Source: Verrucomicrobiaceae bacterium (lineage in GTDB: Bacteria > Verrucomicrobiota > Verrucomicrobiia > Verrucomicrobiales > Verrucomicrobiaceae). Taken from it: a stretch of DNA of 64,000 nucleotides. Positions 1 to 64,000 of the stretch are shown here, piece by piece. Where the stretch lies: positions 1-64,000 of the forward strand of contig JAIXZA010000009.1 in the NCBI GenBank assembly GCA_027489965.1. Reading direction: 5' to 3'. Both the position numbers and the translations under genes were made by a program. Positions within the stretch are counted from its first letter, which is position 1. Each line of letters starts with the position of its first letter. The notes below the pieces were generated by a model, which saw only the letters and a list, made by a program, of their open reading frames with translations, had not been told where the DNA came from and did no database searches.

Positions 1-1541
1 ATGTTTCCTGATACAAGAGTATTCCCATTTCCAGCAATGGTCATGGTACGAGCAGCAGTGTTGTTTGCATTGCTCCAAAAAGCTCCCGTGAAACTCAGCG
101 TCCCTGCCATGCTATTGGTGATCGTAGCACTGTTATCCCCTGTCACGACAGGAGCTGCCCCAAAGGCGATATTGTAGCCATTGCGACTCGCAAAGGTCGT
201 TGAAGCATTCGCAGCAAACCCAAACTCACCCAAGGTTAGCGTCTGATTCACGGCAGAACCACCTAGCCCGTGATCAACAAAGAATGTGGCATTTGTACTA
301 CTGCGCGAATAAACATTGGCATTGGTTCCACCAGTGTTCTGCAAGGACGGCGTGTTCATGCGCAACTCCAAGAAACCCGCATTCAAGTCGATGATCGAAC
401 TAGCACCAGTACTAGCATTCGTACGAGAACCAATCACATTTGGGTTGGTGATGCGAAGGGTTCCTTGTGTACCTGCGACGCTGTTACTCGTGACACGAAT
501 AGTTCCCGAAAAGCCAGAAACGTTTGTCGGATTCAAGAACAAGGTTCCTGCCCCAGTTTTTTCATAGGTACCAGGACCAGTAATGGTGCCGGCTAAGTTA
601 TAGCCAACAGCACCTGTCTGATTGGTTCCCCCCAAAATGGAGATAGTCGTCGTCGGTGCACCCAGCACATTAAAAGTGCTAGCGCTTGAGAAATTGAGCA
701 TTCCATCCCCTGAAGTGATACGAGTGTTCACATTGGTACCACTCGTAGGTTGTGAAATGGCCACCGTGCCTGTGAGGGTGTTATTCCCGACACTTATGAG
801 AGCTGAACTACGATCAGAAATGGGCCCAAGGCCTTGCAACGAAAGATCCCTTGTAAATGTCAACCCTGTCGAAGTACCATCCAACACCAAAGAACCACCC
901 CCAAAACCACGGGTAGCAGATCCAGCGACGACGATAGCTGAGGTATCTGCACCGAGCGCGGCCTGATTGCTGATGACCAAGGAGCCATTACTGATCGTTG
1001 TGGTTCCAGAGTAGTTGTTGAGCACATTGGTAAGACGGAAGGATCCACCGCCAGACACGGTCAGCCCTGCTGTGCCTGAAAGCTGACTCGCGATGGTCGC
1101 CGACTCTCCGATACTAGCGTAAATAGTTGGTACCGTACCCGCCAGAGTCAAATTCCCATCCGTGAGGGTGTAACCACTGCGGTTAAAGCGCACCTGATTG
1201 GCCGTGATCCCGCTAGCAAGAGTCACGGTATTCAGAGTCGGTATGCTGACCGCTGGACCCGTAAAAATGGCGGTATCTGAGCTGGTATTCCCCCAGATCG
1301 TCAGAGATCCTGCTGGCACTGGCCACCAATTCGAAGCTGTGGTGTCCCAGGCAGCCGTGCCGCCGAGTAAAGTACCGTCAATCACATTGCCAGTATCCGA
1401 AGCATCCGTGTCCCAGTAGAAAGTCGCTGCCTGCAAGGGCTGCCCGATCTGCCAGAGGGCCATGAAAACGGCAAGAAAACGGCTGATCCAGAGGCGGTTT
1501 TGACGCAGAACTTGGAGGGTTAGTGAGGGCTGGCGGGGCAT
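1..1541 (-). CDS. Autotransporter-type beta-strand-repeat surface protein, N-terminal part (runs off window)
   Basis: Reading frame open from an ATG at 1541 to the left edge, about 513 residues with no stop. Residues about 13-37 form a signal peptide (basic start, then a hydrophobic stretch ending in PLQAA). The mature protein begins ATFYWDTD and is rich in Gly, Thr, Ser and Asn, with recurring units such as LTVSGGGSFRLTN, NYSGTTTISNGSLVIS, ITGPGTYEKTGAGTLFLNP and LTLGEFGFAA. These match the passenger-associated transport (autotransporter-associated beta strand) repeats common in very large Verrucomicrobiota surface proteins, which form a right-handed beta-helix. Role as an exported adhesin or cell-surface structure is inferred from the family. 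No Shine-Dalgarno sequence is visible before the ATG. The C-terminus, which would show a beta-barrel or a sorting signal, lies outside the window. Confidence 0.85.
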   Translation of the reverse strand, partial: MPRQPSLTLQVLRQNRLWISRFLAVFMALWQIGQPLQAATFYWDTDASDTGNVIDGTLLGGTAAWDTTASNWWPVPAGSLTIWGNTSSDTAIFTGPAVSIPTLNTVTLASGITANQVRFNRSGYTLTDGNLTLAGTVPTIYASIGESATIASQLSGTAGLTVSGGGSFRLTNVLNNYSGTTTISNGSLVISNQAALGADTSAIVVAGSATRGFGGGSLVLDGTSTGLTFTRDLSLQGLGPISDRSSALISVGNNTLTGTVAISQPTSGTNVNTRITSGDGMLNFSSASTFNVLGAPTTTISILGGTNQTGAVGYNLAGTITGPGTYEKTGAGTLFLNPTNVSGFSGTIRVTSNSVAGTQGTLRITNPNVIGSRTNASTGASSIIDLNAGFLELRMNTPSLQNTGGTNANVYSRSSTNATFFVDHGLGGSAVNQTLTLGEFGFAANASTTFASRNGYNIAFGAAPVVTGDNSATITNSMAGTLSFTGAFWSNANNTAARTMTIAGNGNTLVSGN

Positions 1542-2011
1542 AATAAGAAAAAATGGAAAATTGGGCGCGAAGGGGACTCGGAAAGTGGAAAAAAAGTGGC
1601 TTTATAAGGTCAAGAATGAGGCTTTATAGAAAAAAGAATTAATTAATCTAAAAATAGAAAAATGAATTTTGGGCGCGCAGCATGGGCTGGCGCGGCGATG
1701 GCTCAATGAGATGTTAAAGTTGATTAACCGGCTCGTGAAGGTCTGATAAATCAAAGCCTAGCATGATTTTTGGTAAGAAATAATGATGCGAAAAATCATG
1801 ACCGAACGTGGCCATGACAAATTTAAAAATGCGTAATTGGTTGAGGACAAAAGATCTGAACAGATTCATGTAAACACCAAGTCACTCTAGCCAACAAGAA
1901 AAAAAAACATTCAGGCACGGGCACGCAGATTCGGGCAGGCAGACATGGGATCTTTCGAAATACCCGTTCAGTGCCGTGGACAGAATGTCAGACTCTGCCT
2001 AGTTTGGGAGG
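1542..2011. other. AT-rich intergenic region between divergent genes
   Basis: About 470 bases without a convincing gene. It separates the minus-strand surface protein from the plus-strand lysozyme-like gene, so it should hold both promoters. Visible structure: a 9-bp direct repeat ggctttata at 1598 and 1620 (starts 22 bp apart, two helical turns), a second 9-bp direct repeat ttgggcgcg at 1561 and 1669, and a perfect 10-bp inverted repeat at 1762-1771/1791-1800. The 1600-1860 part is much richer in A/T than the genes around it. No clear -35/-10 pair could be fixed. Confidence 0.6.
1762..1800. repeat. Perfect 10-bp inverted repeat (hairpin or operator)
   Basis: catgattttt at 1762-1771 and aaaaatcatg at 1791-1800 are exact reverse complements with a 19-base spacer. 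There is no G/C-rich stem, so an intrinsic terminator is unlikely. A protein-binding site or an RNA hairpin in a leader is possible. Confidence 0.5.
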
Positions 2012-2791
2012 ATGATGACTCGGTTCTTCCCCATTCTTTCCATAATCCTGCTCACTGTTCTAGATACTTCCCAATGCACCTACGCACAGGCAGTTTCCCT
2101 GACCGGTGCCCAATTGAACCGAGTGGGTCTGAGGATCTGGCAAAATGAGTGCGCTGGTTCAGTAGCAGGACTGACCAGCTGGAATAGCGGGGAAGACTTT
2201 GCCTCCCTAGGCATCGGCCACTTCATTTGGTATCCAGCAGGTCGCCGTGGCCCCTTTGAGGAGAGCTTTCCGCCTCTGGCAGTTTTTCTAGACTCTCAGG
2301 GAGTACCCATGCCGAAGTGGAGCAAAGGCCCCTGCCCTTGGACTAGCAAGGCAGCATTTGAGGCAGACAAAGGAGGAGCACGGCAGAAGGAGTTACGGGC
2401 GATTTTATCCAAAACCGTCTCTTTTCAGACGGCGTTCATTTTGAATCGCTTGAAAGGGGCTCTTCCAAAGATGCTCGCAGCAACCAAGGCCAGCAAAAAG
2501 GTGAAGGCCAACTTCGACGGCCTATTGGCCACCCCTGAGGGCGCTTTCTGCCTGATCGATTATGTAAATTTCAAAGGCGAAGGCACCGCCAAAACGGAGC
2601 GCTACAACGGCCAAGGCTGGGGACTGCTCCAAGTGCTGGAAAGCATGACTACTGCTAGCCCGTCTGCCTTTGCCTCAGCTTCAAAAGCGGTGCTGAGTCG
2701 CCGGGTTCAAAACGCACCAGCAGCCCGCAAAGAGCAGCGCTGGCTGGCTGGCTGGCACAATCGCTGCGACGGCTATCTGCGGAAGTTATAG
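2012..2791 (+). CDS. Secreted lysozyme-like protein of unknown exact family
   Basis: 259 residues with a signal peptide (hydrophobic residues 5-17; likely cleavage near the TYAQA stretch at 23-27). The mature part starts with a helix containing IWQNEC (Glu46), followed by LTSWNSGEDFASLGIGHFIW. An early glutamate followed by a short GxGH-type segment resembles the lysozyme/transglycosylase fold, but I cannot place it in a named family, so peptidoglycan hydrolysis is only an inference. GGGAGG lies directly before two tandem ATG codons (2012, 2015), and either could be the start. A gctg tetranucleotide repeat near the 3' end encodes part of the C-terminus. It is transcribed alone, in front of ndk. 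Confidence 0.7.
   Translation: MMTRFFPILSIILLTVLDTSQCTYAQAVSLTGAQLNRVGLRIWQNECAGSVAGLTSWNSGEDFASLGIGHFIWYPAGRRGPFEESFPPLAVFLDSQGVPMPKWSKGPCPWTSKAAFEADKGGARQKELRAILSKTVSFQTAFILNRLKGALPKMLAATKASKKVKANFDGLLATPEGAFCLIDYVNFKGEGTAKTERYNGQGWGLLQVLESMTTASPSAFASASKAVLSRRVQNAPAARKEQRWLAGWHNRCDGYLRKL
2739..2756. repeat. gctg tetranucleotide repeat inside a coding region
   Basis: Four and a half perfect tandem copies of gctg near the 3' end of the lysozyme-like gene, encoding RWLAGW. Loss or gain of one unit would shift the frame of only about the last dozen residues. Confidence 0.7.
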
Positions 2792-2874
2792 ATCTCTGAA
2801 ACGCTGATTCCCTTGACTCTGTGAGGTTGTGCAGCCAAGATGCGCGCCCTTTTCCACCCCCCTCAACCGAATCT

Positions 2875-3300
2875 ATGGCCCAAGAAACTTCCCTGCTGCT
2901 CCTGAAACCTGACTGTGTCGCCAAAGGCCTCAATGGCGAGGTGCTGGTACGTCTGGAGGCCAAGGGCTTCCGTGTGCGTGGCATCAAGATGATCCAGCTC
3001 ACCGACGAACTGCTCAAGGAGCACTATTCCCACATCGCCGATAAGCCGTTCTTCCCTGAAGTCGCAGGCTTTATGAAGAGCAATCCAGTCATCGCTGTGG
3101 CCCTGAGCGGCGACAATGTGATCTCAGCTGTGCGTGATCTGCTCGGCCCTACGGATTCCAAAATCGCCCCAAAAGGCACCATCCGTGGTGATTTTGGCAG
3201 CGACAAAATGACTAACGTCGTGCACGCCTCAGACAGCCCCGAAGCAGCAGCTGTCGAGCTCAAGCGCTTCTTTAAAGACGGCGAAATTTTCAATTATTAA
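2875..3300 (+). CDS. ndk: Nucleoside diphosphate kinase
   Basis: 141 residues. Transfers the gamma-phosphate from ATP to nucleoside diphosphates through a phosphohistidine, keeping cytoplasmic NTP and dNTP pools balanced. It starts with the typical beta strand ETSLLLLKPD, contains GTIRGDFG, and has the active-site loop NVVHASDS with the catalytic His at residue 117. Length is normal for bacterial Ndk. An in-frame extension upstream to 2821 is not conserved sequence, so ATG 2875 is chosen. A TTGACT hexamer at 2813 could be part of its promoter. Confidence 0.97.
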   Translation: MAQETSLLLLKPDCVAKGLNGEVLVRLEAKGFRVRGIKMIQLTDELLKEHYSHIADKPFFPEVAGFMKSNPVIAVALSGDNVISAVRDLLGPTDSKIAPKGTIRGDFGSDKMTNVVHASDSPEAAAVELKRFFKDGEIFNY

Positions 3301-3332
3301 CCCCTCGGGAACGTGAAAGCCTGATTCATCGG

Positions 3333-3360
3333 TTGACGAACTGAATGAGTCGGCTATTAT
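3333..3360 (+). promoter_or_regulatory. Sigma70-type promoter for rpmB
   Basis: TTGACG at 3333-3338 and TATTAT at 3355-3360 with a 16-base spacer, 37 bases before the rpmB start codon. Both hexamers are one mismatch from consensus. It lies in the short gap after ndk, so rpmB can be transcribed on its own. Confidence 0.6.
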
Positions 3361-3397
3361 CGCCCCCCTTTTTTTCACCCCAACACACCAGCACCTT

Positions 3398-3661
3398 ATG
3401 GCCAAAGTTTGTCAAGTTTCCGGAGTCGGCGTCACACGCGGACATCACATTCATCGTAGCGGTAAAGCCAAGAAAGAAGGCGGTATCGGTAAGCACATCA
3501 CCAAGCGTGTGAAGCGCGTGATCTTCCCGAACCTTCGCACCAAGCGTATTTGGGTGGCCGAACTCAATAAGTTCGTGACCGTCAAACTCACGGCTCGTGC
3601 CTTGAAGACCGTGAACAAAAACGGTGCTTACAGTGTGCTGAAGACCGCTGGTCTGATCTAA
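3398..3661 (+). CDS. rpmB: 50S ribosomal protein L28
   Basis: 87 residues, highly basic. Begins MAKVCQVSG and has the L28 features GHHIHRSGKAKK, KRVIFPNLRTKRIWV and the C-terminal SVLKTAGLI. A component of the large ribosomal subunit. It is a single-gene unit, with a promoter-like sequence at 3333-3360 and a strong intrinsic terminator at 3686-3715. L33, the usual partner gene, is not next to it. Confidence 0.97.
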   Translation: MAKVCQVSGVGVTRGHHIHRSGKAKKEGGIGKHITKRVKRVIFPNLRTKRIWVAELNKFVTVKLTARALKTVNKNGAYSVLKTAGLI

Positions 3662-3685
3662 TTTCGTTGTTCCTGGTGTTTGAAA

Positions 3686-3715
3686 GGGCAGGCCTGAAAC
3701 GGCCTGCCCTTTTTT
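3686..3715 (+). terminator. Intrinsic terminator of rpmB
   Basis: Perfect 9-bp stem gggcaggcc/ggcctgccc around the loop tgaaac, followed by six T residues, 25 bases after the rpmB stop codon. Confidence 0.93.
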
Positions 3716-3874
3716 CGTCTTTTTGCATCACCTTTCGTCTTTTGTGTCTTTAAAGACCTAGCTTGCGTTTCTAAATCAGCGCTGCAAAGGAAGTCTCCTC
3801 ACCCGCGATATGGCTATGTGCTTCATTCCGTGAAGCCGCTTTTAATCCCCCAACCCAACCTATTTGACCCAACG

Positions 3875-4993
3875 ATGAATCTGACAAAAACCGCTTACGG
3901 CACCTGGAGTGGTGGCCGCTTCATGCATTATGGTGAGCAACTGACTGAAGAGCACTACAAAGAGCTCATGCGTCTCTCCTTTGAAAAAGGCATCCGCACC
4001 TTTGTCACAGCTGACGTCTATGGCGCAGGCCGTGCCGATGCCCTGCTGGGAGAAGCACTAAAAGGCATTCCTCGGGATGAATACTGTCTGGTCGGCATCA
4101 TCGGCCATGATTTCTACGATGGCCTGCGTAATGGCTCCCGTGGCTACCCGCGCTTCACCGATCCCGCCCTGCGCGGCCCCGAAGGCTATGCGGACTATTT
4201 GAAAATGGCGACCGAGAAGTCTCTGGAGCGCTGCCAGACCTCCAAGTTCGATCTACTCATGCTGCACAATCCAGACAGCATCGCCTACACGAGTGAAAAA
4301 GTTTGGGACGACTTCACCGCGCTCAAAGACGCCGGACTCACGGATCGCCTCGGCATCGCCCCAGGCCCGGCCAATGGCTTCACCTTGGACATGATCGACT
4401 GCTTTGAAAAATTCGGTGATCGCATGGACTGGGCCATGATCATCCTGAATCCCTTTGAACCATGGCCAGGCCAACATGTGCTGGCCGCAGCCGCCAAGAA
4501 CCAGGTGGACATCATGGCCCGAGTCGTGGACTACGGCGGCGTCTTCCACGATGACGTGCGCGCAGGGCATCATTTTCGCGATGGCGACCACCGCACGCAC
4601 CGCCCGGCCGGCTGGATTGAGCACGCGGTCGAGAAGCTTGAAAAAATCCGCCCGATCGCTGAAAAACACGGCCTGACCATGCTGCAACTGGCCTGCCAGT
4701 GGACCCTGGCCAATACCGCTGTGAAATGCGTGGTGCCAACCATGATCCAGGAACATGGCGAAGGTGCCCGGAGCATCGAGAGCAAGCTCGACGATCTTGC
4801 CGCGCTGCCAGAGCAGTGCCTGACGCCTGAGGAAGTGGAAACCATCCGCCAAGTCGGTGACAATACCGGCTGCATGGCTCTCAAAGGAGCCAGCGCACGC
4901 CACGCTGGCCAGGAACCACGCCCTGACGAGTGGGCGATGCGTGACGAACTGCTAGAAACCGCCAAACGCTGGGATCTAACGCTGGATTGGTGA
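3875..4993 (+). CDS. Aldo/keto reductase family protein
   Basis: 372 residues from ATG 3875; the frame is open further upstream, but that part is not protein-like. It has the TIM-barrel layout of NADPH-dependent aldo/keto reductases: a first strand with AYGTWSGG, the catalytic Asp/Tyr region VTADVYGAGRAD, the strand LMLHNPD with the expected His, and C-terminal cofactor-binding helices. The strand that normally carries the catalytic lysine (usually TK) reads EYCLVGIIGHDF with no lysine. It is therefore either a divergent reductase or a barrel used for another reaction. It ends 55 bases before a zinc dehydrogenase gene, and the pair may form a sugar or polyol oxidoreductase unit (inference). 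Confidence 0.85.
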   Translation: MNLTKTAYGTWSGGRFMHYGEQLTEEHYKELMRLSFEKGIRTFVTADVYGAGRADALLGEALKGIPRDEYCLVGIIGHDFYDGLRNGSRGYPRFTDPALRGPEGYADYLKMATEKSLERCQTSKFDLLMLHNPDSIAYTSEKVWDDFTALKDAGLTDRLGIAPGPANGFTLDMIDCFEKFGDRMDWAMIILNPFEPWPGQHVLAAAAKNQVDIMARVVDYGGVFHDDVRAGHHFRDGDHRTHRPAGWIEHAVEKLEKIRPIAEKHGLTMLQLACQWTLANTAVKCVVPTMIQEHGEGARSIESKLDDLAALPEQCLTPEEVETIRQVGDNTGCMALKGASARHAGQEPRPDEWAMRDELLETAKRWDLTLDW

Positions 4994-5025
4994 TCTGATA
5001 CACCTCCGCTCTTGCCAGCGGCCTT

Positions 5026-5058
5026 GAGCTTTTCATGATTTACAATCCATGAAAGCTC
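5026..5058 (+). promoter_or_regulatory. Hairpin enclosing the start codon of the zinc dehydrogenase
   Basis: gagcttttcatg at 5026-5037 can pair with catgaaagctc at 5048-5058 (11 base pairs, one bulged T), leaving a loop of about ten bases. The ATG at 5049-5051 sits inside the right arm. There is no T-run, so it does not look like a terminator of the gene upstream. Control of translation initiation is an inference. Confidence 0.5.
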
Positions 5059-6173
5059 TTGTCCTCACCGCACCCTCCGAATTTAATTACGACCTCGGTT
5101 TCCCAGACCCCGTGCCGTCAGCTGGTGAAGTGCTAGTGAAGATCAAGGCCTGCGGTATCTGCGGCAGTGACATTCATGGCATGGACGGCCGCAGCGGTCG
5201 CCGTCAAATGCCCATCGTCATGGGTCATGAAGCCGCAGGAGAAATCATCGAAGTCGGGGCAGGCGTAACCGAATGGAAGGTCGGTCAGCGTGTCACTTTC
5301 GACTCGACTGAATACTGCGGAGAGTGCGAGGAATGTGAAGCGGGTTATGTCAATCTTTGCCCGAAACGCAAGGTGCTGGGAGTCTCCCCAGGCGAATATC
5401 GCCGCCATGGCTGCTTTGCCGAAAAAATCGTGCTGCCGACCCGCATCCTGTACTCGATCCCAGACACACTGAGCTATGAAAAAGCAGCCTTTGCCGAGCC
5501 GGTCTCCATCGCTCTACACGCCGTGAATTTGGCTGATGGGATCGAAGTCGGAGAAGCCTTTGATCCAGTCGAAGAAGAACCCGAAGCCACCGGCTGTGGC
5601 CATGGTTGCGAATGCCATGCTGAAGAAACTCGTGGCGGCACGGCTGTAGTCGTCGGTGCAGGTCTGATCGGCCTGCTCGTTGTTCAGGCCCTGAAGGCAC
5701 GGGGCTGGGACCGCGTCATCGCCATCGATCTGGATGAAAAACGGCTGGCTTTGGCCAAAGAACTGGGTGCCTCTGACGCCTTCCATGCCAAGCAAGAAGG
5801 ACTGGCCATGCATCTGCGCGAGATCTGCGGCGGCGATGGTGCCGATGCCAGCTTTGAAGTCGTCGGCGCTGCCGCACCACTGGATCTAGCGATCCGCTGC
5901 GTTCGCAAGGGTGGGCAGGTCATCCTCATTGGCAATTTGCAGCCGAATACTCCCTTCCCGCTCCAGGAAGTCGTCACCCGTCAGTTGACCATCCGTGGCT
6001 CATGCTCCTGCGCCGGTGAATACCCTGAAGCGATCCGCCGGATTGAAGATGGCAGCATCCAAGTCGGACCTTTGCTCAGTGCCGTGGCTCCATTGGCAGA
6101 AGGCGGAGACTGGTTCAAACGTCTGTATGACAACAAAGAAGGCCTGCTCAAGGTCGTGCTGACGCCAGCTTGA
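5049..6173 (+). CDS. Zinc-dependent medium-chain dehydrogenase (sorbitol/threonine dehydrogenase type)
   Basis: 374 residues. Oxidises a secondary alcohol, probably a polyol or sugar, with NAD(P). Catalytic-zinc motif CGICGSDIHG near residues 35-44 and GHEAAGEI near 60. The structural-zinc loop has four cysteines in YCGECEECEAGYVNLC, and the Rossmann fold begins VVGAGLIG. Unusual: between the catalytic and nucleotide domains there is an acidic linker followed by GCGHGCECH (residues 182-190), three cysteines and two histidines that are not a standard part of the family and could bind another metal. It follows the aldo/keto reductase by 55 bases, and its start codon lies in a predicted hairpin. 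Substrate unknown. Confidence 0.92.
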   Translation: MKALVLTAPSEFNYDLGFPDPVPSAGEVLVKIKACGICGSDIHGMDGRSGRRQMPIVMGHEAAGEIIEVGAGVTEWKVGQRVTFDSTEYCGECEECEAGYVNLCPKRKVLGVSPGEYRRHGCFAEKIVLPTRILYSIPDTLSYEKAAFAEPVSIALHAVNLADGIEVGEAFDPVEEEPEATGCGHGCECHAEETRGGTAVVVGAGLIGLLVVQALKARGWDRVIAIDLDEKRLALAKELGASDAFHAKQEGLAMHLREICGGDGADASFEVVGAAAPLDLAIRCVRKGGQVILIGNLQPNTPFPLQEVVTRQLTIRGSCSCAGEYPEAIRRIEDGSIQVGPLLSAVAPLAEGGDWFKRLYDNKEGLLKVVLTPA

Positions 6174-6247
6174 TGCCAGATAGGAGATATCTAAAAATGA
6201 GGTAGCCCAAGGTTTGCTTTTAAGCCGACGGCCTCTAATCTGCCACT

Positions 6248-6724
6248 ATGTCCGCACCCATCACAGAGCCGCGTATCGAGCCGGCGACCATCGAAGACCT
6301 ACCGCAACTCGTAGAGTTGCTGGTCGCGCTGTTCAGTGAGGAAGCGGACTTTGATCCGAACAAGGCCAAGCAAGAACATGGCCTGCGAATGATCCTAGAG
6401 CAGCCAAATCGGGGGCGTATCTTTGTGCTGCGCACCGACCACCAGGTCATCGGCATGGTGAACCTGCTTTTCACCATCAGTACAGCCGAGGGTGGGCTCG
6501 TCGTGCTCATGGAGGACGTGATCGTTCACCCGCAGCACCGCCGACAAGGCTACGGAGGAATGCTGCTCAAACACGCGATCCACTTTGCCCGCGACAAGCA
6601 CTTCCGGCGCATCACCCTGCTCACAGACCGTATCAGCGCTCAGTCCCAGGCCTTTTTTGCCAATCATGGTTTTGCCTTCTCAAGCATGATCCCGATGCGG
6701 CTGGTCTTTGATCTAGAATCGTAA
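6248..6724 (+). CDS. GNAT family N-acetyltransferase
   Basis: 158 residues. A GCN5-related acetyltransferase fold: N-terminal helix pair, central strands VIGMVNLLFTIS and VVLMEDVIVHP, then the acetyl-CoA pyrophosphate loop RRQGYGGMLL (the Q/RxxGxG/A motif), and a final strand GFAFSSMIPM. It probably transfers an acetyl group to a small-molecule amine or a protein N-terminus; the substrate cannot be read from the sequence. It is the first gene of a tight plus-strand cluster running to deoC, ending 12 bases before the next start. Confidence 0.9.
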   Translation: MSAPITEPRIEPATIEDLPQLVELLVALFSEEADFDPNKAKQEHGLRMILEQPNRGRIFVLRTDHQVIGMVNLLFTISTAEGGLVVLMEDVIVHPQHRRQGYGGMLLKHAIHFARDKHFRRITLLTDRISAQSQAFFANHGFAFSSMIPMRLVFDLES

Positions 6725-6736
6725 AGTCCTGCGGCC

Positions 6737-7039
6737 ATGCCCACCTTCCTCGCCTTTCCCACTTTCATGCAGCGTCCTGAATTTGGGATGTATGCAGAGA
6801 ATACGGATGCCATGGACCTCTTTGTCTTGGCCACACTAGCCTGCCTTTTCCTGATGTTCGGATTCTTTGCTGGCTGTGGCTGGGCCATCTGGCGGCGCAC
6901 GATGAAACCAAAGCCACACATGCAATTGATCATGGAATTGCAGGAGGAAGAGACCGACTTCCAAGAAAAGCCGGCATCGCAGCATCCGACTGATCCATCC
7001 GCGCCTTGGGAGCGTGAGTCAGATTGGTGGAAAAAATAA
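6737..7039 (+). CDS. Small single-pass membrane protein
   Basis: 100 residues with one transmembrane helix (about residues 27-50, LFVLATLACLFLMFGFFAG) and an acidic, proline-containing cytoplasmic tail ending ERESDWWKK. No family recognised. It lies between the acetyltransferase and the PrsW-type protease with very short gaps, so co-expression is likely. Internal ATG codons offer later starts. Real gene status is supported by the spacing and the clean membrane segment. Confidence 0.65.
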   Translation: MPTFLAFPTFMQRPEFGMYAENTDAMDLFVLATLACLFLMFGFFAGCGWAIWRRTMKPKPHMQLIMELQEEETDFQEKPASQHPTDPSAPWERESDWWKK

Positions 7040-7064
7040 TCTCTTCAATCTACATGGCTCACTC

Positions 7065-8705
7065 ATGATCAAAGGCTGGCGCACAACTCTGCATTACTGG
7101 TCCAGGCGAGGAGATTTCCTGAAAAAGGCCGCCTGCATCATGGTTCTCACCAGCTTTGCACTTTCGTGGTTGATCATAGCCCTCATGCCGAAGGAACCAG
7201 CTTCCATCACGATGGATCCTTTGGAACAAAAGATCCGGCAGGACTGGCAGGAGCTGAGAAATGCCCAGTTAAGTCAGCCTAGAGTTCTTTCCAAGTGGTT
7301 GCGCCTCTTGTTACCAAACCTCCATGACATCGCCGAGGCCCTGGCCGTCACCGCGACCACGCTGCCTGAATATGAAAAAAGTGGGGATCTACTGACCTAT
7401 GCCGTCAGGCCGCTGATCACTCAGCACGCGACCTCAGCCGAGTCAAAAAAGCTACTGGAAGACTACATCACCGCCTATCTCGGAGACAAAACTGCCCCAG
7501 CCCTGCAAGCCACTCAAAACCTGCAAGAAAAAGCCCAGCAGCCATCTCCGCCTGCCTTGGCCAATGAACTCTATGCAAGCCTACTCTTACGTGAGAAAGA
7601 TGAAGTGGGCGCCATGGCCGCTTTCATGCGTGAAGGCACTCAGTTTCAAGAGGCCCAACAAGCACGTGAAAAGGCCTGCACTTTGGCCTTAAAGCTGAAG
7701 GACAATACGACCCTGAAAGTTATGGTCAAGTCGGGTTGGCCCGCAGAGCTACCAGGCTATCTCGAACACCGTATCGGTGCACAAACTCGCGATCTGGCCA
7801 TGGAATGGCGCGGACTGCTCAGAGATCGACTCGACACGCTGCGCTATCATGAACTGGCACTCGCGCTGCTATCGGCCCTGCTTTGGTACTTCATTCTAGT
7901 GCAGCACATCCCCGCCAATCACTGGCGCTGGCTTTATCCCGTACTGCCTCTCCTCGCAGGCATCGCCAGTATCTGGCCGACGATATCCCTGGTGATCTGG
8001 CAAAAGAACTTCATGGGCATCACCGATGATGTCCCCTTCCCCTATGATGTATGGCATCTCATCATCGGTGTAGGTCTACGAGAAGAAGTCTGCAAGTTGG
8101 CACTGGCGGCACTCTTCATGCCTTGGCTAGTTTGGAAGAGATTGCCTGGAATAGCCCTCATGACAGGTGCCTTTGTCGGCCTCGGTTTTGCACTGGAGGA
8201 AAATCTAAGTTATTACGAGAAAGCCGAGGCCGGAGGTGGTATTGCCCTGGTGCGTTTTCTCACCGCAAATTTCATGCATGTCGCCATGACTGGACTGACT
8301 ACCCACGCGCTGTATGACATGTTGAGGTCACGCTTTCATCGGGCAGAACAATTCCTCACCACGTTCTTTTCCATAGTGGTGGCACACGCCGTATATGATT
8401 ACGACTTTGATCTGCCAGGGATGCAGGAGTTTGCAGGTTACGTCCCAATCATCATTCTGGGCTTCATGGCCTGGCGTTTTTGGGATCAGGTAGAAATCGA
8501 GATGCCACACTCACGCCAGCTTATTTCTCCAAGTGCCGTCTTCTTGCTCGGCACTGCCTTGATCATCTCCTGCAGTTTCCTCCTCATAACCTACACGCCA
8601 GCCAGCCATGAGGCTTTGATCAAGTCAGCCATGTCTTGTGTCTCAGTTCTGACGGTGACGATTATTTATTGGAAACGTTTTGAAAATCATCTGACACGCA
8701 GATGA
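7065..8705 (+). CDS. PrsW-family intramembrane metalloprotease with long N-terminal region
   Basis: 546 residues from ATG 7065. One N-terminal membrane helix (about 22-42) is followed by about 215 mostly helical, charged residues, then a polytopic core of about eight membrane helices. The core carries the PrsW/CAAX-like pattern: EEVCK (Glu340, Glu341), ALEEN (Glu378, Glu379), HVAMTG (His405) and VVAHAVYDY (His441). These are the metal-binding and catalytic residues expected for this peptidase family. Bacillus PrsW cleaves an anti-sigma factor in the membrane, but no anti-sigma factor is visible here, so the substrate is unknown. The N-terminal extension is much longer than in the roughly 220-residue Bacillus protein and may recruit partners. 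It is placed between the small membrane protein and rppH. Confidence 0.88.
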   Translation: MIKGWRTTLHYWSRRGDFLKKAACIMVLTSFALSWLIIALMPKEPASITMDPLEQKIRQDWQELRNAQLSQPRVLSKWLRLLLPNLHDIAEALAVTATTLPEYEKSGDLLTYAVRPLITQHATSAESKKLLEDYITAYLGDKTAPALQATQNLQEKAQQPSPPALANELYASLLLREKDEVGAMAAFMREGTQFQEAQQAREKACTLALKLKDNTTLKVMVKSGWPAELPGYLEHRIGAQTRDLAMEWRGLLRDRLDTLRYHELALALLSALLWYFILVQHIPANHWRWLYPVLPLLAGIASIWPTISLVIWQKNFMGITDDVPFPYDVWHLIIGVGLREEVCKLALAALFMPWLVWKRLPGIALMTGAFVGLGFALEENLSYYEKAEAGGGIALVRFLTANFMHVAMTGLTTHALYDMLRSRFHRAEQFLTTFFSIVVAHAVYDYDFDLPGMQEFAGYVPIIILGFMAWRFWDQVEIEMPHSRQLISPSAVFLLGTALIISCSFLLITYTPASHEALIKSAMSCVSVLTVTIIYWKRFENHLTRR

Positions 8706-8771
8706 TACTTTGCCTCTTGGGTGATCCTCAGGATGACAAATCGCTCAGCCGGAGTACGATCATGGCCATTC

Positions 8772-9260
8772 ATGGATCTCCCACCTGTCGCGCCCATCCT
8801 CTATCGTCCCAATGTCGCCGCCATTTTGATGGATGCCGAAGATCGTCTCTTTGTGGCTGAACGGATCAATATCAAAGGAGCCTGGCAGTTCCCCCAAGGC
8901 GGGATCGATGAAGGTGAAGACGCTGAAACGGCGCTCTTTCGTGAACTGGCAGAAGAGATCGGTGTGACACGGGAAAAGGTGGAAATCATCAGCCAACGCG
9001 GCGGCTACCAATACGCATTTCCAAAACACCGCCTGAAATACGGTATCTATGGGGGCCAGGAGCAGACCTATTTTTTGTGTCGCTTTTTAGGCACGGATTC
9101 AGACATCAATCTAGCCGCCACGCATCAGGAGTTTGCCAGCTGGAGCTGGATCAAGCCTGCGGATTTTAAGATAAGCTGGGTGCCGCGCTTCAAGCGGGCC
9201 GTGTATCGTCAGGTCTTCCTGGATTTTTTCCAGACCGAGCTTGAGATGCCACGTAACTAA
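8772..9260 (+). CDS. rppH: Nudix hydrolase, RNA pyrophosphohydrolase type
   Basis: 162 residues from ATG 8772; an earlier in-frame ATG-like start at 8721 adds residues not typical of the family. The full Nudix box begins at Gly43 (GGIDEGEDAETALFRELAEE), with all the metal-binding glutamates. YRPNVAAILMD, WQFPQGG and the C-terminal FKRAVYRQV are typical of RppH and diadenosine-polyphosphate hydrolases. It removes pyrophosphate from 5'-triphosphate mRNA ends (which starts RNA decay) or cleaves Ap4A. It sits in the GNAT-deoC cluster, 66 bases after the protease gene. Confidence 0.88.
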   Translation: MDLPPVAPILYRPNVAAILMDAEDRLFVAERINIKGAWQFPQGGIDEGEDAETALFRELAEEIGVTREKVEIISQRGGYQYAFPKHRLKYGIYGGQEQTYFLCRFLGTDSDINLAATHQEFASWSWIKPADFKISWVPRFKRAVYRQVFLDFFQTELEMPRN

Positions 9261-9289
9261 AGCGCCGACGCCTGATTAAATTGCGGCTC

Positions 9290-11176
9290 ATGAAACCCTC
9301 ACGCGATGACTCCAAAGCGCCGGCGAAAAAGCCCGCCCGCTGGATCTCGCCCTGGAGCTTTGATGACGAGTGGGAGCGTGAATACGCCAAGTCCTCTCAC
9401 GCGATCAAGTCTTCATCAGAAGATCAAACAATCGAAGTCACGAAACTAGAAGCTGAACCGATTCAAGACACCAAACCGGTCAGCGTCTTTGCCAAGTCCT
9501 CTGAGCCGCCCAGCAAAACCATATCCGAGAGCCGCTCAAAATCCTTTGAAGAATTTGGCTCCTTTGCGGTAATTCAAGAGCCTGAGCCACCGCCTGCTGC
9601 ACCGGCTGAACCGGTTAAAAAAGCAGATCTGGATCTCTCACGCTTCCGCACACCTGATCTCAAAGAGCCTGAAGCAGCTGTAGCACCAAGACTCAGCCTG
9701 CCACCAAAACCGCAAGTGCCCACTGAGCCAGCGAAAGCAGCCATCAACGAGCCTTTAGCAGCACCCATACCCGCCAAGCCATCACCTCAGACAAAAGCAG
9801 AACCTGTCGAGACCAGTCTACCGACACTGACTCCTCAGCGCCGCCCGGCAGCAGTTCCGACGAGTACGATGAGAAGGCCAGAGCTCAAGTCATCTTGGGG
9901 CAGCACCATCATCCTCTGCCTAGGCATGTTAGGTTTTGTCATGTTAGCGTGGATCTATCTCACCGATGTCAAACTCGGCTCTGATGAAGATTTGCGCCTG
10001 CAAATCCCCGTTGATCAAACACCCAAAATTGCGGCGCCCGAGCGGCTGCTGACATTTCTGAATGCGGTCATGAAAATCGAAACCATGGACCAGGCCCGCC
10101 AGCCCGTGTGGAATTGGGATCCAGTGATACTCGATAGCTTCGTTAAAGCCAACAGCTCCAATAACGTCTTTGATAATCTGCTGGATCTTCTCGAGGACTT
10201 TGACTGGCATCCCCATCACGCAGCCTGGCATAGCGAAGATCTGGGAGAACATGCATCCTGGCCACATGTTCGTATTTTGCTCCAGGCACGTTCCATCTAT
10301 CTCCTCCGCCACGGAGATGAAGCTGCCGCCTTTGCCGCAGCCATCGACATCGCCGAGATGAGCCGCCGGATGCAGGAGCTTTGGGCCTGGCCCAGTTACA
10401 TGCAGCGCTCTCAAGAAATGCACATGGCCGCCGTCCAGACCATGGCCGAGCTACTCCAGAAGACTCTGCTCAATAGCGCTGCCCTGAAAACCTATCAGGA
10501 CGAGTTCATGCAATGTGAGCCTTCAGACTCGATTCTTCAGGATGCTTTTAGAGGCTTCTACATTCATGAGAAATCACTCATGTTCGGCGAAAAAGCAGGT
10601 GTCCCCCTAGACACCCTTCCTCGTGGCATCACTCAGGAAAGACCCGCACGCCTCTTTTTCAAAAAGAACGAAACACTCAGTCTCTTTGCCGACGTCTTCC
10701 GACAACTGCGCAATGAGATTGTTATGCCACCCTTTTCCGTCTTTGGGCCTACCGCGCAGAGTGCCGCCTACAGTGGCCGCAATCGCTCGTTTTCCTTTCT
10801 GCCAAATGGTGCTGGCCAAGCCTACTTCGCCGATAGAATCGACACCTATATCGACATCCCCACGCGCCACACCTTAGCCAAGGCTCGGCATCATTTGGTC
10901 GTCGCCCTATTTGCGACTCGACGTTTCATTGCAGATCAGCAGAGACTGCCTACCGGCCTGAGTGAGCTCAAGCCCAGCTACCTCATGGAAGTGCCCTCTG
11001 ATGTGTTTTCCGGAGAACACCTCTGCTATGATGCGATCAAAGGCCTCATCTTTTCAGTCGGCAATGACTTCCGAGATGAGGGCGGCAAAGTCACTCAACC
11101 TCCTCTGCTAGACCCCGCCGAACCCACCGTAGAAATCGGCATCAAAGTCGCCGCCCCAGTTCCCGCAAAACAATAG
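9290..11176 (+). CDS. Membrane-anchored protein of unknown function
   Basis: 628 residues from ATG 9290, the second possible start after a TTG at 9281. Layout: a basic, Pro/Ala/Glu-rich N-terminal tail of about 200 residues that looks disordered, one membrane helix (SSWGSTIILCLGMLGFVML region), then about 400 residues outside the cytoplasm. The exported part is mainly helical with aromatic residues (WNWDPVILDSF, HHAAWHSEDLGEHASWPH). No domain recognised. The topology resembles a one-pass scaffold or envelope sensor, but that is only a description. It lies between rppH and deoC with gaps of 29 and 10 bases, so it is probably co-transcribed. Confidence 0.75.
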   Translation: MKPSRDDSKAPAKKPARWISPWSFDDEWEREYAKSSHAIKSSSEDQTIEVTKLEAEPIQDTKPVSVFAKSSEPPSKTISESRSKSFEEFGSFAVIQEPEPPPAAPAEPVKKADLDLSRFRTPDLKEPEAAVAPRLSLPPKPQVPTEPAKAAINEPLAAPIPAKPSPQTKAEPVETSLPTLTPQRRPAAVPTSTMRRPELKSSWGSTIILCLGMLGFVMLAWIYLTDVKLGSDEDLRLQIPVDQTPKIAAPERLLTFLNAVMKIETMDQARQPVWNWDPVILDSFVKANSSNNVFDNLLDLLEDFDWHPHHAAWHSEDLGEHASWPHVRILLQARSIYLLRHGDEAAAFAAAIDIAEMSRRMQELWAWPSYMQRSQEMHMAAVQTMAELLQKTLLNSAALKTYQDEFMQCEPSDSILQDAFRGFYIHEKSLMFGEKAGVPLDTLPRGITQERPARLFFKKNETLSLFADVFRQLRNEIVMPPFSVFGPTAQSAAYSGRNRSFSFLPNGAGQAYFADRIDTYIDIPTRHTLAKARHHLVVALFATRRFIADQQRLPTGLSELKPSYLMEVPSDVFSGEHLCYDAIKGLIFSVGNDFRDEGGKVTQPPLLDPAEPTVEIGIKVAAPVPAKQ

Positions 11177-11186
11177 CCGACCTTTC

Positions 11187-11948
11187 ATGAAATACAGCTA
11201 CACCGAGCTCGCCAAAATGATCGACCATGCACTTCTGCATCCGACCATGACGGATGCTGAAGCCGTCGCTGGCTGCGAGATGGCCGTGAACTATGGGATC
11301 GCCACCGTCTGTGTGAAACCCTACTGGGTGCCGCGTGCTGCCGAGATTTTAAAAGGCCAGGACGTCATCGTCAGCTGTGTGGTCGGCTTCCCTGCGGGCA
11401 ATAGCGCCACCGAAGTCAAACGCTATGAAACCGAGATCGCCTGCCTAGCCGGAGCACGTGAAATCGACATGGTTATCAACGTCGCCAAAGCCCTGGAAGG
11501 CGATTGGGACTATATCGAAAATGAAATCCGCGTCATTGCAGAGCAGGCCCACAAGCAAGAGGCCAAACTCAAAGTCATCTTTGAAAATGACTATCTGCCC
11601 AACGACAACATCAAGATCAAGCTTTGTGAAATCAGTGCTAGAGCAGGGGCCGATTGGGTAAAGACCTCGACTGGCTTTGGCCTCGTCAAACAGTCAGATG
11701 GTCAAATGCTAACCAAAGGTGCGACTGAGCACGATCTACGACTCATGCGTCAACACAGCCCAGCCCAAATGCAGGTGAAGGCGAGCGGTGGTATCCGTGA
11801 TCTAGACGGACTCATCCTCGTTCGCGACCTTGGTTGCACACGCCTCGGCACCAGCGCTACAAAAGCGATTTTAGATGAATACAAGCGGCGCGCGGCCAAT
11901 GGCGAAATCTCAAGCTCCAGCGCCCACATTGGTGCAGGCGGCTATTGA
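11187..11948 (+). CDS. deoC: Deoxyribose-phosphate aldolase
   Basis: 253 residues. Cleaves 2-deoxy-D-ribose 5-phosphate to glyceraldehyde 3-phosphate and acetaldehyde in deoxynucleoside salvage. A class I aldolase: the Schiff-base lysine is Lys159 in VKTSTGFG, the second active-site lysine is in QVKASGGIRD, and the N-terminus MIDHALLHPTMT is typical. Other deo genes are absent nearby. It ends the plus-strand cluster and its TGA is immediately adjacent to the TAA of the convergent flavoprotein gene, with no base between them. Confidence 0.95.
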   Translation: MKYSYTELAKMIDHALLHPTMTDAEAVAGCEMAVNYGIATVCVKPYWVPRAAEILKGQDVIVSCVVGFPAGNSATEVKRYETEIACLAGAREIDMVINVAKALEGDWDYIENEIRVIAEQAHKQEAKLKVIFENDYLPNDNIKIKLCEISARAGADWVKTSTGFGLVKQSDGQMLTKGATEHDLRLMRQHSPAQMQVKASGGIRDLDGLILVRDLGCTRLGTSATKAILDEYKRRAANGEISSSSAHIGAGGY

Positions 11949-13289
11949 TTAGGCAGCTTTTGAACGTGGCTCATCACGATGCACCTGACGCACTGCAAAG
12001 CTCTCGGCAGGCGGCACATCCCACACAAGGTAACGTGAAAGCATGCGCATCAGAGAACGGCTGTAGCCAGAGCGAGTCCAACCTCCCGATGCCATGCTGG
12101 CAATGTGGGCAGTCGAATGACGCTCCATCCGGCTCGCTAAATTGAAAGGGGAGGGCTTCATCGCCAAATTTTTTCCAGCCAGATGAATGCGGAAGATCCG
12201 CCCATCATAGAAATACTTCACCAACTCCTGCCAAGCATGATGCCACTCAACAATGCGTCGATCATAGCGAACCAGCGCACGTTCCAGCGACTCCGGTTTC
12301 TTTAAGATCTCCACCCCCTGAGAAAACACGCAATCAGCCAGCTGACGCGCGCCTTCCAGCGACATGAAAAGTCCAGGAGACAGCATCGGATCCACAAAAC
12401 CAAACGCATCTCCTAGCAGCACCCAGCCAGGACCGTGGCCACGATCGGAGAGCAGCTGATAATTGGTGTAAGTCATCACCGGCGTCACCCGCCGTGCACG
12501 CATGGCTTTCTCTGCCAACAAAGGTTCCTGGCGGATGGCATTTTCCAGCCGCTCCTCAGCCGTGGCTCCCAGAGTTTTGGCATGTTCTTTAGAAACAACC
12601 ACACCAACGGACAGGCGACCTGGCAAGGGGATACGCCAGCTCCAGCCTGCACGCAGCACCGAGATGATGACCTGCCCATCCTCCACGTCATCATGGTCAA
12701 AGTCCTCAAAATGCGCAAAGTAGGCCACGTCATCGCGGTCTCCCTTTTTGGCAGGGATGTCCATCAACCGAGAAAAAGTTCGCGCTCGACCCGAGGCATC
12801 CACCAGCAGTGGTTCAGCCTCAGCGCTGAGCCCTGCCACCTCTCGACTGCGCTCACTAAGCCGAATGGAGGGCTGACCGTCTTTGATGCAAGGCTCCAAT
12901 TCTGCGCGCGCATGCACAAATTTCGCCCCCAACTCTTCAGCACGCACCCTAAGTAGATTATCCAGCTCAGGCCGTGGTGAATTATAAGAGTAGGGAGGCA
13001 GATGGCTTTCCACATTCTTGAAAGTGAAATGCAGACGCGGGCCACCATCCGTCACAAAAAAAGATGCTCCCGGCTTCCGCGTGGACATCTGCGCCACACG
13101 ATCCTCCACCCCCAGTTGGCGGAATACCGGAACCACGCCGGGAATCAATGACTCACCAACTAACAATCCCGGACGCTTATCATCATCGAAAACCAAACAA
13201 TCAATCCCACGCTGCGCCAACAAACCAGCTAGCGTGCAGCCTGCTGGACCTGCGCCGACGATGACCACTGGAGGTGAAGTTTGGGACAT
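11949..13289 (-). CDS. FAD-dependent halogenase-like oxidoreductase
   Basis: 446 residues. N-terminal FAD-binding VVIVGAGPAG (Gly12-Gly17), then LVGESLIPG, and a C-terminal GDAFGFVDPMLSPG that contacts the flavin. Two features point to the flavin-dependent halogenase branch rather than ordinary hydroxylases: GWSWRIP (residues 215-221), which matches the GWxWxIP halogenase motif, and a lysine in STRKPGASF (Lys72), in the position of the catalytic Lys of PrnA. Related flavoproteins in Bacteroidota and Verrucomicrobiota lipid or polyene pathways can share these residues without halogenating, so the reaction remains open. No biosynthetic cluster or flavin reductase is next to it. Confidence 0.75.
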   Translation of the reverse strand: MSQTSPPVVIVGAGPAGCTLAGLLAQRGIDCLVFDDDKRPGLLVGESLIPGVVPVFRQLGVEDRVAQMSTRKPGASFFVTDGGPRLHFTFKNVESHLPPYSYNSPRPELDNLLRVRAEELGAKFVHARAELEPCIKDGQPSIRLSERSREVAGLSAEAEPLLVDASGRARTFSRLMDIPAKKGDRDDVAYFAHFEDFDHDDVEDGQVIISVLRAGWSWRIPLPGRLSVGVVVSKEHAKTLGATAEERLENAIRQEPLLAEKAMRARRVTPVMTYTNYQLLSDRGHGPGWVLLGDAFGFVDPMLSPGLFMSLEGARQLADCVFSQGVEILKKPESLERALVRYDRRIVEWHHAWQELVKYFYDGRIFRIHLAGKNLAMKPSPFNLASRMERHSTAHIASMASGGWTRSGYSRSLMRMLSRYLVWDVPPAESFAVRQVHRDEPRSKAA

Positions 13290-13362
13290 GCTGAAAGGAT
13301 GAAAGCCTATGGTAGCCCTTATCAGCCGCTTTTAAACGTCAATTTCACGCTACCGACCCCAA

Positions 13363-14463
13363 TCATACGCGCTCCAGTTTAATCGGGTATGTCTGAAAGG
13401 CATTCCATTGGCAAACAATCAGATCTCCATTTTCCAAAACGCAGACATCGTGACCGTGATCAAAGACGCGCTCAGCCTGCATCAGTGGCTGTAATTGGCC
13501 ATTTTCATAGACCGGCTCGGTTCCCCCTGGGGCACTGATGACTTTGTTTTCAGCACTTAGTACCACTGTGAAACCACTAGGATTTTGCGGCAGCTTATTG
13601 ATCTCTGGCGTGCTGGACCAGCAGACGCCTGCATAAAGCTCCTGCCCCGAAATCACCGGACGACAGATCATCGCTCCAGGCACCTCAATCGTCTCTAGGT
13701 ATTTTCCCTCCAAGGTGAAACGCCGGAAACACTTGTCGGCTCGTGACGTCGCGATCACCGTCGCCTTATCCGCGCCCTGCCGAGTATCAATGGCGATACC
13801 ATGAGCATTGTTCAGTCTCTCACCTTCTGGCACTCCTTCTTTGCCTCCAAAGCGGCTGAGGAACTTGCCATTCCGATCATATCTCAGCACATAATTTGAG
13901 CCATAGCCATCCACCACATAAATGTCCCCGTTCGGTGCCACAGCCACCTCCGTAGGATTAAAATTCATCGTGGATTCATAGGCTCCAACCAGCATTGGAT
14001 GGCTCAGACTAAAGATCTCCTTTCCCTTCAGGTCCATCTTCGTCACACGTCCCGTTTGCCGGTAAGAAGCACCACCGCTTTTCCACAAGCCACTATCCGT
14101 GAGAAACAGAAACTCCTCTCCATTCTCCACACTCAGCGTCAGGCCATGCCCGCCAGGCCAAGCACTGCCCCAAGACTCTAAAATAGTGCCATCCGGCTTA
14201 AAAACCAGCATCTGATTGTCCCAATGATCGCCCACCATGAACAGTCGTCCATCCTTCACCTGGACCATCTCATGACAATTCAGGATCGGATGAAATCTCC
14301 CCTGCCCCGTCGCCACCCACTCCTTATTCACGCGGTAACGGTGGGTACCATGGCCAATAACCGTATCCTTTTTCGGATCAGGCGCAGCCCGCAGGCTTTG
14401 AGTCCAAGTAGCAGCCACAGCCGTGCTGAGACCTGAAAGAAAATGACGACGAGTTTGGGACAT
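13363..14463 (-). CDS. Tat-exported NHL-repeat beta-propeller protein
   Basis: 366 residues. Begins MSQTRRHFLSGLSTAVAA, a twin-arginine signal, so it is exported folded. The rest shows propeller blades of the NHL type (VTKMDLKGKEIFSL, VAVAPNGDIYVVDGYGSNYVLRYD, GIAIDTRQGADKATVIATS, DVCVLENGDLIVCQW). Such six-bladed propellers occur as lyases and as binding proteins; no catalytic residues can be assigned here. It is divergent from uvrA, with 128 bases between the starts, and in the same direction as the halogenase-like gene. Function unknown. Confidence 0.8.
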   Translation of the reverse strand: MSQTRRHFLSGLSTAVAATWTQSLRAAPDPKKDTVIGHGTHRYRVNKEWVATGQGRFHPILNCHEMVQVKDGRLFMVGDHWDNQMLVFKPDGTILESWGSAWPGGHGLTLSVENGEEFLFLTDSGLWKSGGASYRQTGRVTKMDLKGKEIFSLSHPMLVGAYESTMNFNPTEVAVAPNGDIYVVDGYGSNYVLRYDRNGKFLSRFGGKEGVPEGERLNNAHGIAIDTRQGADKATVIATSRADKCFRRFTLEGKYLETIEVPGAMICRPVISGQELYAGVCWSSTPEINKLPQNPSGFTVVLSAENKVISAPGGTEPVYENGQLQPLMQAERVFDHGHDVCVLENGDLIVCQWNAFQTYPIKLERV

Positions 14464-14591
14464 ACTTCAGAGCATGCGAAGAATCGGCGAAACAGACAAG
14501 ATCAAAGAGCTGTCATATCCTGCTGTCCCGCCCGGCAATATCCGAAAGCATTCCTACTTGCGTGAGCATTTGATCAGCGGTTCATCAGGTC

Positions 14592-17507
14592 ATGCCTCAG
14601 GACTTCATCCGCGTGCGTGGTGCGCGGCAGCACAATCTCAAAAATGTGGACGTGGATATTCCACGGCACCGCTTGGTGGTGCTCACGGGTGTGAGCGGCA
14701 GTGGCAAGTCGTCGCTGGCTTTTGACACGCTCTATGCGGAGGGTCAGCGGCGCTATGTACAAAGTCTTTCCGCTTACGCTCGGCAGTTCCTGGATCAGCT
14801 GGAAAAGCCAGACGTGGATTTTATCGAAGGACTTTCCCCAGCGGTCGCCATCGAGCAAGTTCACAGCACGCCAAACCCACGCAGCACCATTGCGACGGTG
14901 ACGGAAATTTACGATTACCTGCGAGTGCTCTATGCCGTGGCGGGACAGCCACATGATCCTGCAACAGGTGAGGCTCTGATAAAAAACACGCCTGCCGAAA
15001 TTGGTGCGCGAGTCCTAGAGCTGAAGGAAGGCACGCGCTGTGTGGTGCTAGCTCCATTGGAAGCCCAGGATGGACCCACCCTAAAAGGCAGCTTTGAGAA
15101 ACTACGCCGCCAAGGCTACGTGCGTGTGCGTGTGGATGGACTGATCTGCGAACTGGATGATGGCCTGCAACCCGAACGCGGCATGGAGCATCAGATCGAA
15201 GTCGTGGTGGATCGACTGGTCATCCGAGACGGCATCCGACAGCGACTGATGGAAAGCATCGAGGCTGCGCTGAAATGGAATGAGCGTGAGGTGCAGTTCC
15301 TCGTCGGCAGCGACGCAGAGGAGGAAGTACTGACCTTTACCACCGCCTACGCGAATCCGCGCACAGGCTACTTGATGGAAAAGCTAACCCCGCAGCATTT
15401 TTCGTTCAACACGCATGTGGGTGCCTGCCCCACCTGTGAAGGTGTCGGTTCACTGATGGCTCCTGATCCGGGACTGATCGTGCCGGATCCAAGCCTTTCT
15501 CTCAAAGACGGTGCCGTGAAGTCTTGGTGGTCCAAAAACCCGAAGCTGAAACAAATCCAGCAACTCGGAATCGAAGCACTGGCCAAGCATTTTGGCGCAG
15601 CCTTAGATGCTCCGTTCAAAACGCTCCCATCGTCCTTTCAAGACGCGCTTTTTTATGGCACCGGCCAAGAGAGTGTTACCACGGGCTGGCCCACCAGCGC
15701 CACCAAACGTAGCCTGGCAAAGCCCTTTGAAGGTTTATTGAATGAGGCCCAACGCCTGCATCTCAATGCGGAAAGCGACTCCCTGCGCACTCAGTTAACA
15801 CGATTCATGAATCCACAGACTTGCCCAGCCTGTCACGGATGCAGGCTGCGTAAGGAATCACTGGCCGTGAAGCTAAGTTCGTTATTCTTGGTTCCTGATT
15901 CATCGTTACCCAAACCCAAGAACCAAGAACCAACAACAAAGAACCTCTCCATCCACGATTTCTGCGCACTCCCCATCCGCGATGCGCTATCATGGATGAA
16001 AGCCCTGGAAGTCACCGAGCATCAGCGCGCGTATGTGCATGAGCTGCAAAAGGAGATCCTCAAGCGACTCGAATTCCTGGAGCAGGTAGGCCTCGGCTAT
16101 CTGGGCCTGAATCGCGAAAGCGGCACTCTCTCGGGAGGAGAAATGCAGCGCATCCGTTTAGCGACCCAGATTGGTGCGGGTTTAGCGGGTGTGCTTTATG
16201 TGCTGGATGAGCCCAGTATCGGCCTGCACCCCTCAGACACCGAGAGACTCATTCAGACGCTTTTGCGACTGCGTGACCTTGGCAACACGGTTCTCGTCGT
16301 CGAGCATGATGAAGCCATGATGCGTGCTGCCGATCATGTGATCGAGCTAGGACCAGCCGCAGGAGTGCATGGTGGCAAGATCACTGCCCAAGGCACACCC
16401 GCTGAAGTCATGGCACTCAAGGAAAGCCTAACAGGGGCGTATCTGAGCGAGACGCTGCGGATCAAAGCACCATCAGGTAGAGTGGCCCCATCCACTGATC
16501 TCCTTTCTCGCAGCAGCGAGCCCAAGTCCCTCATCATTCACCAAGCCAGAGAGCACAATCTACGCTCTGTGACGGCTGCCTTCCCAGTAGGCTGCTTCAC
16601 CTGTGTCACTGGAGCTTCAGGCAGCGGCAAATCCACCCTAGTGAATAAGGTTCTCATGCGGGCGCTCCAGCGGCATTTTTATCGCGCCAAAGACGAGCCA
16701 GGAAAACATGAATCCATCACTGGCCTGGATGCCTTTGATAAGGTGGTCGTCATTGATCAATCCCCTATTGGTCGCAGTCCACGCAGCAATCCGGCCACCT
16801 ACACAGGTGCCTTCACAGCCATCCGTGAGCTCTTTGCGCAGCTGCCGCTCGCGCGTGTTCGTGGTTATGACTCCGGTCGCTTCAGCTTCAATACGCCAGG
16901 AGGGCGCTGTGAGAAATGCCAGGGCGACGGTCAGATCAAAATTGACATGCATTTTCTTGCGGATGTCTATGTCACTTGTGATCACTGCCAGGGAAAACGC
17001 TACAATGCAGAGACCTTGGAGATCACTTTTAAAGGCACCAACATCGCCGAGGTTCTAGCCATGACCGTGACGGAAGCCGCACGTTTTTTTGGCAAGGCTA
17101 GCCACATCTCCGCCAAACTACTAACGCTGGAGGAATGTGGCTTGGGCTACATCTGCCTGGGACAAGCCGGCAACACCCTTTCAGGGGGTGAAGCCCAACG
17201 CATCAAGTTGTCTGCCGAACTGGCCCGCAAAGCCACCGGTCGCACACTCTATGTGTTGGATGAACCAACGACTGGTCTTCACTTTGCCGATATTCAGACT
17301 CTGCTCGGCGTGCTCTTTCGACTGCGTGATGCAGGCAATACACTCATCGTGATTGAGCATCATCTTGATGTCATCCGCTGTGCAGACTGGATCATCGACC
17401 TCGGCCCAGGCGGCGGCAATGAGGGTGGCTACATTGTCGCCACGGGCACGCCCGAAGACCTCATGAAGGTGCCTGAAAGCGTCACTGGACAGTTTCTCAA
17501 AATGTAG
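14592..17507 (+). CDS. uvrA: Excinuclease ABC subunit A (nucleotide excision repair)
   Basis: 971 residues. The damage-recognition ATPase of UvrABC. Two ABC modules: Walker [10 protein letters not shown] and GASGSGKST, signature motifs [13 protein letters not shown] and [13 protein letters not shown], and zinc fingers with CPTC, CPAC and CEKC...CDHC pairs. It is about 30 residues longer than E. coli UvrA. Most of the extra length is a segment of about 23 residues after [11 protein letters not shown] (roughly residues 429-451), encoded by a palindromic repeat at 15885-15929 that has entered the gene in frame. It starts 128 bases from the divergent propeller gene and is followed after 6 bases by an esterase gene. 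Confidence 0.96.
15885..15929. repeat. Palindromic repeat element inserted in frame in uvrA
   Basis: ttcttggttc (15885-15894) and gaaccaagaa (15920-15929) form a perfect 10-bp inverted repeat. The right arm overlaps a tandem of caagaac units. The base composition and the encoded Ser/Pro/Lys/Asn-rich peptide differ from normal UvrA. The segment looks like a small dispersed repeat, but copies elsewhere in the genome cannot be checked here. Confidence 0.65.
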
Positions 17508-17513
17508 TTTCAC

Positions 17514-18389
17514 ATGGTTCGTCACTTCATCTTTTGCATGACCGTTTTGGCAGGAACTCAGCTCTTGGCCCAGCACATCGAATGGCAGAAGATCACGCCG
17601 GATCTGATTGTTCCGGCCATCACCGAAGGACCGCCCGCAGCCGGTCAGCGTGTCAGGCAAACCACGGCAGGCTGGGAAACCACTCAGGTGCATCATTTAC
17701 TTTATCTACCGCCAGACTGGCAGCCTAACGCCAAACTGCCTGTGCTGATTGAATACGCAGGCAATGGCCCCTTCAAAAATGCGCTGGGAGATAGCAGTGA
17801 TGGCACGGTGGAGAGTTGTCTCCTTGGATATGGTATCAGCGCTGGGAGTGGTTTCATCTGGGCCTGCCTGCCCTTCATCGAAAACGCCAATGGCACTCAG
17901 CGCAATGCCCTGAAGTGGTGGGGAGATCTTCAAGAATCCAAAAACTACACTCTGAAAACGGTGGCCGATCTTTGCCATCGTTTCGGCGGTGATCCTGATC
18001 GTGTCATTCTCTGCGGCTTCTCTCGCGGCAGCATCGCCTGCAATTTCATTGGGTTGCATGATGATGAAATCGCCAAGCTCTGGTGCGGCTTTATTTGTCA
18101 TAGCCATTACGACGGAGTCCGTGCCTGGCCTTATGACGGTGCTGATCAGGTTTCTGCCACCAACAGACTTCGCCGACTAGGCAACCGCCCGCAATGGATC
18201 AGCCATGAAAACACGACCTCTGCGACTGAGGCCTGGCTTAAAAGCACCATGATTCAGGGGAACTGGACCTTTACCTCCATGCCATTCCCCAACCACACCG
18301 CTGCTTGGGTGCTGCGAGATCTACCAGAAAGACAAAAGCTACGTGAATGGGTCAAGCAGTCGCTTGCATCCGCAAGACTTCGTCACTAG
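17514..18389 (+). CDS. Secreted alpha/beta-hydrolase (esterase/depolymerase-like)
   Basis: 291 residues with a signal peptide (MVRHFIFCMTVLAGTQLLAQ). After YLPPDWQPNAKLPVLIEYAG comes the strand of an alpha/beta hydrolase. RVILCGFSRGS holds the nucleophile serine in a GxSxG elbow, and FPNHTAAW near the end carries a candidate catalytic His. This resembles the PHB-depolymerase/feruloyl-esterase-like group; the substrate is unknown. It starts 6 bases after uvrA, a position rather than a functional link. It converges on the YkgJ gene with one base between the two coding regions. Confidence 0.82.
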   Translation: MVRHFIFCMTVLAGTQLLAQHIEWQKITPDLIVPAITEGPPAAGQRVRQTTAGWETTQVHHLLYLPPDWQPNAKLPVLIEYAGNGPFKNALGDSSDGTVESCLLGYGISAGSGFIWACLPFIENANGTQRNALKWWGDLQESKNYTLKTVADLCHRFGGDPDRVILCGFSRGSIACNFIGLHDDEIAKLWCGFICHSHYDGVRAWPYDGADQVSATNRLRRLGNRPQWISHENTTSATEAWLKSTMIQGNWTFTSMPFPNHTAAWVLRDLPERQKLREWVKQSLASARLRH

Positions 18390-18390
18390 C

Positions 18391-18897
18391 TCATTTTTCA
18401 TCCAGAACAGCCGCCACGGCTCCCTCAAGAGGCCGAGAGCCATCACCGCCGAGAGCCTCATCAAGAGCTTCTAACCGCTGAATCAAATCTGCCAAATGCT
18501 TGCGCGGATACATACCGCCAGCAGCCTCGCAAAAATGCGTCCGACATCCAAAAGGACGATGCGCATACACCGTGCAGCGCCCGTCTCTACCCAACAATGG
18601 ACAAGCACCTTCGGGATGAGGCTTCAAGACTTTCCGACCACTGCCACGCACCCCGATGGCTAGATAAAGCGCTTCTCCACGAGTCAGCAGTGGCGTTTTG
18701 CCCGTGAGACGAAAATGACAGCAGCGCGTGCGCATCTGGCAGTCGCGCGGCAGCGGGCGAGCCTCAATCTCGGCGTAAATTGACTGGATTTCCTGTTTGA
18801 ATTCAGGGTTTGGTTTTTTCCGATCTCGCGCAGATTTCACAAAAGAGATTAAATCAGGCTGCCCATGAAATCTGGATTTTTTCACCATGCTGCTCAT
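18391..18897 (-). CDS. YkgJ-family cysteine cluster protein
   Basis: 168 residues. Contains the zinc/iron-chelating cysteine cluster of the family: MRTRCCHF, GACPLLGRDGRCTVYAHRPFGCRTHFC. Members bind a metal or Fe-S centre; the biological role is mostly unknown. Its 5' end overlaps the 3' end of the phosphoesterase gene by 44 bases in another frame, which implies co-transcription and probably coupled translation. Confidence 0.88.
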   Translation of the reverse strand: MSSMVKKSRFHGQPDLISFVKSARDRKKPNPEFKQEIQSIYAEIEARPLPRDCQMRTRCCHFRLTGKTPLLTRGEALYLAIGVRGSGRKVLKPHPEGACPLLGRDGRCTVYAHRPFGCRTHFCEAAGGMYPRKHLADLIQRLEALDEALGGDGSRPLEGAVAAVLDEK

Positions 18898-19762
18898 GCG
18901 CAGGATTCAGCGCCCGCATTTCCAACTCCAGACTGTCGGATGTAGCTCGAGCTATCACCCAGCCGTTTGGACGTGACTGATTAAACACATAGGCCACGGG
19001 CGGCAAATTAATCAAATGTAGGCCTGTGGCCTCATGCAGTTTATGTTCCCAGGTGTGAGTATGACCATAGATCAGCGCTTTCACTTTCTTATGCCTCGCC
19101 AGCACCTTGAAAAGCGCCTCACTGTCCAACAAACCCGTGGCTTTTTTACCCTCAGGAATCGGACCTTGAGGATTATGATGCATCATGACGACTGTCGGCT
19201 TGTCCGCGGCCGCAGCTAGACTACGATCCAGCCATCCAAGCTGCGCCTCACCGAGTTCCCCCGGAGTGTGATTGATCTCAAAAAGCGAGTCTAAGAGAAT
19301 CCAATTCATGGTCGCGCTGCTGAGGATCTCCACATGTTTTCCTTCTACAGGATGAGGATCCTGAGGACTGGTCATGGCGCCAATAAAATGCTTCCGATCA
19401 TCATGATTGCCGAGCGTGCAGTGAACTTGAATTGCGTTCTCACGCAGAGGCGCAATCAAATTCAAAAAAGTCGCATAATCTGCCTGCTGACCATCCAAAT
19501 AAGCCACATCACCATTGAGGAGTACCCCGAAAGGTTTTTGCCCCAGTTTGAGCACCTGATTCACACAACGCGCCAAATTTTCTCCCATTACAGCACCCCG
19601 CGCCTCAAGTTTCTCATCTGCAGCAATGTGCGTATCCGAAAAAAGCACCCAAGTCTCTGCATTCCCAGCCTCTGCGGCCTCTGACATAGAAGACACAAAG
19701 GCAGCTGCAAGGCTACCTTTGATCCAACGGCGACGTGAGATAGGAGGAAGTGTGATCGGCAT
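18854..19762 (-). CDS. Tat-exported calcineurin-like phosphoesterase
   Basis: 302 residues from ATG 19762; a TTG at 19774 is a less likely start. The N-terminus SRRRWIKGSLAAAF is a twin-arginine signal. It has all the metallophosphoesterase motifs: FSDTHIA, LLNGDVAYLDG, LGNHDD, MMHHNP and YGHTHTWE, which bind a dinuclear metal centre. It hydrolyses a phosphate mono- or diester outside the cytoplasm; the substrate is not known. It overlaps the downstream YkgJ gene by 44 bases and follows trpD. Confidence 0.9.
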   Translation of the reverse strand: MPITLPPISRRRWIKGSLAAAFVSSMSEAAEAGNAETWVLFSDTHIAADEKLEARGAVMGENLARCVNQVLKLGQKPFGVLLNGDVAYLDGQQADYATFLNLIAPLRENAIQVHCTLGNHDDRKHFIGAMTSPQDPHPVEGKHVEILSSATMNWILLDSLFEINHTPGELGEAQLGWLDRSLAAAADKPTVVMMHHNPQGPIPEGKKATGLLDSEALFKVLARHKKVKALIYGHTHTWEHKLHEATGLHLINLPPVAYVFNQSRPNGWVIARATSDSLELEMRALNPAHEQHGEKIQISWAA

Positions 19763-19800
19763 AGTCTTGAGCAATAAACGTCATGAAGACACCAGAACAA

Positions 19801-20838
19801 TCAGCACCAGTCACGCAAAGCACGCATTTTGACATGCGCAGCACCGCGATCTAACAGCGACTCTGCTAAAACTTTACCCGCATGCATGTCAGAAGCTTTA
19901 CCTGTGATGACGAAGCCAGCAGCCGCATTCAGTACCGCGATGTCACGCTTAGCGCCTTTGATTGTGCCACTGAGGATGCCCTCGATAATGGCTGCGTTTG
20001 CCGTTGCATCACCACCCACGAGCTCGTCTAAATCTGACTTTGCAAATCCAAGACTGGCTGGATCAAGTTTTTCTTCGATGAGCTGATCGCCAGCGAGCTT
20101 GCAGATATGATTAGAGCCCAGAGTGGAAAGTTCATCCATACCGCCACCACTTTTGACCTTACCATGAACGATCCAGGCCCCCTTACGACCCAATGTCACT
20201 AAAATTTCTCCAAAGGTGCGCGTTAACGCCGGATCAAAGACACCAATAAGTTGATAGTCTGGACGCGCTGGATTCAGCAGAGGGCCGAGCAAATTAAAAA
20301 TGGAACGACTACCCTCAGCTGCTAGGATTTTACGTGCACCAACCACGGCTTTGAAAGCAGGATGATAAAGCGGCGCAAAAAAGAACCCCAGTCCCAAAGT
20401 CTCGATCCCCCGGGCCACTCGGTCGACTGGCAGATCTATGCGAATGCCCAGTGCCTCTAAAACATCGGCTCCACCCGCCTTGCTGGTGACACCACGACTG
20501 CCGTGCTTTGTCACACAGACACCGCCTGCTGCCAAAATGAACATCGCTGTCGTCGATACATTAAAAAGATGGAGCTTATCCCCACCCGTTCCGACCACAT
20601 CCAGCATCGGTCCCGGAAGCTTGCTACGATCCAGCCCAGGATCGACTGCGAGTTTCAAAAATTCCTGCACAAAAGCGGCAATCTCTTCATGAGTCTCACC
20701 CTTTTTTGCCAGGGCACGAAGGAAGTCTGCTTTTAACTCAGCCGATTCGTGTTCATCCACTAAAAAGGCAGCCGCTTCCCGCACTTCGGCGGGGCTCAGG
20801 CTTTTTCCGGCTGATAAAGTAGAAAGGAGTGTCTGCAT
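19801..20838 (-). CDS. trpD: Anthranilate phosphoribosyltransferase
   Basis: 345 residues. Couples anthranilate with PRPP in tryptophan synthesis. Has the glycine-rich PRPP loop GTGGDKLHLFNVST, the acidic VHGKVKSGGGMDEL region binding Mg-PRPP, IFNLLGPLLNPA, and full family length. Odd: the usual KHGNRSVSS loop reads KHGSRGVTS, which replaces the asparagine that contacts anthranilate. This fits either a divergent TrpD or a relative with another acceptor. No other trp genes are in the window. It is divergent from the Hsp70 gene. Confidence 0.85.
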   Translation of the reverse strand: MQTLLSTLSAGKSLSPAEVREAAAFLVDEHESAELKADFLRALAKKGETHEEIAAFVQEFLKLAVDPGLDRSKLPGPMLDVVGTGGDKLHLFNVSTTAMFILAAGGVCVTKHGSRGVTSKAGGADVLEALGIRIDLPVDRVARGIETLGLGFFFAPLYHPAFKAVVGARKILAAEGSRSIFNLLGPLLNPARPDYQLIGVFDPALTRTFGEILVTLGRKGAWIVHGKVKSGGGMDELSTLGSNHICKLAGDQLIEEKLDPASLGFAKSDLDELVGGDATANAAIIEGILSGTIKGAKRDIAVLNAAAGFVITGKASDMHAGKVLAESLLDRGAAHVKMRALRDWC

Positions 20839-20950
20839 GGAAGCGAAAGTCTGCCAGACCTCAGTGCTTTTGGCAAACAGACTCCATGAAACTTCCTGTC
20901 ACGCGAGGGTTAGCTCTTTATCCTTGGCGTTTTATCCTTCATCTTCACTC

Positions 20951-22699
20951 ATGTCACTTATTCTCGGAATCGACCTCGGCACGACCAACTCTCTGGTAGG
21001 GGTGGTCGATAGCGGTTTCCCCATCTTATTAGCTAATGAAGAAGGTCAGCGTCTGACGCCCTCAGCCGTTAATTATGCAGCCGATGGCAGCTGCATCGTC
21101 GGTGCAGCAGCTTTGAGAAAACGGGCACTCGATCCAAAACGCACAGTCACCAGTGTGAAGCGTCTGATTGGACGCCGATCCGGCGAAGGCGACTGGCAGC
21201 CACCTTATCAGCTCAGTGAGATTGGGACCACACCCGTGCAAGTATCCGCTGAAATTTTAAAACTGCTAAAAGCAATCGCTGAGCGTGCACTGGAACAACC
21301 CGTGAACCGAGCCGTCATCACCGTGCCGGCCTACTTCAATGATGCTCAGCGCAACGCTACCAAGCAAGCAGGCGAGCTGGCGGGACTGACTGTGGAACGC
21401 ATCGTCAGCGAGCCCACCGCAGCGGCCTTGGCCTATGGTTTGGACAAGCTCAGTGAGCGACAAAAAATCGCTGTGTATGACCTCGGTGGCGGCACTTTTG
21501 ACATCAGCGTGCTAGAGATGCGTGAAGGCATCTTCCAAGTCCTCAGCACCGCAGGTGACACCCAGCTCGGAGGAGACGACATTGATCGTGCGATTGCCGA
21601 AAGCATCTGCCCAACCGGAGCGGACCCTGCGCAGTTCGTCGAAGCTGCTGAAGCTGCTAAAAAACGGCTCTCCACAGAAGACAGCACTCGCATTGATCTC
21701 CCCTTTTATGATGGCAGCATAAGCCTAAGTCACGAAATCAATCGCAACGACTTTGAAAAGCTGGTGCGTCCTCTCATTGAGCGCACACGCACCCATTGCC
21801 TACGGGCTTTAAGTGATGCCGGCGTGAAGCCCGATGAGTTGGATGCCGTCATCCTTGTCGGCGGCAGCACGCGCATTCCCATGGTGCGCCGCTATGTCGC
21901 TGAGATCTTTGGGCGGGAGCCCGATATCTCCCAAAATCCGGATGAAGCCGTGGCCCTCGGCGCAGTGATTCAGGCAGGCATTTTAAGTGGCTCGCTCAAA
22001 AATGTGCTGCTGTTAGATGTGACCCCACTTTCTCTGGGCATTGAGACGTTTGGCGGACTCATGAACACCATTATTCCGCGTAACACCACCATTCCCTGCA
22101 AAGCCGGTGAGATGTTTACCAACGCTGTCACCAATCAGCAGGACATGCTTATCCGTGTGCTTCAAGGCGAGCGTGAACTGGCCAAAGACAACTGGGAACT
22201 CGGACGCATTGTCCTGCCCTTTCCAGCCGGTGCCAAGGGCAGTGCCCGGGTGGGCGTACAATTCACCATTGATGCCAATGGCATCCTGCAAGTACTGGCG
22301 CGCGACACCGCAACTCAAACGGACACGGTGTTAGAAATTCAAAACACCGCGGTCGATGTGGATGATGATCGCGTGGAGCAGATGATTGCCGAGAGTGTTG
22401 AATACGCTTTCGAAGACATGAACGAGCGCGTCTGGACTGAGGCCAAGCTCAAAGCTGAGGAATTGCTGCCAGCCGTCGATGCTGCGCTGATGCAATTTGG
22501 CGATGCGGTCAGTGATGACGAGCGCTCAGCCATCATGACCGCCGCAGTAAAGGTGCGCACAAGCCTGAATGCTCCAGAGCACGACGCCAAAGCACTCAAA
22601 ATGGCAAATCAAGAGCTTGATGATGCCACTCAGGAGTTGGCTGTCCGACTCGTTGAGCGCGCCATGGAAGAGTCACTGCTGAGGCGCGGACTCGTTTGA
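20951..22699 (+). CDS. Hsp70-family chaperone, compact (HscA/HscC-like length)
   Basis: 582 residues from ATG 20951; the frame is open back to 20837, but the conserved sequence begins MSLILGIDLGTTNSLVG. The ATPase domain has the phosphate loops (DLGTTNS, AVYDLGGGTFDIS, VGGSTRIPMV) and VPAYFNDAQR. The substrate domain has TPLSLGIET and NTTIPCKAG, followed by a short helical lid without the acidic DnaK tail. The nucleotide-domain segment after GGDDIDRAIAE is shortened relative to DnaK. No dnaJ, grpE or isc genes are close, so it is probably a specialised Hsp70. Confidence 0.9.
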   Translation: MSLILGIDLGTTNSLVGVVDSGFPILLANEEGQRLTPSAVNYAADGSCIVGAAALRKRALDPKRTVTSVKRLIGRRSGEGDWQPPYQLSEIGTTPVQVSAEILKLLKAIAERALEQPVNRAVITVPAYFNDAQRNATKQAGELAGLTVERIVSEPTAAALAYGLDKLSERQKIAVYDLGGGTFDISVLEMREGIFQVLSTAGDTQLGGDDIDRAIAESICPTGADPAQFVEAAEAAKKRLSTEDSTRIDLPFYDGSISLSHEINRNDFEKLVRPLIERTRTHCLRALSDAGVKPDELDAVILVGGSTRIPMVRRYVAEIFGREPDISQNPDEAVALGAVIQAGILSGSLKNVLLLDVTPLSLGIETFGGLMNTIIPRNTTIPCKAGEMFTNAVTNQQDMLIRVLQGERELAKDNWELGRIVLPFPAGAKGSARVGVQFTIDANGILQVLARDTATQTDTVLEIQNTAVDVDDDRVEQMIAESVEYAFEDMNERVWTEAKLKAEELLPAVDAALMQFGDAVSDDERSAIMTAAVKVRTSLNAPEHDAKALKMANQELDDATQELAVRLVERAMEESLLRRGLV

Positions 22700-22743
22700 T
22701 ACTAAGTCTTAACTCCAGTCTTCCTCACCTTTAATCAAACAAC

Positions 22744-23583
22744 ATGAAATCCATCTGGCGCATCCACGGCATTGATCACGACCTCAGCAAGCGCGGCATG
22801 GTCATGGGCATTGTTAATGTCACGCCAGACAGCTTTTCAGATGGCGGACGCTTTCTAGATACGGGACGCGCGGTGGAACATGCGCTGAAACTGATCAGTG
22901 AAGGTGCTGACATCCTGGACATCGGCGGTGAATCAACCCGACCCGGTGCTGAACCTGTGGAAGCTGCAGAGGAACTTCGTCGTGTGCTGCCAGTCATTCG
23001 CGCCGTGCGTTCAGAAACAAAAACGCTCATTTCCATTGATACGATGAAGGCCAGCGTCGCCCGTGCCGCCGTGGATGCAGGCGCAAATATCATTAATGAC
23101 GTCACTGGTCTGCGTGGAGATCCTGCCATGCTGCGCGTCGCCTCAGAATGTGATGCGGGGCTGATCATCATGCACATGATCGGCACTCCACAAACGATGC
23201 AAACGCTCACTCACTACGACAATGTGGTTCTTGAAGTGCAGCATTATTTTGAAGCTCGCCTGGAAAGCTTAAAACAGGCAGGTATTTCTCCAGAAAGAAT
23301 CGTCTTTGACCCCGGTTTCGGTTTTGGAAAGACGCTAGAACACAATATCTCGCTCATGCGCTCTTTGCCAGAACTTGCCGTAAGTGAAAGGCCATTACTC
23401 GTGGGCGTATCACGAAAAAGCATGATCGGCCGTTTGCTGGAATCAGAAGAACTCGAAGACCGCGATTGGCCAACCGTAGCACTCACGGCTCATGCCCGTG
23501 AATTGGGTGCAAGGATAGTGCGGGTTCACGATGTGAAACCCAATGTCCAGGCCATGCGCATGATCGAGGCGATCTTAGGCTAA
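22744..23583 (+). CDS. folP: Dihydropteroate synthase
   Basis: 279 residues. Joins p-aminobenzoate to the pterin pyrophosphate in folate synthesis and is the sulfonamide target. A TIM barrel with the family signatures MGIVNVTPDSFSDGG and IGGESTRPGA, SIDTMKASVA, INDVTGL, FDPGFGFGKT, GVSRKSMIG and the final RVHDV. Normal length. Its TAA shares two bases with the TAG of the convergent YggS gene. Confidence 0.97.
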   Translation: MKSIWRIHGIDHDLSKRGMVMGIVNVTPDSFSDGGRFLDTGRAVEHALKLISEGADILDIGGESTRPGAEPVEAAEELRRVLPVIRAVRSETKTLISIDTMKASVARAAVDAGANIINDVTGLRGDPAMLRVASECDAGLIIMHMIGTPQTMQTLTHYDNVVLEVQHYFEARLESLKQAGISPERIVFDPGFGFGKTLEHNISLMRSLPELAVSERPLLVGVSRKSMIGRLLESEELEDRDWPTVALTAHARELGARIVRVHDVKPNVQAMRMIEAILG

Positions 23584-24263
23584 CCGCGTCCCCCAAAAAT
23601 CGCACTACCGACACGGACGATCGTGGCACCTTCTTCAATGGCGACCTCAAAGTCGTGGCTCATGCCCATGGAAAGCTGCGGCAATGGTGCACCGCCGCGC
23701 TTTTCTAAATCATCTCTGAGTTCGCGCAGATTGACGAAATAAGGACGCACTTTTTCAAGCGCCAGATCAAAGGGCGGGATACACATCACACCTTGAATGT
23801 AGAGCCGATCGAGCTCGTAGAGTGCCTCCAAGTCTTCGCGAATCTGATCTGGACTGAATCCATGCTTCGACGACTCAGCCGCCACATTGATCTCGATCAG
23901 CACTTTTGGATGCAGCCCGAGCTCTCCTGCGATGCGATTGATGTCTTTAGCGATAGCGAGGCTATCGACAGCGTGGATCATCTCCACCAGCGGCAGCACT
24001 TTGCGCACCTTATTGGATTGCAGCGGACCGATCAGATGCCAGCGCAGCTTGCTGGGTAATTGAGGGTGTTTAAGAAGAATTTCCTGCACTCTATTTTCCC
24101 CAAAAGCTAGTTGTCCAGCCTCAACCGCTTCTTGCAAAATTTCCACAGGCTTTGTCTTAGAGACAGCCAATAGCTCCACGTCAGCCGCAGCACGACCTGA
24201 TCGTTTGGCCGCAGCTGAAATACGCTCACGTATGGCTTCTAAATTTATCTGAATCTCACTCAT
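23580..24263 (-). CDS. YggS/PLPBP-family pyridoxal-phosphate homeostasis protein
   Basis: 227 residues from the ATG at 24263; another in-frame ATG at 24284 would add seven. A single-domain TIM barrel like the N-terminal domain of alanine racemase. PLP is bound by the lysine in LLAVSKTKP, with FGENRVQE, WHLIGPLQSNK and SMGMSHDFEVAIEEGATIVRVGSAIFG typical of the family. These proteins have no enzyme activity known and regulate vitamin B6 and amino-acid balance. It overlaps the folP stop by four bases and lies downstream of the solute-binding gene. Confidence 0.94.
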   Translation of the reverse strand: MSEIQINLEAIRERISAAAKRSGRAAADVELLAVSKTKPVEILQEAVEAGQLAFGENRVQEILLKHPQLPSKLRWHLIGPLQSNKVRKVLPLVEMIHAVDSLAIAKDINRIAGELGLHPKVLIEINVAAESSKHGFSPDQIREDLEALYELDRLYIQGVMCIPPFDLALEKVRPYFVNLRELRDDLEKRGGAPLPQLSMGMSHDFEVAIEEGATIVRVGSAIFGGRG

Positions 24264-24287
24264 GCTAGCAGATACGCCTTTCACCTC

Positions 24288-25103
24288 TTACTCGAACACA
24301 AAAGGCAATCCTTGCGCCTTCATCAAATCCCGTTCCTTGGCCAAGAATTGATCCGCAAGCTTTGCGAAGATTCCGTCTTTTTTCATGCGAGCCAGAGTTG
24401 CATTGACCTTAGCTTTGAGCTCGTCGTTGCCTTTTTTCAAACCCACTGCCCAGAACTCCTCACGCAGCGGTGCCAATAAAGCCCGCGTGCGATCAGCGTG
24501 TTTGGCATGATAATTCATGACGCTTACTTGATCATAAATCCAGGCATCAACCTTTCCATTAACGACCTCCAGCACACAGGCAGCATCCGTATCCAGAGCC
24601 ACGAGCTTGGCTTCAGGCAGCTCCTTCCGACACCATTGCTCACCCGTGGTCGCAATCCGCACCGCCAGTTTTCGACCAGGCGCCTTCAAATCTGCGGCTG
24701 ACATGACCGCGGAGTCCTTAGCGGCCAAAATAGACAAGCCCGTCTTCACATACGGGTCTGAAAAATCAATCGACTTACGCCGGACTTCATTGGCCGTGAG
24801 TGAAGAAATGATGAGATCAATCTGCCCACTTTGCAATGCAGGGATCAATCCATCAAAGTTGATGTTACGAAATTCCACCGGCTTCCCCAGTTCGATACTG
24901 ATCTCTTTGGCAATGGCCGCGCTCACCCCTGAGATCTGACCTTTTTCATCCACAAATTCAAAGGGTGGATACGTGGCATCAACCCCAACGACGAGCACAT
25001 CACGCCTTGCGCAACCGAGGATAAGAAGGGAGAAAAAGCAAAAAAGACGCAGCAAGAACATGACCCTTAATTTGCAAGGCGATCCACCAAAGGAAAGCGT
25101 CAT
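24288..25103 (-). CDS. Extracellular solute-binding lipoprotein, family 3 (amino-acid type)
   Basis: 271 residues from ATG 25103. Signal peptide with lipobox LILGC, so it is lipid-anchored. The binding fold begins VLVVGVDATYPPFEFVDEKG and continues with FDGLIPALQSGQIDLIISSLT, the usual hinge and ligand pattern of polar amino-acid ABC receptors. No permease or ATPase gene adjoins it, so it is an orphan receptor. The ATG overlaps the TPR gene stop as ATGA, which supports this start; ATG 25061 would give a shorter, more typical signal peptide. Confidence 0.88.
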   Translation of the reverse strand: MTLSFGGSPCKLRVMFLLRLFCFFSLLILGCARRDVLVVGVDATYPPFEFVDEKGQISGVSAAIAKEISIELGKPVEFRNINFDGLIPALQSGQIDLIISSLTANEVRRKSIDFSDPYVKTGLSILAAKDSAVMSAADLKAPGRKLAVRIATTGEQWCRKELPEAKLVALDTDAACVLEVVNGKVDAWIYDQVSVMNYHAKHADRTRALLAPLREEFWAVGLKKGNDELKAKVNATLARMKKDGIFAKLADQFLAKERDLMKAQGLPFVFE

Positions 25104-26035
25104 CACACGCTAGCCAGCACTTTCTCCATACGCTTTCTAAAAGCCGCTGCCTTGCGCTCCTCACTCTGATTTTCCAGCAAGGCCACGTAGTCCAGCCCCA
25201 CGGCTTCGTAGCTGCGTGCCTCATCTTTGATATGCAATTCCAGAATCCGCAGACTTTGTTCAAAGTCTAACATCGCCGCAGTGTTCTCGCCGAGCTCATG
25301 TTTAGCCGTGGCAATATTGCAAAGCGACTGGGCAACATCAGGATCGTCAGGCCCAAGAATTTTTTGGCGGATGGCCAGACCTTCAGAAAACATTTCTTTG
25401 GCCTGATCGGGAAAACCGGCCGTGTAGTAGAGGCTGCCGAGATTGTTATAAACACTACCGACCTCCTCTGAATCACGCCCAAGTTCCAGTTCCATCACTT
25501 CCAGACAGCGGAGATAGTGCTGCTCCGCCAGGGCATATTTGCCGAGCCCCTTGTAAATCATGGCCAAGTTATTGCGAAGCTGCGCTGCCGAAAAATCATC
25601 CGCTGGGGTCAATGCTTCATAATCCGTGATCGCCTGCTCATACAATGGCACTGCTAGACCTTCACGCTGACTGAAGTCAAACAGTGTGGCCAACTGCGTG
25701 CGCAGACGCGCTTTCTCCACTGGAGCGATGTCACTGTATCCTGCAATCTCCAGAGCCTCGTTGTAGCTGGCTTCAGCAGATGCGACTTCACCCGCCTCAC
25801 GCTGCACGTCTCCCAGGACTTGGAGTGCTGCGAAAAGCTTGATCCCATCCGATTCCTCACGCAGATCCGTGACGATTCGAGTGGCTGTATTCAGAGCTTC
25901 CTCCAACATTCCTCGGCGAAGAAATGAAAGGGCTGGATTCTCGGGCTGAGAAGCGGGGCTCGGAAGGCTGTCAGGCACGTTTTGAAAGGCTGGGTTGGTT
26001 GAGCCTCTAGCTTCACGGCATATCCCTTCTCTCAT
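25103..26035 (-). CDS. Tetratricopeptide-repeat protein (kinesin light chain-like repeats)
   Basis: 310 residues from ATG 26035; a TTG precedes it. Several 42-residue helical pairs are visible: SAAQLRNNLAMIYKGLGKY, EVGSVYNNLGSLYYTAGFP and DVAQSLCNIATAKHELGEN, the last three spaced as kinesin-light-chain TPRs. It probably works as a protein-binding scaffold; no enzyme domain or signal peptide is visible. It is translationally coupled to the solute-binding lipoprotein (ATGA overlap), which suggests they act together, an unusual pairing. It lies 23 bases downstream of recO. Confidence 0.85.
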   Translation of the reverse strand: MREGICREARGSTNPAFQNVPDSLPSPASQPENPALSFLRRGMLEEALNTATRIVTDLREESDGIKLFAALQVLGDVQREAGEVASAEASYNEALEIAGYSDIAPVEKARLRTQLATLFDFSQREGLAVPLYEQAITDYEALTPADDFSAAQLRNNLAMIYKGLGKYALAEQHYLRCLEVMELELGRDSEEVGSVYNNLGSLYYTAGFPDQAKEMFSEGLAIRQKILGPDDPDVAQSLCNIATAKHELGENTAAMLDFEQSLRILELHIKDEARSYEAVGLDYVALLENQSEERKAAAFRKRMEKVLASV

Positions 26036-26057
26036 CAAGCAAAATCATTGACTGAAT

Positions 26058-26621
26058 TCAGCCAATTTTCCCGTGCTGGCCGATCCACTCCAGCACCTGC
26101 CGACGCTGCACCGGCAGTCGCTGATGAAAATTTTCTTCAATCGCGCGGGCCGATTCACCCACAGAAACAGCCTTTTCTCCCACTAAACCCAGGTCCTCGG
26201 CCAATCGTAATTCAAACCTTTCCACAAAGGCACGACTCGGATCATGATCGTTGAGATAATCTAGGGCCTTCGTCAAAAGCTCATAAATCGCCAAGATCGG
26301 TGCATGAGGCTCTACCACCAAAGCAATAAGCTTGACCAAGTATGTCGCCGCTAAAACTCGACCGTAACTATGCCGCAGTCCTAAACGCGGATTCGTCCAG
26401 CGTGCCTCAGCCAGCGTGTGCAGATCTCCTGATTTAGCTCGAGTAAAGCGTATATCGACCGTGAGAAACAAATCCAACGCCCCTGCAAAAGGTGACTTTG
26501 GACGCAGCGCACCTTTGGCAATCGTGCGAAACAATCCCATCTCAGGACAGCACCAGTGGACGATCAATGTCGTCTCCGAGTATCGACTGCGCCCGATAAT
26601 GATGGCTTCCGTTTTGTCCAT
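26058..26621 (-). CDS. recO: DNA repair protein RecO, short form
   Basis: 187 residues from ATG 26621 (MDKTEAIIIGRSRYSETTLIV). The OB-fold N-terminal domain has the RecO pattern: SETTLIV, GLFRTIAKGALRPKSPFAGALDLF, then a helical domain with YLVKLIALVVEP. RecO loads RecA on SSB-coated DNA and anneals strands. It is shorter than typical RecO (about 240 residues) and lacks the cysteines of the usual zinc finger. The frame is open upstream to 26678, overlapping the next gene, but that extension is not RecO-like. Confidence 0.82.
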   Translation of the reverse strand: MDKTEAIIIGRSRYSETTLIVHWCCPEMGLFRTIAKGALRPKSPFAGALDLFLTVDIRFTRAKSGDLHTLAEARWTNPRLGLRHSYGRVLAATYLVKLIALVVEPHAPILAIYELLTKALDYLNDHDPSRAFVERFELRLAEDLGLVGEKAVSVGESARAIEENFHQRLPVQRRQVLEWIGQHGKIG

Positions 26622-26667
26622 GTTTAAGTAAGTCAGCAACTCCGATTTCAGCTGATAAAACGATGAT

Positions 26668-27831
26668 TCACCACGCAATTAACAGCCCGCTTGGTCCAAG
26701 GACGATGTTGTTTGTTGTTGGACTCAATTTGATCTTCCGTACACCCTCTGAAAGTCGAGCCCCCCAAACTGTAGCATTGCGATCGTGATCCATGGAGACA
26801 GCGATGCCATTGGTCGCCACAAAAAGACGAGTGGCAGGAAGATCAGGCGGAGGGTCAGCACCGCCTACTGAATACAAATGACCCTCTTCGTTAAATACAA
26901 TCGCCCCGTCTCCCATAGGGCTAACCTCATCTCCTGTGCTAGACTGCTGCTGCCAGCCGCCATAACGCAGATCTAACCGCCAAAGTTGACCCGCAGCCAT
27001 CCAGACTGTCATGGATGCAGTAAGTATGGCTTGCCTTACATTCACTCCCGGTGGTGCGGCTATGAGTTTGCCACTACTTGGCCTGTTTAAATCAAGCACG
27101 ACGAGTTCACCTACGGCGGTCTTCACCAAAGTTTTTCCAGCATGACTTGAAGAATAGATGTCATGACAGTTATCCCGCAATCGATCAAACCTAGATTCGC
27201 CTCTCGTCGCGATACGCCAAACTTGATTTTTCTGATCCAGACCGATGGCCACCTGCGGCGTTCCTTTGAGTTGTGTGAGTTTTGAATCAATCTTCATCTC
27301 AAACAACGCACCTGGAACCGAGACATCCCACGTCACTAAACCTCCAGATTCCAGTGATACAACACCGCCACTGTTGGTCAAATGAGCGTATTTCCATGAC
27401 TGCTGCATTAGATCAGCTGGCGGCAATTGCCCGTCCTCTTGAGGTAGAAGTTCATACACTTGCACAATGGATGCACCTAGATTAGTCAGGACGCTTGTTG
27501 ACGTCAGCGGAGAGGACAACCCACTTGCATTTTGGCTCAAAGATGGTGATCCCGACTCAGCATCACCGACAGGTGTTGTCGAACTATGATCTAGCTGAGC
27601 ACTACCAACCGGAGGGCTTGAAATCGCTGAGGCAACAGATCCTGCCTGTGCTTCGGAGTCGTTCATGAGATCAACCCCGAAAGCTTTTGATTTCTTGGCT
27701 GAATTGGACTGAGGATTTAGATCTGGTCGAGCCTGCTGCGCGAACCACATCCATAACCCAACACCAAGCGCCCCAATGAAAACACCGCTTATCAATGCAT
27801 AAAAAAAGGTTTGGTTACGATGACTGGACAT
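26668..27831 (-). CDS. Membrane-anchored protein with probable beta-propeller region
   Basis: 387 residues from ATG 27831. A short basic start and one membrane helix (FFYALISGVFIGALGVGLWMWF), a Ser/Thr/Ala-rich linker of about 100 residues, then about 250 residues of beta-rich sequence with blades resembling TECPR/WD-like propellers (VAIGLDQKNQVWRIATRGESRF, GAIVFNEEGHLYSVGG, GIAVSMDHDRNATVWGARL). No family can be named. Directly upstream of recO in the same direction, with 46 bases between this stop and the chosen recO start. Confidence 0.72.
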   Translation of the reverse strand: MSSHRNQTFFYALISGVFIGALGVGLWMWFAQQARPDLNPQSNSAKKSKAFGVDLMNDSEAQAGSVASAISSPPVGSAQLDHSSTTPVGDAESGSPSLSQNASGLSSPLTSTSVLTNLGASIVQVYELLPQEDGQLPPADLMQQSWKYAHLTNSGGVVSLESGGLVTWDVSVPGALFEMKIDSKLTQLKGTPQVAIGLDQKNQVWRIATRGESRFDRLRDNCHDIYSSSHAGKTLVKTAVGELVVLDLNRPSSGKLIAAPPGVNVRQAILTASMTVWMAAGQLWRLDLRYGGWQQQSSTGDEVSPMGDGAIVFNEEGHLYSVGGADPPPDLPATRLFVATNGIAVSMDHDRNATVWGARLSEGVRKIKLSPTTNNIVLGPSGLLIAW

Positions 27832-27913
27832 GATGAGAACCAACACACACGATAGGATTTAGTCAATCCTTAGACCTGATTGATAGCCCAAGGTAAAAAT
27901 TGAATCTTTCAGC

Positions 27914-30805
27914 TCAAGGCTGGAAGTTCACCTTCTTGGGATCACCTCCAGCCTCAATGAAAGCTAGCAGATCCAGAATTTGCTCAGCTTTGAGTGAATT
28001 GAACAATCCCTGAGGCATGGGCGAAACTTCGGAGACACTGCGCTCGATGATCAGGCTTTTACCGACCTCGACCGTCTCGGGACTAAGCGGATTAGGCTTG
28101 AGAACCACACGTTCATCATCCTCACTTTCTAGGCTGCCCATGACCGTGCTGCCATCAGCGCGTTTAATCGTCACAAAGCGGAATTTTTCATCAACGACTT
28201 TGGACGGGTTCAAGATGTGATCCAATAAATCACGTCGTCCGAAACGCGCTGAGACCTGCACGAGTTCCGGGCCAAACAACCCCGCAGGCAGGCTGCGATC
28301 CGTGCTCATCGTGTGGCAGAACACACACTGCGTAGCGATGGCTGCGGCCTTACCCTTTTCAAAGGAGCGACCGCGTGCCACCTCGGCGAGTCGAGGCTCG
28401 AGATCCTCGATTTTCCAAACCCGATACGTGTGTCCAGGCATCGCATGAGGCGAGAGTGCGACAGGTTTTGGCGGGTGGATGACATCCGCCAGTTTCAACA
28501 ATTCCTCAGGCTTCAAGGCTGCTGCCAGTTCACTGCGCGTGTCAGACAGGCATTTGAAGTAGGTGCTGGCTCCGTTCAGCTTCTCCGCGCGATTAAGTGC
28601 ATCAAAAACGATGCGACGATCCTCCGACGACCAGCCTTCTTTGAGGTAGCGCAGATACATGGGGTAAAAGAGCAAGTCCTCGCTGGCCTCTGCCTCACGC
28701 AATAGAGCCACGCACTTTGGCAGCACCTCAGTCGAGCCCAGTCGAATGAGTAAGCGACAAAGCTCCTGATTCATCTCTCGTGAACTCGCAGGGAAAAGCG
28801 GCTGCAGCCAACTTAGCAGCTTGAGCTTTTCCTCAGGCAGAGGATCTCCCAGCCTAGTCAAGGTTACGCTCAACGTTCTTAAAACCGCGAGGTGCTGCGA
28901 CTCGGTCAGGTCACGCCAGGAAAGTGAATTCAGCCGCGCCAAGATACCAGAGCGATCTGCCTCTATTCCTACTCTCGCCAAGGCTAGGCAACCCAGAATG
29001 CCTGTCCATCCGCGTGACTCACCGACGATTTCCTTTTTCCAATACTGAGTGGGAATCCGCTCCAGTGCCACGCGCGCGGCAAAACGAATGTGCTCATCCT
29101 TATGCGAAAGCTGTGCGAGTACGCCGAAGACTTCCTTGGCATCGCTTGGCTTCGAAGCTTCCAATTCACGTCGCAGCGCACGCAGATCCTTGGACCGTTG
29201 ACTCTTTTTCTGTTCCGTCACTTGCATTTCACCACGGTAACTGACGCGATACAATCCGCTCTGTGTCCCACGACCGCCCGTGATGAACCACAGTGCACCA
29301 TCTGGTCCCACACTGGCATCGGTCACATTCAGAGGCCGACCTGAGACAAACGTTTCCTGTTGAGCAACATAACTGGCTCCCTTTGCCTCAAGGGAAACCG
29401 CAATGATACGCCCGTAACTCCAATCGAGGATGAATAGGGACTCTTCATATTTCTTGGGAACCTTAGCTCCATACCCAAAGCAGATCCCCGTGGGTGATGA
29501 CAGCCCGATATCCAAAATACTGGGCAAGGTATCTGGATACCAAGCCGGAAAACGTCCCGTGCCTCTGCGCCAGCCAAAGTCTGCACCCGGCACCACATGC
29601 AGCACCCGAGTCGGCATGTACCATGGCGCACCCACATCACGTTCCATATCGGCATCAAAAGTGAAAAGCTCACCATCGCGATTAAAGGCGATATCGAGCG
29701 GATTACGCAACCCACCCGCAATCAGTTCCGTGCGGCCATCCTTAGGATCATAGGCGATCACATGACCTGCCGGCAGCTCGACGTTGCCGTCAAACATGCT
29801 GCTATCCCATGGGTTCGGCAGCACCTGATCATTGGCCACATTTTTCAACGGCGAATCCTCAGCAAGAGGACTTGGTAGCAAGACATTGTTTCCATGCGCG
29901 ATCCAAATACGCCCGTCTGGGCCCAACTTGATGTGATTTCGCCCATGCCCTACACCGCCTTCACTGTGCATCAGCTCCTCTTTTCCCTCAAAGACGCCAT
30001 CCCCATCTGCATCTCGCAGACGATAGAGACCCTTGCTGTTGTTGGCATTCGAATAAAGAACTCCGTGTGCATACAGCAAGCCTCGGCATTCTAGCAGCGA
30101 GCCTTCGATCTCGCTCATAGCTCCCGACTCTGAATCATAGCGCAGTAGCCCCTTCTTCTCCTTGGCCAAGGTGACTCTGCCTTCTGGATCAAAAGCCATC
30201 GACACCCAGGAATCTTCTCCAGGCTGAGCCGACCGCAACAGTTCCACTTTAAATCCTGGCAACAGGGTAAAAGAGGATGGATCAGTCGCCTGACTCTGCG
30301 CCCCAGGTTTGGCCAACTGCCAGGAATTGTAAGCATCAAAAGTCTTCTTCAGATCGAAAGGATTCTTTGCCTCGTCAAGATCCACCCGCCCTACGACAGC
30401 CACCTTCCCTTTTGGAGAGGTCCAGGTTTCATCCGTCGGAATCCAGCGCACCTGCGCCAAATCCCCATTCAATTCCAACCGCGCCGCGACACGTGGAGAA
30501 GCTGAGGTGACCGAGAGCACATTAGAGCCTTGCTTGATCAAAGACGTCAGGTCGATGCTCGTGGCAATCCCACCGACCATGGGTCCTACCTTTGGCATCG
30601 GACGTTCATTCACTCGAACCTCCGCAGAGCCTTCGGCGGCCAATAGAAGGATGGCTTTCAAAAGGGCCCCTTTTTGCTCGAATCGCACCTCCACCGTCTC
30701 CTGGGGACCCTCCAATTCAAGCCATTGTGGCACAGGCGGCTGATTGGCCATTTGTGCATGGCAAAAGCCGACTCCAAAGACCCAGAGCATAAAAAAGCGT
30801 TTCAT
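27914..30805 (-). CDS. PVC-type secreted propeller/HEAT/cytochrome c protein
   Basis: 963 residues with a signal peptide (MKRFFMLWVFGVGFCHAQ). Order: a carbohydrate-binding-like beta domain, then a dehydrogenase-type beta-propeller starting FTLLPGFKVELLRS with HGRNHIKLGPDGRIWIAHG and GGLRNPLDIAFNRDGELF, a helical HEAT-like middle, and a C-terminal cytochrome c domain with the heme motif CVFCH (about residues 828-832). Met ligand candidates follow in VSPMPQGL. This architecture is a hallmark of Planctomycetes and Verrucomicrobia and is thought to oxidise sugars or alcohols in the periplasm. The substrate is unknown. Single-gene unit, divergent from cca. Confidence 0.92.
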   Translation of the reverse strand: MKRFFMLWVFGVGFCHAQMANQPPVPQWLELEGPQETVEVRFEQKGALLKAILLLAAEGSAEVRVNERPMPKVGPMVGGIATSIDLTSLIKQGSNVLSVTSASPRVAARLELNGDLAQVRWIPTDETWTSPKGKVAVVGRVDLDEAKNPFDLKKTFDAYNSWQLAKPGAQSQATDPSSFTLLPGFKVELLRSAQPGEDSWVSMAFDPEGRVTLAKEKKGLLRYDSESGAMSEIEGSLLECRGLLYAHGVLYSNANNSKGLYRLRDADGDGVFEGKEELMHSEGGVGHGRNHIKLGPDGRIWIAHGNNVLLPSPLAEDSPLKNVANDQVLPNPWDSSMFDGNVELPAGHVIAYDPKDGRTELIAGGLRNPLDIAFNRDGELFTFDADMERDVGAPWYMPTRVLHVVPGADFGWRRGTGRFPAWYPDTLPSILDIGLSSPTGICFGYGAKVPKKYEESLFILDWSYGRIIAVSLEAKGASYVAQQETFVSGRPLNVTDASVGPDGALWFITGGRGTQSGLYRVSYRGEMQVTEQKKSQRSKDLRALRRELEASKPSDAKEVFGVLAQLSHKDEHIRFAARVALERIPTQYWKKEIVGESRGWTGILGCLALARVGIEADRSGILARLNSLSWRDLTESQHLAVLRTLSVTLTRLGDPLPEEKLKLLSWLQPLFPASSREMNQELCRLLIRLGSTEVLPKCVALLREAEASEDLLFYPMYLRYLKEGWSSEDRRIVFDALNRAEKLNGASTYFKCLSDTRSELAAALKPEELLKLADVIHPPKPVALSPHAMPGHTYRVWKIEDLEPRLAEVARGRSFEKGKAAAIATQCVFCHTMSTDRSLPAGLFGPELVQVSARFGRRDLLDHILNPSKVVDEKFRFVTIKRADGSTVMGSLESEDDERVVLKPNPLSPETVEVGKSLIIERSVSEVSPMPQGLFNSLKAEQILDLLAFIEAGGDPKKVNFQP

Positions 30806-30909
30806 ATCTCATAAGATCAGTCCAGCAGCAGCATTCCTTTCAAAACTCAACTTAGCTTCACCTCCAGACCGAAACTACTTTCGGAAAAGCGCTTGGCGCG
30901 CATCTTCCC

Positions 30910-32226
30910 TTGCACATGCTTTCTGCTGTCATTCCCATCATCCAAAAACTCCGTTCCGCTGGCCATGAAGCCTTGCTCGCCGGAGGCTGTGTTCGCGATC
31001 ATTTGTTAGGACGCGAGCCCAAAGACTATGATGTCGCCACCAGCGCGACGCCGCAGCAGGTGATCGCTTTATTTCCTGGGGCACTGACTGTCGGGGCTCA
31101 TTTTGGCGTCGTGATTGTTCGACAGGGAAGTGAACAGATCGAAGTGGCGACCTTCCGCACAGACGGAAGTTACAAAGATGGCAGGCACCCAGAGAGCGTG
31201 ACTTTTTCTACCGCTGAAGAAGATGCTCAACGCCGCGACTTCACCGTGAATGGCTTGTTCCATGATCCGATCTCGGGTGATATCATCGACTTCGTAGGCG
31301 GTCAGAGCGACTTAGAAAAACGCCTCTTGCGCGCCATCGGCGATCCATCAAAGCGATTCGATGAAGACAAACTGCGCCTGCTGCGCGCCGTCCGTTTTGC
31401 CACAACACTCGGTTTTGAGATCGATCCTCTCACCTGGCAGGCGGTTTGCGAGCACGCGCCTGCCATTCAATCCGTCAGCGCTGAGCGGATCCGTGATGAA
31501 CTCATCAAAATCTTCCTGCATCCGAACCGTGTGCGTGGCTTTGATCTGCTCGTGGATAGCGGCCTGATGGCGCAAGTGCTGCCAGAAATCCTAGTGTTGA
31601 AAGGAGTGGAGCAGCCGCCGCAATGGCATCCCGAGGGCGATGTATTCATCCACACAAGACTCATGATTAGCCTGCTGCCAGAAGTGGTTTCTGAGCCGCT
31701 CGTGCTCAGTGTGCTCCTGCATGATATCGCCAAACCAGCCACCTTTACCGTCGATGAAACAGGCCGCATCCGATTCAATGGCCACGACAAACTCGGCGCT
31801 GAGATGACTGGCGAGATCCTACGCCGCCTGAAATTCCCCAATGATGTCATCGAGCCTACTCAGGTGGCTGTGGAACATCACATGGTGTTTAAGGACGTTA
31901 AAAAAATGAAGAAGAGCACGCTGAAACGCATGATGGCTCGTCCGACTTGGGCAGATGAGTTGGCGCTGCACCGAATCGATTGTCTGGGCTCAAATGGACT
32001 GCTGGACAATTATGAATTCATGCAGGCCAAAGCCGAAGAATTCTCTCACGAACCGCTCATTCCACAGCCATTGATCAATGGTCGCGATCTCATGGCCTTG
32101 GGCTGGCAGGCAGGCAAACAACTCGGCGCTGTTTTGACGGAGGTGCAAAACGCCCAACTTGAAGGTATCATCAGCACTAAGGACGAAGCATTGACTTGGC
32201 TAAGAACGAACCACGCCCAACCCTGA
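30910..32226 (+). CDS. cca: CCA tRNA nucleotidyltransferase / poly(A) polymerase family
   Basis: 438 residues. Adds or repairs the 3'-CCA of tRNA (or adds A-tails). Class II nucleotidyltransferase head: GGCVRDHLLGREPKDYDVAT with the two metal-binding aspartates, EVATFRTDG, RRDFTVNGLF, and LRAVRFAT in the neck. An HD phosphohydrolase domain follows (VLLHDIAKP, HDKLGAEM), as in many bacterial CCA enzymes. CCA-adding and poly(A)-adding forms cannot be told apart by eye. Followed after 9 bases by an AraC-type regulator. Confidence 0.92.
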   Translation: MHMLSAVIPIIQKLRSAGHEALLAGGCVRDHLLGREPKDYDVATSATPQQVIALFPGALTVGAHFGVVIVRQGSEQIEVATFRTDGSYKDGRHPESVTFSTAEEDAQRRDFTVNGLFHDPISGDIIDFVGGQSDLEKRLLRAIGDPSKRFDEDKLRLLRAVRFATTLGFEIDPLTWQAVCEHAPAIQSVSAERIRDELIKIFLHPNRVRGFDLLVDSGLMAQVLPEILVLKGVEQPPQWHPEGDVFIHTRLMISLLPEVVSEPLVLSVLLHDIAKPATFTVDETGRIRFNGHDKLGAEMTGEILRRLKFPNDVIEPTQVAVEHHMVFKDVKKMKKSTLKRMMARPTWADELALHRIDCLGSNGLLDNYEFMQAKAEEFSHEPLIPQPLINGRDLMALGWQAGKQLGAVLTEVQNAQLEGIISTKDEALTWLRTNHAQP

Positions 32227-32235
32227 TGCCACCTC

Positions 32236-33156
32236 ATGCAAGTCGAGCGTGAAAAGATTCAAATTCCCAGCGGACATTCTTTTCGCTTGTTACGCTGGTC
32301 ACGCTCAGTCCGTGACGTGGAGTGCGTTGTGGCTCCCGGAAAGATCGAAAAGATCGTCGGTGAGGGCACGCGCTGGCATTTCCACGCGGAGATGGAGCTC
32401 ACGCTATTCGCAGAGGGCAGTGGCTCACGCTTTGTTGGCGACCATATTGGTTCCTTTGAGGCAGGTGATCTTGTCCTACTTGGAAGCAAATTGCCGCACT
32501 ACTGGCATACGAAAGGCAACTCCTGCGGCATTTCCGTTCAATGGCATTTCCCAGAGGGGCACCCCTTCTGGGCTTTCCCCGAAAATTTAGCGCTGCGAGA
32601 GCTTTTTGAGCAGGCGGGCCGCGGGCTGAGACTGAGCGGATCAACTGCAGCCCGCATTTCGATTTTGCTTCATGAAATGAGGCAGACCCAGGGAGTCGAA
32701 CAACTGGCGCTTTTACTGCGCACCCTGGCCCTGATCGCCTCGGCCCCCGAAACAGATCGTTTATTTCTTTCCGTCCGCTCCTTTGCCTTAGCAGCAGAAT
32801 CCCACTATCAACAGTCGATCTCAAAAGCCATGCGCCACCTGATCGCCCATTTTCGTGAGGAGGTTAGGCTGGAGGATATTTTAGTTCTCACGGACCTGAG
32901 CCGCCCCACGTTTGCACGCCAGTTTAAAAAACACGCCGGCCGCACGATGAGCGAGTTTCTCAATCATCTGCGCCTCCAAGCAGCCTGCCGCGAGCTTTTG
33001 GAAAGCAATCGTAGCGTGCTAGAGATCGCCTTAAGCTGCGGATTCACCCAAATCTCCTTCTTCAATCGCCTCTTCCGCCGTCTGCAAAAATGCAGCCCCA
33101 CCGAGTATCGCGCTCGGCAGGAACGTGCAAACGGACGTCAAAAGGCAGCATTTTGA
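32236..33156 (+). CDS. AraC-family transcriptional regulator
   Basis: 306 residues. The N-terminal half is a cupin-like sensor domain ([41 protein letters not shown]), typical of AraC regulators that bind sugars or other small ligands. The C-terminal half carries two helix-turn-helix motifs ([20 protein letters not shown] and [20 protein letters not shown]) and the KCSPTEYRA end. Its target is not evident. The next gene is clpP, whose extended frame overlaps this stop but whose real start lies 82 bases on. Confidence 0.92.
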
Positions 33157-33203
33157 CGACTCCACTCATCAGCCGGAGACGTTGCTTCTTTTTAGCGGCA
33201 AGT

Positions 33204-33232
33204 TTGACAATGCCTGCCGACACTCTTTCATT
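33204..33232 (+). promoter_or_regulatory. Possible clpP promoter
   Basis: TTGACA at 33204-33209 matches the -35 consensus. A weak -10 (TTCATT, 33227-33232) follows at 17 bases. It is very close to the ATG at 33239, so the mRNA would be nearly leaderless if this promoter is used. The weak -10 keeps the call tentative. Confidence 0.3.
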
Positions 33233-33238
33233 ACCACC

Positions 33239-33889
33239 ATGTCCCAATCTTCATCCGATTTCCCCACCATGATTTCTCCGCCCTCTAACTTCATCGTCCC
33301 GATGGTGATCGAGAGTGAAGGGCGCATGGAGCGCTCTTACGATATCTATTCCCGCCTATTGAAGGATCGCATCATCTTCCTCGGCAGCGACGTGAATGAT
33401 CAAGTGGCCAATGTCATCATCGCCCAGTTCCTATTCCTTCAGATGCAGGACCCGAAGAAAGACATTCATTTTTACATCAACAGCCCTGGTGGTTCTGTCA
33501 CTGCTGGCCTAGCCATCTATGACACGATGCAGTTCGTCACCTGTGACGTGAACACCTATTGCATCGGTATCTGCGCCAGCATGGGCGCTGTCCTATTAGC
33601 CGCAGGCACGAAAGGCAAACGTTTCGCTCTGCCAAACAGCGACATCATGATCCATCAGGTCTCTGGTGGTGCCCGCGGAACGGCCAGTGATGTGGAGCGC
33701 ACCGTGGACTTCATGTACAAACTGAAGCGCCGGTTGAACCGCATCCTGGCTCTTCATTGCGGTAAAACCCCTGAAGTGATCGAAAAAGATGCCGACCGTG
33801 ACAACTACATGAGCGCCGAAGAAGCCGCCGCCTATGGTCTTGTGGACAAGGTCTTGGTGAGCAACCGCGATCTGGCTGCGAAAGAGTAG
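33239..33889 (+). CDS. clpP: ATP-dependent Clp protease proteolytic subunit
   Basis: 216 residues. The serine peptidase that forms the Clp degradation chamber. Catalytic Ser114 in [12 protein letters not shown], His139 in [11 protein letters not shown] and the Asp in the C-terminal third complete the triad. [20 protein letters not shown] is the family signature. The frame is open upstream to 33125, but the conserved protein begins near [10 protein letters not shown]. Followed by an intrinsic terminator; clpX is not adjacent. Confidence 0.96.
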
Positions 33890-33912
33890 TCCGAAACTTC
33901 ACCCCATTTGAG

Positions 33913-33940
33913 CAGGCGGGCCGAGAGGTCCGCCTGTTTT
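33913..33940 (+). terminator. Intrinsic terminator of clpP
   Basis: Stem caggcgggcc/ggtccgcctg (10 pairs, one G-T wobble) with a gaga tetraloop and four T residues, 23 bases after the clpP stop. Confidence 0.88.
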
Positions 33941-33965
33941 GTATGAGAAAGGGATTCAAGCCCAG

Positions 33966-34628
33966 TCACTCATCACGGCAACGGCGTATCGCGATGTAGG
34001 ACTTTGGCAGAAAAGGCAAAAGATACTCCGTGTGAATTTCGCAGTCTGGAAAAAGGATGTTCATTTCCTTCCGTGTAATCAGTCTTGTCGTTTCGACCAT
34101 CTCTTCGATTTCCGCTTTGGAAGGGCGAGTCATCCACCCCCAAAACGTAAAATGACGAAGCATCTTCCGCTGTACGGACCGTGGCAACCAGTGCACAAAA
34201 GGTGTTAAGTAATGAGGCTCAATCGGACACTCAAATGCAGGCGTCTGACACCAGACTGAGCGACCTACACGGCAGAGTTCTTGCGCGAACTGAATTTGAT
34301 CTTCCCACGTTCCGACATGCTCAATCACACTATTACTGTAAGCAATGTCGTAGCTCTGATTGGTAAACGTCAGCTGACAGCCATTGCCAACCAAAGTCCG
34401 AATGGAATGCAAAGGAAAGTCCTCCTGTTTGAATGCCACCTCGTGCACATTCAAAGTATCAATTCGGCCGACGACAGGCTCCTGATTCGTCCATGTGCCA
34501 GGGTACCCACCTACGTCTAGTAGCGATGCTGTGCGCAGTGGTTTAAGCCGCTGAACAAAAAGTTTAAACCGCTTTGCTCTCCAGATTTTAAAGATCTGTT
34601 GGTACACCGTGCTGATTTTGAAGGCCAT
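33966..34628 (-). CDS. SAM-dependent methyltransferase
   Basis: 220 residues. Class I methyltransferase fold with the SAM loop SLLDVGGYPGTW, the acidic residue in RIDTLNVHEV, and YDIAYSNSVIEHVGTWEDQ as motif IV. The C-terminal half has aromatic segments (FVHWLPRSVQRKMLRHFTFWGW). The sequence resembles methyltransferases of cell-surface glycan gene sets, but no such genes adjoin it. Substrate unknown. It converges on clpP. Confidence 0.82.
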   Translation of the reverse strand: MAFKISTVYQQIFKIWRAKRFKLFVQRLKPLRTASLLDVGGYPGTWTNQEPVVGRIDTLNVHEVAFKQEDFPLHSIRTLVGNGCQLTFTNQSYDIAYSNSVIEHVGTWEDQIQFAQELCRVGRSVWCQTPAFECPIEPHYLTPFVHWLPRSVQRKMLRHFTFWGWMTRPSKAEIEEMVETTRLITRKEMNILFPDCEIHTEYLLPFLPKSYIAIRRCRDE

Positions 34629-34758
34629 ACCTGGTTAAGTCCTATTTTTGATATCTGTGCGCCAGCTGAATATTGCCTAGCCCTGTGTGAAAACCAGAAG
34701 TGCACCACCATCTGCATCAGCCAATTTCAAATCCATCACCGACCAAAAGGTCTATCAT

Positions 34759-34790
34759 AAAAAGGCGAGAGGTCGATTAAACCTCTCGCC
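34759..34790 (-). terminator. Intrinsic terminator of the DUF4410-type lipoprotein gene
   Basis: On the minus strand a perfect 10-bp stem (ggcgagaggt/acctctcgcc) with a 7-base loop is followed by five T residues. It lies 14 bases after the lipoprotein stop codon. Confidence 0.93.
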
Positions 34791-34803
34791 GCGTTTGTTA
34801 TGA

Positions 34804-35346
34804 TTATTTGATATGTGACCTTGCTGTATCGGCAGTCTTTTTAGCAGCGTCGGCCATGAATGTATCCACGGTCTGAGAAGCAGCTATTCCGCCTCCAAGG
34901 CCCCAGCTATTTTTGTCAGCTTTGAGGGTATGCAGAACTGCACCGCTAGCGCCGTCTGAGAGGCGGATAGTAGCGTCAAAATAACTGCTGCCCGCACCCA
35001 TACCCACGAGCAGTCTAAGGGCAGCATTACCTTCCACAAAGCGTGTAACCTCACCACCAATCACGAGTGTGTTGGCATCAGCCTTACCTTGACGTGCGAT
35101 CAGTGTGCCAGGCTTGTTGCTGGTGATTGCAGAGGCAATTACGCCTGCAAATTTCGATCCCACAGCAGCATCTGCCCCAGAATCTGGACCTGCCGTGAAG
35201 TCTTGGATTAAAACCTTGGAATACGATTTAGAGGCGACTCCAACTGCAGCTGGACTGACTTTTGGAGATGTATCAGATACTGAACCACACGATGAGAGGG
35301 CTAGGCTTAAAAGCAGGAGAGAGGAAGTGCGGACGAGGCGTTTCAT
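34804..35346 (-). CDS. DUF4410-like lipoprotein
   Basis: 180 residues. Signal peptide with lipobox LALSSC. The mature protein has SYSKVLIQDFTAGPDSG, TLVIGGEVTRFVEGNAALRLLVGMGAGSSYFD and ATIRLSDGASGAVLHTLKADK. This pattern of a strand, a glycine-rich membrane-like segment and a repeat of strands is that of the DUF4410 lipoproteins. Function unknown; likely in the outer membrane. Single-gene unit with a strong terminator. Confidence 0.8.
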   Translation of the reverse strand: MKRLVRTSSLLLLSLALSSCGSVSDTSPKVSPAAVGVASKSYSKVLIQDFTAGPDSGADAAVGSKFAGVIASAITSNKPGTLIARQGKADANTLVIGGEVTRFVEGNAALRLLVGMGAGSSYFDATIRLSDGASGAVLHTLKADKNSWGLGGGIAASQTVDTFMADAAKKTADTARSHIK

Positions 35347-35458
35347 AGCAAGTAGATAAGATTGATTTAGCGCATGATTTAAGCGTTACTGCTGAATGGC
35401 ATCAGCAACTTAGCATCCATCTTAAATAGGTATTGTGATTAACGCAAGGAAACAACTA

Positions 35459-36910
35459 TCACGCAAACACATCCATCACAGCTTTCCCTTTCCCATCCTC
35501 AGTGACGTAGAAGGGGCGGCCTTCGATGCTGAACTCAGTCTTGGGGCTGATGCCCAGGGCGGTCATGATGGTGGCATGTAGATCCATGACGCTGACGGGG
35601 TTCTTGGTGGCGATGAGGGGACGCTCATCCGCGGTTTCTCCGTAGAGATGGCCTTTTTTGACACCTCCGCCAAACATGACAACGCTTGTGCCGCCGGTGA
35701 AGTGACGGTGCAGGCCGTAGTGCTTCATTTCGGTCAAGGTATCCACTTTAAACGTGGTCTGATCATTCGCCGTAGAGCCCGGTTTTCCCTCCATGAGCGC
35801 GTCCCGGCTGAACTCGCTAGCGATGACGATGAGCGTGCGATCCAGCAGCCCTTTGGCCTCAAGGTCACGGACGAGCTGGGCGATGGGTAGATCGATTTCT
35901 TTATGGAGCTTATCGACTGTGCTGTGGCCATCCTTATGCGTGTCCCATTGGAAGAAGGGCACGTACTCTGTGGTCACTTCCACAAAGCGAGTACCAGCCT
36001 CGATCAGCCGCCGCGCCAACAAGCAACCGCGTCCAAAGCGGCCCGTGTCATATTTGGCGTAGCTCTCTTTCGGCTCCAGGGTGATGTCAAAGGCGTCACG
36101 CTCCTTGGCACTTAGCAAGCGGTAGGCATTGTCCATGCTGCGAAGCATGGATTGCTGCTGGTAGTCGCTCATGATCTCACGATTCGGGCTTTGATCGACG
36201 AGCTTACGAAAGAGCTTATCCCGATTGGCAAAGCGTTGAGCGTCCATGCCTTTCGGCGGCTTCACGGACTGTGCGGCCTCTTCTGGATAAGGCAGATTCA
36301 TCGGCCCGAATTCGCTGCCAAAAAATCCTGCCGTGGTGAAGGCCTTCAATTCTTCGCTTTCACCCACCCCTTCAAGTCGCTGACCGATATTGACAAAAGC
36401 TGGCATCACCGAGTTACGTGGGCCGAGCACTTTCGCCATCCAGGCTCCTATATGCGGACAGGCGACCGTCTGTGGCGGTACATAACCCGTATGCCAGTGA
36501 TACTGATGACGACTGTGCAAAATGCTTCCTAGATCCGGCTGCACGGCACTGCGGATGAGTGTTCCGCGATCCATCACTTGGGCGATGTTTTCCAGACCTT
36601 GGCAGATTTTGATCCCATCGACCGATGTCTGAATCGCCGGAAATGTGCTGAGCATCTTTTTCACCTCCAGCCCCTTTTCAAAAGGCAGGTAGCCTTTGGG
36701 ATCAAAGGTGTCTGGTGCAGCCATACCGCCCGCCATCCATAGCAAGATGCAGGCATCAGCTTTGGCTGGTGGATGCGTGACAGATTCGCCCGTCTTCCCC
36801 CAAATGGCACGAGGCTCACCCGTCATCCAAGCAGCTGTGCTGGCAGCTGCGAGTTTTTTGATAAAGTCGCGACGAACGATGTGCTCAGGCAGTGAAGGAT
36901 CGATTTCCAT
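35459..36910 (-). CDS. DUF1501 protein, Tat-exported (sulfatase-fold relative)
   Basis: 483 residues. Twin-arginine signal near the start (IVRRDFIKKLAAAS). The DUF1501 signatures are visible: ILLWMAGGMAAPDTFDPKG, CQGLENIAQVMDRGTLIRS, RQYHWHTGY-like SRHQYHWHTGYVPP, WDTHKDGHSTVDKLHKEID and VIASEFSRDA. The family is abundant in Planctomycetes and Verrucomicrobia and usually sits beside a DUF1549/DUF1553 cytochrome protein; here no such partner is present. The reaction is unknown. It follows the small hypothetical gene at 36961 in the same direction. Confidence 0.92.
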   Translation of the reverse strand: MEIDPSLPEHIVRRDFIKKLAAASTAAWMTGEPRAIWGKTGESVTHPPAKADACILLWMAGGMAAPDTFDPKGYLPFEKGLEVKKMLSTFPAIQTSVDGIKICQGLENIAQVMDRGTLIRSAVQPDLGSILHSRHQYHWHTGYVPPQTVACPHIGAWMAKVLGPRNSVMPAFVNIGQRLEGVGESEELKAFTTAGFFGSEFGPMNLPYPEEAAQSVKPPKGMDAQRFANRDKLFRKLVDQSPNREIMSDYQQQSMLRSMDNAYRLLSAKERDAFDITLEPKESYAKYDTGRFGRGCLLARRLIEAGTRFVEVTTEYVPFFQWDTHKDGHSTVDKLHKEIDLPIAQLVRDLEAKGLLDRTLIVIASEFSRDALMEGKPGSTANDQTTFKVDTLTEMKHYGLHRHFTGGTSVVMFGGGVKKGHLYGETADERPLIATKNPVSVMDLHATIMTALGISPKTEFSIEGRPFYVTEDGKGKAVMDVFA

Positions 36911-36960
36911 GTCTGAGAAATAACGTGATGATCTGTCAAAACCTTACCAAAAGAGAAGGT

Positions 36961-37644
36961 TCATGCACCCAGACTCAGATACTCACGCACGGTGTGATTC
37001 ATGGCGCGTCGAGCAGGCGGAAAGGCACTTGCGACATGTGTGAGCGTATCGTCTAGCGCAAATTCACCCGCCAGTGCATGTCGGCCTGCTGCTTCGAGAT
37101 GACTGACGACGACTTGCTCATAATACTCCACATCCGGTGCGCCACGGCGCTCTGCGCGATGATGCAAAAAATCAGGATACAGGCTGGTCAAAACGAGAAA
37201 CTGATTGGCGCATTGCACATGGATGAAGAAGCGCTCATGAGGACCTGCATGTTCCAGTGCTGAGATGTAGTCGATACTGTAAAGACTATCCAAGCGGTGT
37301 GCAGGAAGCTTTTGTTCAGCCGTAGCAGGCAGGCCAAAATCCGCACAGACGACCGCCATGTAGTCAGCCACTTCCAGGTCGTCCACGCCAGCGCGCTTCA
37401 AGGTGTGGCGGACGAGCACAAAGAAAAACAGCTCAGGGGAAAGCATGCCTGCCTTTCGATTCACGAGCATAGCCTCAAAAAGCTTCGGGTGATCCAGGAT
37501 CATCTTCACCGCCTCTGGATCATCAAGTAAAGAGACGATGCCATCACGATCCTTTTGAGTCAGAGCCAGCGCGTCGCGGATGAACTGCCAATCGGTGGCA
37601 GTGAAACGATACCAACAACCAGGCCGAGGAAAACGAGTCATCAT
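36961..37644 (-). CDS. Conserved-looking hypothetical protein
   Basis: 227 residues, soluble, mainly helical, no signal peptide. Begins MMTRFPRPGCWYRFTATDWQ. Segments such as LLDDPEAVKMILDHPKLFEAMLVNR, SPELFFFVLVRHTLKRAGVDD and YYEQVVVSHLEAAGRHALAGEF read as a compact helical fold. No domain recognised. It is transcribed toward the DUF1501 gene with 50 bases between them. Confidence 0.75.
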   Translation of the reverse strand: MMTRFPRPGCWYRFTATDWQFIRDALALTQKDRDGIVSLLDDPEAVKMILDHPKLFEAMLVNRKAGMLSPELFFFVLVRHTLKRAGVDDLEVADYMAVVCADFGLPATAEQKLPAHRLDSLYSIDYISALEHAGPHERFFIHVQCANQFLVLTSLYPDFLHHRAERRGAPDVEYYEQVVVSHLEAAGRHALAGEFALDDTLTHVASAFPPARRAMNHTVREYLSLGA

Positions 37645-37809
37645 AGTTTTGGATTGGGTTACCTATGAAGCCTTAAAGCATGGGTCATGCCAGAAAGCAT
37701 CACGGTTACTCTGATGCCGTTTAGTTTAGCCATGTTCGAAAACATTTTCTGAAGCTTTAATTTGAAAGAAAACCTTCTGTTAAAAAATCGATTCTGTTAG
37801 TCTCTGGAT

Positions 37810-38301
37810 ATGAAATCCATTTTCATCCTCTTGCCGTCCGCACTTTTAGTGATCAGCGCCTGCGAAGCCCCGCCATCGTCGGGTTACAATCCGATTAGGA
37901 CCAGCAACCGAAAAACTCAAGAGCGCGACACCGGATCAGCTGGCATTTACTCGATGGGCGGATTCAGTGCAGCCAATCCACCGATGAAGGCAGGCGAGAC
38001 ATCCAACGCCTACCGTGAGCGAATGGACCGCCAGCAACGCGATAGCTTGCCGGACGCCCAAGTCCTCTATCAAAACAGCGCCTCAGATGCCTTCGGCCGC
38101 AACACGCAAACTGGCGTCATTCAACAAAGCGGCGGCGTGACAAGAGAAGTCTTCATTGGTAATCAGCCCGTTTATCCAGGTCAGTCGATCTACCCGCCTA
38201 ATCAATACAACGGCACACTCCAACCCGGCTACGTCCCAACAGGAACGACCGCTGTCTATGATCCAGTCACTGGCCGAGTTATCCCTGTGCGCAGGCGATG
38301 A
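37810..38301 (+). CDS. Small lipoprotein, unknown function
   Basis: 163 residues. Signal peptide with lipobox VISAC. The mature part is low-complexity, rich in Gly, Pro, Asn, Gln, Tyr (SGYNPIRTSNRKTQ, YPGQSIYPPNQYNGTLQPGY) and ends in basic RVIPVRRR. It is probably an envelope-associated structural protein. It lies 71 bases before a methyltransferase gene. Confidence 0.72.
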   Translation: MKSIFILLPSALLVISACEAPPSSGYNPIRTSNRKTQERDTGSAGIYSMGGFSAANPPMKAGETSNAYRERMDRQQRDSLPDAQVLYQNSASDAFGRNTQTGVIQQSGGVTREVFIGNQPVYPGQSIYPPNQYNGTLQPGYVPTGTTAVYDPVTGRVIPVRRR

Positions 38302-38372
38302 ATGGTTCTATTCATCAATCTTTCAAAGTGACCCAGCATTGACAAGCCAAGCTAAAGCCGTTTTTAGAGACC

Positions 38373-39158
38373 ATGCCCGAACTACGCGATTGGTATGATA
38401 CACCACTCTATTACGACATTATCTTTGATGCAGACACCCCCAAAGAAGGTGCCTTTCTGGATGCTCTTCATGAGCGTTATGGTCGGGCAGGAAAATCGCG
38501 CCATTTGCTGGAGCCTGCCTGTGGTAGCGGTCGACTAGTTTCAGAAATGGCTAGGCGCGGATGGAAAGTCAGCGGCTTTGATGGCAATGCACGAATGCTG
38601 GACTTCGCCAAAGAGCGCCTCCAACAGCAAGGTCTGAAGGCGAAGATTTGGGAAGACTGGATGCAGAGCTTTGAATTGCCGAAGCTCCAGACTTTTGACT
38701 TGGCTCACTGTCTCGTTAGCACCTTCAAATACCTGCTCAAAGAACAAGACGCCGTCGCCTGCCTTCAACGTGTCGCTTCTGCACTTAAACCCGGCGCCAT
38801 CTTTGCACTGGGGGTGCATCTTACGGATTACAGTTCCATCAAAGAAGAGCATGAACGCTGGGTCGCTGAGCGAGACGGCATTAAGGTCACTTGCAATACC
38901 CACACCTGGCCTGCTGACCGAAAAAAACGGCTCGAAGACCTGCGCACACGCCTGACCATCCTGGACTCGGGCCGCCGACATGTGCAAGAGACCCGCTGGC
39001 AGTTCCGCACCTACAATGCTAAACAAATGCGCGCACTTTTGGCTAAGGTGCCTGCCTTTGAACTGGTTGCCTGTTATGACTTCACCTATAACCTGCTGTC
39101 CCCACGTGAACTGGACGACAGCTATGCAGACGTGGTGCTGGTCTTGAAGAAAAGCTAG
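38373..39158 (+). CDS. SAM-dependent methyltransferase
   Basis: 261 residues. Class I fold with SAM-binding HLLEPACGSGRLVSEMARRGW, acidic GFDGNARML, and motif IV-like FDLAHCLVSTFKYLL. LVGVH-type strand IFALGVHLTDY follows. It resembles small-molecule or lipid methyltransferases of the Methyltransf_25/11 group; substrate unknown. It begins 71 bases after the small lipoprotein gene. Confidence 0.85.
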   Translation: MPELRDWYDTPLYYDIIFDADTPKEGAFLDALHERYGRAGKSRHLLEPACGSGRLVSEMARRGWKVSGFDGNARMLDFAKERLQQQGLKAKIWEDWMQSFELPKLQTFDLAHCLVSTFKYLLKEQDAVACLQRVASALKPGAIFALGVHLTDYSSIKEEHERWVAERDGIKVTCNTHTWPADRKKRLEDLRTRLTILDSGRRHVQETRWQFRTYNAKQMRALLAKVPAFELVACYDFTYNLLSPRELDDSYADVVLVLKKS

Positions 39159-39267
39159 TCATCGCCAGCATCGACATTGTAGAACTTCGGGATAAATGCT
39201 GATTCACGGCTGCCTGGAAGAAAACAAGTGACAGCTTTGGGCTTTTTATAATGAACACCTGCTATCC

Positions 39268-40875
39268 ATGAAACAATCCTTTTTCTGCGGTCTTCTCCTT
39301 CTTGGGATAACCTCTTATCTTTTATCTGCTGAAATCAAAGAAGGCGAGATGGCAGGCTATCTCTTTGGGCCAGCTGAAAAAGTACCGGAGGATTTTAATG
39401 GAGGCTTCTCACTCTATGCGGCGGCTTGGCCACTGGTAGAGACATACCCAGGACACAAATTTCAAACAGGCCTCTGCGGCACTTGGATGCATCCTCAGTA
39501 TGAAGAAGGACAAAAACCGAAGGAGAAATGCTACACAGACATTGAAGGTGGACTCGGTTGGTGGCGTGACACGCATTTCCCCAGCACGACGCCGAAGTTC
39601 ATCATGGGTGGTGTTGGCGCAAACTTTAGTCTGATTGCCAACGGCCCGGGCTATGGCGCTGGCACTTGGGAAAAGCCGCGCGGCCAATATGGCGTGGCGC
39701 AGTTGAGTCCTTGGCTCTTGTTTCCTTTAGATGGTCTCAATTTAAAGCAAGGCACCAGCGGCGAGCTTTTTGGCTATGGCTACCTGCCACTACCGCTGAC
39801 CAACCAAAAAACAACCACCGCAAACAAGAAATTGCTCACTGGCAACCATAGCTGGACACTCTTTCTCAATACCGCCAATTTCAAAGGGCCAGCCACCTTT
39901 TTCACCCCTTTCTTCTGGTCGCAGGCTGCACTCGAACATCCTGAATGGGCAGGCAAGCTTCTCGATTCACGTCCCGCTGAACCTAACAAAGCCATTCAAA
40001 TGGAAACACAACATGTGCCTGCCATTTTGACCCAGGATGAAGCAGGCAAAGCATTCGCGCGTGTCGCACCGACAAGGTTCCCTATTGGGTCCGATGGCAC
40101 ATCCACCGTACTGCATCGCCTGACAGCCTACAAAAAGGCGGCGTTATGGGATGATGTGGAAAAATGGTTCGCTGGTGGAGTTCCGACAGATGGCACCATC
40201 AAAGCGGATTCCTCAGCCGTGCATACTTTTCGTGAGGGCGGCGGATCAAATTGGAGTATCTATCCCCCTGGCACCAAGCGCGAACAAAAAGTGCCTTTAG
40301 CCTGGAAGTCTTTTGCCACCTCGTTCACCCCAGACCCAATCACCTTCAGCTACAAATGGAACGAGCAACTCACCATCATCAGTAACTCTCTCGTAACTCT
40401 GCCCGAATACTACACGCTGGACACCGATGGCAAGAAGCCACTCTGGACAGTCATACAGCCAAAGGACATAGCCACCAATCTAGGACTTACGAAGCATCAG
40501 TTTGCCACGCCAGAAGAAAAGCCACAGGAACCTCGCACCACGCCAGATGAGACCGACAGCTGCTGGAAAAAACCCGGACCTGTTGCAGGTCCATTTAAAG
40601 CCAAACTCGGCGATGGCAGCACTGTCACCTACTACTGGTATCGATTTGCTGATCAGCCCGCCATGCTCAATGCGGATCTGACCATGGAGGAGCGTGAGCA
40701 AGTGCAAACCCGAGTCGAAAAACTACATCGCACATGGACCAAAGATCGTAATTACCTGACTCCGCCAGATCACGGTACGCTTGCCAGCATTGATCCCGCT
40801 TTGATCCTTACTCCGCCCAAAGGTTTTGAGATCGGCTATGTTCCCATCGCCACGCGTCAAGAGATCGAGAAGTAG
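39268..40875 (+). CDS. Secreted protein of unknown function next to a sulfatase
   Basis: 535 residues with a signal peptide (MKQSFFCGLLLLGITSYLLSA). The mature part is rich in aromatic residues and Gly/Pro (ETYPGHKFQTGLCGTWMHPQY, GVGANFSLIANGPGYGAG, LSPWLLFPLDG), like secreted Verrucomicrobia and Planctomycetes proteins of unknown fold. No domain recognised. The stop codon sits 15 bases before the sulfatase ATG, so the two are probably an operon. Confidence 0.72.
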   Translation: MKQSFFCGLLLLGITSYLLSAEIKEGEMAGYLFGPAEKVPEDFNGGFSLYAAAWPLVETYPGHKFQTGLCGTWMHPQYEEGQKPKEKCYTDIEGGLGWWRDTHFPSTTPKFIMGGVGANFSLIANGPGYGAGTWEKPRGQYGVAQLSPWLLFPLDGLNLKQGTSGELFGYGYLPLPLTNQKTTTANKKLLTGNHSWTLFLNTANFKGPATFFTPFFWSQAALEHPEWAGKLLDSRPAEPNKAIQMETQHVPAILTQDEAGKAFARVAPTRFPIGSDGTSTVLHRLTAYKKAALWDDVEKWFAGGVPTDGTIKADSSAVHTFREGGGSNWSIYPPGTKREQKVPLAWKSFATSFTPDPITFSYKWNEQLTIISNSLVTLPEYYTLDTDGKKPLWTVIQPKDIATNLGLTKHQFATPEEKPQEPRTTPDETDSCWKKPGPVAGPFKAKLGDGSTVTYYWYRFADQPAMLNADLTMEEREQVQTRVEKLHRTWTKDRNYLTPPDHGTLASIDPALILTPPKGFEIGYVPIATRQEIEK

Positions 40876-40890
40876 GTGCCTCAAACCCCT

Positions 40891-42419
<1,529 letters not shown>

Positions 42420-42423
<4 letters not shown>

Positions 42424-43979
42424 CACCCGTTTCCATCTTCAATGACGTCATCGGGCCCGTGATGCGCGGCCCTTCCAGTTCCCACTGTGCTGCCGCGCTT
42501 CGCATCGGAAGACTCGCAAGAGATTTGATGGACGGTGAGATCACTGAGGTCCTTGTCGAATTTGATCGTAAAGGCTCCTTACCGACAACTCACGATAGTC
42601 AGGGCAGCGACATGGGCCTCTTTGGAGGGTTACTCGGCTGGGAAGCCGATGATGAGAGGTTGCCAAACTCCGCTCAAGCACTCACAGCAGCTGGGATCGA
42701 CCTCCGCATCGAAACCGTTGATGTGAGTGATCCACATCCAAACACCTATCGACTCACATTACGCAACAAATGTGAAACACACTCAATCATCGCCATCTCC
42801 ACCGGCGGAGGCATGATGGAGGTGCTTAGCATTGACGGAGTCTCGATGCACATGGATGGAGGGTATCATGAAACTTTGATCTCTTTGCCTAAAGACATCA
42901 TGGTCCGTTTCGAGGCCGATGAAGTCATCCAACACAATCGAGGTGACACCACTCTTTGGCAGATCAAATCCAACACATTCGTTCCACCAGAGTCATTAGA
43001 TTTATTGAGTCCGATTTCAGTCAAGCGGCTCTTCCCAGTCCTCCCGGTGCCCTCTCGTCAAGACATACGCGTGCCCTTTACGAACTGTTCAGAAATGCTG
43101 CAATATGACAGCGACAAAAACACGCCTCTGTGGCAACTCGCTATCGAGTATGAGATGGCTCGTGGTAATTTCTCTGAACGTGAAGTCATCGACAAGATGA
43201 TCGCCATCATCCGCATCCTGCGTAAGTCAATCGCCAGCGGTATTGCAGGCACCAGCTACGCAGATCGTGTGCTCGGCCATCAAAGCGGGCGCTTCGCTGA
43301 ACTCATGAATGCAGGTCGCTTGCTCGATGGTGGAGCACTAAATCGTATGGTTCTCTATGTCACCGCCTTGATGGAAGTGAAGAGTAGCATGGGCGTCATC
43401 GTCGCCGCTCCGACGGCTGGCGCTTGCGCAGCACTGCCAGGAGCCGTGATTGCGATGGCAGAGGTCATGAACCATGATGAAGAAGCCATGGCCAAAGCCA
43501 TGCTCGCTGCGGGATTGATCGGCGTGTTCATTGCCACACGCTGGACCTTCGCCGCAGAAGTCGGTGGCTGTCAGGCAGAGGGTGGCTCAGCAGCCAGCAT
43601 GGCCGCAGCTGCCCTCATCACTCTTGCTGCTGGCACGCGCGATCAAGGCATCGCCGCAGCCTCCATGGCCTTCCAAAGCATGCTTGGCCTGATTTGTGAT
43701 CCCATCGCTAATCGTGTCGAAGCTCCCTGCTTGGGCAAGAACGTTATGGCCGCCAGCAATGCCCTCTCCTGTGCCAACATGGCCCTCGCTGACTTTGACC
43801 CGCTCATCCCACTCGATGAAGTCATCGACGCAGCTAAAAACGTATCCAGCATGATGCCCCGCGAGCACCGTTGCACCTCCCTCGGCGGTCTGGCCATCAC
43901 GCCAACATCCCTAGAGATTGAACGCAAACTTGCTGGAATGAAGACCAAAGGCTGTGGCAGCTGCGCCTGTCTTACATGA
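42420..43979 (+). CDS. sdaA: L-serine ammonia-lyase, single-chain iron-sulfur type
   Basis: 519 residues. Converts L-serine to pyruvate and ammonia. N-terminal beta domain (SIFNDVIGPVMRGPSSSHCAAALR), C-terminal alpha domain (APTAGACAALPGAVIA, GLICDPIANRVEAPCLGKN), and a C-terminal CGSCACL. The cysteines fit the [4Fe-4S] cluster of the bacterial serine dehydratase. Translation is probably coupled to the sulfatase by the ATGA overlap, an unexpected pairing. Beta and alpha domains are fused, as in E. coli SdaA. Confidence 0.95.
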
Positions 43980-44061
43980 TAAAGCTGGCGCTCAACTGGA
44001 TGTGGAATCTCTGCAATAAAAAATGAATGAACAAGCTAGCAGTCTCTGTTCATGTCTGCTG

Positions 44062-45300
44062 ATGAAGTACTTTACCATCTTTCTTCTTTCCGTCCTCTCC
44101 ACGCAACTCTACGCCGAAAAAGTGGGCCCGTGGGATATAGATGGATTAAAAAACAAGGTGCCGACAGTGAATTGGATCGACCAAACAAAACCGATTCATT
44201 CACTCACTTATGAAGGAGAAAAGTACAAAGACCATTATTCGGAGGTCTTTGCCTTTTATGCTTCACCGATCACCCTCGGAGCCGCCAAGCCTGGATGTAA
44301 GTTTCCAGGCATTGTCTGCATTCATGGCGGCGGCGGGACAGCCTTTGCTGAATGGGTGCAGCTTTGGGCAAAGCGAGGCTATGCAGCCATCGCTATGGAT
44401 CTAAATGGTTCACGTCCACCCGAACCTATTTTTGATACCCAAGGATTAGCCGCGGGCAATGGACACCGAGGCGTCCGCGTCCGTTTATCAAAAGGTGGCC
44501 CACCCCATGGCCATCTCGAAAAATTTGACAGCATCGGTGGCGATACCAGCGATGACTGGCCGTACCATGCTGCGGCGAGCGTGATGCGTGCGCATACTTT
44601 ACTGCGTAGCTTCGCTGAAGTGGATGCAGATAATACAGCGGTCACTGGTATCAGCTGGGGTGGTTACACGACTTGCCTTGTGGCCTCACTAGATGATCGG
44701 TTCAAGGCGGCGGTGCCCGTTTATGGCTGCGGTTTTCTGCACGAAGGCGAGTCGGTACAAAAGCCTAGTATCGACAAACTCGGCGACCGTAAAGCAGCCT
44801 GGGTCAAAGAGTACGATCCAGGCAGTCTGCTGCCGCGCTGCAATGTGCCAATCTTTTTTGTGAACGGAACCAATGACATTCATTACGTTCTCGACAGCTA
44901 CATGAAAAGTTATGCCGTGGTGCCTGGCGAGAAGCAAATGCGTATCCAGGTGAACATGCCGCATGGTCATCAACCAGGCTGGGCACCCAATGAGATCGGT
45001 CTTTTCATCGATTCCAAATGTCGTGGAGGAAAAGCACTGCCAATTCCTGGCGATCCGACCATTAAAGGTGATCAAGTCGAAGTCATCTGCAAAACCGTCA
45101 CCGCACTCAAATCAGCCGCCATGAACTATACGACCGACGCCGGGCCACGCTCTAAACGCAAGTGGAATACTGTCCCAGCGACCATCAGTGGAGATGTCGT
45201 GATAGCCTCAAAACCACCCGTAGAAGCCAACACATGGTTTATCAGCATCACCGATGAGCGCGGCGCGATGGTGACCACGCCTGTAAAAATTCTTCCCTGA
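44062..45300 (+). CDS. Secreted alpha/beta-hydrolase (dienelactone-hydrolase / acetyl-esterase-like)
   Basis: 412 residues from ATG 44062, which begins a clean signal peptide (MKYFTIFLLSVLSTQLYA). PGIVCIHGGGGTAFAEW is the oxyanion region, GISWGGYTTCLVASLDD holds the nucleophile serine, and MPHGHQPGW the catalytic His. The substrate may be an acetylated sugar (inference from the neighbouring genes). It is followed within two bases by the convergent DUF1080 gene. Confidence 0.88.
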   Translation: MKYFTIFLLSVLSTQLYAEKVGPWDIDGLKNKVPTVNWIDQTKPIHSLTYEGEKYKDHYSEVFAFYASPITLGAAKPGCKFPGIVCIHGGGGTAFAEWVQLWAKRGYAAIAMDLNGSRPPEPIFDTQGLAAGNGHRGVRVRLSKGGPPHGHLEKFDSIGGDTSDDWPYHAAASVMRAHTLLRSFAEVDADNTAVTGISWGGYTTCLVASLDDRFKAAVPVYGCGFLHEGESVQKPSIDKLGDRKAAWVKEYDPGSLLPRCNVPIFFVNGTNDIHYVLDSYMKSYAVVPGEKQMRIQVNMPHGHQPGWAPNEIGLFIDSKCRGGKALPIPGDPTIKGDQVEVICKTVTALKSAAMNYTTDAGPRSKRKWNTVPATISGDVVIASKPPVEANTWFISITDERGAMVTTPVKILP

Positions 45301-45301
45301 T

Positions 45302-46090
45302 TCACCTCTTCACCAAGGGCATCAACTCGATCTTTCTGAACCACACCGGTTGTCCTTCTGCCTGTAAGGCAATGTGGCCGTAGCTGAGCATGAGATTGCC
45401 ACCTGCTTCGATCTGATCAGTTGCAGGGGCATTGTTGTTCGTTGGATCAAGTTGTGGGCGTTGGTAGCGCAGCACCTCGATGCCATTGATGCGATGGATG
45501 ATCTCCTCATTTCCTCTGACTTCGACTTCTGCCCGCACCCATTCATCGGCTGGAAAGGTAGGCGCACTGGATTTGACGATGTGTTTCGTCACCAGCAAGC
45601 CACCCATTTCCACATGCGTGCCGGGCGTGCAGAGATTCCCGGTAGAGCGCGCACCCTTGCCTTCATCGGCCAAAAATTGCATCTCCAGGCTTGCGGGAAA
45701 TCCCTGATCAAATCGCATGCTCTGTGGCGGCTGTGCATGCAGCATGACACCGCTGTTTAAATTCACATAATTTGGCGCATCGGCCATCATCGTGCCTGTG
45801 AAACGATACTCCATACGCAGGATGTAGTGTGAGTAAGCTAGGTTAGTGAACAGATGACCATACTGCTGATCAAACTTGTCGTAACCCGCATAACTCACTT
45901 TTAAGATGCCGTCCTCGACACGGAATGTATCCGCAAAGTTCTCTCCCAGTGGACGCTTAGCAATCTTGATCGTCCATCCACTTAAATCTTTTCCATTGAA
46001 CAAGGACACCCATTTGGACTCCTCTGCCTGTGCCAAAGTGGCTAAGCTGCTGATAAAACCAACGGAGACGAGGCGAATGAGATGGAACAT
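45302..46090 (-). CDS. DUF1080 secreted protein (3-keto-glycoside-hydrolase-like fold)
   Basis: 262 residues from ATG 46090. Signal peptide MFHLIRLVSVGFISSLATLAQA. Begins SLFNGKDLSGWTIK, the DUF1080 signature, and has FRVEDGILKVSYAG, HYILRMEYRF, and ELMPL at the end. The fold is a concanavalin-like jelly roll; several members act on 3-keto-disaccharides. A palindrome lies 2 bases before the start codon. Divergent from the GntR-type regulator, convergent with the esterase. Confidence 0.92.
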   Translation of the reverse strand: MFHLIRLVSVGFISSLATLAQAEESKWVSLFNGKDLSGWTIKIAKRPLGENFADTFRVEDGILKVSYAGYDKFDQQYGHLFTNLAYSHYILRMEYRFTGTMMADAPNYVNLNSGVMLHAQPPQSMRFDQGFPASLEMQFLADEGKGARSTGNLCTPGTHVEMGGLLVTKHIVKSSAPTFPADEWVRAEVEVRGNEEIIHRINGIEVLRYQRPQLDPTNNNAPATDQIEAGGNLMLSYGHIALQAEGQPVWFRKIELMPLVKR

Positions 46091-46092
46091 AA

Positions 46093-46121
46093 AATCAGTC
46101 TTATGTAGATCATGACTGATT
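46093..46121. promoter_or_regulatory. Palindrome in the divergent regulator/DUF1080 region
   Basis: aatcagtc (46093-46100) and gactgatt (46114-46121) are perfect 8-bp inverted repeats with a 13-base spacer. They lie 2-31 bases before the DUF1080 start and 76 bases before the regulator start. This fits an operator for the neighbouring GntR-type regulator, or an mRNA hairpin. The call is inferred from position and symmetry. Confidence 0.45.
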
Positions 46122-46197
46122 CCAAGATCGAAACGCATCTGGACGACAACAAAACGATCTTTCCTTTTCTGCACCAAATTCATTTAGCACATTCTTC

Positions 46198-47295
46198 ATG
46201 AAAACAGCCACCAACCCCATCCCAAAGCGCACCTCTTTAGCAGTGGATGCAGCGATATGTCTGCGAGAGTGCATGCACCGTGGAGATTGGGCAAAGTATT
46301 TGCCAGGGGAGATGAGCCTTGCGCGGGATCTTCAAGTCGGACGAAATACGGTTCGTGCGGCGTTAGCAATTTTAGAGAAGGAGGGCTTAATTCATACGGT
46401 CATGGGTCGGAGGCGGGAGTTGATTGGACCAGTGAAGATGGCGGAAGCCCCCTTGAAAAAGGTTGCGGTGATATTGATGCCAGCGCCATGGCACACGCTG
46501 GCTCCCTCCACCTTGCTTTGGATGGATGCGTTACGGTCCATATTAACCAGTGCTGGATGGCATTTGCAGATGGCGGTTGATGCATCTGCATTTCGCCGAA
46601 CTCCAACTGGCGCGCTAGATTCATTATTGGCTCAGCATCCAGCTACCGTGTGGATCCTTTTTAGATCCACTAAGGCAATGCAAAGTTGGTTTGAGAAGCA
46701 GGAAGTTTCCACCGTGGTGGCAGGCTCTTGCCATGCTGGCGTTAGACTTCCGCAGATCGATACTGACTTTCGAGCGACTTCACGTCATGCAGCAGCGCGG
46801 TTCTTGGGTTTGGGGCATCGCCATTTGGCAGTTTTAGCTCCTGCGGTGTCCTTCGCCGGCGATGACGAAAGTCTTGCGGGGTTTCGGGAAGGTGCGGGTA
46901 ATGCAAACTTTAAGGTACATCTTTGCCATGATTCGAAGATCAGCGTGATCAAGACCCTGCGAACCCTCTTGTCCGCCACACAACGTCCCACGGCACTCTT
47001 TGTACTCCAAGCCGGTCATGCGGCGACCGCGCTGACGTATCTGTCTCAGCAGGGCGTGCATGTGCCTGCGCAGATGTCGCTCCTATCACGTGATCATGAG
47101 CCTTTCCTCACGCACCTCGTACCTGAACTTGCCCGATACGAGCGCCAGCCGGAATTTTTCGCCAAGAAGCTTGCCCATCTCGTCACTGCGCTTGGAGATA
47201 ACGCGCCACCCAAGAAAGTGCAGCAACTACTCATGCCTACTTTTGTGCGCGGCGAGACATTGGGAACAGCACCTGTTCTCAAAAAGAACAGGTAG
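46198..47295 (+). CDS. GntR-type DNA-binding / LacI-like sensor transcriptional regulator
   Basis: 365 residues. An N-terminal winged helix of the GntR type (LPGEMSLARDLQVGRNTVRAAL, EKEGLIHTVMGRR) is joined to a C-terminal periplasmic-binding-protein-like sensor as in LacI/GalR proteins (KKVAVILMP, LLAQHPATVWILF, VVAGSC, GLGHRHLAVLAP, PTALFVLQ). Such proteins repress sugar-use genes until the sugar binds. It is upstream of the nanA-like, RraA-like and sialidase genes, all in the same direction, so it probably controls them and possibly the divergent DUF1080 gene. Confidence 0.88.
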   Translation: MKTATNPIPKRTSLAVDAAICLRECMHRGDWAKYLPGEMSLARDLQVGRNTVRAALAILEKEGLIHTVMGRRRELIGPVKMAEAPLKKVAVILMPAPWHTLAPSTLLWMDALRSILTSAGWHLQMAVDASAFRRTPTGALDSLLAQHPATVWILFRSTKAMQSWFEKQEVSTVVAGSCHAGVRLPQIDTDFRATSRHAAARFLGLGHRHLAVLAPAVSFAGDDESLAGFREGAGNANFKVHLCHDSKISVIKTLRTLLSATQRPTALFVLQAGHAATALTYLSQQGVHVPAQMSLLSRDHEPFLTHLVPELARYERQPEFFAKKLAHLVTALGDNAPPKKVQQLLMPTFVRGETLGTAPVLKKNR

Positions 47296-47342
47296 ATCGT
47301 TGGCATGGTTTTATCAGGTTCGGCGTTAATGTCGTTACAAGC

Positions 47343-48260
47343 ATGACTACAAACCGCATCCAAGGCCTCGTCGCCGCCACCCACACGCCGTTTCACGCAG
47401 ACGGATCACTCAATCTCGCCATCGTCGAAAAGCAGGCGGAGCATTTGCAGACAACTGGCGTTAGCCATGCTTTTATTGGAGGCACGACAGGTGAGTGCAG
47501 TTCGCTCACACTGGAAGAGCGGCGGGCGCTCTCGATGCGGTGGTTTGAAGTCACACGTGGAGCCGCGCTCAAGGTCATCGTGCATGTTGGCTCAAACTGC
47601 CTCGCTGACTCGCGCAACCTAGCAGCACAGGCGCAGGAACTCGACGCGGCGGCGGTCGGTGCGCTGGCACCTTCGTATTTCAAACCGGGCAATATCGCCA
47701 CTCTGGTCGAGAGCATGGCACAGATCGCATCGGCCTCGCCGGAACTGCCGTTCTACTACTACGAAATTCCGACGATGACGGGCATCTCCCTGTCTCCGTC
47801 TGAGTTCTTGGCTCAAGCAGCCGATCGGATCCCGAACCTCGCAGGCATCAAGTTCACCAGCAGCAATCTGATGGAGTATCAGCTCTGCCGTACCTCGCAT
47901 GAGGGACGGTTCGACATCCCGTTCGGCTTTGATGAGATGATGCTGGGGGCTCTAGCTCTCGGAGCCACCGGGGCAGTCGGAAGCTCATTCAATTTTGCCG
48001 CCCCGATCTATAATCGCCTCATCGCCGCATTCCAACGTGGCGATCTCATCGCGGCACGCGAAGAGCAGATGCGATCGGTCCGCACGATTCAAAAGCTAGC
48101 GGCACGCGGCTACATGGGCGCGGCAAAGGCGACCATGACGATGCTCGGTGTCGATGTTGGTCCACCGCGATTGCCTTGTATGGCCCTAGATTCGAATCAA
48201 ACCAAGGCCCTGCATTCAGAGCTGGAGCAAATCGGTTTCTTTGAATGGGTCAAACCTTAA
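47343..48260 (+). CDS. nanA: N-acetylneuraminate-lyase-like aldolase (DHDPS superfamily)
   Basis: 305 residues. TIM barrel of the dihydrodipicolinate synthase family. FIGGTTGECSSLT, YYYEIPTMTG and the Schiff-base lysine in AGIKFTSSNLMEY fit N-acetylneuraminate lyase (the KxT pattern) better than lysine-biosynthesis enzymes. The reaction would cleave sialic acid to N-acetylmannosamine and pyruvate. The presence of two sialidase-family genes supports this, but nanE and nanK are not in the window. A related keto-deoxy sugar aldolase is an alternative. Confidence 0.82.
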   Translation: MTTNRIQGLVAATHTPFHADGSLNLAIVEKQAEHLQTTGVSHAFIGGTTGECSSLTLEERRALSMRWFEVTRGAALKVIVHVGSNCLADSRNLAAQAQELDAAAVGALAPSYFKPGNIATLVESMAQIASASPELPFYYYEIPTMTGISLSPSEFLAQAADRIPNLAGIKFTSSNLMEYQLCRTSHEGRFDIPFGFDEMMLGALALGATGAVGSSFNFAAPIYNRLIAAFQRGDLIAAREEQMRSVRTIQKLAARGYMGAAKATMTMLGVDVGPPRLPCMALDSNQTKALHSELEQIGFFEWVKP

Positions 48261-48272
48261 CCATTACAGACC

Positions 48273-49016
48273 ATGCTACCCCACTCAGACCTCCTTCAAC
48301 TCAAACGCTGGAATACGCCCACCATCTACAATGGCTGGGAACAGATCACCAAGCTTGATCCCGCTGCTGATGCCTTCAATCTCGAAGAAACCCGCGATTT
48401 CATGCCGCAGATGGGACCGATGGTGGGTTATGCAGTCACCGTCGTCATCGAGCCAAGCAACAAGGCGCACCGCGAGGCCGATGCGAATGCTTGGAGTGAG
48501 TACCGCCGCTACGTGGCCAGTATTCCAGGGCCGAAGATCGTCTGTGTTCAGGATCTCGATAAACCACGCACGATTGGTTCCTTTTGGGGTGAGGTGAACA
48601 GCAACATGCATCGTGCTCTTGGCTGCGTCGGCACCATCGTTGATGGCGCGATTCGCGATGTCGATGAAATGACCAATGCGGGCTTTAAGGCCCTAGCTCG
48701 TCGTTTCTGCGTCGGTCATGCGCATGTGCATCCGGTGCGTTGGAATTGCGAAGTGGAGGTTTTTGGCCGTAAGGTAAGCCCAGGAGATCTCATTCATGCA
48801 GACAAGCATGGATTCATCGTCATCGAACCGGAAGCACAGCCGCATATTCTGCAAGCCGCACGTTTCATGGATGCCAATGAATGCCAAACAGTCATCCCTG
48901 CTGCACGAGACAGTTCTGGTCTTAGCACGGATCAAATCCTCGCCAATCTGGCCGAAGCGGGCGCTCAGTTCGGCAAAAACGCTAAAGTTCAATTTCAACG
49001 GCAAGGAGAATGGTAA
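48273..49016 (+). CDS. RraA-like / HMG-aldolase-family protein
   Basis: 247 residues. Contains FWGEVNSNMHRALGCVGTIVDGAIRDVDEM, where the glycine-rich turn and the Arg-Asp pair of RraA-like proteins bind a metal and 2-oxo acid. Members include HMG/CHA aldolases and oxaloacetate decarboxylases, and the RNase E inhibitor RraA. The nanA-like neighbour suggests a pyruvate-releasing aldolase in sugar-acid metabolism (inference). It begins 12 bases after the nanA-like gene, and GGAG just before its stop serves the next gene. Confidence 0.85.
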   Translation: MLPHSDLLQLKRWNTPTIYNGWEQITKLDPAADAFNLEETRDFMPQMGPMVGYAVTVVIEPSNKAHREADANAWSEYRRYVASIPGPKIVCVQDLDKPRTIGSFWGEVNSNMHRALGCVGTIVDGAIRDVDEMTNAGFKALARRFCVGHAHVHPVRWNCEVEVFGRKVSPGDLIHADKHGFIVIEPEAQPHILQAARFMDANECQTVIPAARDSSGLSTDQILANLAEAGAQFGKNAKVQFQRQGEW

Positions 49017-49018
49017 TC

Positions 49019-50221
49019 ATGAAGCAGATCTCATTCCTCATCATCATTCTCAGTGGCCTACTAAGTGCCGCTGAGCCGTTCATCAACAAACAAGACCTCT
49101 TCATCGTTGGCGAAAATCCCGCCTACAGTCTCTACCACATCCCCGGTGTCGTCGTGACGGCCAAAGGCACCGTGTTGACTTGGTGCGAGGCCCGCAAGCG
49201 CGCGGCAGGTGTCAGCGATTGGGATGACATTCGCATTTTACTCCGCCGCAGCACCGATGATGGCAAGACATGGAGCGCCCCAAAAAGCATCGCGAACGTG
49301 GAAGGCCAGAAGGCCAAGAACCCCTTGGCCCTCAAGATGAAGAACGTCGATCCCAATGACGTGACCTACAACAACCCCGTTCTCATTGCTGACAAAGACG
49401 GCACCGTCCACATGCTCTTCTGCCTGGAATACGAACGCGTTTTTTATCAGCACAGCGATGATGATGGACTTACTTTTAGCCAGCCCACCGAGATCACCAA
49501 CGCGTTTGAAGACTTCAAAAAAGACTACGACTGGAAAGTGCTAGCAACAGGCCCGAACCACAGCATCCAGCTCAAAACGGGGCGTCTCGTCGTACCCGTC
49601 TGGCTTTCCACTGGCACAGGCGGCAACGCGCATCGACCCAGCGTTACGGCCACTATTTACAGCGATAATCAAGGCAAGACTTGGCACGCGGGCCACATCG
49701 CTGTACCCTGCACCGACGAATGGATCAATCCGAATGAAACCGTCGCCATCGAGCTCAATGATGGCCGCGTCCTGCTTAATGTGCGCAGTGAATCGAAAGT
49801 ACATCGCCGCCTCGTGGTGACCAGCCCCGATGGTGCGATGAAATGGAGTACGCCGAAATTCGACGACGCGTTGCTTGAACCTATCTGCATGGGCGGCATC
49901 GTTCGCTACAATCACGATGGCAAGAGCCTCATCCTCTTTTCCAACCCGCACAATCTGGAAAAGGCCAAAGGTAAGGCAGAGCCTGGTAAAAATCGAGATC
50001 GCAAGAACGTCAGCGTTAAGATCAGCCGTGATGAAGCTCAAACCTGGCCGGTCAACAAACTCATCGAAGACGGCCCCAGCATGTACTCCGACATAGCCGT
50101 GACACCCAAAGGCACAATCCTTTGCTTCTACGGTCGCAGTGGCGACAGCCAAGGCGTCGCCGCTTTTGCCGGAGGACGGCTAACGCTAGCACGGTTTAAC
50201 TTGGAGTGGCTGGAGCAGTAG
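49019..50221 (+). CDS. Secreted sialidase-family protein with altered binding residues
   Basis: 400 residues from ATG 49019 (AAGGAG at 49003 gives good spacing; ATG 49010 is too close to it). Signal peptide, then a six-bladed propeller with Asp-box repeats (STDDGKTW, DDGLTF, SDNQGKTW). The catalytic Asp (SDWDDIRI), Glu (NPNETVAIEL), Tyr (SMYSDIAV) and the second and third triad arginines seem present. But the first triad arginine is replaced: the RIP motif reads HIP (His40). The C-terminal Glu that supports that arginine is also lost (FYG, Gly372). It probably has another ligand than sialic acid. Paralog of the sialidase at 59045. Confidence 0.88.
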   Translation: MKQISFLIIILSGLLSAAEPFINKQDLFIVGENPAYSLYHIPGVVVTAKGTVLTWCEARKRAAGVSDWDDIRILLRRSTDDGKTWSAPKSIANVEGQKAKNPLALKMKNVDPNDVTYNNPVLIADKDGTVHMLFCLEYERVFYQHSDDDGLTFSQPTEITNAFEDFKKDYDWKVLATGPNHSIQLKTGRLVVPVWLSTGTGGNAHRPSVTATIYSDNQGKTWHAGHIAVPCTDEWINPNETVAIELNDGRVLLNVRSESKVHRRLVVTSPDGAMKWSTPKFDDALLEPICMGGIVRYNHDGKSLILFSNPHNLEKAKGKAEPGKNRDRKNVSVKISRDEAQTWPVNKLIEDGPSMYSDIAVTPKGTILCFYGRSGDSQGVAAFAGGRLTLARFNLEWLEQ

Positions 50222-50264
50222 ATAATGAGGGATTACCGGATCGGTGCATTCCTGCCCCGATACT

Positions 50265-51644
50265 TTAATTCCCGCCGCCCATGGCTTTGTGGATGCGGAC
50301 CCAGGCGGCGGTGGCGCGGGTGCGGCTAAGCACGATGTCGTTTTGGGCGCTAAGAGCGACGCGTTCGGCGTCGAGGAAGGTGAGGAAGTCGGCGATACCG
50401 TCTTGATAGCTTTGTCTTGCCAAGGTGGCTGCTTCACGGGCGCTGGCGGCGCTGGCTTCGAGGTGACGGAGGCGCTGGCGCTCGCGGTCGTAGCTGGTGA
50501 GTGCGTTTTCGACTTCTTCGAGGGCAAGGAGCACCGTTTGCTCATAGGTCGAGAGCGCGGCATCGGCGCGATGTCCGGCAGCTTTGATCTGCTGCCGCAC
50601 ACGACCAAGGTTCAGGAAAGCCCAACTGATGCGCGGACCAAAGTTATAAGCATTCGAGCCATATTGGCTGAGGCTTGCGAGACTTTGGCCTTCGAGGTTG
50701 AGACGCCCGCCGAATGTAACTCGCGGAAACAAGTCGGCGGTGGCGATGCCGACTTGGGCAGTGGCGGCAGCGAGGGCGTTTTCGGCGATGCGGATGTCGG
50801 GGCGGAGACGGAGCAACTCAGCGGGTTTGGCAATGGCGATGCTGGCGGGCACAGCGGGCTGTTTGAGAGCTTTTTGGAGCTGTGAGCGCAGTTCGGAGGG
50901 ATTGCGACCGCAGAGCACAGCGATGCGATGGATCGCTTTGGCGACACTTTCTTCGTAAGTGGGGATTTGGGCCTGTGTAGCATTCAAGAGAGCGTTGGCA
51001 CGGGCGACGTCGAGCTGCGTGCCTCGTCCGCCTTTGAGCGAAGCTTCGGCGATACGCAGGGCTTCGGATTGATTGCCGGCGTTTTCTTGCGCGACATTGA
51101 GTTGAGCCTGGGCACCGCGAAGTTCGAGATAGTTGATAGTGACCTCGGCCTGGAGCGTGATGAGCATATCCTGCACGTTGGCCTCAGCAGCAGCGCTGGT
51201 GGCTTTGGCGGCCTTCACGGAACTCCGCACGCGTCCAAAAAGGTCGAGTTCGTAATCAGCATCAAAGCCAGTGCGCCAGGTTTCGACAGTGCGACCGCGG
51301 AAGGCGGCATTCATAGAGCTACCAAGAAAGGCCGTGTCATAAGTGCCGCTGGCGGTGACGGTTGGCGCGAAGTCGAACTGCGCCTCGCGCCACAAAGCAC
51401 GGGCCTCAAGCAGTCTCGATTTGGCGACGGCGAGGTCTTTATTTTGCTCGGTGGCTTGTGTGATGAGGTTGTTCAGCGTGCTGTCGTTGAGCCTGCGCCA
51501 CCAAGTCGAGGAAACAGCTGTGGCGTTGGACGATTTGGAAGCGTAGTCCACAGGCATCTTCGGCTGCGGCTTGAGGAACTTGGGGCCGACGGTGCAGCTG
51601 GATAGCAAGCAAAGAACCAGCGGAAGTATTTTAGTGAGCTGCAT
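50265..51644 (-). CDS. RND efflux outer-membrane lipoprotein (NodT/OprM family)
   Basis: 459 residues. Lipobox LLSSC. The mature protein begins TVGPKFLKPQPKMPVDYA and repeats long helical hairpins (ALWREAQFDFAPTVTASGTYD, AQVGIATADLFPRVTFGGRL), typical of TolC-like trimeric channels. It forms the outer-membrane exit of the efflux pump. Last gene of the operon; its start overlaps the permease gene by 14 bases. Confidence 0.95.
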   Translation of the reverse strand: MQLTKILPLVLCLLSSCTVGPKFLKPQPKMPVDYASKSSNATAVSSTWWRRLNDSTLNNLITQATEQNKDLAVAKSRLLEARALWREAQFDFAPTVTASGTYDTAFLGSSMNAAFRGRTVETWRTGFDADYELDLFGRVRSSVKAAKATSAAAEANVQDMLITLQAEVTINYLELRGAQAQLNVAQENAGNQSEALRIAEASLKGGRGTQLDVARANALLNATQAQIPTYEESVAKAIHRIAVLCGRNPSELRSQLQKALKQPAVPASIAIAKPAELLRLRPDIRIAENALAAATAQVGIATADLFPRVTFGGRLNLEGQSLASLSQYGSNAYNFGPRISWAFLNLGRVRQQIKAAGHRADAALSTYEQTVLLALEEVENALTSYDRERQRLRHLEASAASAREAATLARQSYQDGIADFLTFLDAERVALSAQNDIVLSRTRATAAWVRIHKAMGGGN

Positions 51645-54600
51645 GGACGATAGAAGGCAGAGCTTTGGCCTGTCGACGTTCGACGATGGCGCGGAGAATG
51701 ACGTAGAAGACAGGCGTGAAGAGCAGGCCGAAGATCGTAACGCCGATCATGCCGTAGAACACGGCAGTTCCAAGGGCCTGGCGCATCTCGGCTCCAGCGC
51801 CGGTGGCGAGGACGAGCGGGAGCACACCGAGGATGAAGGCGAAGCTGGTCATCAAAATGGGTCGCAAACGCAGGCGGCTGGCTTCGACAGCGGCTTTCAC
51901 GCGATCCATGCCGTCGTCCTGAAGCTGCTTGGCGAATTCGACAATGAGGATGGCGTTCTTCGCGGCGAGACCGACGAGCACGACGAGTCCGATCTGCGTG
52001 AAGATGTTGTTGTCGAGCCCGCGCAGCCACACGCCGCCGATGGCGGAGAGGAGGCACATGGGAACGATGAGGATGATGGCGATGGGCATGCTCCAGCTTT
52101 CATACTGCGCGGAGAGCACGAGGAAAACGAAGATGACGCACAGCGGGAAAATGTACATCAACGTGTCTCCGGCGAGGATCTGCTGGTAGGTGAGATCCGT
52201 CCACTCAATGGCGAATCCGGCGGGCAGGTGCTCCTTGGCGAGGCGCTCGATCTTTTCGATCATCTGACTGGAGCTGATGCCGGGCAGCGTGTTGCCATTG
52301 ATGTCGGCGGAGTAGTAGAGGTTATAGCGCTGCACGCGATCGGCACCGCCGGTCTTGATGACTTTGACAAGGGCTCCCAGCGGCACCATGCCGCCGTTTT
52401 GATTGCGGATCTTGATGCGGGAGACGTCGGCGGGGTCTTTGCGGAATTCGTGATCGGCCTGCGCAGTGACCTGGTAGGTGCGACCGAACAAATTGAAGTC
52501 GTTCACATAGACGGAGCCGAGATAGACCTGCAGCGCCTCATTTAAATCAGCGAGCGAGACGCCCATGGTTTTCGCCTGAGCGCGGTTGATTTCGAGTTTG
52601 AACTGCGGTGTTCGGGCGCGGAAGCCGGTGACGAGTGAGATGAAACCCGGCTCGTTTTGCGCAGCTGCAAGGAGCTTCTGCGTGGCAGCTTCGAGGGCGT
52701 CGAGTCCGGCATTGTTAAGGTCCTGCACCTGGATTTTGAAGCCACCGGCATTGCCGAGACCACGCAGCGGTGGTGGTGGCAACACGAGCACGCGACCTTC
52801 TTGAATGGTGGCGAATTTTTCGCGAATGCTGGCGAGCAAACGATCTCCCTTCATTTCTGGCGAGGTGCGTTTCGCGAAGTCATCGAAGACGAGGAAGGCC
52901 GCGCCGACGTTGGGCTGGTTCGCCTGCAAAACGGAGCTGTAACCGGAGATGGCGAAGGTGTGCGCGATGCCGGGGATCTGCTGCGCCATGCGGTCCATCT
53001 TGCGCACGACGGCGTCGGTGCGATCAAAGGCCGACGCGTCTGGTAGTTGCACGAGCACGATGGCATAACCCATGTCCTGCGAGGGGATGTAGCCGCCGGG
53101 CACAGTATTGAAGACCTTTTGCGTGAGGAAGAGTAGCCCGACGTAGCCAAGGATCACGAACAGCGCGAGGCGGATGAGTTTGCGCACGAGCCCAGCGTAG
53201 AGGCTAGAGCTGAAGTCGAAGACCTTGTTAAAAAGTCGAAAGAACCAGCCGAAGATGAAATTGATGAGCTTCGTGAGCCAGTCGGTCTTCGCTCCGTGTG
53301 GTTGCAGCAGGATGGCGCAGAGAGCAGGGCTAAGAGTAAGCGAATTGAAGGCCGAGATGACCGTGGAGACAGCGATGGTGAGCGCGAACTGTTTATAAAA
53401 TTGACCGGTGATGCCGCTGACAAAAGCGGTCGGCACAAACACGGCGCAAAGCACGAGCGCGACCGCGATAACAGCCCCGCTCACCTCCTTCATGGCCTGG
53501 ATGGCGGCCTCACGCGGTGCGAGACCTTTGGCAATGTTTCGCTCGACGTTTTCGACCACCACGATGGCGTCATCGACGACGATGCCGATGGCGAGCACGA
53601 GGCCGAAAAGGCTCAGATTGTTCAACGAGAAGCCGAAGGCCTGCATGACTGCGAGCGTGCCAATGAGCGACACCGGAACAGCGAGCAGCGGGATGATGGA
53701 GGCACGCCAGCTTTGCAGGAACAGGATGACGACGAAGACGACGAGCAGCAAGGCCTCGACAAGTGTGGTGAGCACGGATTTGATCGAGGCGCGGACGAAC
53801 TTGGTGGTGTCGTAATTGATGCGGTAGTCGATGCCGGGCGGGAAGCGCTCCTTGAGCTGCGCAAGGCGTGCATACACAGCGTCGGCGGTCTTGATGGCGT
53901 TGCTGCCGGGGAGCTGGAACACGCGCAGCGAGACGGCGTTGTAACCGTCCATGTAGGTCTTGCTGGAGTAGTCGCGGGAGCCGAGTTCGATGCGTGCGAC
54001 ATCGCGCAGGCGCACGACATCGCCGATGGTGCCGGTTTTAAGGACGATATCACCAAACTCTTCCGCTTTCTTCAAACGGCCCGGCGCGGTGAGCGTGTAT
54101 TGAAACTCCAAACCTTTTGCCGCTGGCGGCTGGCCAAGTGATCCGGCGGCAACTTGCACATTTTGTTCGCGAATGGCGCGCACGACATCCCCGGCAGTGA
54201 GTCCGACTCCGGCGACTTTTTCGGGATCGAGCCACACACGCATCGAATAGTCGAGTCCTCCGAGTGAGGACGCCTCGGCGACGCCAGGAAGACGGGCGAT
54301 TTCATTCTGAATCTGAAGCGTGACATAGTTGCTGAGGTAGCCGACCTCGCGGGAGCCATCCGGGCTGTAAAACTGCGCGGCGAGCGTGAGGTCGGGAGAG
54401 CGTTTATTCACGATGACGCCGAGACGACGCACCTCCTCCGGCAAACGTGCCACAGCGGCGTTCACGCGGTTTTGCACGAGCACCTGCGCCTTGTCCAAAT
54501 CCGTGCCGAGACGAAAGGTGACAGTGATTTGCACACGGCCATCGCTCGTCGATGACGACGAGAGGTAGATCATGTCCTCCACGCCATTGATCTCCTGCTC

Positions 54601-54801
54601 CAGAGGCGTCGAGACGGTCTCGGCGAGCGTGCGGGCATCGGCGCCTGGATAGGTAGCGGAAACGACGACGGTGGGCGGGATGACCTCAGGATACTGCGCG
54701 ACGGGCAACGAAAAGTAGGCCAGAGCGCCGAGCAACGTGATGACGATGCTCAGCACCGCCGCGAAGATCGGGCGGTCCACGAAGATGCGGGCGAAGTTCA
54801 T
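51631..54801 (-). CDS. RND multidrug efflux permease (AcrB/MexB type, HAE-1)
   Basis: 1056 residues. Inner-membrane proton-driven exporter. Begins MNFARIFVDRPIFAAVLSIV. The proton-relay aspartates are in GIVVDDAIVVVENVERN (about residues 406-407). The porter domain (GVAEASSLGG, GSNAIKTADAVYARL) and the repeated membrane halves are complete, with no frameshift visible. It takes amphipathic compounds from the periplasm. Start overlaps the adaptor stop as ATGA. Long open frames on the opposite strand are composition shadows. Confidence 0.97.
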   Translation of the reverse strand: MNFARIFVDRPIFAAVLSIVITLLGALAYFSLPVAQYPEVIPPTVVVSATYPGADARTLAETVSTPLEQEINGVEDMIYLSSSSTSDGRVQITVTFRLGTDLDKAQVLVQNRVNAAVARLPEEVRRLGVIVNKRSPDLTLAAQFYSPDGSREVGYLSNYVTLQIQNEIARLPGVAEASSLGGLDYSMRVWLDPEKVAGVGLTAGDVVRAIREQNVQVAAGSLGQPPAAKGLEFQYTLTAPGRLKKAEEFGDIVLKTGTIGDVVRLRDVARIELGSRDYSSKTYMDGYNAVSLRVFQLPGSNAIKTADAVYARLAQLKERFPPGIDYRINYDTTKFVRASIKSVLTTLVEALLLVVFVVILFLQSWRASIIPLLAVPVSLIGTLAVMQAFGFSLNNLSLFGLVLAIGIVVDDAIVVVENVERNIAKGLAPREAAIQAMKEVSGAVIAVALVLCAVFVPTAFVSGITGQFYKQFALTIAVSTVISAFNSLTLSPALCAILLQPHGAKTDWLTKLINFIFGWFFRLFNKVFDFSSSLYAGLVRKLIRLALFVILGYVGLLFLTQKVFNTVPGGYIPSQDMGYAIVLVQLPDASAFDRTDAVVRKMDRMAQQIPGIAHTFAISGYSSVLQANQPNVGAAFLVFDDFAKRTSPEMKGDRLLASIREKFATIQEGRVLVLPPPPLRGLGNAGGFKIQVQDLNNAGLDALEAATQKLLAAAQNEPGFISLVTGFRARTPQFKLEINRAQAKTMGVSLADLNEALQVYLGSVYVNDFNLFGRTYQVTAQADHEFRKDPADVSRIKIRNQNGGMVPLGALVKVIKTGGADRVQRYNLYYSADINGNTLPGISSSQMIEKIERLAKEHLPAGFAIEWTDLTYQQILAGDTLMYIFPLCVIFVFLVLSAQYESWSMPIAIILIVPMCLLSAIGGVWLRGLDNNIFTQIGLVVLVGLAAKNAILIVEFAKQLQDDGMDRVKAAVEASRLRLRPILMTSFAFILGVLPLVLATGAGAEMRQALGTAVFYGMIGVTIFGLLFTPVFYVILRAIVERRQAKALPSIVHAAH

Positions 54802-55985
54802 GGCTGCTTGTCCTTCGCGGGTTGAGTGAGCGCCATATCAGTGAGCGCTGGCTTCACTTGGTTGCCATTCCGCACGCTCATGAGACCGAGAATGACAACG
54901 CGTTCATCGGCCTTCAATCCATCACGCACAACGCGTAGACCATCGACGAGCGGGCCGAGCTTGATGGGGCGATACACGGCCTTGTCCTCCGCATCGATCA
55001 CCCAAACGTAGCTGCTACCTTGATCATCACCGACGGCGGCATCACGGATGAGCAGGCCGTCGTATTCTCCGCTGCCGGGGATGCGCACTTTGGCAAAGAA
55101 GCCGGGCGACATGAGACGGTCTTTGTTGGGAAAAAGGCCGCGTGCGCGAATGGTGCCGGTCTCGGGGTTGATTTGATTATCCACGAAGTCGATCTCGCCT
55201 TTGTGCGGCCAGCCTTCCTGGTTCACGAGCGCCATTTCCGCTGGGATGCGCTGGAAGAGCGCACTCTCGCGTTCGCCCGATTTGTGCATCTCGCGGTATT
55301 TGAGCGCAGAACGCTCATCGACCTCAATGTCGCAATAGATCGGGTCAAGCTCGACGATGGTGGTAAGCAAGGTTGCATCTCTAGTGCCACCAGTGACTAG
55401 ATTGCCTTCCGTTACTCGCGCATCGCTGATACGGCCACTGATCGGCGCACGAATCTGAGCGAATTCGAGATCGAGCTTTGCTGAGCTGACCATGGCCTCA
55501 GCTGCGCGTACGGCGGCCTGCTCACCAATTGCGCTTTTAAAACGGCGTTCGGATTCCTCGGTCGAAATGACCTGCCCCTGACGCAGCATGGTGGCGTTCT
55601 TTGCCTCGATATTCGCAAGATCAGCGTTCGTTTTCGCCTGTGCCAGCACGGCCTCGGCACGCTGCACGATGGCCTCGTAGGGACGCGGGTCGATGGTGAA
55701 AAGCAGATCGCCTTCCTTCACCTCCGTACCTTCTTTGAAATGCACCTTGGTGAGGTAGCCGGACACACGGGCGCGGATTTCGACTTTCTCACGGGCGATG
55801 AGACGACCGGTGAACTCGTCCCAGTCGGTGAGTCGTCTGGCGATGGGTTTGGCGACGGTGACATCCGGCATTCCAGCCTTCGGCGGACCTGCGGGGCCTT
55901 TGGCGATGGGTTTGCATCCGGAAACAACGAGCGCCACCGCTAACAAAGGCATGGCGTAGCGCGAAAAGCGAGAAAGAGGACTCAT
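54798..55985 (-). CDS. RND efflux periplasmic adaptor lipoprotein (AcrA/MexE type)
   Basis: 395 residues from ATG 55985. Lipobox VVSGC. The barrel-sandwich hybrid and coiled-coil hairpin are visible: REKVEIRARVSGYLTKVHFKEG, VKEGDLLFTIDPRPYEAIVQRAEAVL, QIRAPISGRISDARVTEGNLV. It links the permease to the channel. It is the first gene of the three-gene efflux operon; a LysR-type remnant lies upstream in the opposite direction, 69 bases away. Confidence 0.94.
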   Translation of the reverse strand: MSPLSRFSRYAMPLLAVALVVSGCKPIAKGPAGPPKAGMPDVTVAKPIARRLTDWDEFTGRLIAREKVEIRARVSGYLTKVHFKEGTEVKEGDLLFTIDPRPYEAIVQRAEAVLAQAKTNADLANIEAKNATMLRQGQVISTEESERRFKSAIGEQAAVRAAEAMVSSAKLDLEFAQIRAPISGRISDARVTEGNLVTGGTRDATLLTTIVELDPIYCDIEVDERSALKYREMHKSGERESALFQRIPAEMALVNQEGWPHKGEIDFVDNQINPETGTIRARGLFPNKDRLMSPGFFAKVRIPGSGEYDGLLIRDAAVGDDQGSSYVWVIDAEDKAVYRPIKLGPLVDGLRVVRDGLKADERVVILGLMSVRNGNQVKPALTDMALTQPAKDKQP

Positions 55986-56054
55986 GAGGTTAAATACGGG
56001 CCAAGAGGCCACTTCAACAGTACAGATTCAACATAGCGCTTATACACTTGCTGC

Positions 56055-56162
56055 ATGACAAATCTGAATGATCTCCAACAAATCCGCGAGTTCGTGTAAA
56101 TCGCCGAATCGGGCAGCATTTCGGCCGCCGCGAAGATTTTGAGCATGGGGCAGTGCTCTTGA
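56055..56162 (+). pseudogene. Remnant of a divergent LysR-family regulator
   Basis: ATG at 56055 starts a LysR helix-turn-helix N-terminus, LNDLQQIREFV, then an in-frame TAA at 56097 and, in the same frame, IAESGSISAAAKILSMGQ. A second stop follows at 56160. Together the two pieces read as the conserved first 33 residues of a LysR protein; nothing after them continues the family. It lies divergently in front of the RND operon, the usual place of its regulator. Confidence 0.72.
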
Positions 56163-56301
56163 CTCTACAAATCAGTTTCTGGGCTTGTGTGCCTGCCTTA
56201 ACCTCTGTTACAAAGCAGAATGAATGGCAGCTCTGCCGTAGCTTCGATGGCAATCAAAGCCAAACGTCCTCAAACCCTTCGATTGCCAATCGAATCACCA
56301 C

Positions 56302-57870
56302 ATGAACCGCCGCCACTTCATTGCACTCACCGCCGCCGCGCCGCTTGCGACAGCGGAACCACGTCGCAAAGCGCCCTTCCGTGTGATCTACAGCAACGAC
56401 CTCACAAACATCACTTCGTGCGTGAGTCCCTTTCACGCCGCACGCGAACCGTTTCGGCCGGAAATGCTCGATGCTACCGTCGATGAAGTCACGGGCTTAG
56501 TGGACGCACACTTTTTGCAGCCTGGTCTTGGTGTGGTGCCGATGTGGCCGAGCAGGGTGATCGATCTGAAGCAGCACTTCGCGTGGATCAAACAGCGCTA
56601 CGGGCAGAAGCCGGATTCGTTCAGCCAATTTGTTCTGAACGGCGGTGACATCGTGCAGCGCTTCATCGAACGCTGCCGCGCGAAGGGTCAGGCGGCCTTC
56701 ATCTCGCTGCGGATGAACGACGCGCATCACAAGGAATTCGTCGACCCAAAACTGGGAGACAAACCGGGCAGCAGCATCGGGATGAGTGTCACTCGCTGGT
56801 ATGCCGAACATCCCGAGCATCGCATCAAACCAGGCTCGCTGCGCGGTGCGGACCTCGTTTTGAACTGGGCGGAGCCGGAAGTGCGGGCACAGAAGCTCGC
56901 GATGCTCCGCGAGCTGTGTGAGAACTACAACCTGGACGGCCTCGAACTCGATTTCCTGCGCTTCTACAGCTACTTCCGCCCCGAAACACCACTGGAGCAA
57001 CGCCGCGCCATCATGACGAACTTTGTCCATGACGTGCGAAAACTTCTCGGGCCAAAAAAATGGCTCTGCGCCCGTGTGCCGTGCTATTTCACCGCTTTGG
57101 ACGAACTCGGCCTCGACTTGAAAGCACTCGTTGCCGCCGGTCTCGACATGGTGAACGCCTCCGCGCATTATTTCACGACCCAGCAGCACGACCTCGCCGC
57201 TATTCGCCAATTGACGACCGATGCCACGCTCTACTTCGAGCTCTGTCACACAATTTGGAAAGGCGACAAAGTGCAGCCCGGTTACGACGTCTTTCCCTTC
57301 CGTCGCGCCACCCGCGAGCATCTGCACACCTCCGCGCATCTCGCCTATGCACGCGGCGCGGACGGCATCAGCCTCTTCAACTTCGCCTACTACCGCCAGC
57401 ACGGTCAGGGAGAAGGCCGCGGCGAATTCGGCGAGCCGCCATTTGAGGCGCTCAATGCGCTGCGTGATCCGCAAATCCTCGCAAAAAGCCCGCAGCACTG
57501 GTTCATCGCGAGTGGTTGGAGATCCCCCGGTGCGAAGCCGTTGCCCGTGCCGAGAAAACTGGAACTGAACAAGCCTGCGAAGTTCAACTTCGATCTCGCA
57601 TCGCCTCGTGGTGATGCCCGCGTGCGCATTCAGACAGATCAGACAGATCAGACAGATCTAGTGGCTGACTTCAACGGCGAAGCCATTTCCCCAACCGATG
57701 ATGTCTCCGAGCCATTCGCCGTGCCTTATCCATCCATGCTCGCCAAACCCGAAGAACTGCGTGCGTGGCTCATTCCGTCCCGGTTGCTCCGCGAAGGCAA
57801 AAACAGCCTCGAAGTCACATTGAAGTCGGGCCAGCCCACGACCGTTCTATTCGTCGATCTCGCCTGCTGA
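56302..57870 (+). CDS. Secreted glycoside-hydrolase-like protein (TIM-barrel)
   Basis: 522 residues. Signal MNRRHFIALTAAAPLA with two arginines, Tat-like. The body reads as a TIM barrel with the strand DGLELDFLRFYSYFRPE (two acidic residues) and AYARGADGISLFNFAYYR near the end; this is similar to glycoside hydrolase-like domains of the GHL10/DUF group. A three-copy 9-bp repeat (57631-57657) inserts QTDQTDQTD in the C-terminal region. Located between the efflux operon and a second set of secreted enzymes. Substrate unknown. Confidence 0.8.
   Translation: MNRRHFIALTAAAPLATAEPRRKAPFRVIYSNDLTNITSCVSPFHAAREPFRPEMLDATVDEVTGLVDAHFLQPGLGVVPMWPSRVIDLKQHFAWIKQRYGQKPDSFSQFVLNGGDIVQRFIERCRAKGQAAFISLRMNDAHHKEFVDPKLGDKPGSSIGMSVTRWYAEHPEHRIKPGSLRGADLVLNWAEPEVRAQKLAMLRELCENYNLDGLELDFLRFYSYFRPETPLEQRRAIMTNFVHDVRKLLGPKKWLCARVPCYFTALDELGLDLKALVAAGLDMVNASAHYFTTQQHDLAAIRQLTTDATLYFELCHTIWKGDKVQPGYDVFPFRRATREHLHTSAHLAYARGADGISLFNFAYYRQHGQGEGRGEFGEPPFEALNALRDPQILAKSPQHWFIASGWRSPGAKPLPVPRKLELNKPAKFNFDLASPRGDARVRIQTDQTDQTDLVADFNGEAISPTDDVSEPFAVPYPSMLAKPEELRAWLIPSRLLREGKNSLEVTLKSGQPTTVLFVDLAC
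57631..57657. repeat. Three tandem copies of a 9-bp repeat in a coding region
   Basis: cagacagat occurs three times without mismatch and encodes QTD three times. Copy-number change would keep the reading frame. Confidence 0.85.
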
Positions 57871-57874
57871 TCTC

Positions 57875-59032
57875 ATGAAACGACTCCTCTGCCTACTTCT
57901 AATAGCCACGAGCTTGGCAGCGGCCCCAGACGGTCTGCTTCTTGATCTCGTCGTGCCGCCGATTGAGAAGGATCGCTTCCAACATGCGGAGTTTTCCTGC
58001 TGGATCGCAGATGCGTCAAAGCCTGTCAAAGCAGTCATCATTCATCAGCATGGTTGCACGAATGCCTCGCCGGACAATCATCCGCCCATCACGAGTGACT
58101 GGCATTGGCGAGCGCTGGCGCGAAAACATGACGCGGCACTCCTTGTGCCGATGTATCAAGTGAGCGGCAACTGCTCCGATTGGAACGATCCTGAAAGCGG
58201 CTCCGAACGTGCTTTGTTTACAGCTTTGGATGATTTCTCGCGCCGCTCCGGTCGTGCGGAGATGAAAGACGCGCCGTGGGTGCTGTGGGGACACTCAGGT
58301 GGCTCCAGTTGGTCCGCACAGATGATCACGCGGCACCCGAAACGAGTACTCGCAGCCTCGTTTCGTGGCGGATGTCACAAGCAGTTCGGTAAACCCGAGT
58401 TTCGGGCAAAGTTTGGTCCCATCGCACGCGAGTTACCGCTACTCTTCGTTTGGGGAAAACGCGAGTCGGTGCCCACTTCCAGCCACTTCGTATCATGGGA
58501 GCCGATGAACACGATGTTCCGTGAGTTGCGCAGCATAGGAGGCAAGGTTTGTCGTATCATTGATCCGCGCTCTGAGCATGGTTGCGATGATTCGAGGCTG
58601 ATGAGCATCCCGTTCTTTGATGCTGTGCTTTCAGGCAAAGCCACAACCCAGGCAGTCGTTGATGCAGAGACATCTTGGTTTCCAGACGAGTCGTTTGCAG
58701 CGCACTGGCGCGAGTTTTCCGAGCATGGAACGCTGAAGCCAATCCATCCCGATCTTACTGCGCCGAAACTCACCGTCACGCAGGATTCAATGGGACACAC
58801 CAGACTGAGTTGGTGCGTCATTCCTGAACTCTCGGGTGGCCTACGGGCTCTGCGGTTTTATCGCGATGGAAAGCTTTGGAAAGAACTTGGCCTGAAGCCG
58901 ACTGACTTCCTCGCTACCAGTCGCGACTCGGCGCCTGAAGTTTTGCGGCTTCAGGAGCTCATTGATAATTCACCAGCCCCGCACTCCTACAAACTCACCT
59001 TTCTCGACACAGCAGGTAACGAATCCCCGTAA
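57875..59032 (+). CDS. Secreted alpha/beta-hydrolase
   Basis: 385 residues. Signal peptide MKRLLCLLLIATSLAAA. HQHGCTN is the oxyanion region, WVLWGHSGGSSWSAQMI carries the nucleophile serine, and SEHGC near residue 230 offers the histidine. The C-terminal part is a fibronectin-like beta domain (LRALRFYRDGKLWKE). Sialic acid or polysaccharide de-esterification is possible by its position between secreted glycan enzymes. It starts 4 bases after the preceding gene and ends 12 bases before the sialidase. Confidence 0.82.
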   Translation: MKRLLCLLLIATSLAAAPDGLLLDLVVPPIEKDRFQHAEFSCWIADASKPVKAVIIHQHGCTNASPDNHPPITSDWHWRALARKHDAALLVPMYQVSGNCSDWNDPESGSERALFTALDDFSRRSGRAEMKDAPWVLWGHSGGSSWSAQMITRHPKRVLAASFRGGCHKQFGKPEFRAKFGPIARELPLLFVWGKRESVPTSSHFVSWEPMNTMFRELRSIGGKVCRIIDPRSEHGCDDSRLMSIPFFDAVLSGKATTQAVVDAETSWFPDESFAAHWREFSEHGTLKPIHPDLTAPKLTVTQDSMGHTRLSWCVIPELSGGLRALRFYRDGKLWKELGLKPTDFLATSRDSAPEVLRLQELIDNSPAPHSYKLTFLDTAGNESP

Positions 59033-59044
59033 CATCCCATTCCT

Positions 59045-60220
59045 ATGATCCGCCTCTTCACGTCTTTGCTTCTCTTTTCGCTCTGCGGCAGTCTCGCCGC
59101 CGCAAATCCGCTGTTTGAAAAAACCGATGTCTTTCCGCCAGGATTGAACGGCATCGCCAGGTATCGCATTCCCGGCATCGTCGTGACGCAAAAAGGCACA
59201 GTGCTCGCCTATGCCGAAGCACGGAAGAACAGCAGCTCCGACTGGGGCGAGATTGAGATTCATCTGCGCCGCTCCACCGATGGTGGAAAGACTTGGGAGG
59301 CAGCACAGCACATCGCGCATCTAGGAACACGCTTGGAAGGCAACCCACACAAAAAAGAAGGCGGTGAGAACGAGCAAACCGTGAACAATCCCGTCGCCAT
59401 TGTAGATCGGGAGACAGGAGCCATTGATTTTCTCTACTGCATCAACTATGCTCGCTGCTATTCCATGCGCAGTCTAGATGATGGACTCACGTGGAGCACG
59501 CCGGTGGACATCACGGCGACATTTGAGCCGTTCAGGAAGCACTACGACTGGAAAGTGATCGCCACAGGTCCTGGGCATGGCGTTCAAATCAAAAGTGGCC
59601 GTCTGGTCGTGCCGATCTGGATTGCCTACGGTAAAGAAGGTGATCACGGACCTTCTGCGGCTGCCACGATCTTTAGCGACGATCACGGCAAGACTTGGCA
59701 AGCTGGAGATCTATGCCTGCCAAATCAAGGCGACTTCAGCAATCCCAACGAAACCATGATCACCGAGCTGTCCGATGGCCGCGTGATGCTCGTTGCACGC
59801 AGCGTATCGAAAGCCAATCGAAAGATTGTCACCACCAGTCCTGATGGCGCACGTAACTGGACCGCACCCGCCTTCCATGATCAACTCTGGGAACCCGTCT
59901 GCATGGCTAGCATCATTGCGCATCCATCGAAACCCGGTACTTTGATCTTCTCCAATCCGCACACGCTCAAGCTCGACAAAGATGGCAAAGAAGTTCCCGC
60001 CGGAAGAGGCAAACGCGAGAATCTCAGCATCAAATTAAGCCACGACGACGGTCAAACTTGGCCGGTGAACAAGACGCTCGATGCAGGCCCCAGCGCCTAC
60101 TCTGATCTTGCCGTTCTGCCAGATGGAACCGTGTTGTGTTTGTATGAAGGAAAGGCAGACATCCAAATCGCTCGCTTTAATCTTGAATGGATCGCTGATC
60201 ATCAAACGATTTCACGGTGA
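59045..60220 (+). CDS. Secreted exo-sialidase (GH33-like)
   Basis: 391 residues. Signal peptide MIRLFTSLLLFSLCGSLAA. Sialidase fold with the RIP motif (Arg41 in YRIPGIVV), Asp boxes (STDGGKTW, DDGLTW, SDDHGKTW, HDDGQTW), the catalytic Asp in SDWGEIEI, Glu in NPNETMITEL, Tyr in SAYSDLAV, triad arginines in LVARS and KRENLSI, and Glu368 in LYEG. All residues needed to release sialic acid are visible. Paralog of the protein at 49019, which lacks two of them. Last gene of a three-gene plus-strand group. Confidence 0.92.
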   Translation: MIRLFTSLLLFSLCGSLAAANPLFEKTDVFPPGLNGIARYRIPGIVVTQKGTVLAYAEARKNSSSDWGEIEIHLRRSTDGGKTWEAAQHIAHLGTRLEGNPHKKEGGENEQTVNNPVAIVDRETGAIDFLYCINYARCYSMRSLDDGLTWSTPVDITATFEPFRKHYDWKVIATGPGHGVQIKSGRLVVPIWIAYGKEGDHGPSAAATIFSDDHGKTWQAGDLCLPNQGDFSNPNETMITELSDGRVMLVARSVSKANRKIVTTSPDGARNWTAPAFHDQLWEPVCMASIIAHPSKPGTLIFSNPHTLKLDKDGKEVPAGRGKRENLSIKLSHDDGQTWPVNKTLDAGPSAYSDLAVLPDGTVLCLYEGKADIQIARFNLEWIADHQTISR

Positions 60221-60272
60221 AGTCCTATTGTGTATGACTTGGCAAACCCAGACTGTGCGCTAAGGATGATGG

Positions 60273-61613
60273 ATGTTCGATATTCGTGAAAAGGCTGAAC
60301 AAGTTCAGCGCGCCTTCCTTGTGGGAGCTTATTTTAATCGCCGCCATGCGGATGAGGCCAGAGAGCTGCTCATTGAGCTCAAGGATCTTGTGGAGACACT
60401 CAGCATCACTGTGGTGAGCACGGAGCTGGTTTTTGCCAGGGAACACACAGCTCGGCACCTGATCGGAAAAGGCAAAGCAGCTGAGCTCATAGCAAAGGCC
60501 AAGGAAATGGAGGCTGACTGCATCATTTTCGACAATCAGCTATCCCCTGGGCAGCAGCGTGCCTGGGAAGGTGATGCAAATCTCAGCGTGATTGATCGAC
60601 ATGAGGTCATTCTCGACATCTTCAATCTGCGCGCCAAGACAAGAGAAGCGCGTCTGCAGGTGGAGCTTGCTCGCTTGGCCTATTCCATTCCAAGATTGAC
60701 GCGAATGTGGGCCCATTTAGACCGTCAAGGAGGTGGCTCAGGAGGCAGCACAGGCGGCGGCAGTGGAGCTGGCGGTGGTGGCGGCGCTGCACGTGGTGAG
60801 GGTGAAACCCAGCTCGAAGTGGACCGCCGACTGGTGGACAAACGCGTAGACAAGCTGAAAGCCGATTTAGAAGAAGTCAAAAAACAACGTGAGACCATGC
60901 GTAAAGAGCGCGGGCGCGTGGACCTACCCCATTCAGCGATTGTTGGTTATACCAATTCCGGCAAATCTTCCCTGCTCAACAAGCTGGCCAATTCAGATGT
61001 GCTGGCTGAAGACAAACTCTTTGCGACCTTGGATACCACCACGCGCAAGCTCGACCTTCCTGATGGCACCTCCATGCTGCTCACAGACACAGTCGGCTTC
61101 ATCCGCAACCTGCCCCATGATTTAGTGCAGAGTTTCCGCGCCACCCTCGAAGAGTCTGTACTCGCTGATTTCCTCATTCACGTCATTGATGCCAGTTCGT
61201 CTCAGGCTTTGGAGTTTTACCAAACGACAACCAAAGTCCTGGCGGAGCTTGGCGCAGGAGAAAAACGAGCTTTGCTGGTCTTAAACAAAACGGATCTTAT
61301 TGATGACACACGTCAGTTAGAACTCAGACGCGAGTTCCCTGAAGCCATCTTCATTTCCGTTAAAACAGGTCAGGGCATTGAAGAGCTGCTCCACCGGATG
61401 CATGACATGCTGATTGACCGCGTTGTGCGTTTGGATCTCAGCATCCCGATGCATCGCATGGATCTTGTGGCACTGGCTCATGAGAATGGAAAAGTGCTCT
61501 CAGAGGATTACCAGCGTGGCGTGGCCGACATCACCATTGTGATCCCCAAAAGAATCGAATCGCGTTTCATTGAGTTTCTAGTGCCCCAAAAAGGGAAAAA
61601 AGTGAAGAAATAG
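60273..61613 (+). CDS. hflX: Ribosome-associated GTPase HflX
   Basis: 446 residues. Binds stalled 50S/70S ribosomes and splits them. Has the N-terminal HflX domain (RHLIGKGKAAELIAKAKE, IIFDNQLSPGQQR) and the GTPase domain: G1 GYTNSGKSSLLN, G3 DTVGFIRNLP, G4 NKTD. Between the domains, the usual RQGGGIG...GETQLE region carries a longer Gly/Ser/Thr-rich run (about residues 151-173). Followed by the TauE/SafE-type gene. Confidence 0.95.
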   Translation: MFDIREKAEQVQRAFLVGAYFNRRHADEARELLIELKDLVETLSITVVSTELVFAREHTARHLIGKGKAAELIAKAKEMEADCIIFDNQLSPGQQRAWEGDANLSVIDRHEVILDIFNLRAKTREARLQVELARLAYSIPRLTRMWAHLDRQGGGSGGSTGGGSGAGGGGGAARGEGETQLEVDRRLVDKRVDKLKADLEEVKKQRETMRKERGRVDLPHSAIVGYTNSGKSSLLNKLANSDVLAEDKLFATLDTTTRKLDLPDGTSMLLTDTVGFIRNLPHDLVQSFRATLEESVLADFLIHVIDASSSQALEFYQTTTKVLAELGAGEKRALLVLNKTDLIDDTRQLELRREFPEAIFISVKTGQGIEELLHRMHDMLIDRVVRLDLSIPMHRMDLVALAHENGKVLSEDYQRGVADITIVIPKRIESRFIEFLVPQKGKKVKK

Positions 61614-61628
61614 CATTCCACCATCAAA

Positions 61629-62000
61629 ATGACACTCTCTACCATTCTGACCTGCCTTGGCATTGGCATCATCTCTGGCATTGTAGCCGCGCTTTGTGGC
61701 GTCGGCGGCGGAGTGATCATGGTGCCAGCGTTTGTGTTCTTTCTGGCCATGCCCCAGAAGATGGCTGTGGCGACTAGCCTAGCCATCATCATTCCCACCG
61801 CACTGATGGCGACGACGCAGAATGCCCGCAATGATCTGGTAAATTGGAAGGTCGCAGCAATAACCGCCTTATCGGCTTCCATCCTGGCCTATTACGGCGC
61901 GGGTTGGTTGAAGAGTCTGAGTGATCAATCACTGACACGGATCTTTGGCACAGTACTGATTATCTTTGGCTTGAAAATGCTGCTTCAAGGCAAGACTTGA
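61629..62000 (+). CDS. TauE/SafE-family half-length membrane protein
   Basis: 123 residues with four membrane helices (GIISGIVAALCGVGGGVIMVPAF, AVATSLAIIIPTALMAT, WKVAAITALSASILAYYGA, LTRIFGTVLIIFGLKMLL). The GVGGG loop is typical of TauE/SafE sulfite and anion exporters, which contain two such halves; only one is here. Either a true half-size protein that dimerises, or a truncated gene. No second half is seen in the next 1.2 kb. Confidence 0.8.
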   Translation: MTLSTILTCLGIGIISGIVAALCGVGGGVIMVPAFVFFLAMPQKMAVATSLAIIIPTALMATTQNARNDLVNWKVAAITALSASILAYYGAGWLKSLSDQSLTRIFGTVLIIFGLKMLLQGKT

Positions 62001-62050
62001 AGCGCTAAGCCTAGATCCGAGAATGAAAAATCGTTGAGTTGCGCCAGGGC

Positions 62051-62133
62051 TTGATTTCACAAGGCTTCTTCGACTCGAAGCGACTATGTCTTGGGTGATA
62101 CTGCCCGAGAGGCGGATAGCCTTGTGGAATCAA
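62051..62133. repeat. Structured inverted-repeat element next to the Y1 transposase
   Basis: ttgatttcacaaggct (62051-62066) and agccttgtggaatcaa (62118-62133) are inverted with 15 of 16 matches. Between them is a small hairpin cttcg-act-cgaag (62068-62080). The element ends 36 bases from the transposase stop. Such structured repeats (REP/BIME-like) are the substrates of RAYT transposases. Confidence 0.6.
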
Positions 62134-62169
62134 TGACGGATGCAAATCAGAGGTCAGCCGTTCCCGTTT

Positions 62170-63297
62170 TCAATTCACCGCTCTAACTCGCAGCTGTCGC
62201 AAAGTAAACAAAGATCCTTCCGCTTCCTTCAACCGGCGCGCTCCATTTTTCCTTTTCGGTCCGAATCGATCTCGATGCTCCGTGAAAACATTCTCCACGA
62301 ACTCTTGGCTTCCCAGCACAAGGCCATCGCTGAAGTAACGCACTCTCAACCGCACGAGCTCCAGCACGCTTAATTTGCCCTTTTCTCTGAGCACTCTTCG
62401 CGCCTCGTCTGCTGTTACGCCTTGGCGCACCACATTCCTATTTTGGGCATCTTTGATCTCTACCCCTGTGGAAAAAAGCAGGCAGCGATACGCATCCGCT
62501 CCGCCCTTTTCCCAACCGTCCACCGGTGTGCCTGTGACCTTGCTCAGCCCGCGTTGCGCCTTTCTGATGCCACTGGTAGCTTCAGCGTATCCACACCATC
62601 GATAATCCTTCGGATCATTCACCAGCCCGGCACGCACTGGATTGAGATCAATGTAAGCTGCCATCGTATGCAGAGGCTCGCCTTTGCCCTCCACCAACAC
62701 ACTTTTATAGCGATCCATCCACAGCGTGCCCTTACGCTCTCGGCGCTTATTAAACCAGCGACTGAAGCGCTCCTTAACTTCCTTCATGTAGATCGAAAGA
62801 TCGCAGAATCGCTTCTTAATCCCCTCTAACTTTGTCTGCACTAGCGCCTCAAGCCCCATCTTACGCAGTTCAGCAATTTCTGACTTTAAATAGTCCACGT
62901 AAGCCTTGCTGTAAAGCGCTCGCAGATGATCCAGCAAACGTGCCTCACCCGTCGGGCCAGCGAACCGCTCCAGCCAAATCTCCCGTTTCGGCACCTCCAC
63001 GAGTGCATGGAAATGGTTGCCCATGATGCAGTAGGTGATCAGCTTCACCCCAGAGAACTCCGCTAGCCGCCACATGACACGTTTAAGCGCCTCCTTTTCA
63101 ACGCCATCGAAGAAGACCTCACCGCCGCAAGTGCGGGACATGACATGGTAAGTGTAACTCTCCAGCGCCCCCTTCCCCAGTATCCGCCTCCGACCGCCCG
63201 ACCAAGAACGCGCCGCCGTGTAAGGCATCGTCTTCGCGTTAATCCCAACAAGTTGAGTTTCCTCAGATTCCCCCTCAAGATCAGATAATTGCGTCAT
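62170..63297 (-). CDS. REP-associated tyrosine transposase (Y1/IS200-like, RAYT)
   Basis: 375 residues. The Y1 transposase domain is in the N-terminal half: ESYTYHVMSRTCGGEVFFDG, then YCIMGNHFHALVEVP, which contains the HUH-type metal-binding histidines. MAAYIDLNPVRAGLV and WCGYAEA follow; a tyrosine there is the likely nucleophile. RAYTs move or maintain small palindromic REP repeats. Two regions with inverted-repeat or REP-like sequence flank it (62051-62133 and 63397-63480). The protein is longer than the usual 150-220 residues of small Y1 transposases. Confidence 0.88.
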   Translation of the reverse strand: MTQLSDLEGESEETQLVGINAKTMPYTAARSWSGGRRRILGKGALESYTYHVMSRTCGGEVFFDGVEKEALKRVMWRLAEFSGVKLITYCIMGNHFHALVEVPKREIWLERFAGPTGEARLLDHLRALYSKAYVDYLKSEIAELRKMGLEALVQTKLEGIKKRFCDLSIYMKEVKERFSRWFNKRRERKGTLWMDRYKSVLVEGKGEPLHTMAAYIDLNPVRAGLVNDPKDYRWCGYAEATSGIRKAQRGLSKVTGTPVDGWEKGGADAYRCLLFSTGVEIKDAQNRNVVRQGVTADEARRVLREKGKLSVLELVRLRVRYFSDGLVLGSQEFVENVFTEHRDRFGPKRKNGARRLKEAEGSLFTLRQLRVRAVN

Positions 63298-63396
63298 AAA
63301 CAGGGTGTCATTTTCGGGCAGAAACGAGGAAAAGCAAGCTGAAATTCACACTGTATGCCTGGCATCTTTTCCCTTTTCCGTCTTTTCCGCCATCGG

Positions 63397-63480
63397 GTGC
63401 GAATCGGAGGCGAAGCCGAGATAGACAACGAGGAACGAGTTGCCCGAAGGGCGAGATGAGCGAAGCGAACGAGTCGTATC
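63397..63480. repeat. REP-like palindrome cluster
   Basis: A dense run of short hairpins and cgaag/cgaac units: ggcgaagcc, gcccgaagggc and gagcgaagcgaacgag. It lies 100 bases upstream of the transposase start. The character is of intergenic REP-type repeats; genome copies cannot be checked here. Confidence 0.45.
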
Positions 63481-63514
63481 AGTCAAACCTAGCACCGTTG
63501 GAAGGTCGTAGTGT

Positions 63515-64000
63515 GTAAACGTCGTAGCAGCCAAGTTACGGCACTAATGCTTACAGCTGATTCAACACCACCACTCAAACGCGACGTTCTCGGACGCGTG
63601 ACTTTGCCCGCAGCTCAACGTGAGGCCTTCCTCGATGAATTTGAGCGTAGCGGTTTGATGGGGAGGCCTTTTGCAAAGCTTTTAGGTGTCAATTACCCGA
63701 CTTTTGCTTCGTGGATTCAAAAGCGTCGCAGAGCTCGTGGCGACTATGCGGCTCTGGCGAAACCGCCAACGCCACTCACTGAGGTTCGGCCACCGCAGAG
63801 ACCTCTTCCAAACGCAACGCTGCGCTTGGTGGAAGTGGTGACGACTCCACCAGATCCGCTTGCTGCTTCCGAGCTTCCTATAGCACCTCAAGCCGCAGCA
63901 CCAGCGCTTGAAGTGAGGTTGCCTGGTGGTGCCGTGATGGTTGTGTCTAATGCGGCGCAGGTGGAACTGGCTGCTCAAATTCTCCGCCATCTCCGCACAT
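63515..64000 (+). mobile_element. Left end of an IS66-family insertion sequence (runs off window)
   Basis: gtaaacgtcgtagc at 63515 resembles the GTAA-type terminal repeat of IS66 elements, 32 bases before the first gene (63547), which codes for an IS66 TnpA-like protein. The remaining tnpB/tnpC genes and the right end would be outside the window. Target-site duplication cannot be checked. Confidence 0.6.
63547..64000 (+). CDS. tnpA: IS66-family accessory protein TnpA (N-terminal, truncated by window edge)
   Basis: Open from ATG 63547 to the right edge, 151 residues visible. Helix-turn-helix part (FLDEFERSGLMGRPFAKLLGVNYPTFASWIQKRR) is that of the IS66 accessory protein, which binds DNA. A Pro-rich linker follows, then EVRLPGGAVMVVSNAAQVELAAQILRHL, matching the LPGG...LLxxL end of IS66 TnpA. 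Almost the whole protein is here; the stop codon is just beyond the window. Confidence 0.8.
   Translation, partial: MLTADSTPPLKRDVLGRVTLPAAQREAFLDEFERSGLMGRPFAKLLGVNYPTFASWIQKRRRARGDYAALAKPPTPLTEVRPPQRPLPNATLRLVEVVTTPPDPLAASELPIAPQAAAPALEVRLPGGAVMVVSNAAQVELAAQILRHLRT

Follow-up and report, generated by a model that had tools for sequence, protein, structure and literature searches.

A conserved clade of sialidase-like proteins in Verrucomicrobiota in which the first triad arginine and its glutamate partner are replaced together

Textbooks recognize sialidases by their arginine triad, yet automated annotation is prone to label every propeller of this kind a sialidase. In the stretch of DNA analyzed here (64,000 nt of a contig from a Verrucomicrobiaceae bacterium, hereafter the window), one sialidase-like protein, HIP, reads YHIPG where its canonical paralog in the same window, RIP, reads YRIPG, and it lacks the glutamate that partners the replaced arginine. 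Is this double change real and maintained, and on what sugar might such a protein act? The features that bear on this question are as follows.

46198..47295, + strand: GntR/LacI-type regulator that opens the apparent operon (domain and locus comparison)
47343..48260, + strand: DHDPS-family aldolase, closest to N-acetylneuraminate lyases (NAL; 5afd, 6h4e and human 6arh; alignment)
48273..49016, + strand: RraA-like protein of the aldolase/decarboxylase family, conserved neighbor of HIP (PF03737, 79.9 bits)
49019..50221, + strand: HIP, putatively secreted sialidase-like beta-propeller of 400 aa, His40/Gly372 variant (ORF, domain, alignment, predicted fold)
49136..49138, + strand: His40 codon CAC, position of the first triad arginine (His in 60/60 clade members)
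49217..49219, + strand: Asp67 codon, acid/base aspartate, kept (alignment)
49736..49738, + strand: Glu240 codon, Glu/Tyr nucleophile pair, kept (alignment)
49784..49786, + strand: Arg256 codon, second triad arginine, kept (alignment)
50000..50002, + strand: Arg328 codon, third triad arginine, kept (alignment)
50084..50086, + strand: Tyr356 codon, nucleophile, kept (alignment)
50132..50134, + strand: Gly372 codon GGT, position of the glutamate partner of the first arginine (Gly in 55, Ser in 3, among 58)
59045..60220, + strand: RIP paralog with complete canonical sialidase residues (alignment); adjoins HIP in several relatives

The HIP reading frame runs on the + strand from the ATG at 49019 to the TAG at 50219-50221, with a ribosome-binding-like AAGGAGA about 10 bases 5′ of the start and the stop codon of the rraA-like gene 2 bases before it; a second possible start, the ATG at 49010, nearly overlaps the AAGGAGA. 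The N-terminus, MKQISFLIIILSGLLSAAEPF, reads as signal-peptide-like, and HIP is predicted to be a secreted, sialidase-like protein. Upstream, the window holds, in order, the GntR/LacI regulator, the NAL-like aldolase and the RraA-like protein. Directly downstream, on the opposite strand, lies an RND efflux operon (50265-56012; outer membrane factor, pump and adaptor), an order relative to HIP that is also kept in loci L003 and L010. The two genes upstream of RIP, at 56302-57870 (522 aa) and 57875-59032 (385 aa), gave no Pfam match.

The AF2 model of HIP (mean pLDDT 94.3, with a RIP model of equal quality) is a six-bladed beta-propeller with Asp boxes, and its top full-length structural matches by Foldseek and VIA-align were GH33 sialidases: 1eus, NanA (Z 44.4) and NanI (Z 44.0). 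HIP thus has in common with the GH33 exo-alpha-sialidases of Micromonospora viridifaciens (1eur), C. perfringens (NanI), S. pneumoniae (NanA) and T. forsythia (NanH) the propeller (VIA Z 42-44), the Asp-box motifs, the acid/base aspartate, the Glu/Tyr pair and the second and third arginines, but it differs from them in having histidine for the first triad arginine and Gly/Ser for the partner glutamate, at an identity of only ~25-31%.

Both replacements had been proposed in a preliminary description of the locus, and alignment placed them where that description had put them. In a BLASTP comparison with RIP (59045-60217; 388 columns, 49% identical), YHIPG faces YRIPG and CFYGR faces CLYEG, so that His40 aligns with Arg41 of RIP, and Gly372 with its Glu368; against 1eur, His40 falls on the arginine of YRIP and Gly372 on the glutamate of LLYE. 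The residue numbers originally given were correct, as was the claim that the rest of the active site is retained: Arg59, Asp67, Glu240, Arg256, Arg328 and Tyr356 (HIP numbering) are invariant in all 98 aligned HIP- and RIP-type sequences, and Glu57 of the EAR motif is conserved in >90% of them. HIP therefore keeps two of the three triad arginines and the full Asp and Glu/Tyr set of a retaining hydrolase, with invariant residues at the positions of both the acid/base (Asp67) and the Glu240-activated nucleophile (Tyr356). Despite the GH33 fold and most of the GH33 machinery, we did not file HIP as a sialidase, because the triad is incomplete throughout its clade (His in 60/60) and the glutamate that orients the first arginine is Gly or Ser in 58/58 members.

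To place this pair of residues in a family context, we aligned 109 relatives drawn from named contigs and whole genomes, set one row aside as frameshifted (L102, 12693-13889) and built a tree from the remaining 108. The alignment held His/Gly in 55 rows, His/Ser in three, His with a truncated end in two, Arg/Glu in 46 and Arg with a truncated end in two, and no intermediates among the scored rows; the outgroup was thus uniformly Arg (48/48) and Glu (46/46 scorable). A single branch (SH-aLRT 99; one change) separated the 60 His rows in this tree, which was made by a quick method and has long branches elsewhere. A scan for clade-specific conserved positions returned positions 40 and 372 as the only swaps from one invariant state to another. 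The invariant His at position 40, beside a position 372 that is always small (Gly or Ser), suggests that the histidine does a job and that residue 372 needs to be small. Since both swaps fall on one branch, their order and their statistical independence are beyond judgement, and the coupling of the two sites rests on the single origin of the pair and on its maintenance.

This maintenance is reflected in selection. Comparisons of HIP with six relatives gave dN/dS values of 0.06-0.10, against 0.08-0.09 for the RIP paralog and 0.04-0.12 for the neighboring aldolase genes; HIP is under purifying selection comparable to that on its canonical paralog. Decay and sequencing error are ruled out by the 60 sequences together with these ratios, and the view that the joint loss is a coherent change and not random decay held. 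We also looked for an arginine or glutamate that might take over the vacated places, and none moves in: the arginine that follows FYG varies within the clade (R, S, A, T, K) and was rejected as a swap-in, as was Lys100, which HIP has in common with an arginine-bearing sister clade.

HIP- or RIP-type relatives occur in 64 of the 68 genomes of this Verrucomicrobiota family, HIP itself in ~60 of 68 (judged by identity); HIP is rare in the phylum at large, and a plasmid search yielded only distant relatives (28-31% identity). We found no description of a GH33 clade without the first arginine in the open-access literature. RIP-type proteins, at 49% identity, reside in the same genomes and often adjacent to HIP, and differ in retaining Arg41 and Glu368. 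The sister clade (L043, L046, L050, L051; 60-62% identity to HIP) shares Lys100, Tyr117 and Thr198 among other residues, but it retains Arg and Glu; no RraA gene was found near it, and its neighbors include a GDSL-type hydrolase. Two of its contigs, L043 and L046, are titled Candidatus Kuenenia stuttgartiensis, which looks doubtful, as their sialidase genes are close to those of Planctomyces-titled bins. At L013, L014 and L040 the main HIP gene is followed or preceded in tandem by another copy that has diverged (67% identity) and has Ser at 372. A far more distant parallel comes from a BNR_2 core protein of the source genome (L119; G000:C123:97460-98275; 22% identity), which in one HHalign alignment of a single sequence has His at the first arginine position and Thr at the place of the partner glutamate, with arginines at the second and third positions and the tyrosine kept, but with the Glu base not clearly kept. 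Should that alignment prove right, loss of the pair may have occurred repeatedly. A literature search on BNR_2 function returned nothing useful.

What sugar HIP may act on is indicated mainly by the genes beside it. In the window, the aldolase at 47343-48260 groups with NALs by its closest solved relatives, and its Schiff-base lysine and GTTGE loop align with those of 5afd and 6h4e, at a score below the NCBIfam equivalog cut-off. The protein at 48273-49016 belongs to the RraA/HMG aldolase family: besides its PF03737 match (79.9 bits), it places VDGAIRD opposite VDAGVRD of 3noj and has the aligned Arg-Asp of class II aldolases, although it is only distantly related to characterized RraA proteins. 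Upstream sequence of 4.5 kb or more was available for 35 HIP loci; in 20 of these a gene of aldolase type lay no more than 5 kb away (RraA in 17, NAL-like in six, HpcH/HpaI in three, the last assigned by Pfam and NCBIfam) and 15 had none; the chance expectation is ~0.6-2%, and we rejected chance as the source of this linkage. Across 67 family genomes, HIP and RraA occurred together in 56, HIP alone in three, RraA alone in two and neither in six (Fisher p 2e-5, without correction for kinship).

A NanM-type mutarotase (PF24996 above its cut-off; TIGR03548, the cyclically permuted family, below its own) lies divergently beside HIP in five genomes (G013, G014, G017, G018, G046), and adjoins RraA in four others (G005, G064, G065, G067) and the NAL-like gene in G012. 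Although genes around HIP need not act on its product, the recurrence of aldolase families and of this mutarotase beside it points to a 2-keto-3-deoxy (ulosonic) acid that still has its carboxylate. In L085, L087, L014, L024 and L040, HIP is clustered with HpcH/HpaI-type aldolases and with secreted BNR-like proteins of no assigned family, and in L085 (8636-12565) RraA, a BNR-like protein, HpcH and HIP are all on one strand. At RIP loci, an HpcH-type aldolase was present in two genomes; the frameshifted row mentioned above (L102, 12693-13889, of G018) is a RIP-type gene, disrupted in frame at its start, that adjoins an HpcH-type aldolase.

Gene content also bears on whether the acid is Neu5Ac. 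The AGE epimerase, the expected consumer of ManNAc, was absent from all eight genomes whose NAL-like gene is part of the RraA/HIP operon or adjoins the mutarotase (0/8), and present in 27 of the 30 in which NAL lies elsewhere; in several of the latter, AGE has NAL and a distant sialidase nearby, an arrangement that resembles conventional use of Neu5Ac. The restriction of NAL genes placed with RraA/HIP or the mutarotase to genomes without AGE argues against Neu5Ac/ManNAc, as if the NAL-like gene had been redeployed from Neu5Ac use there. Searches of the 94% complete assembly of the source genome matched neither AGE (PF07221) nor NanE (PF04131), and full Neu5Ac catabolism was rejected for this genome. 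The HIP pathway is probably not one for plain Neu5Ac, judging from gene content in related, and so not independent, genomes.

Taken together, we favor, with only a little more belief than doubt, the reading that HIP is a retaining glycosidase of GH33 fold whose carboxylate site has changed and whose substrate is some ulosonic acid, though not plain Neu5Ac. As in sialidases, Asp67 would donate a proton to the leaving group while Glu240 activates Tyr356 for attack on the anomeric carbon. The tyrosine nucleophile of sialidases has been explained by their charged substrate (PMC4747158), and the invariant tyrosine and two arginines fit an acidic ketoside. The acid group would be held by Arg256, Arg328 and His40, in a pocket that the two smaller residues, His40 and Gly372, may widen; this shape, and the role given to His40, are suggested by residue sizes and conservation. 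The released sugar would be a 2-keto-3-deoxy (ulosonic) acid such as Kdn, Kdo or another non-sialic ulosonate, to be mutarotated, taken up and then cleaved by the NAL-, RraA- or HpcH-type enzyme to pyruvate and a sugar or sugar acid. That RraA proteins can act on keto-deoxy sugar acids has a precedent in FlDet, an enzyme of this family that converts 2-keto-3-deoxy-D-glucarate (PMC8563752).

Other readings explain part of this evidence. The carboxyl of a sialic or ulosonic acid substrate could instead be masked as a lactone, ester or amide, with the smaller His and Gly making room for the masking group; both swaps, at the carboxylate end, do replace a larger residue by a smaller one, the remaining machinery is intact and sialate-type genes adjoin HIP, but both arginines that suit a charged carboxylate remain invariant and no esterase was a conserved HIP neighbor among the loci read, and we consider this reading unlikely. 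We regard as somewhat less likely again the preliminary description's own suggestion of a sugar without a carboxylate. GH93 arabinanases share the fold and act on a neutral sugar. In HIP the carboxylate-binding arginine has gone together with its partner. Mutation at this arginine position in T. forsythia NanH (R212) inactivates the enzyme (PMC9472817). Against it stand the invariance of Arg256 and Arg328 in all HIP clade members and neighbors, pyruvate aldolases and the NanM-type mutarotase, that indicate keto acids. The proposed change of ligand is partly supported: the carboxylate site is altered and the substrate is probably not plain Neu5Ac, but the carboxylate-free sugar found no support.

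The reaction, and not only the ligand, may have changed, as the same description had raised: HIP could eliminate its substrate to a 2,3-ene, form an anhydro sugar by intramolecular transfer, or hydrate either kind of product. Enzymes of sialidase fold are known to run reactions of this type, the PDB matches include anhydrosialidases, and the invariant new histidine is a possible acid or base; the HIP sequence carries no mark of such a reaction, and to our knowledge the known non-hydrolytic enzymes of this fold retain the arginine triad, which makes this improbable. That HIP is still a normal sialidase, if perhaps a weaker one, with His40 substituting for Arg would fit the retained Asp, Glu, Tyr and two arginines and its place beside the canonical paralog in some genomes. 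The inactivity of the NanH R212 mutant makes normal sialidase activity unlikely by analogy, the partner glutamate was lost in step, and RIP and other arginine-bearing sialidases are already present in many of the same genomes; we think this quite improbable. We hold it least probable of all, and very much so, that HIP binds its ligand without catalysis or is a copy in decay. Activity-free proteins of sialidase fold are known: bat influenza N10 and N11 resemble HIP in being sialidase-like with conserved active-site residues lost, and have no sialidase activity (PMC8064322), but they are viral, of another family and changed at other residues, the likeness being one of description. The catalytic residues of HIP are invariant over 60 sequences, its dN/dS is 0.06-0.10, and it is near-universal in the family.

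The HIP clade is real, conserved and coherent. We thus prefer the glycosidase for a non-Neu5Ac ulosonic acid to both the masked carboxyl and the carboxylate-free sugar. More tentatively, and with doubt prevailing, the clade may be one of sialidase-fold enzymes with a substrate new to GH33 (e.g., an ulosonic acid that is non-sialic or modified at its carboxyl), which together with a class II aldolase of RraA type would form a degradation pathway not yet described in Verrucomicrobiota. A fixed, paired loss in a clade near-universal in its family, accompanied by keto-acid aldolases, offers a direct test of how far the carboxylate site controls specificity. It also cautions against counting HIP-type genes in freshwater genomes as sialidases, and makes the HIP clade a lead to an unknown acidic-sugar pathway.
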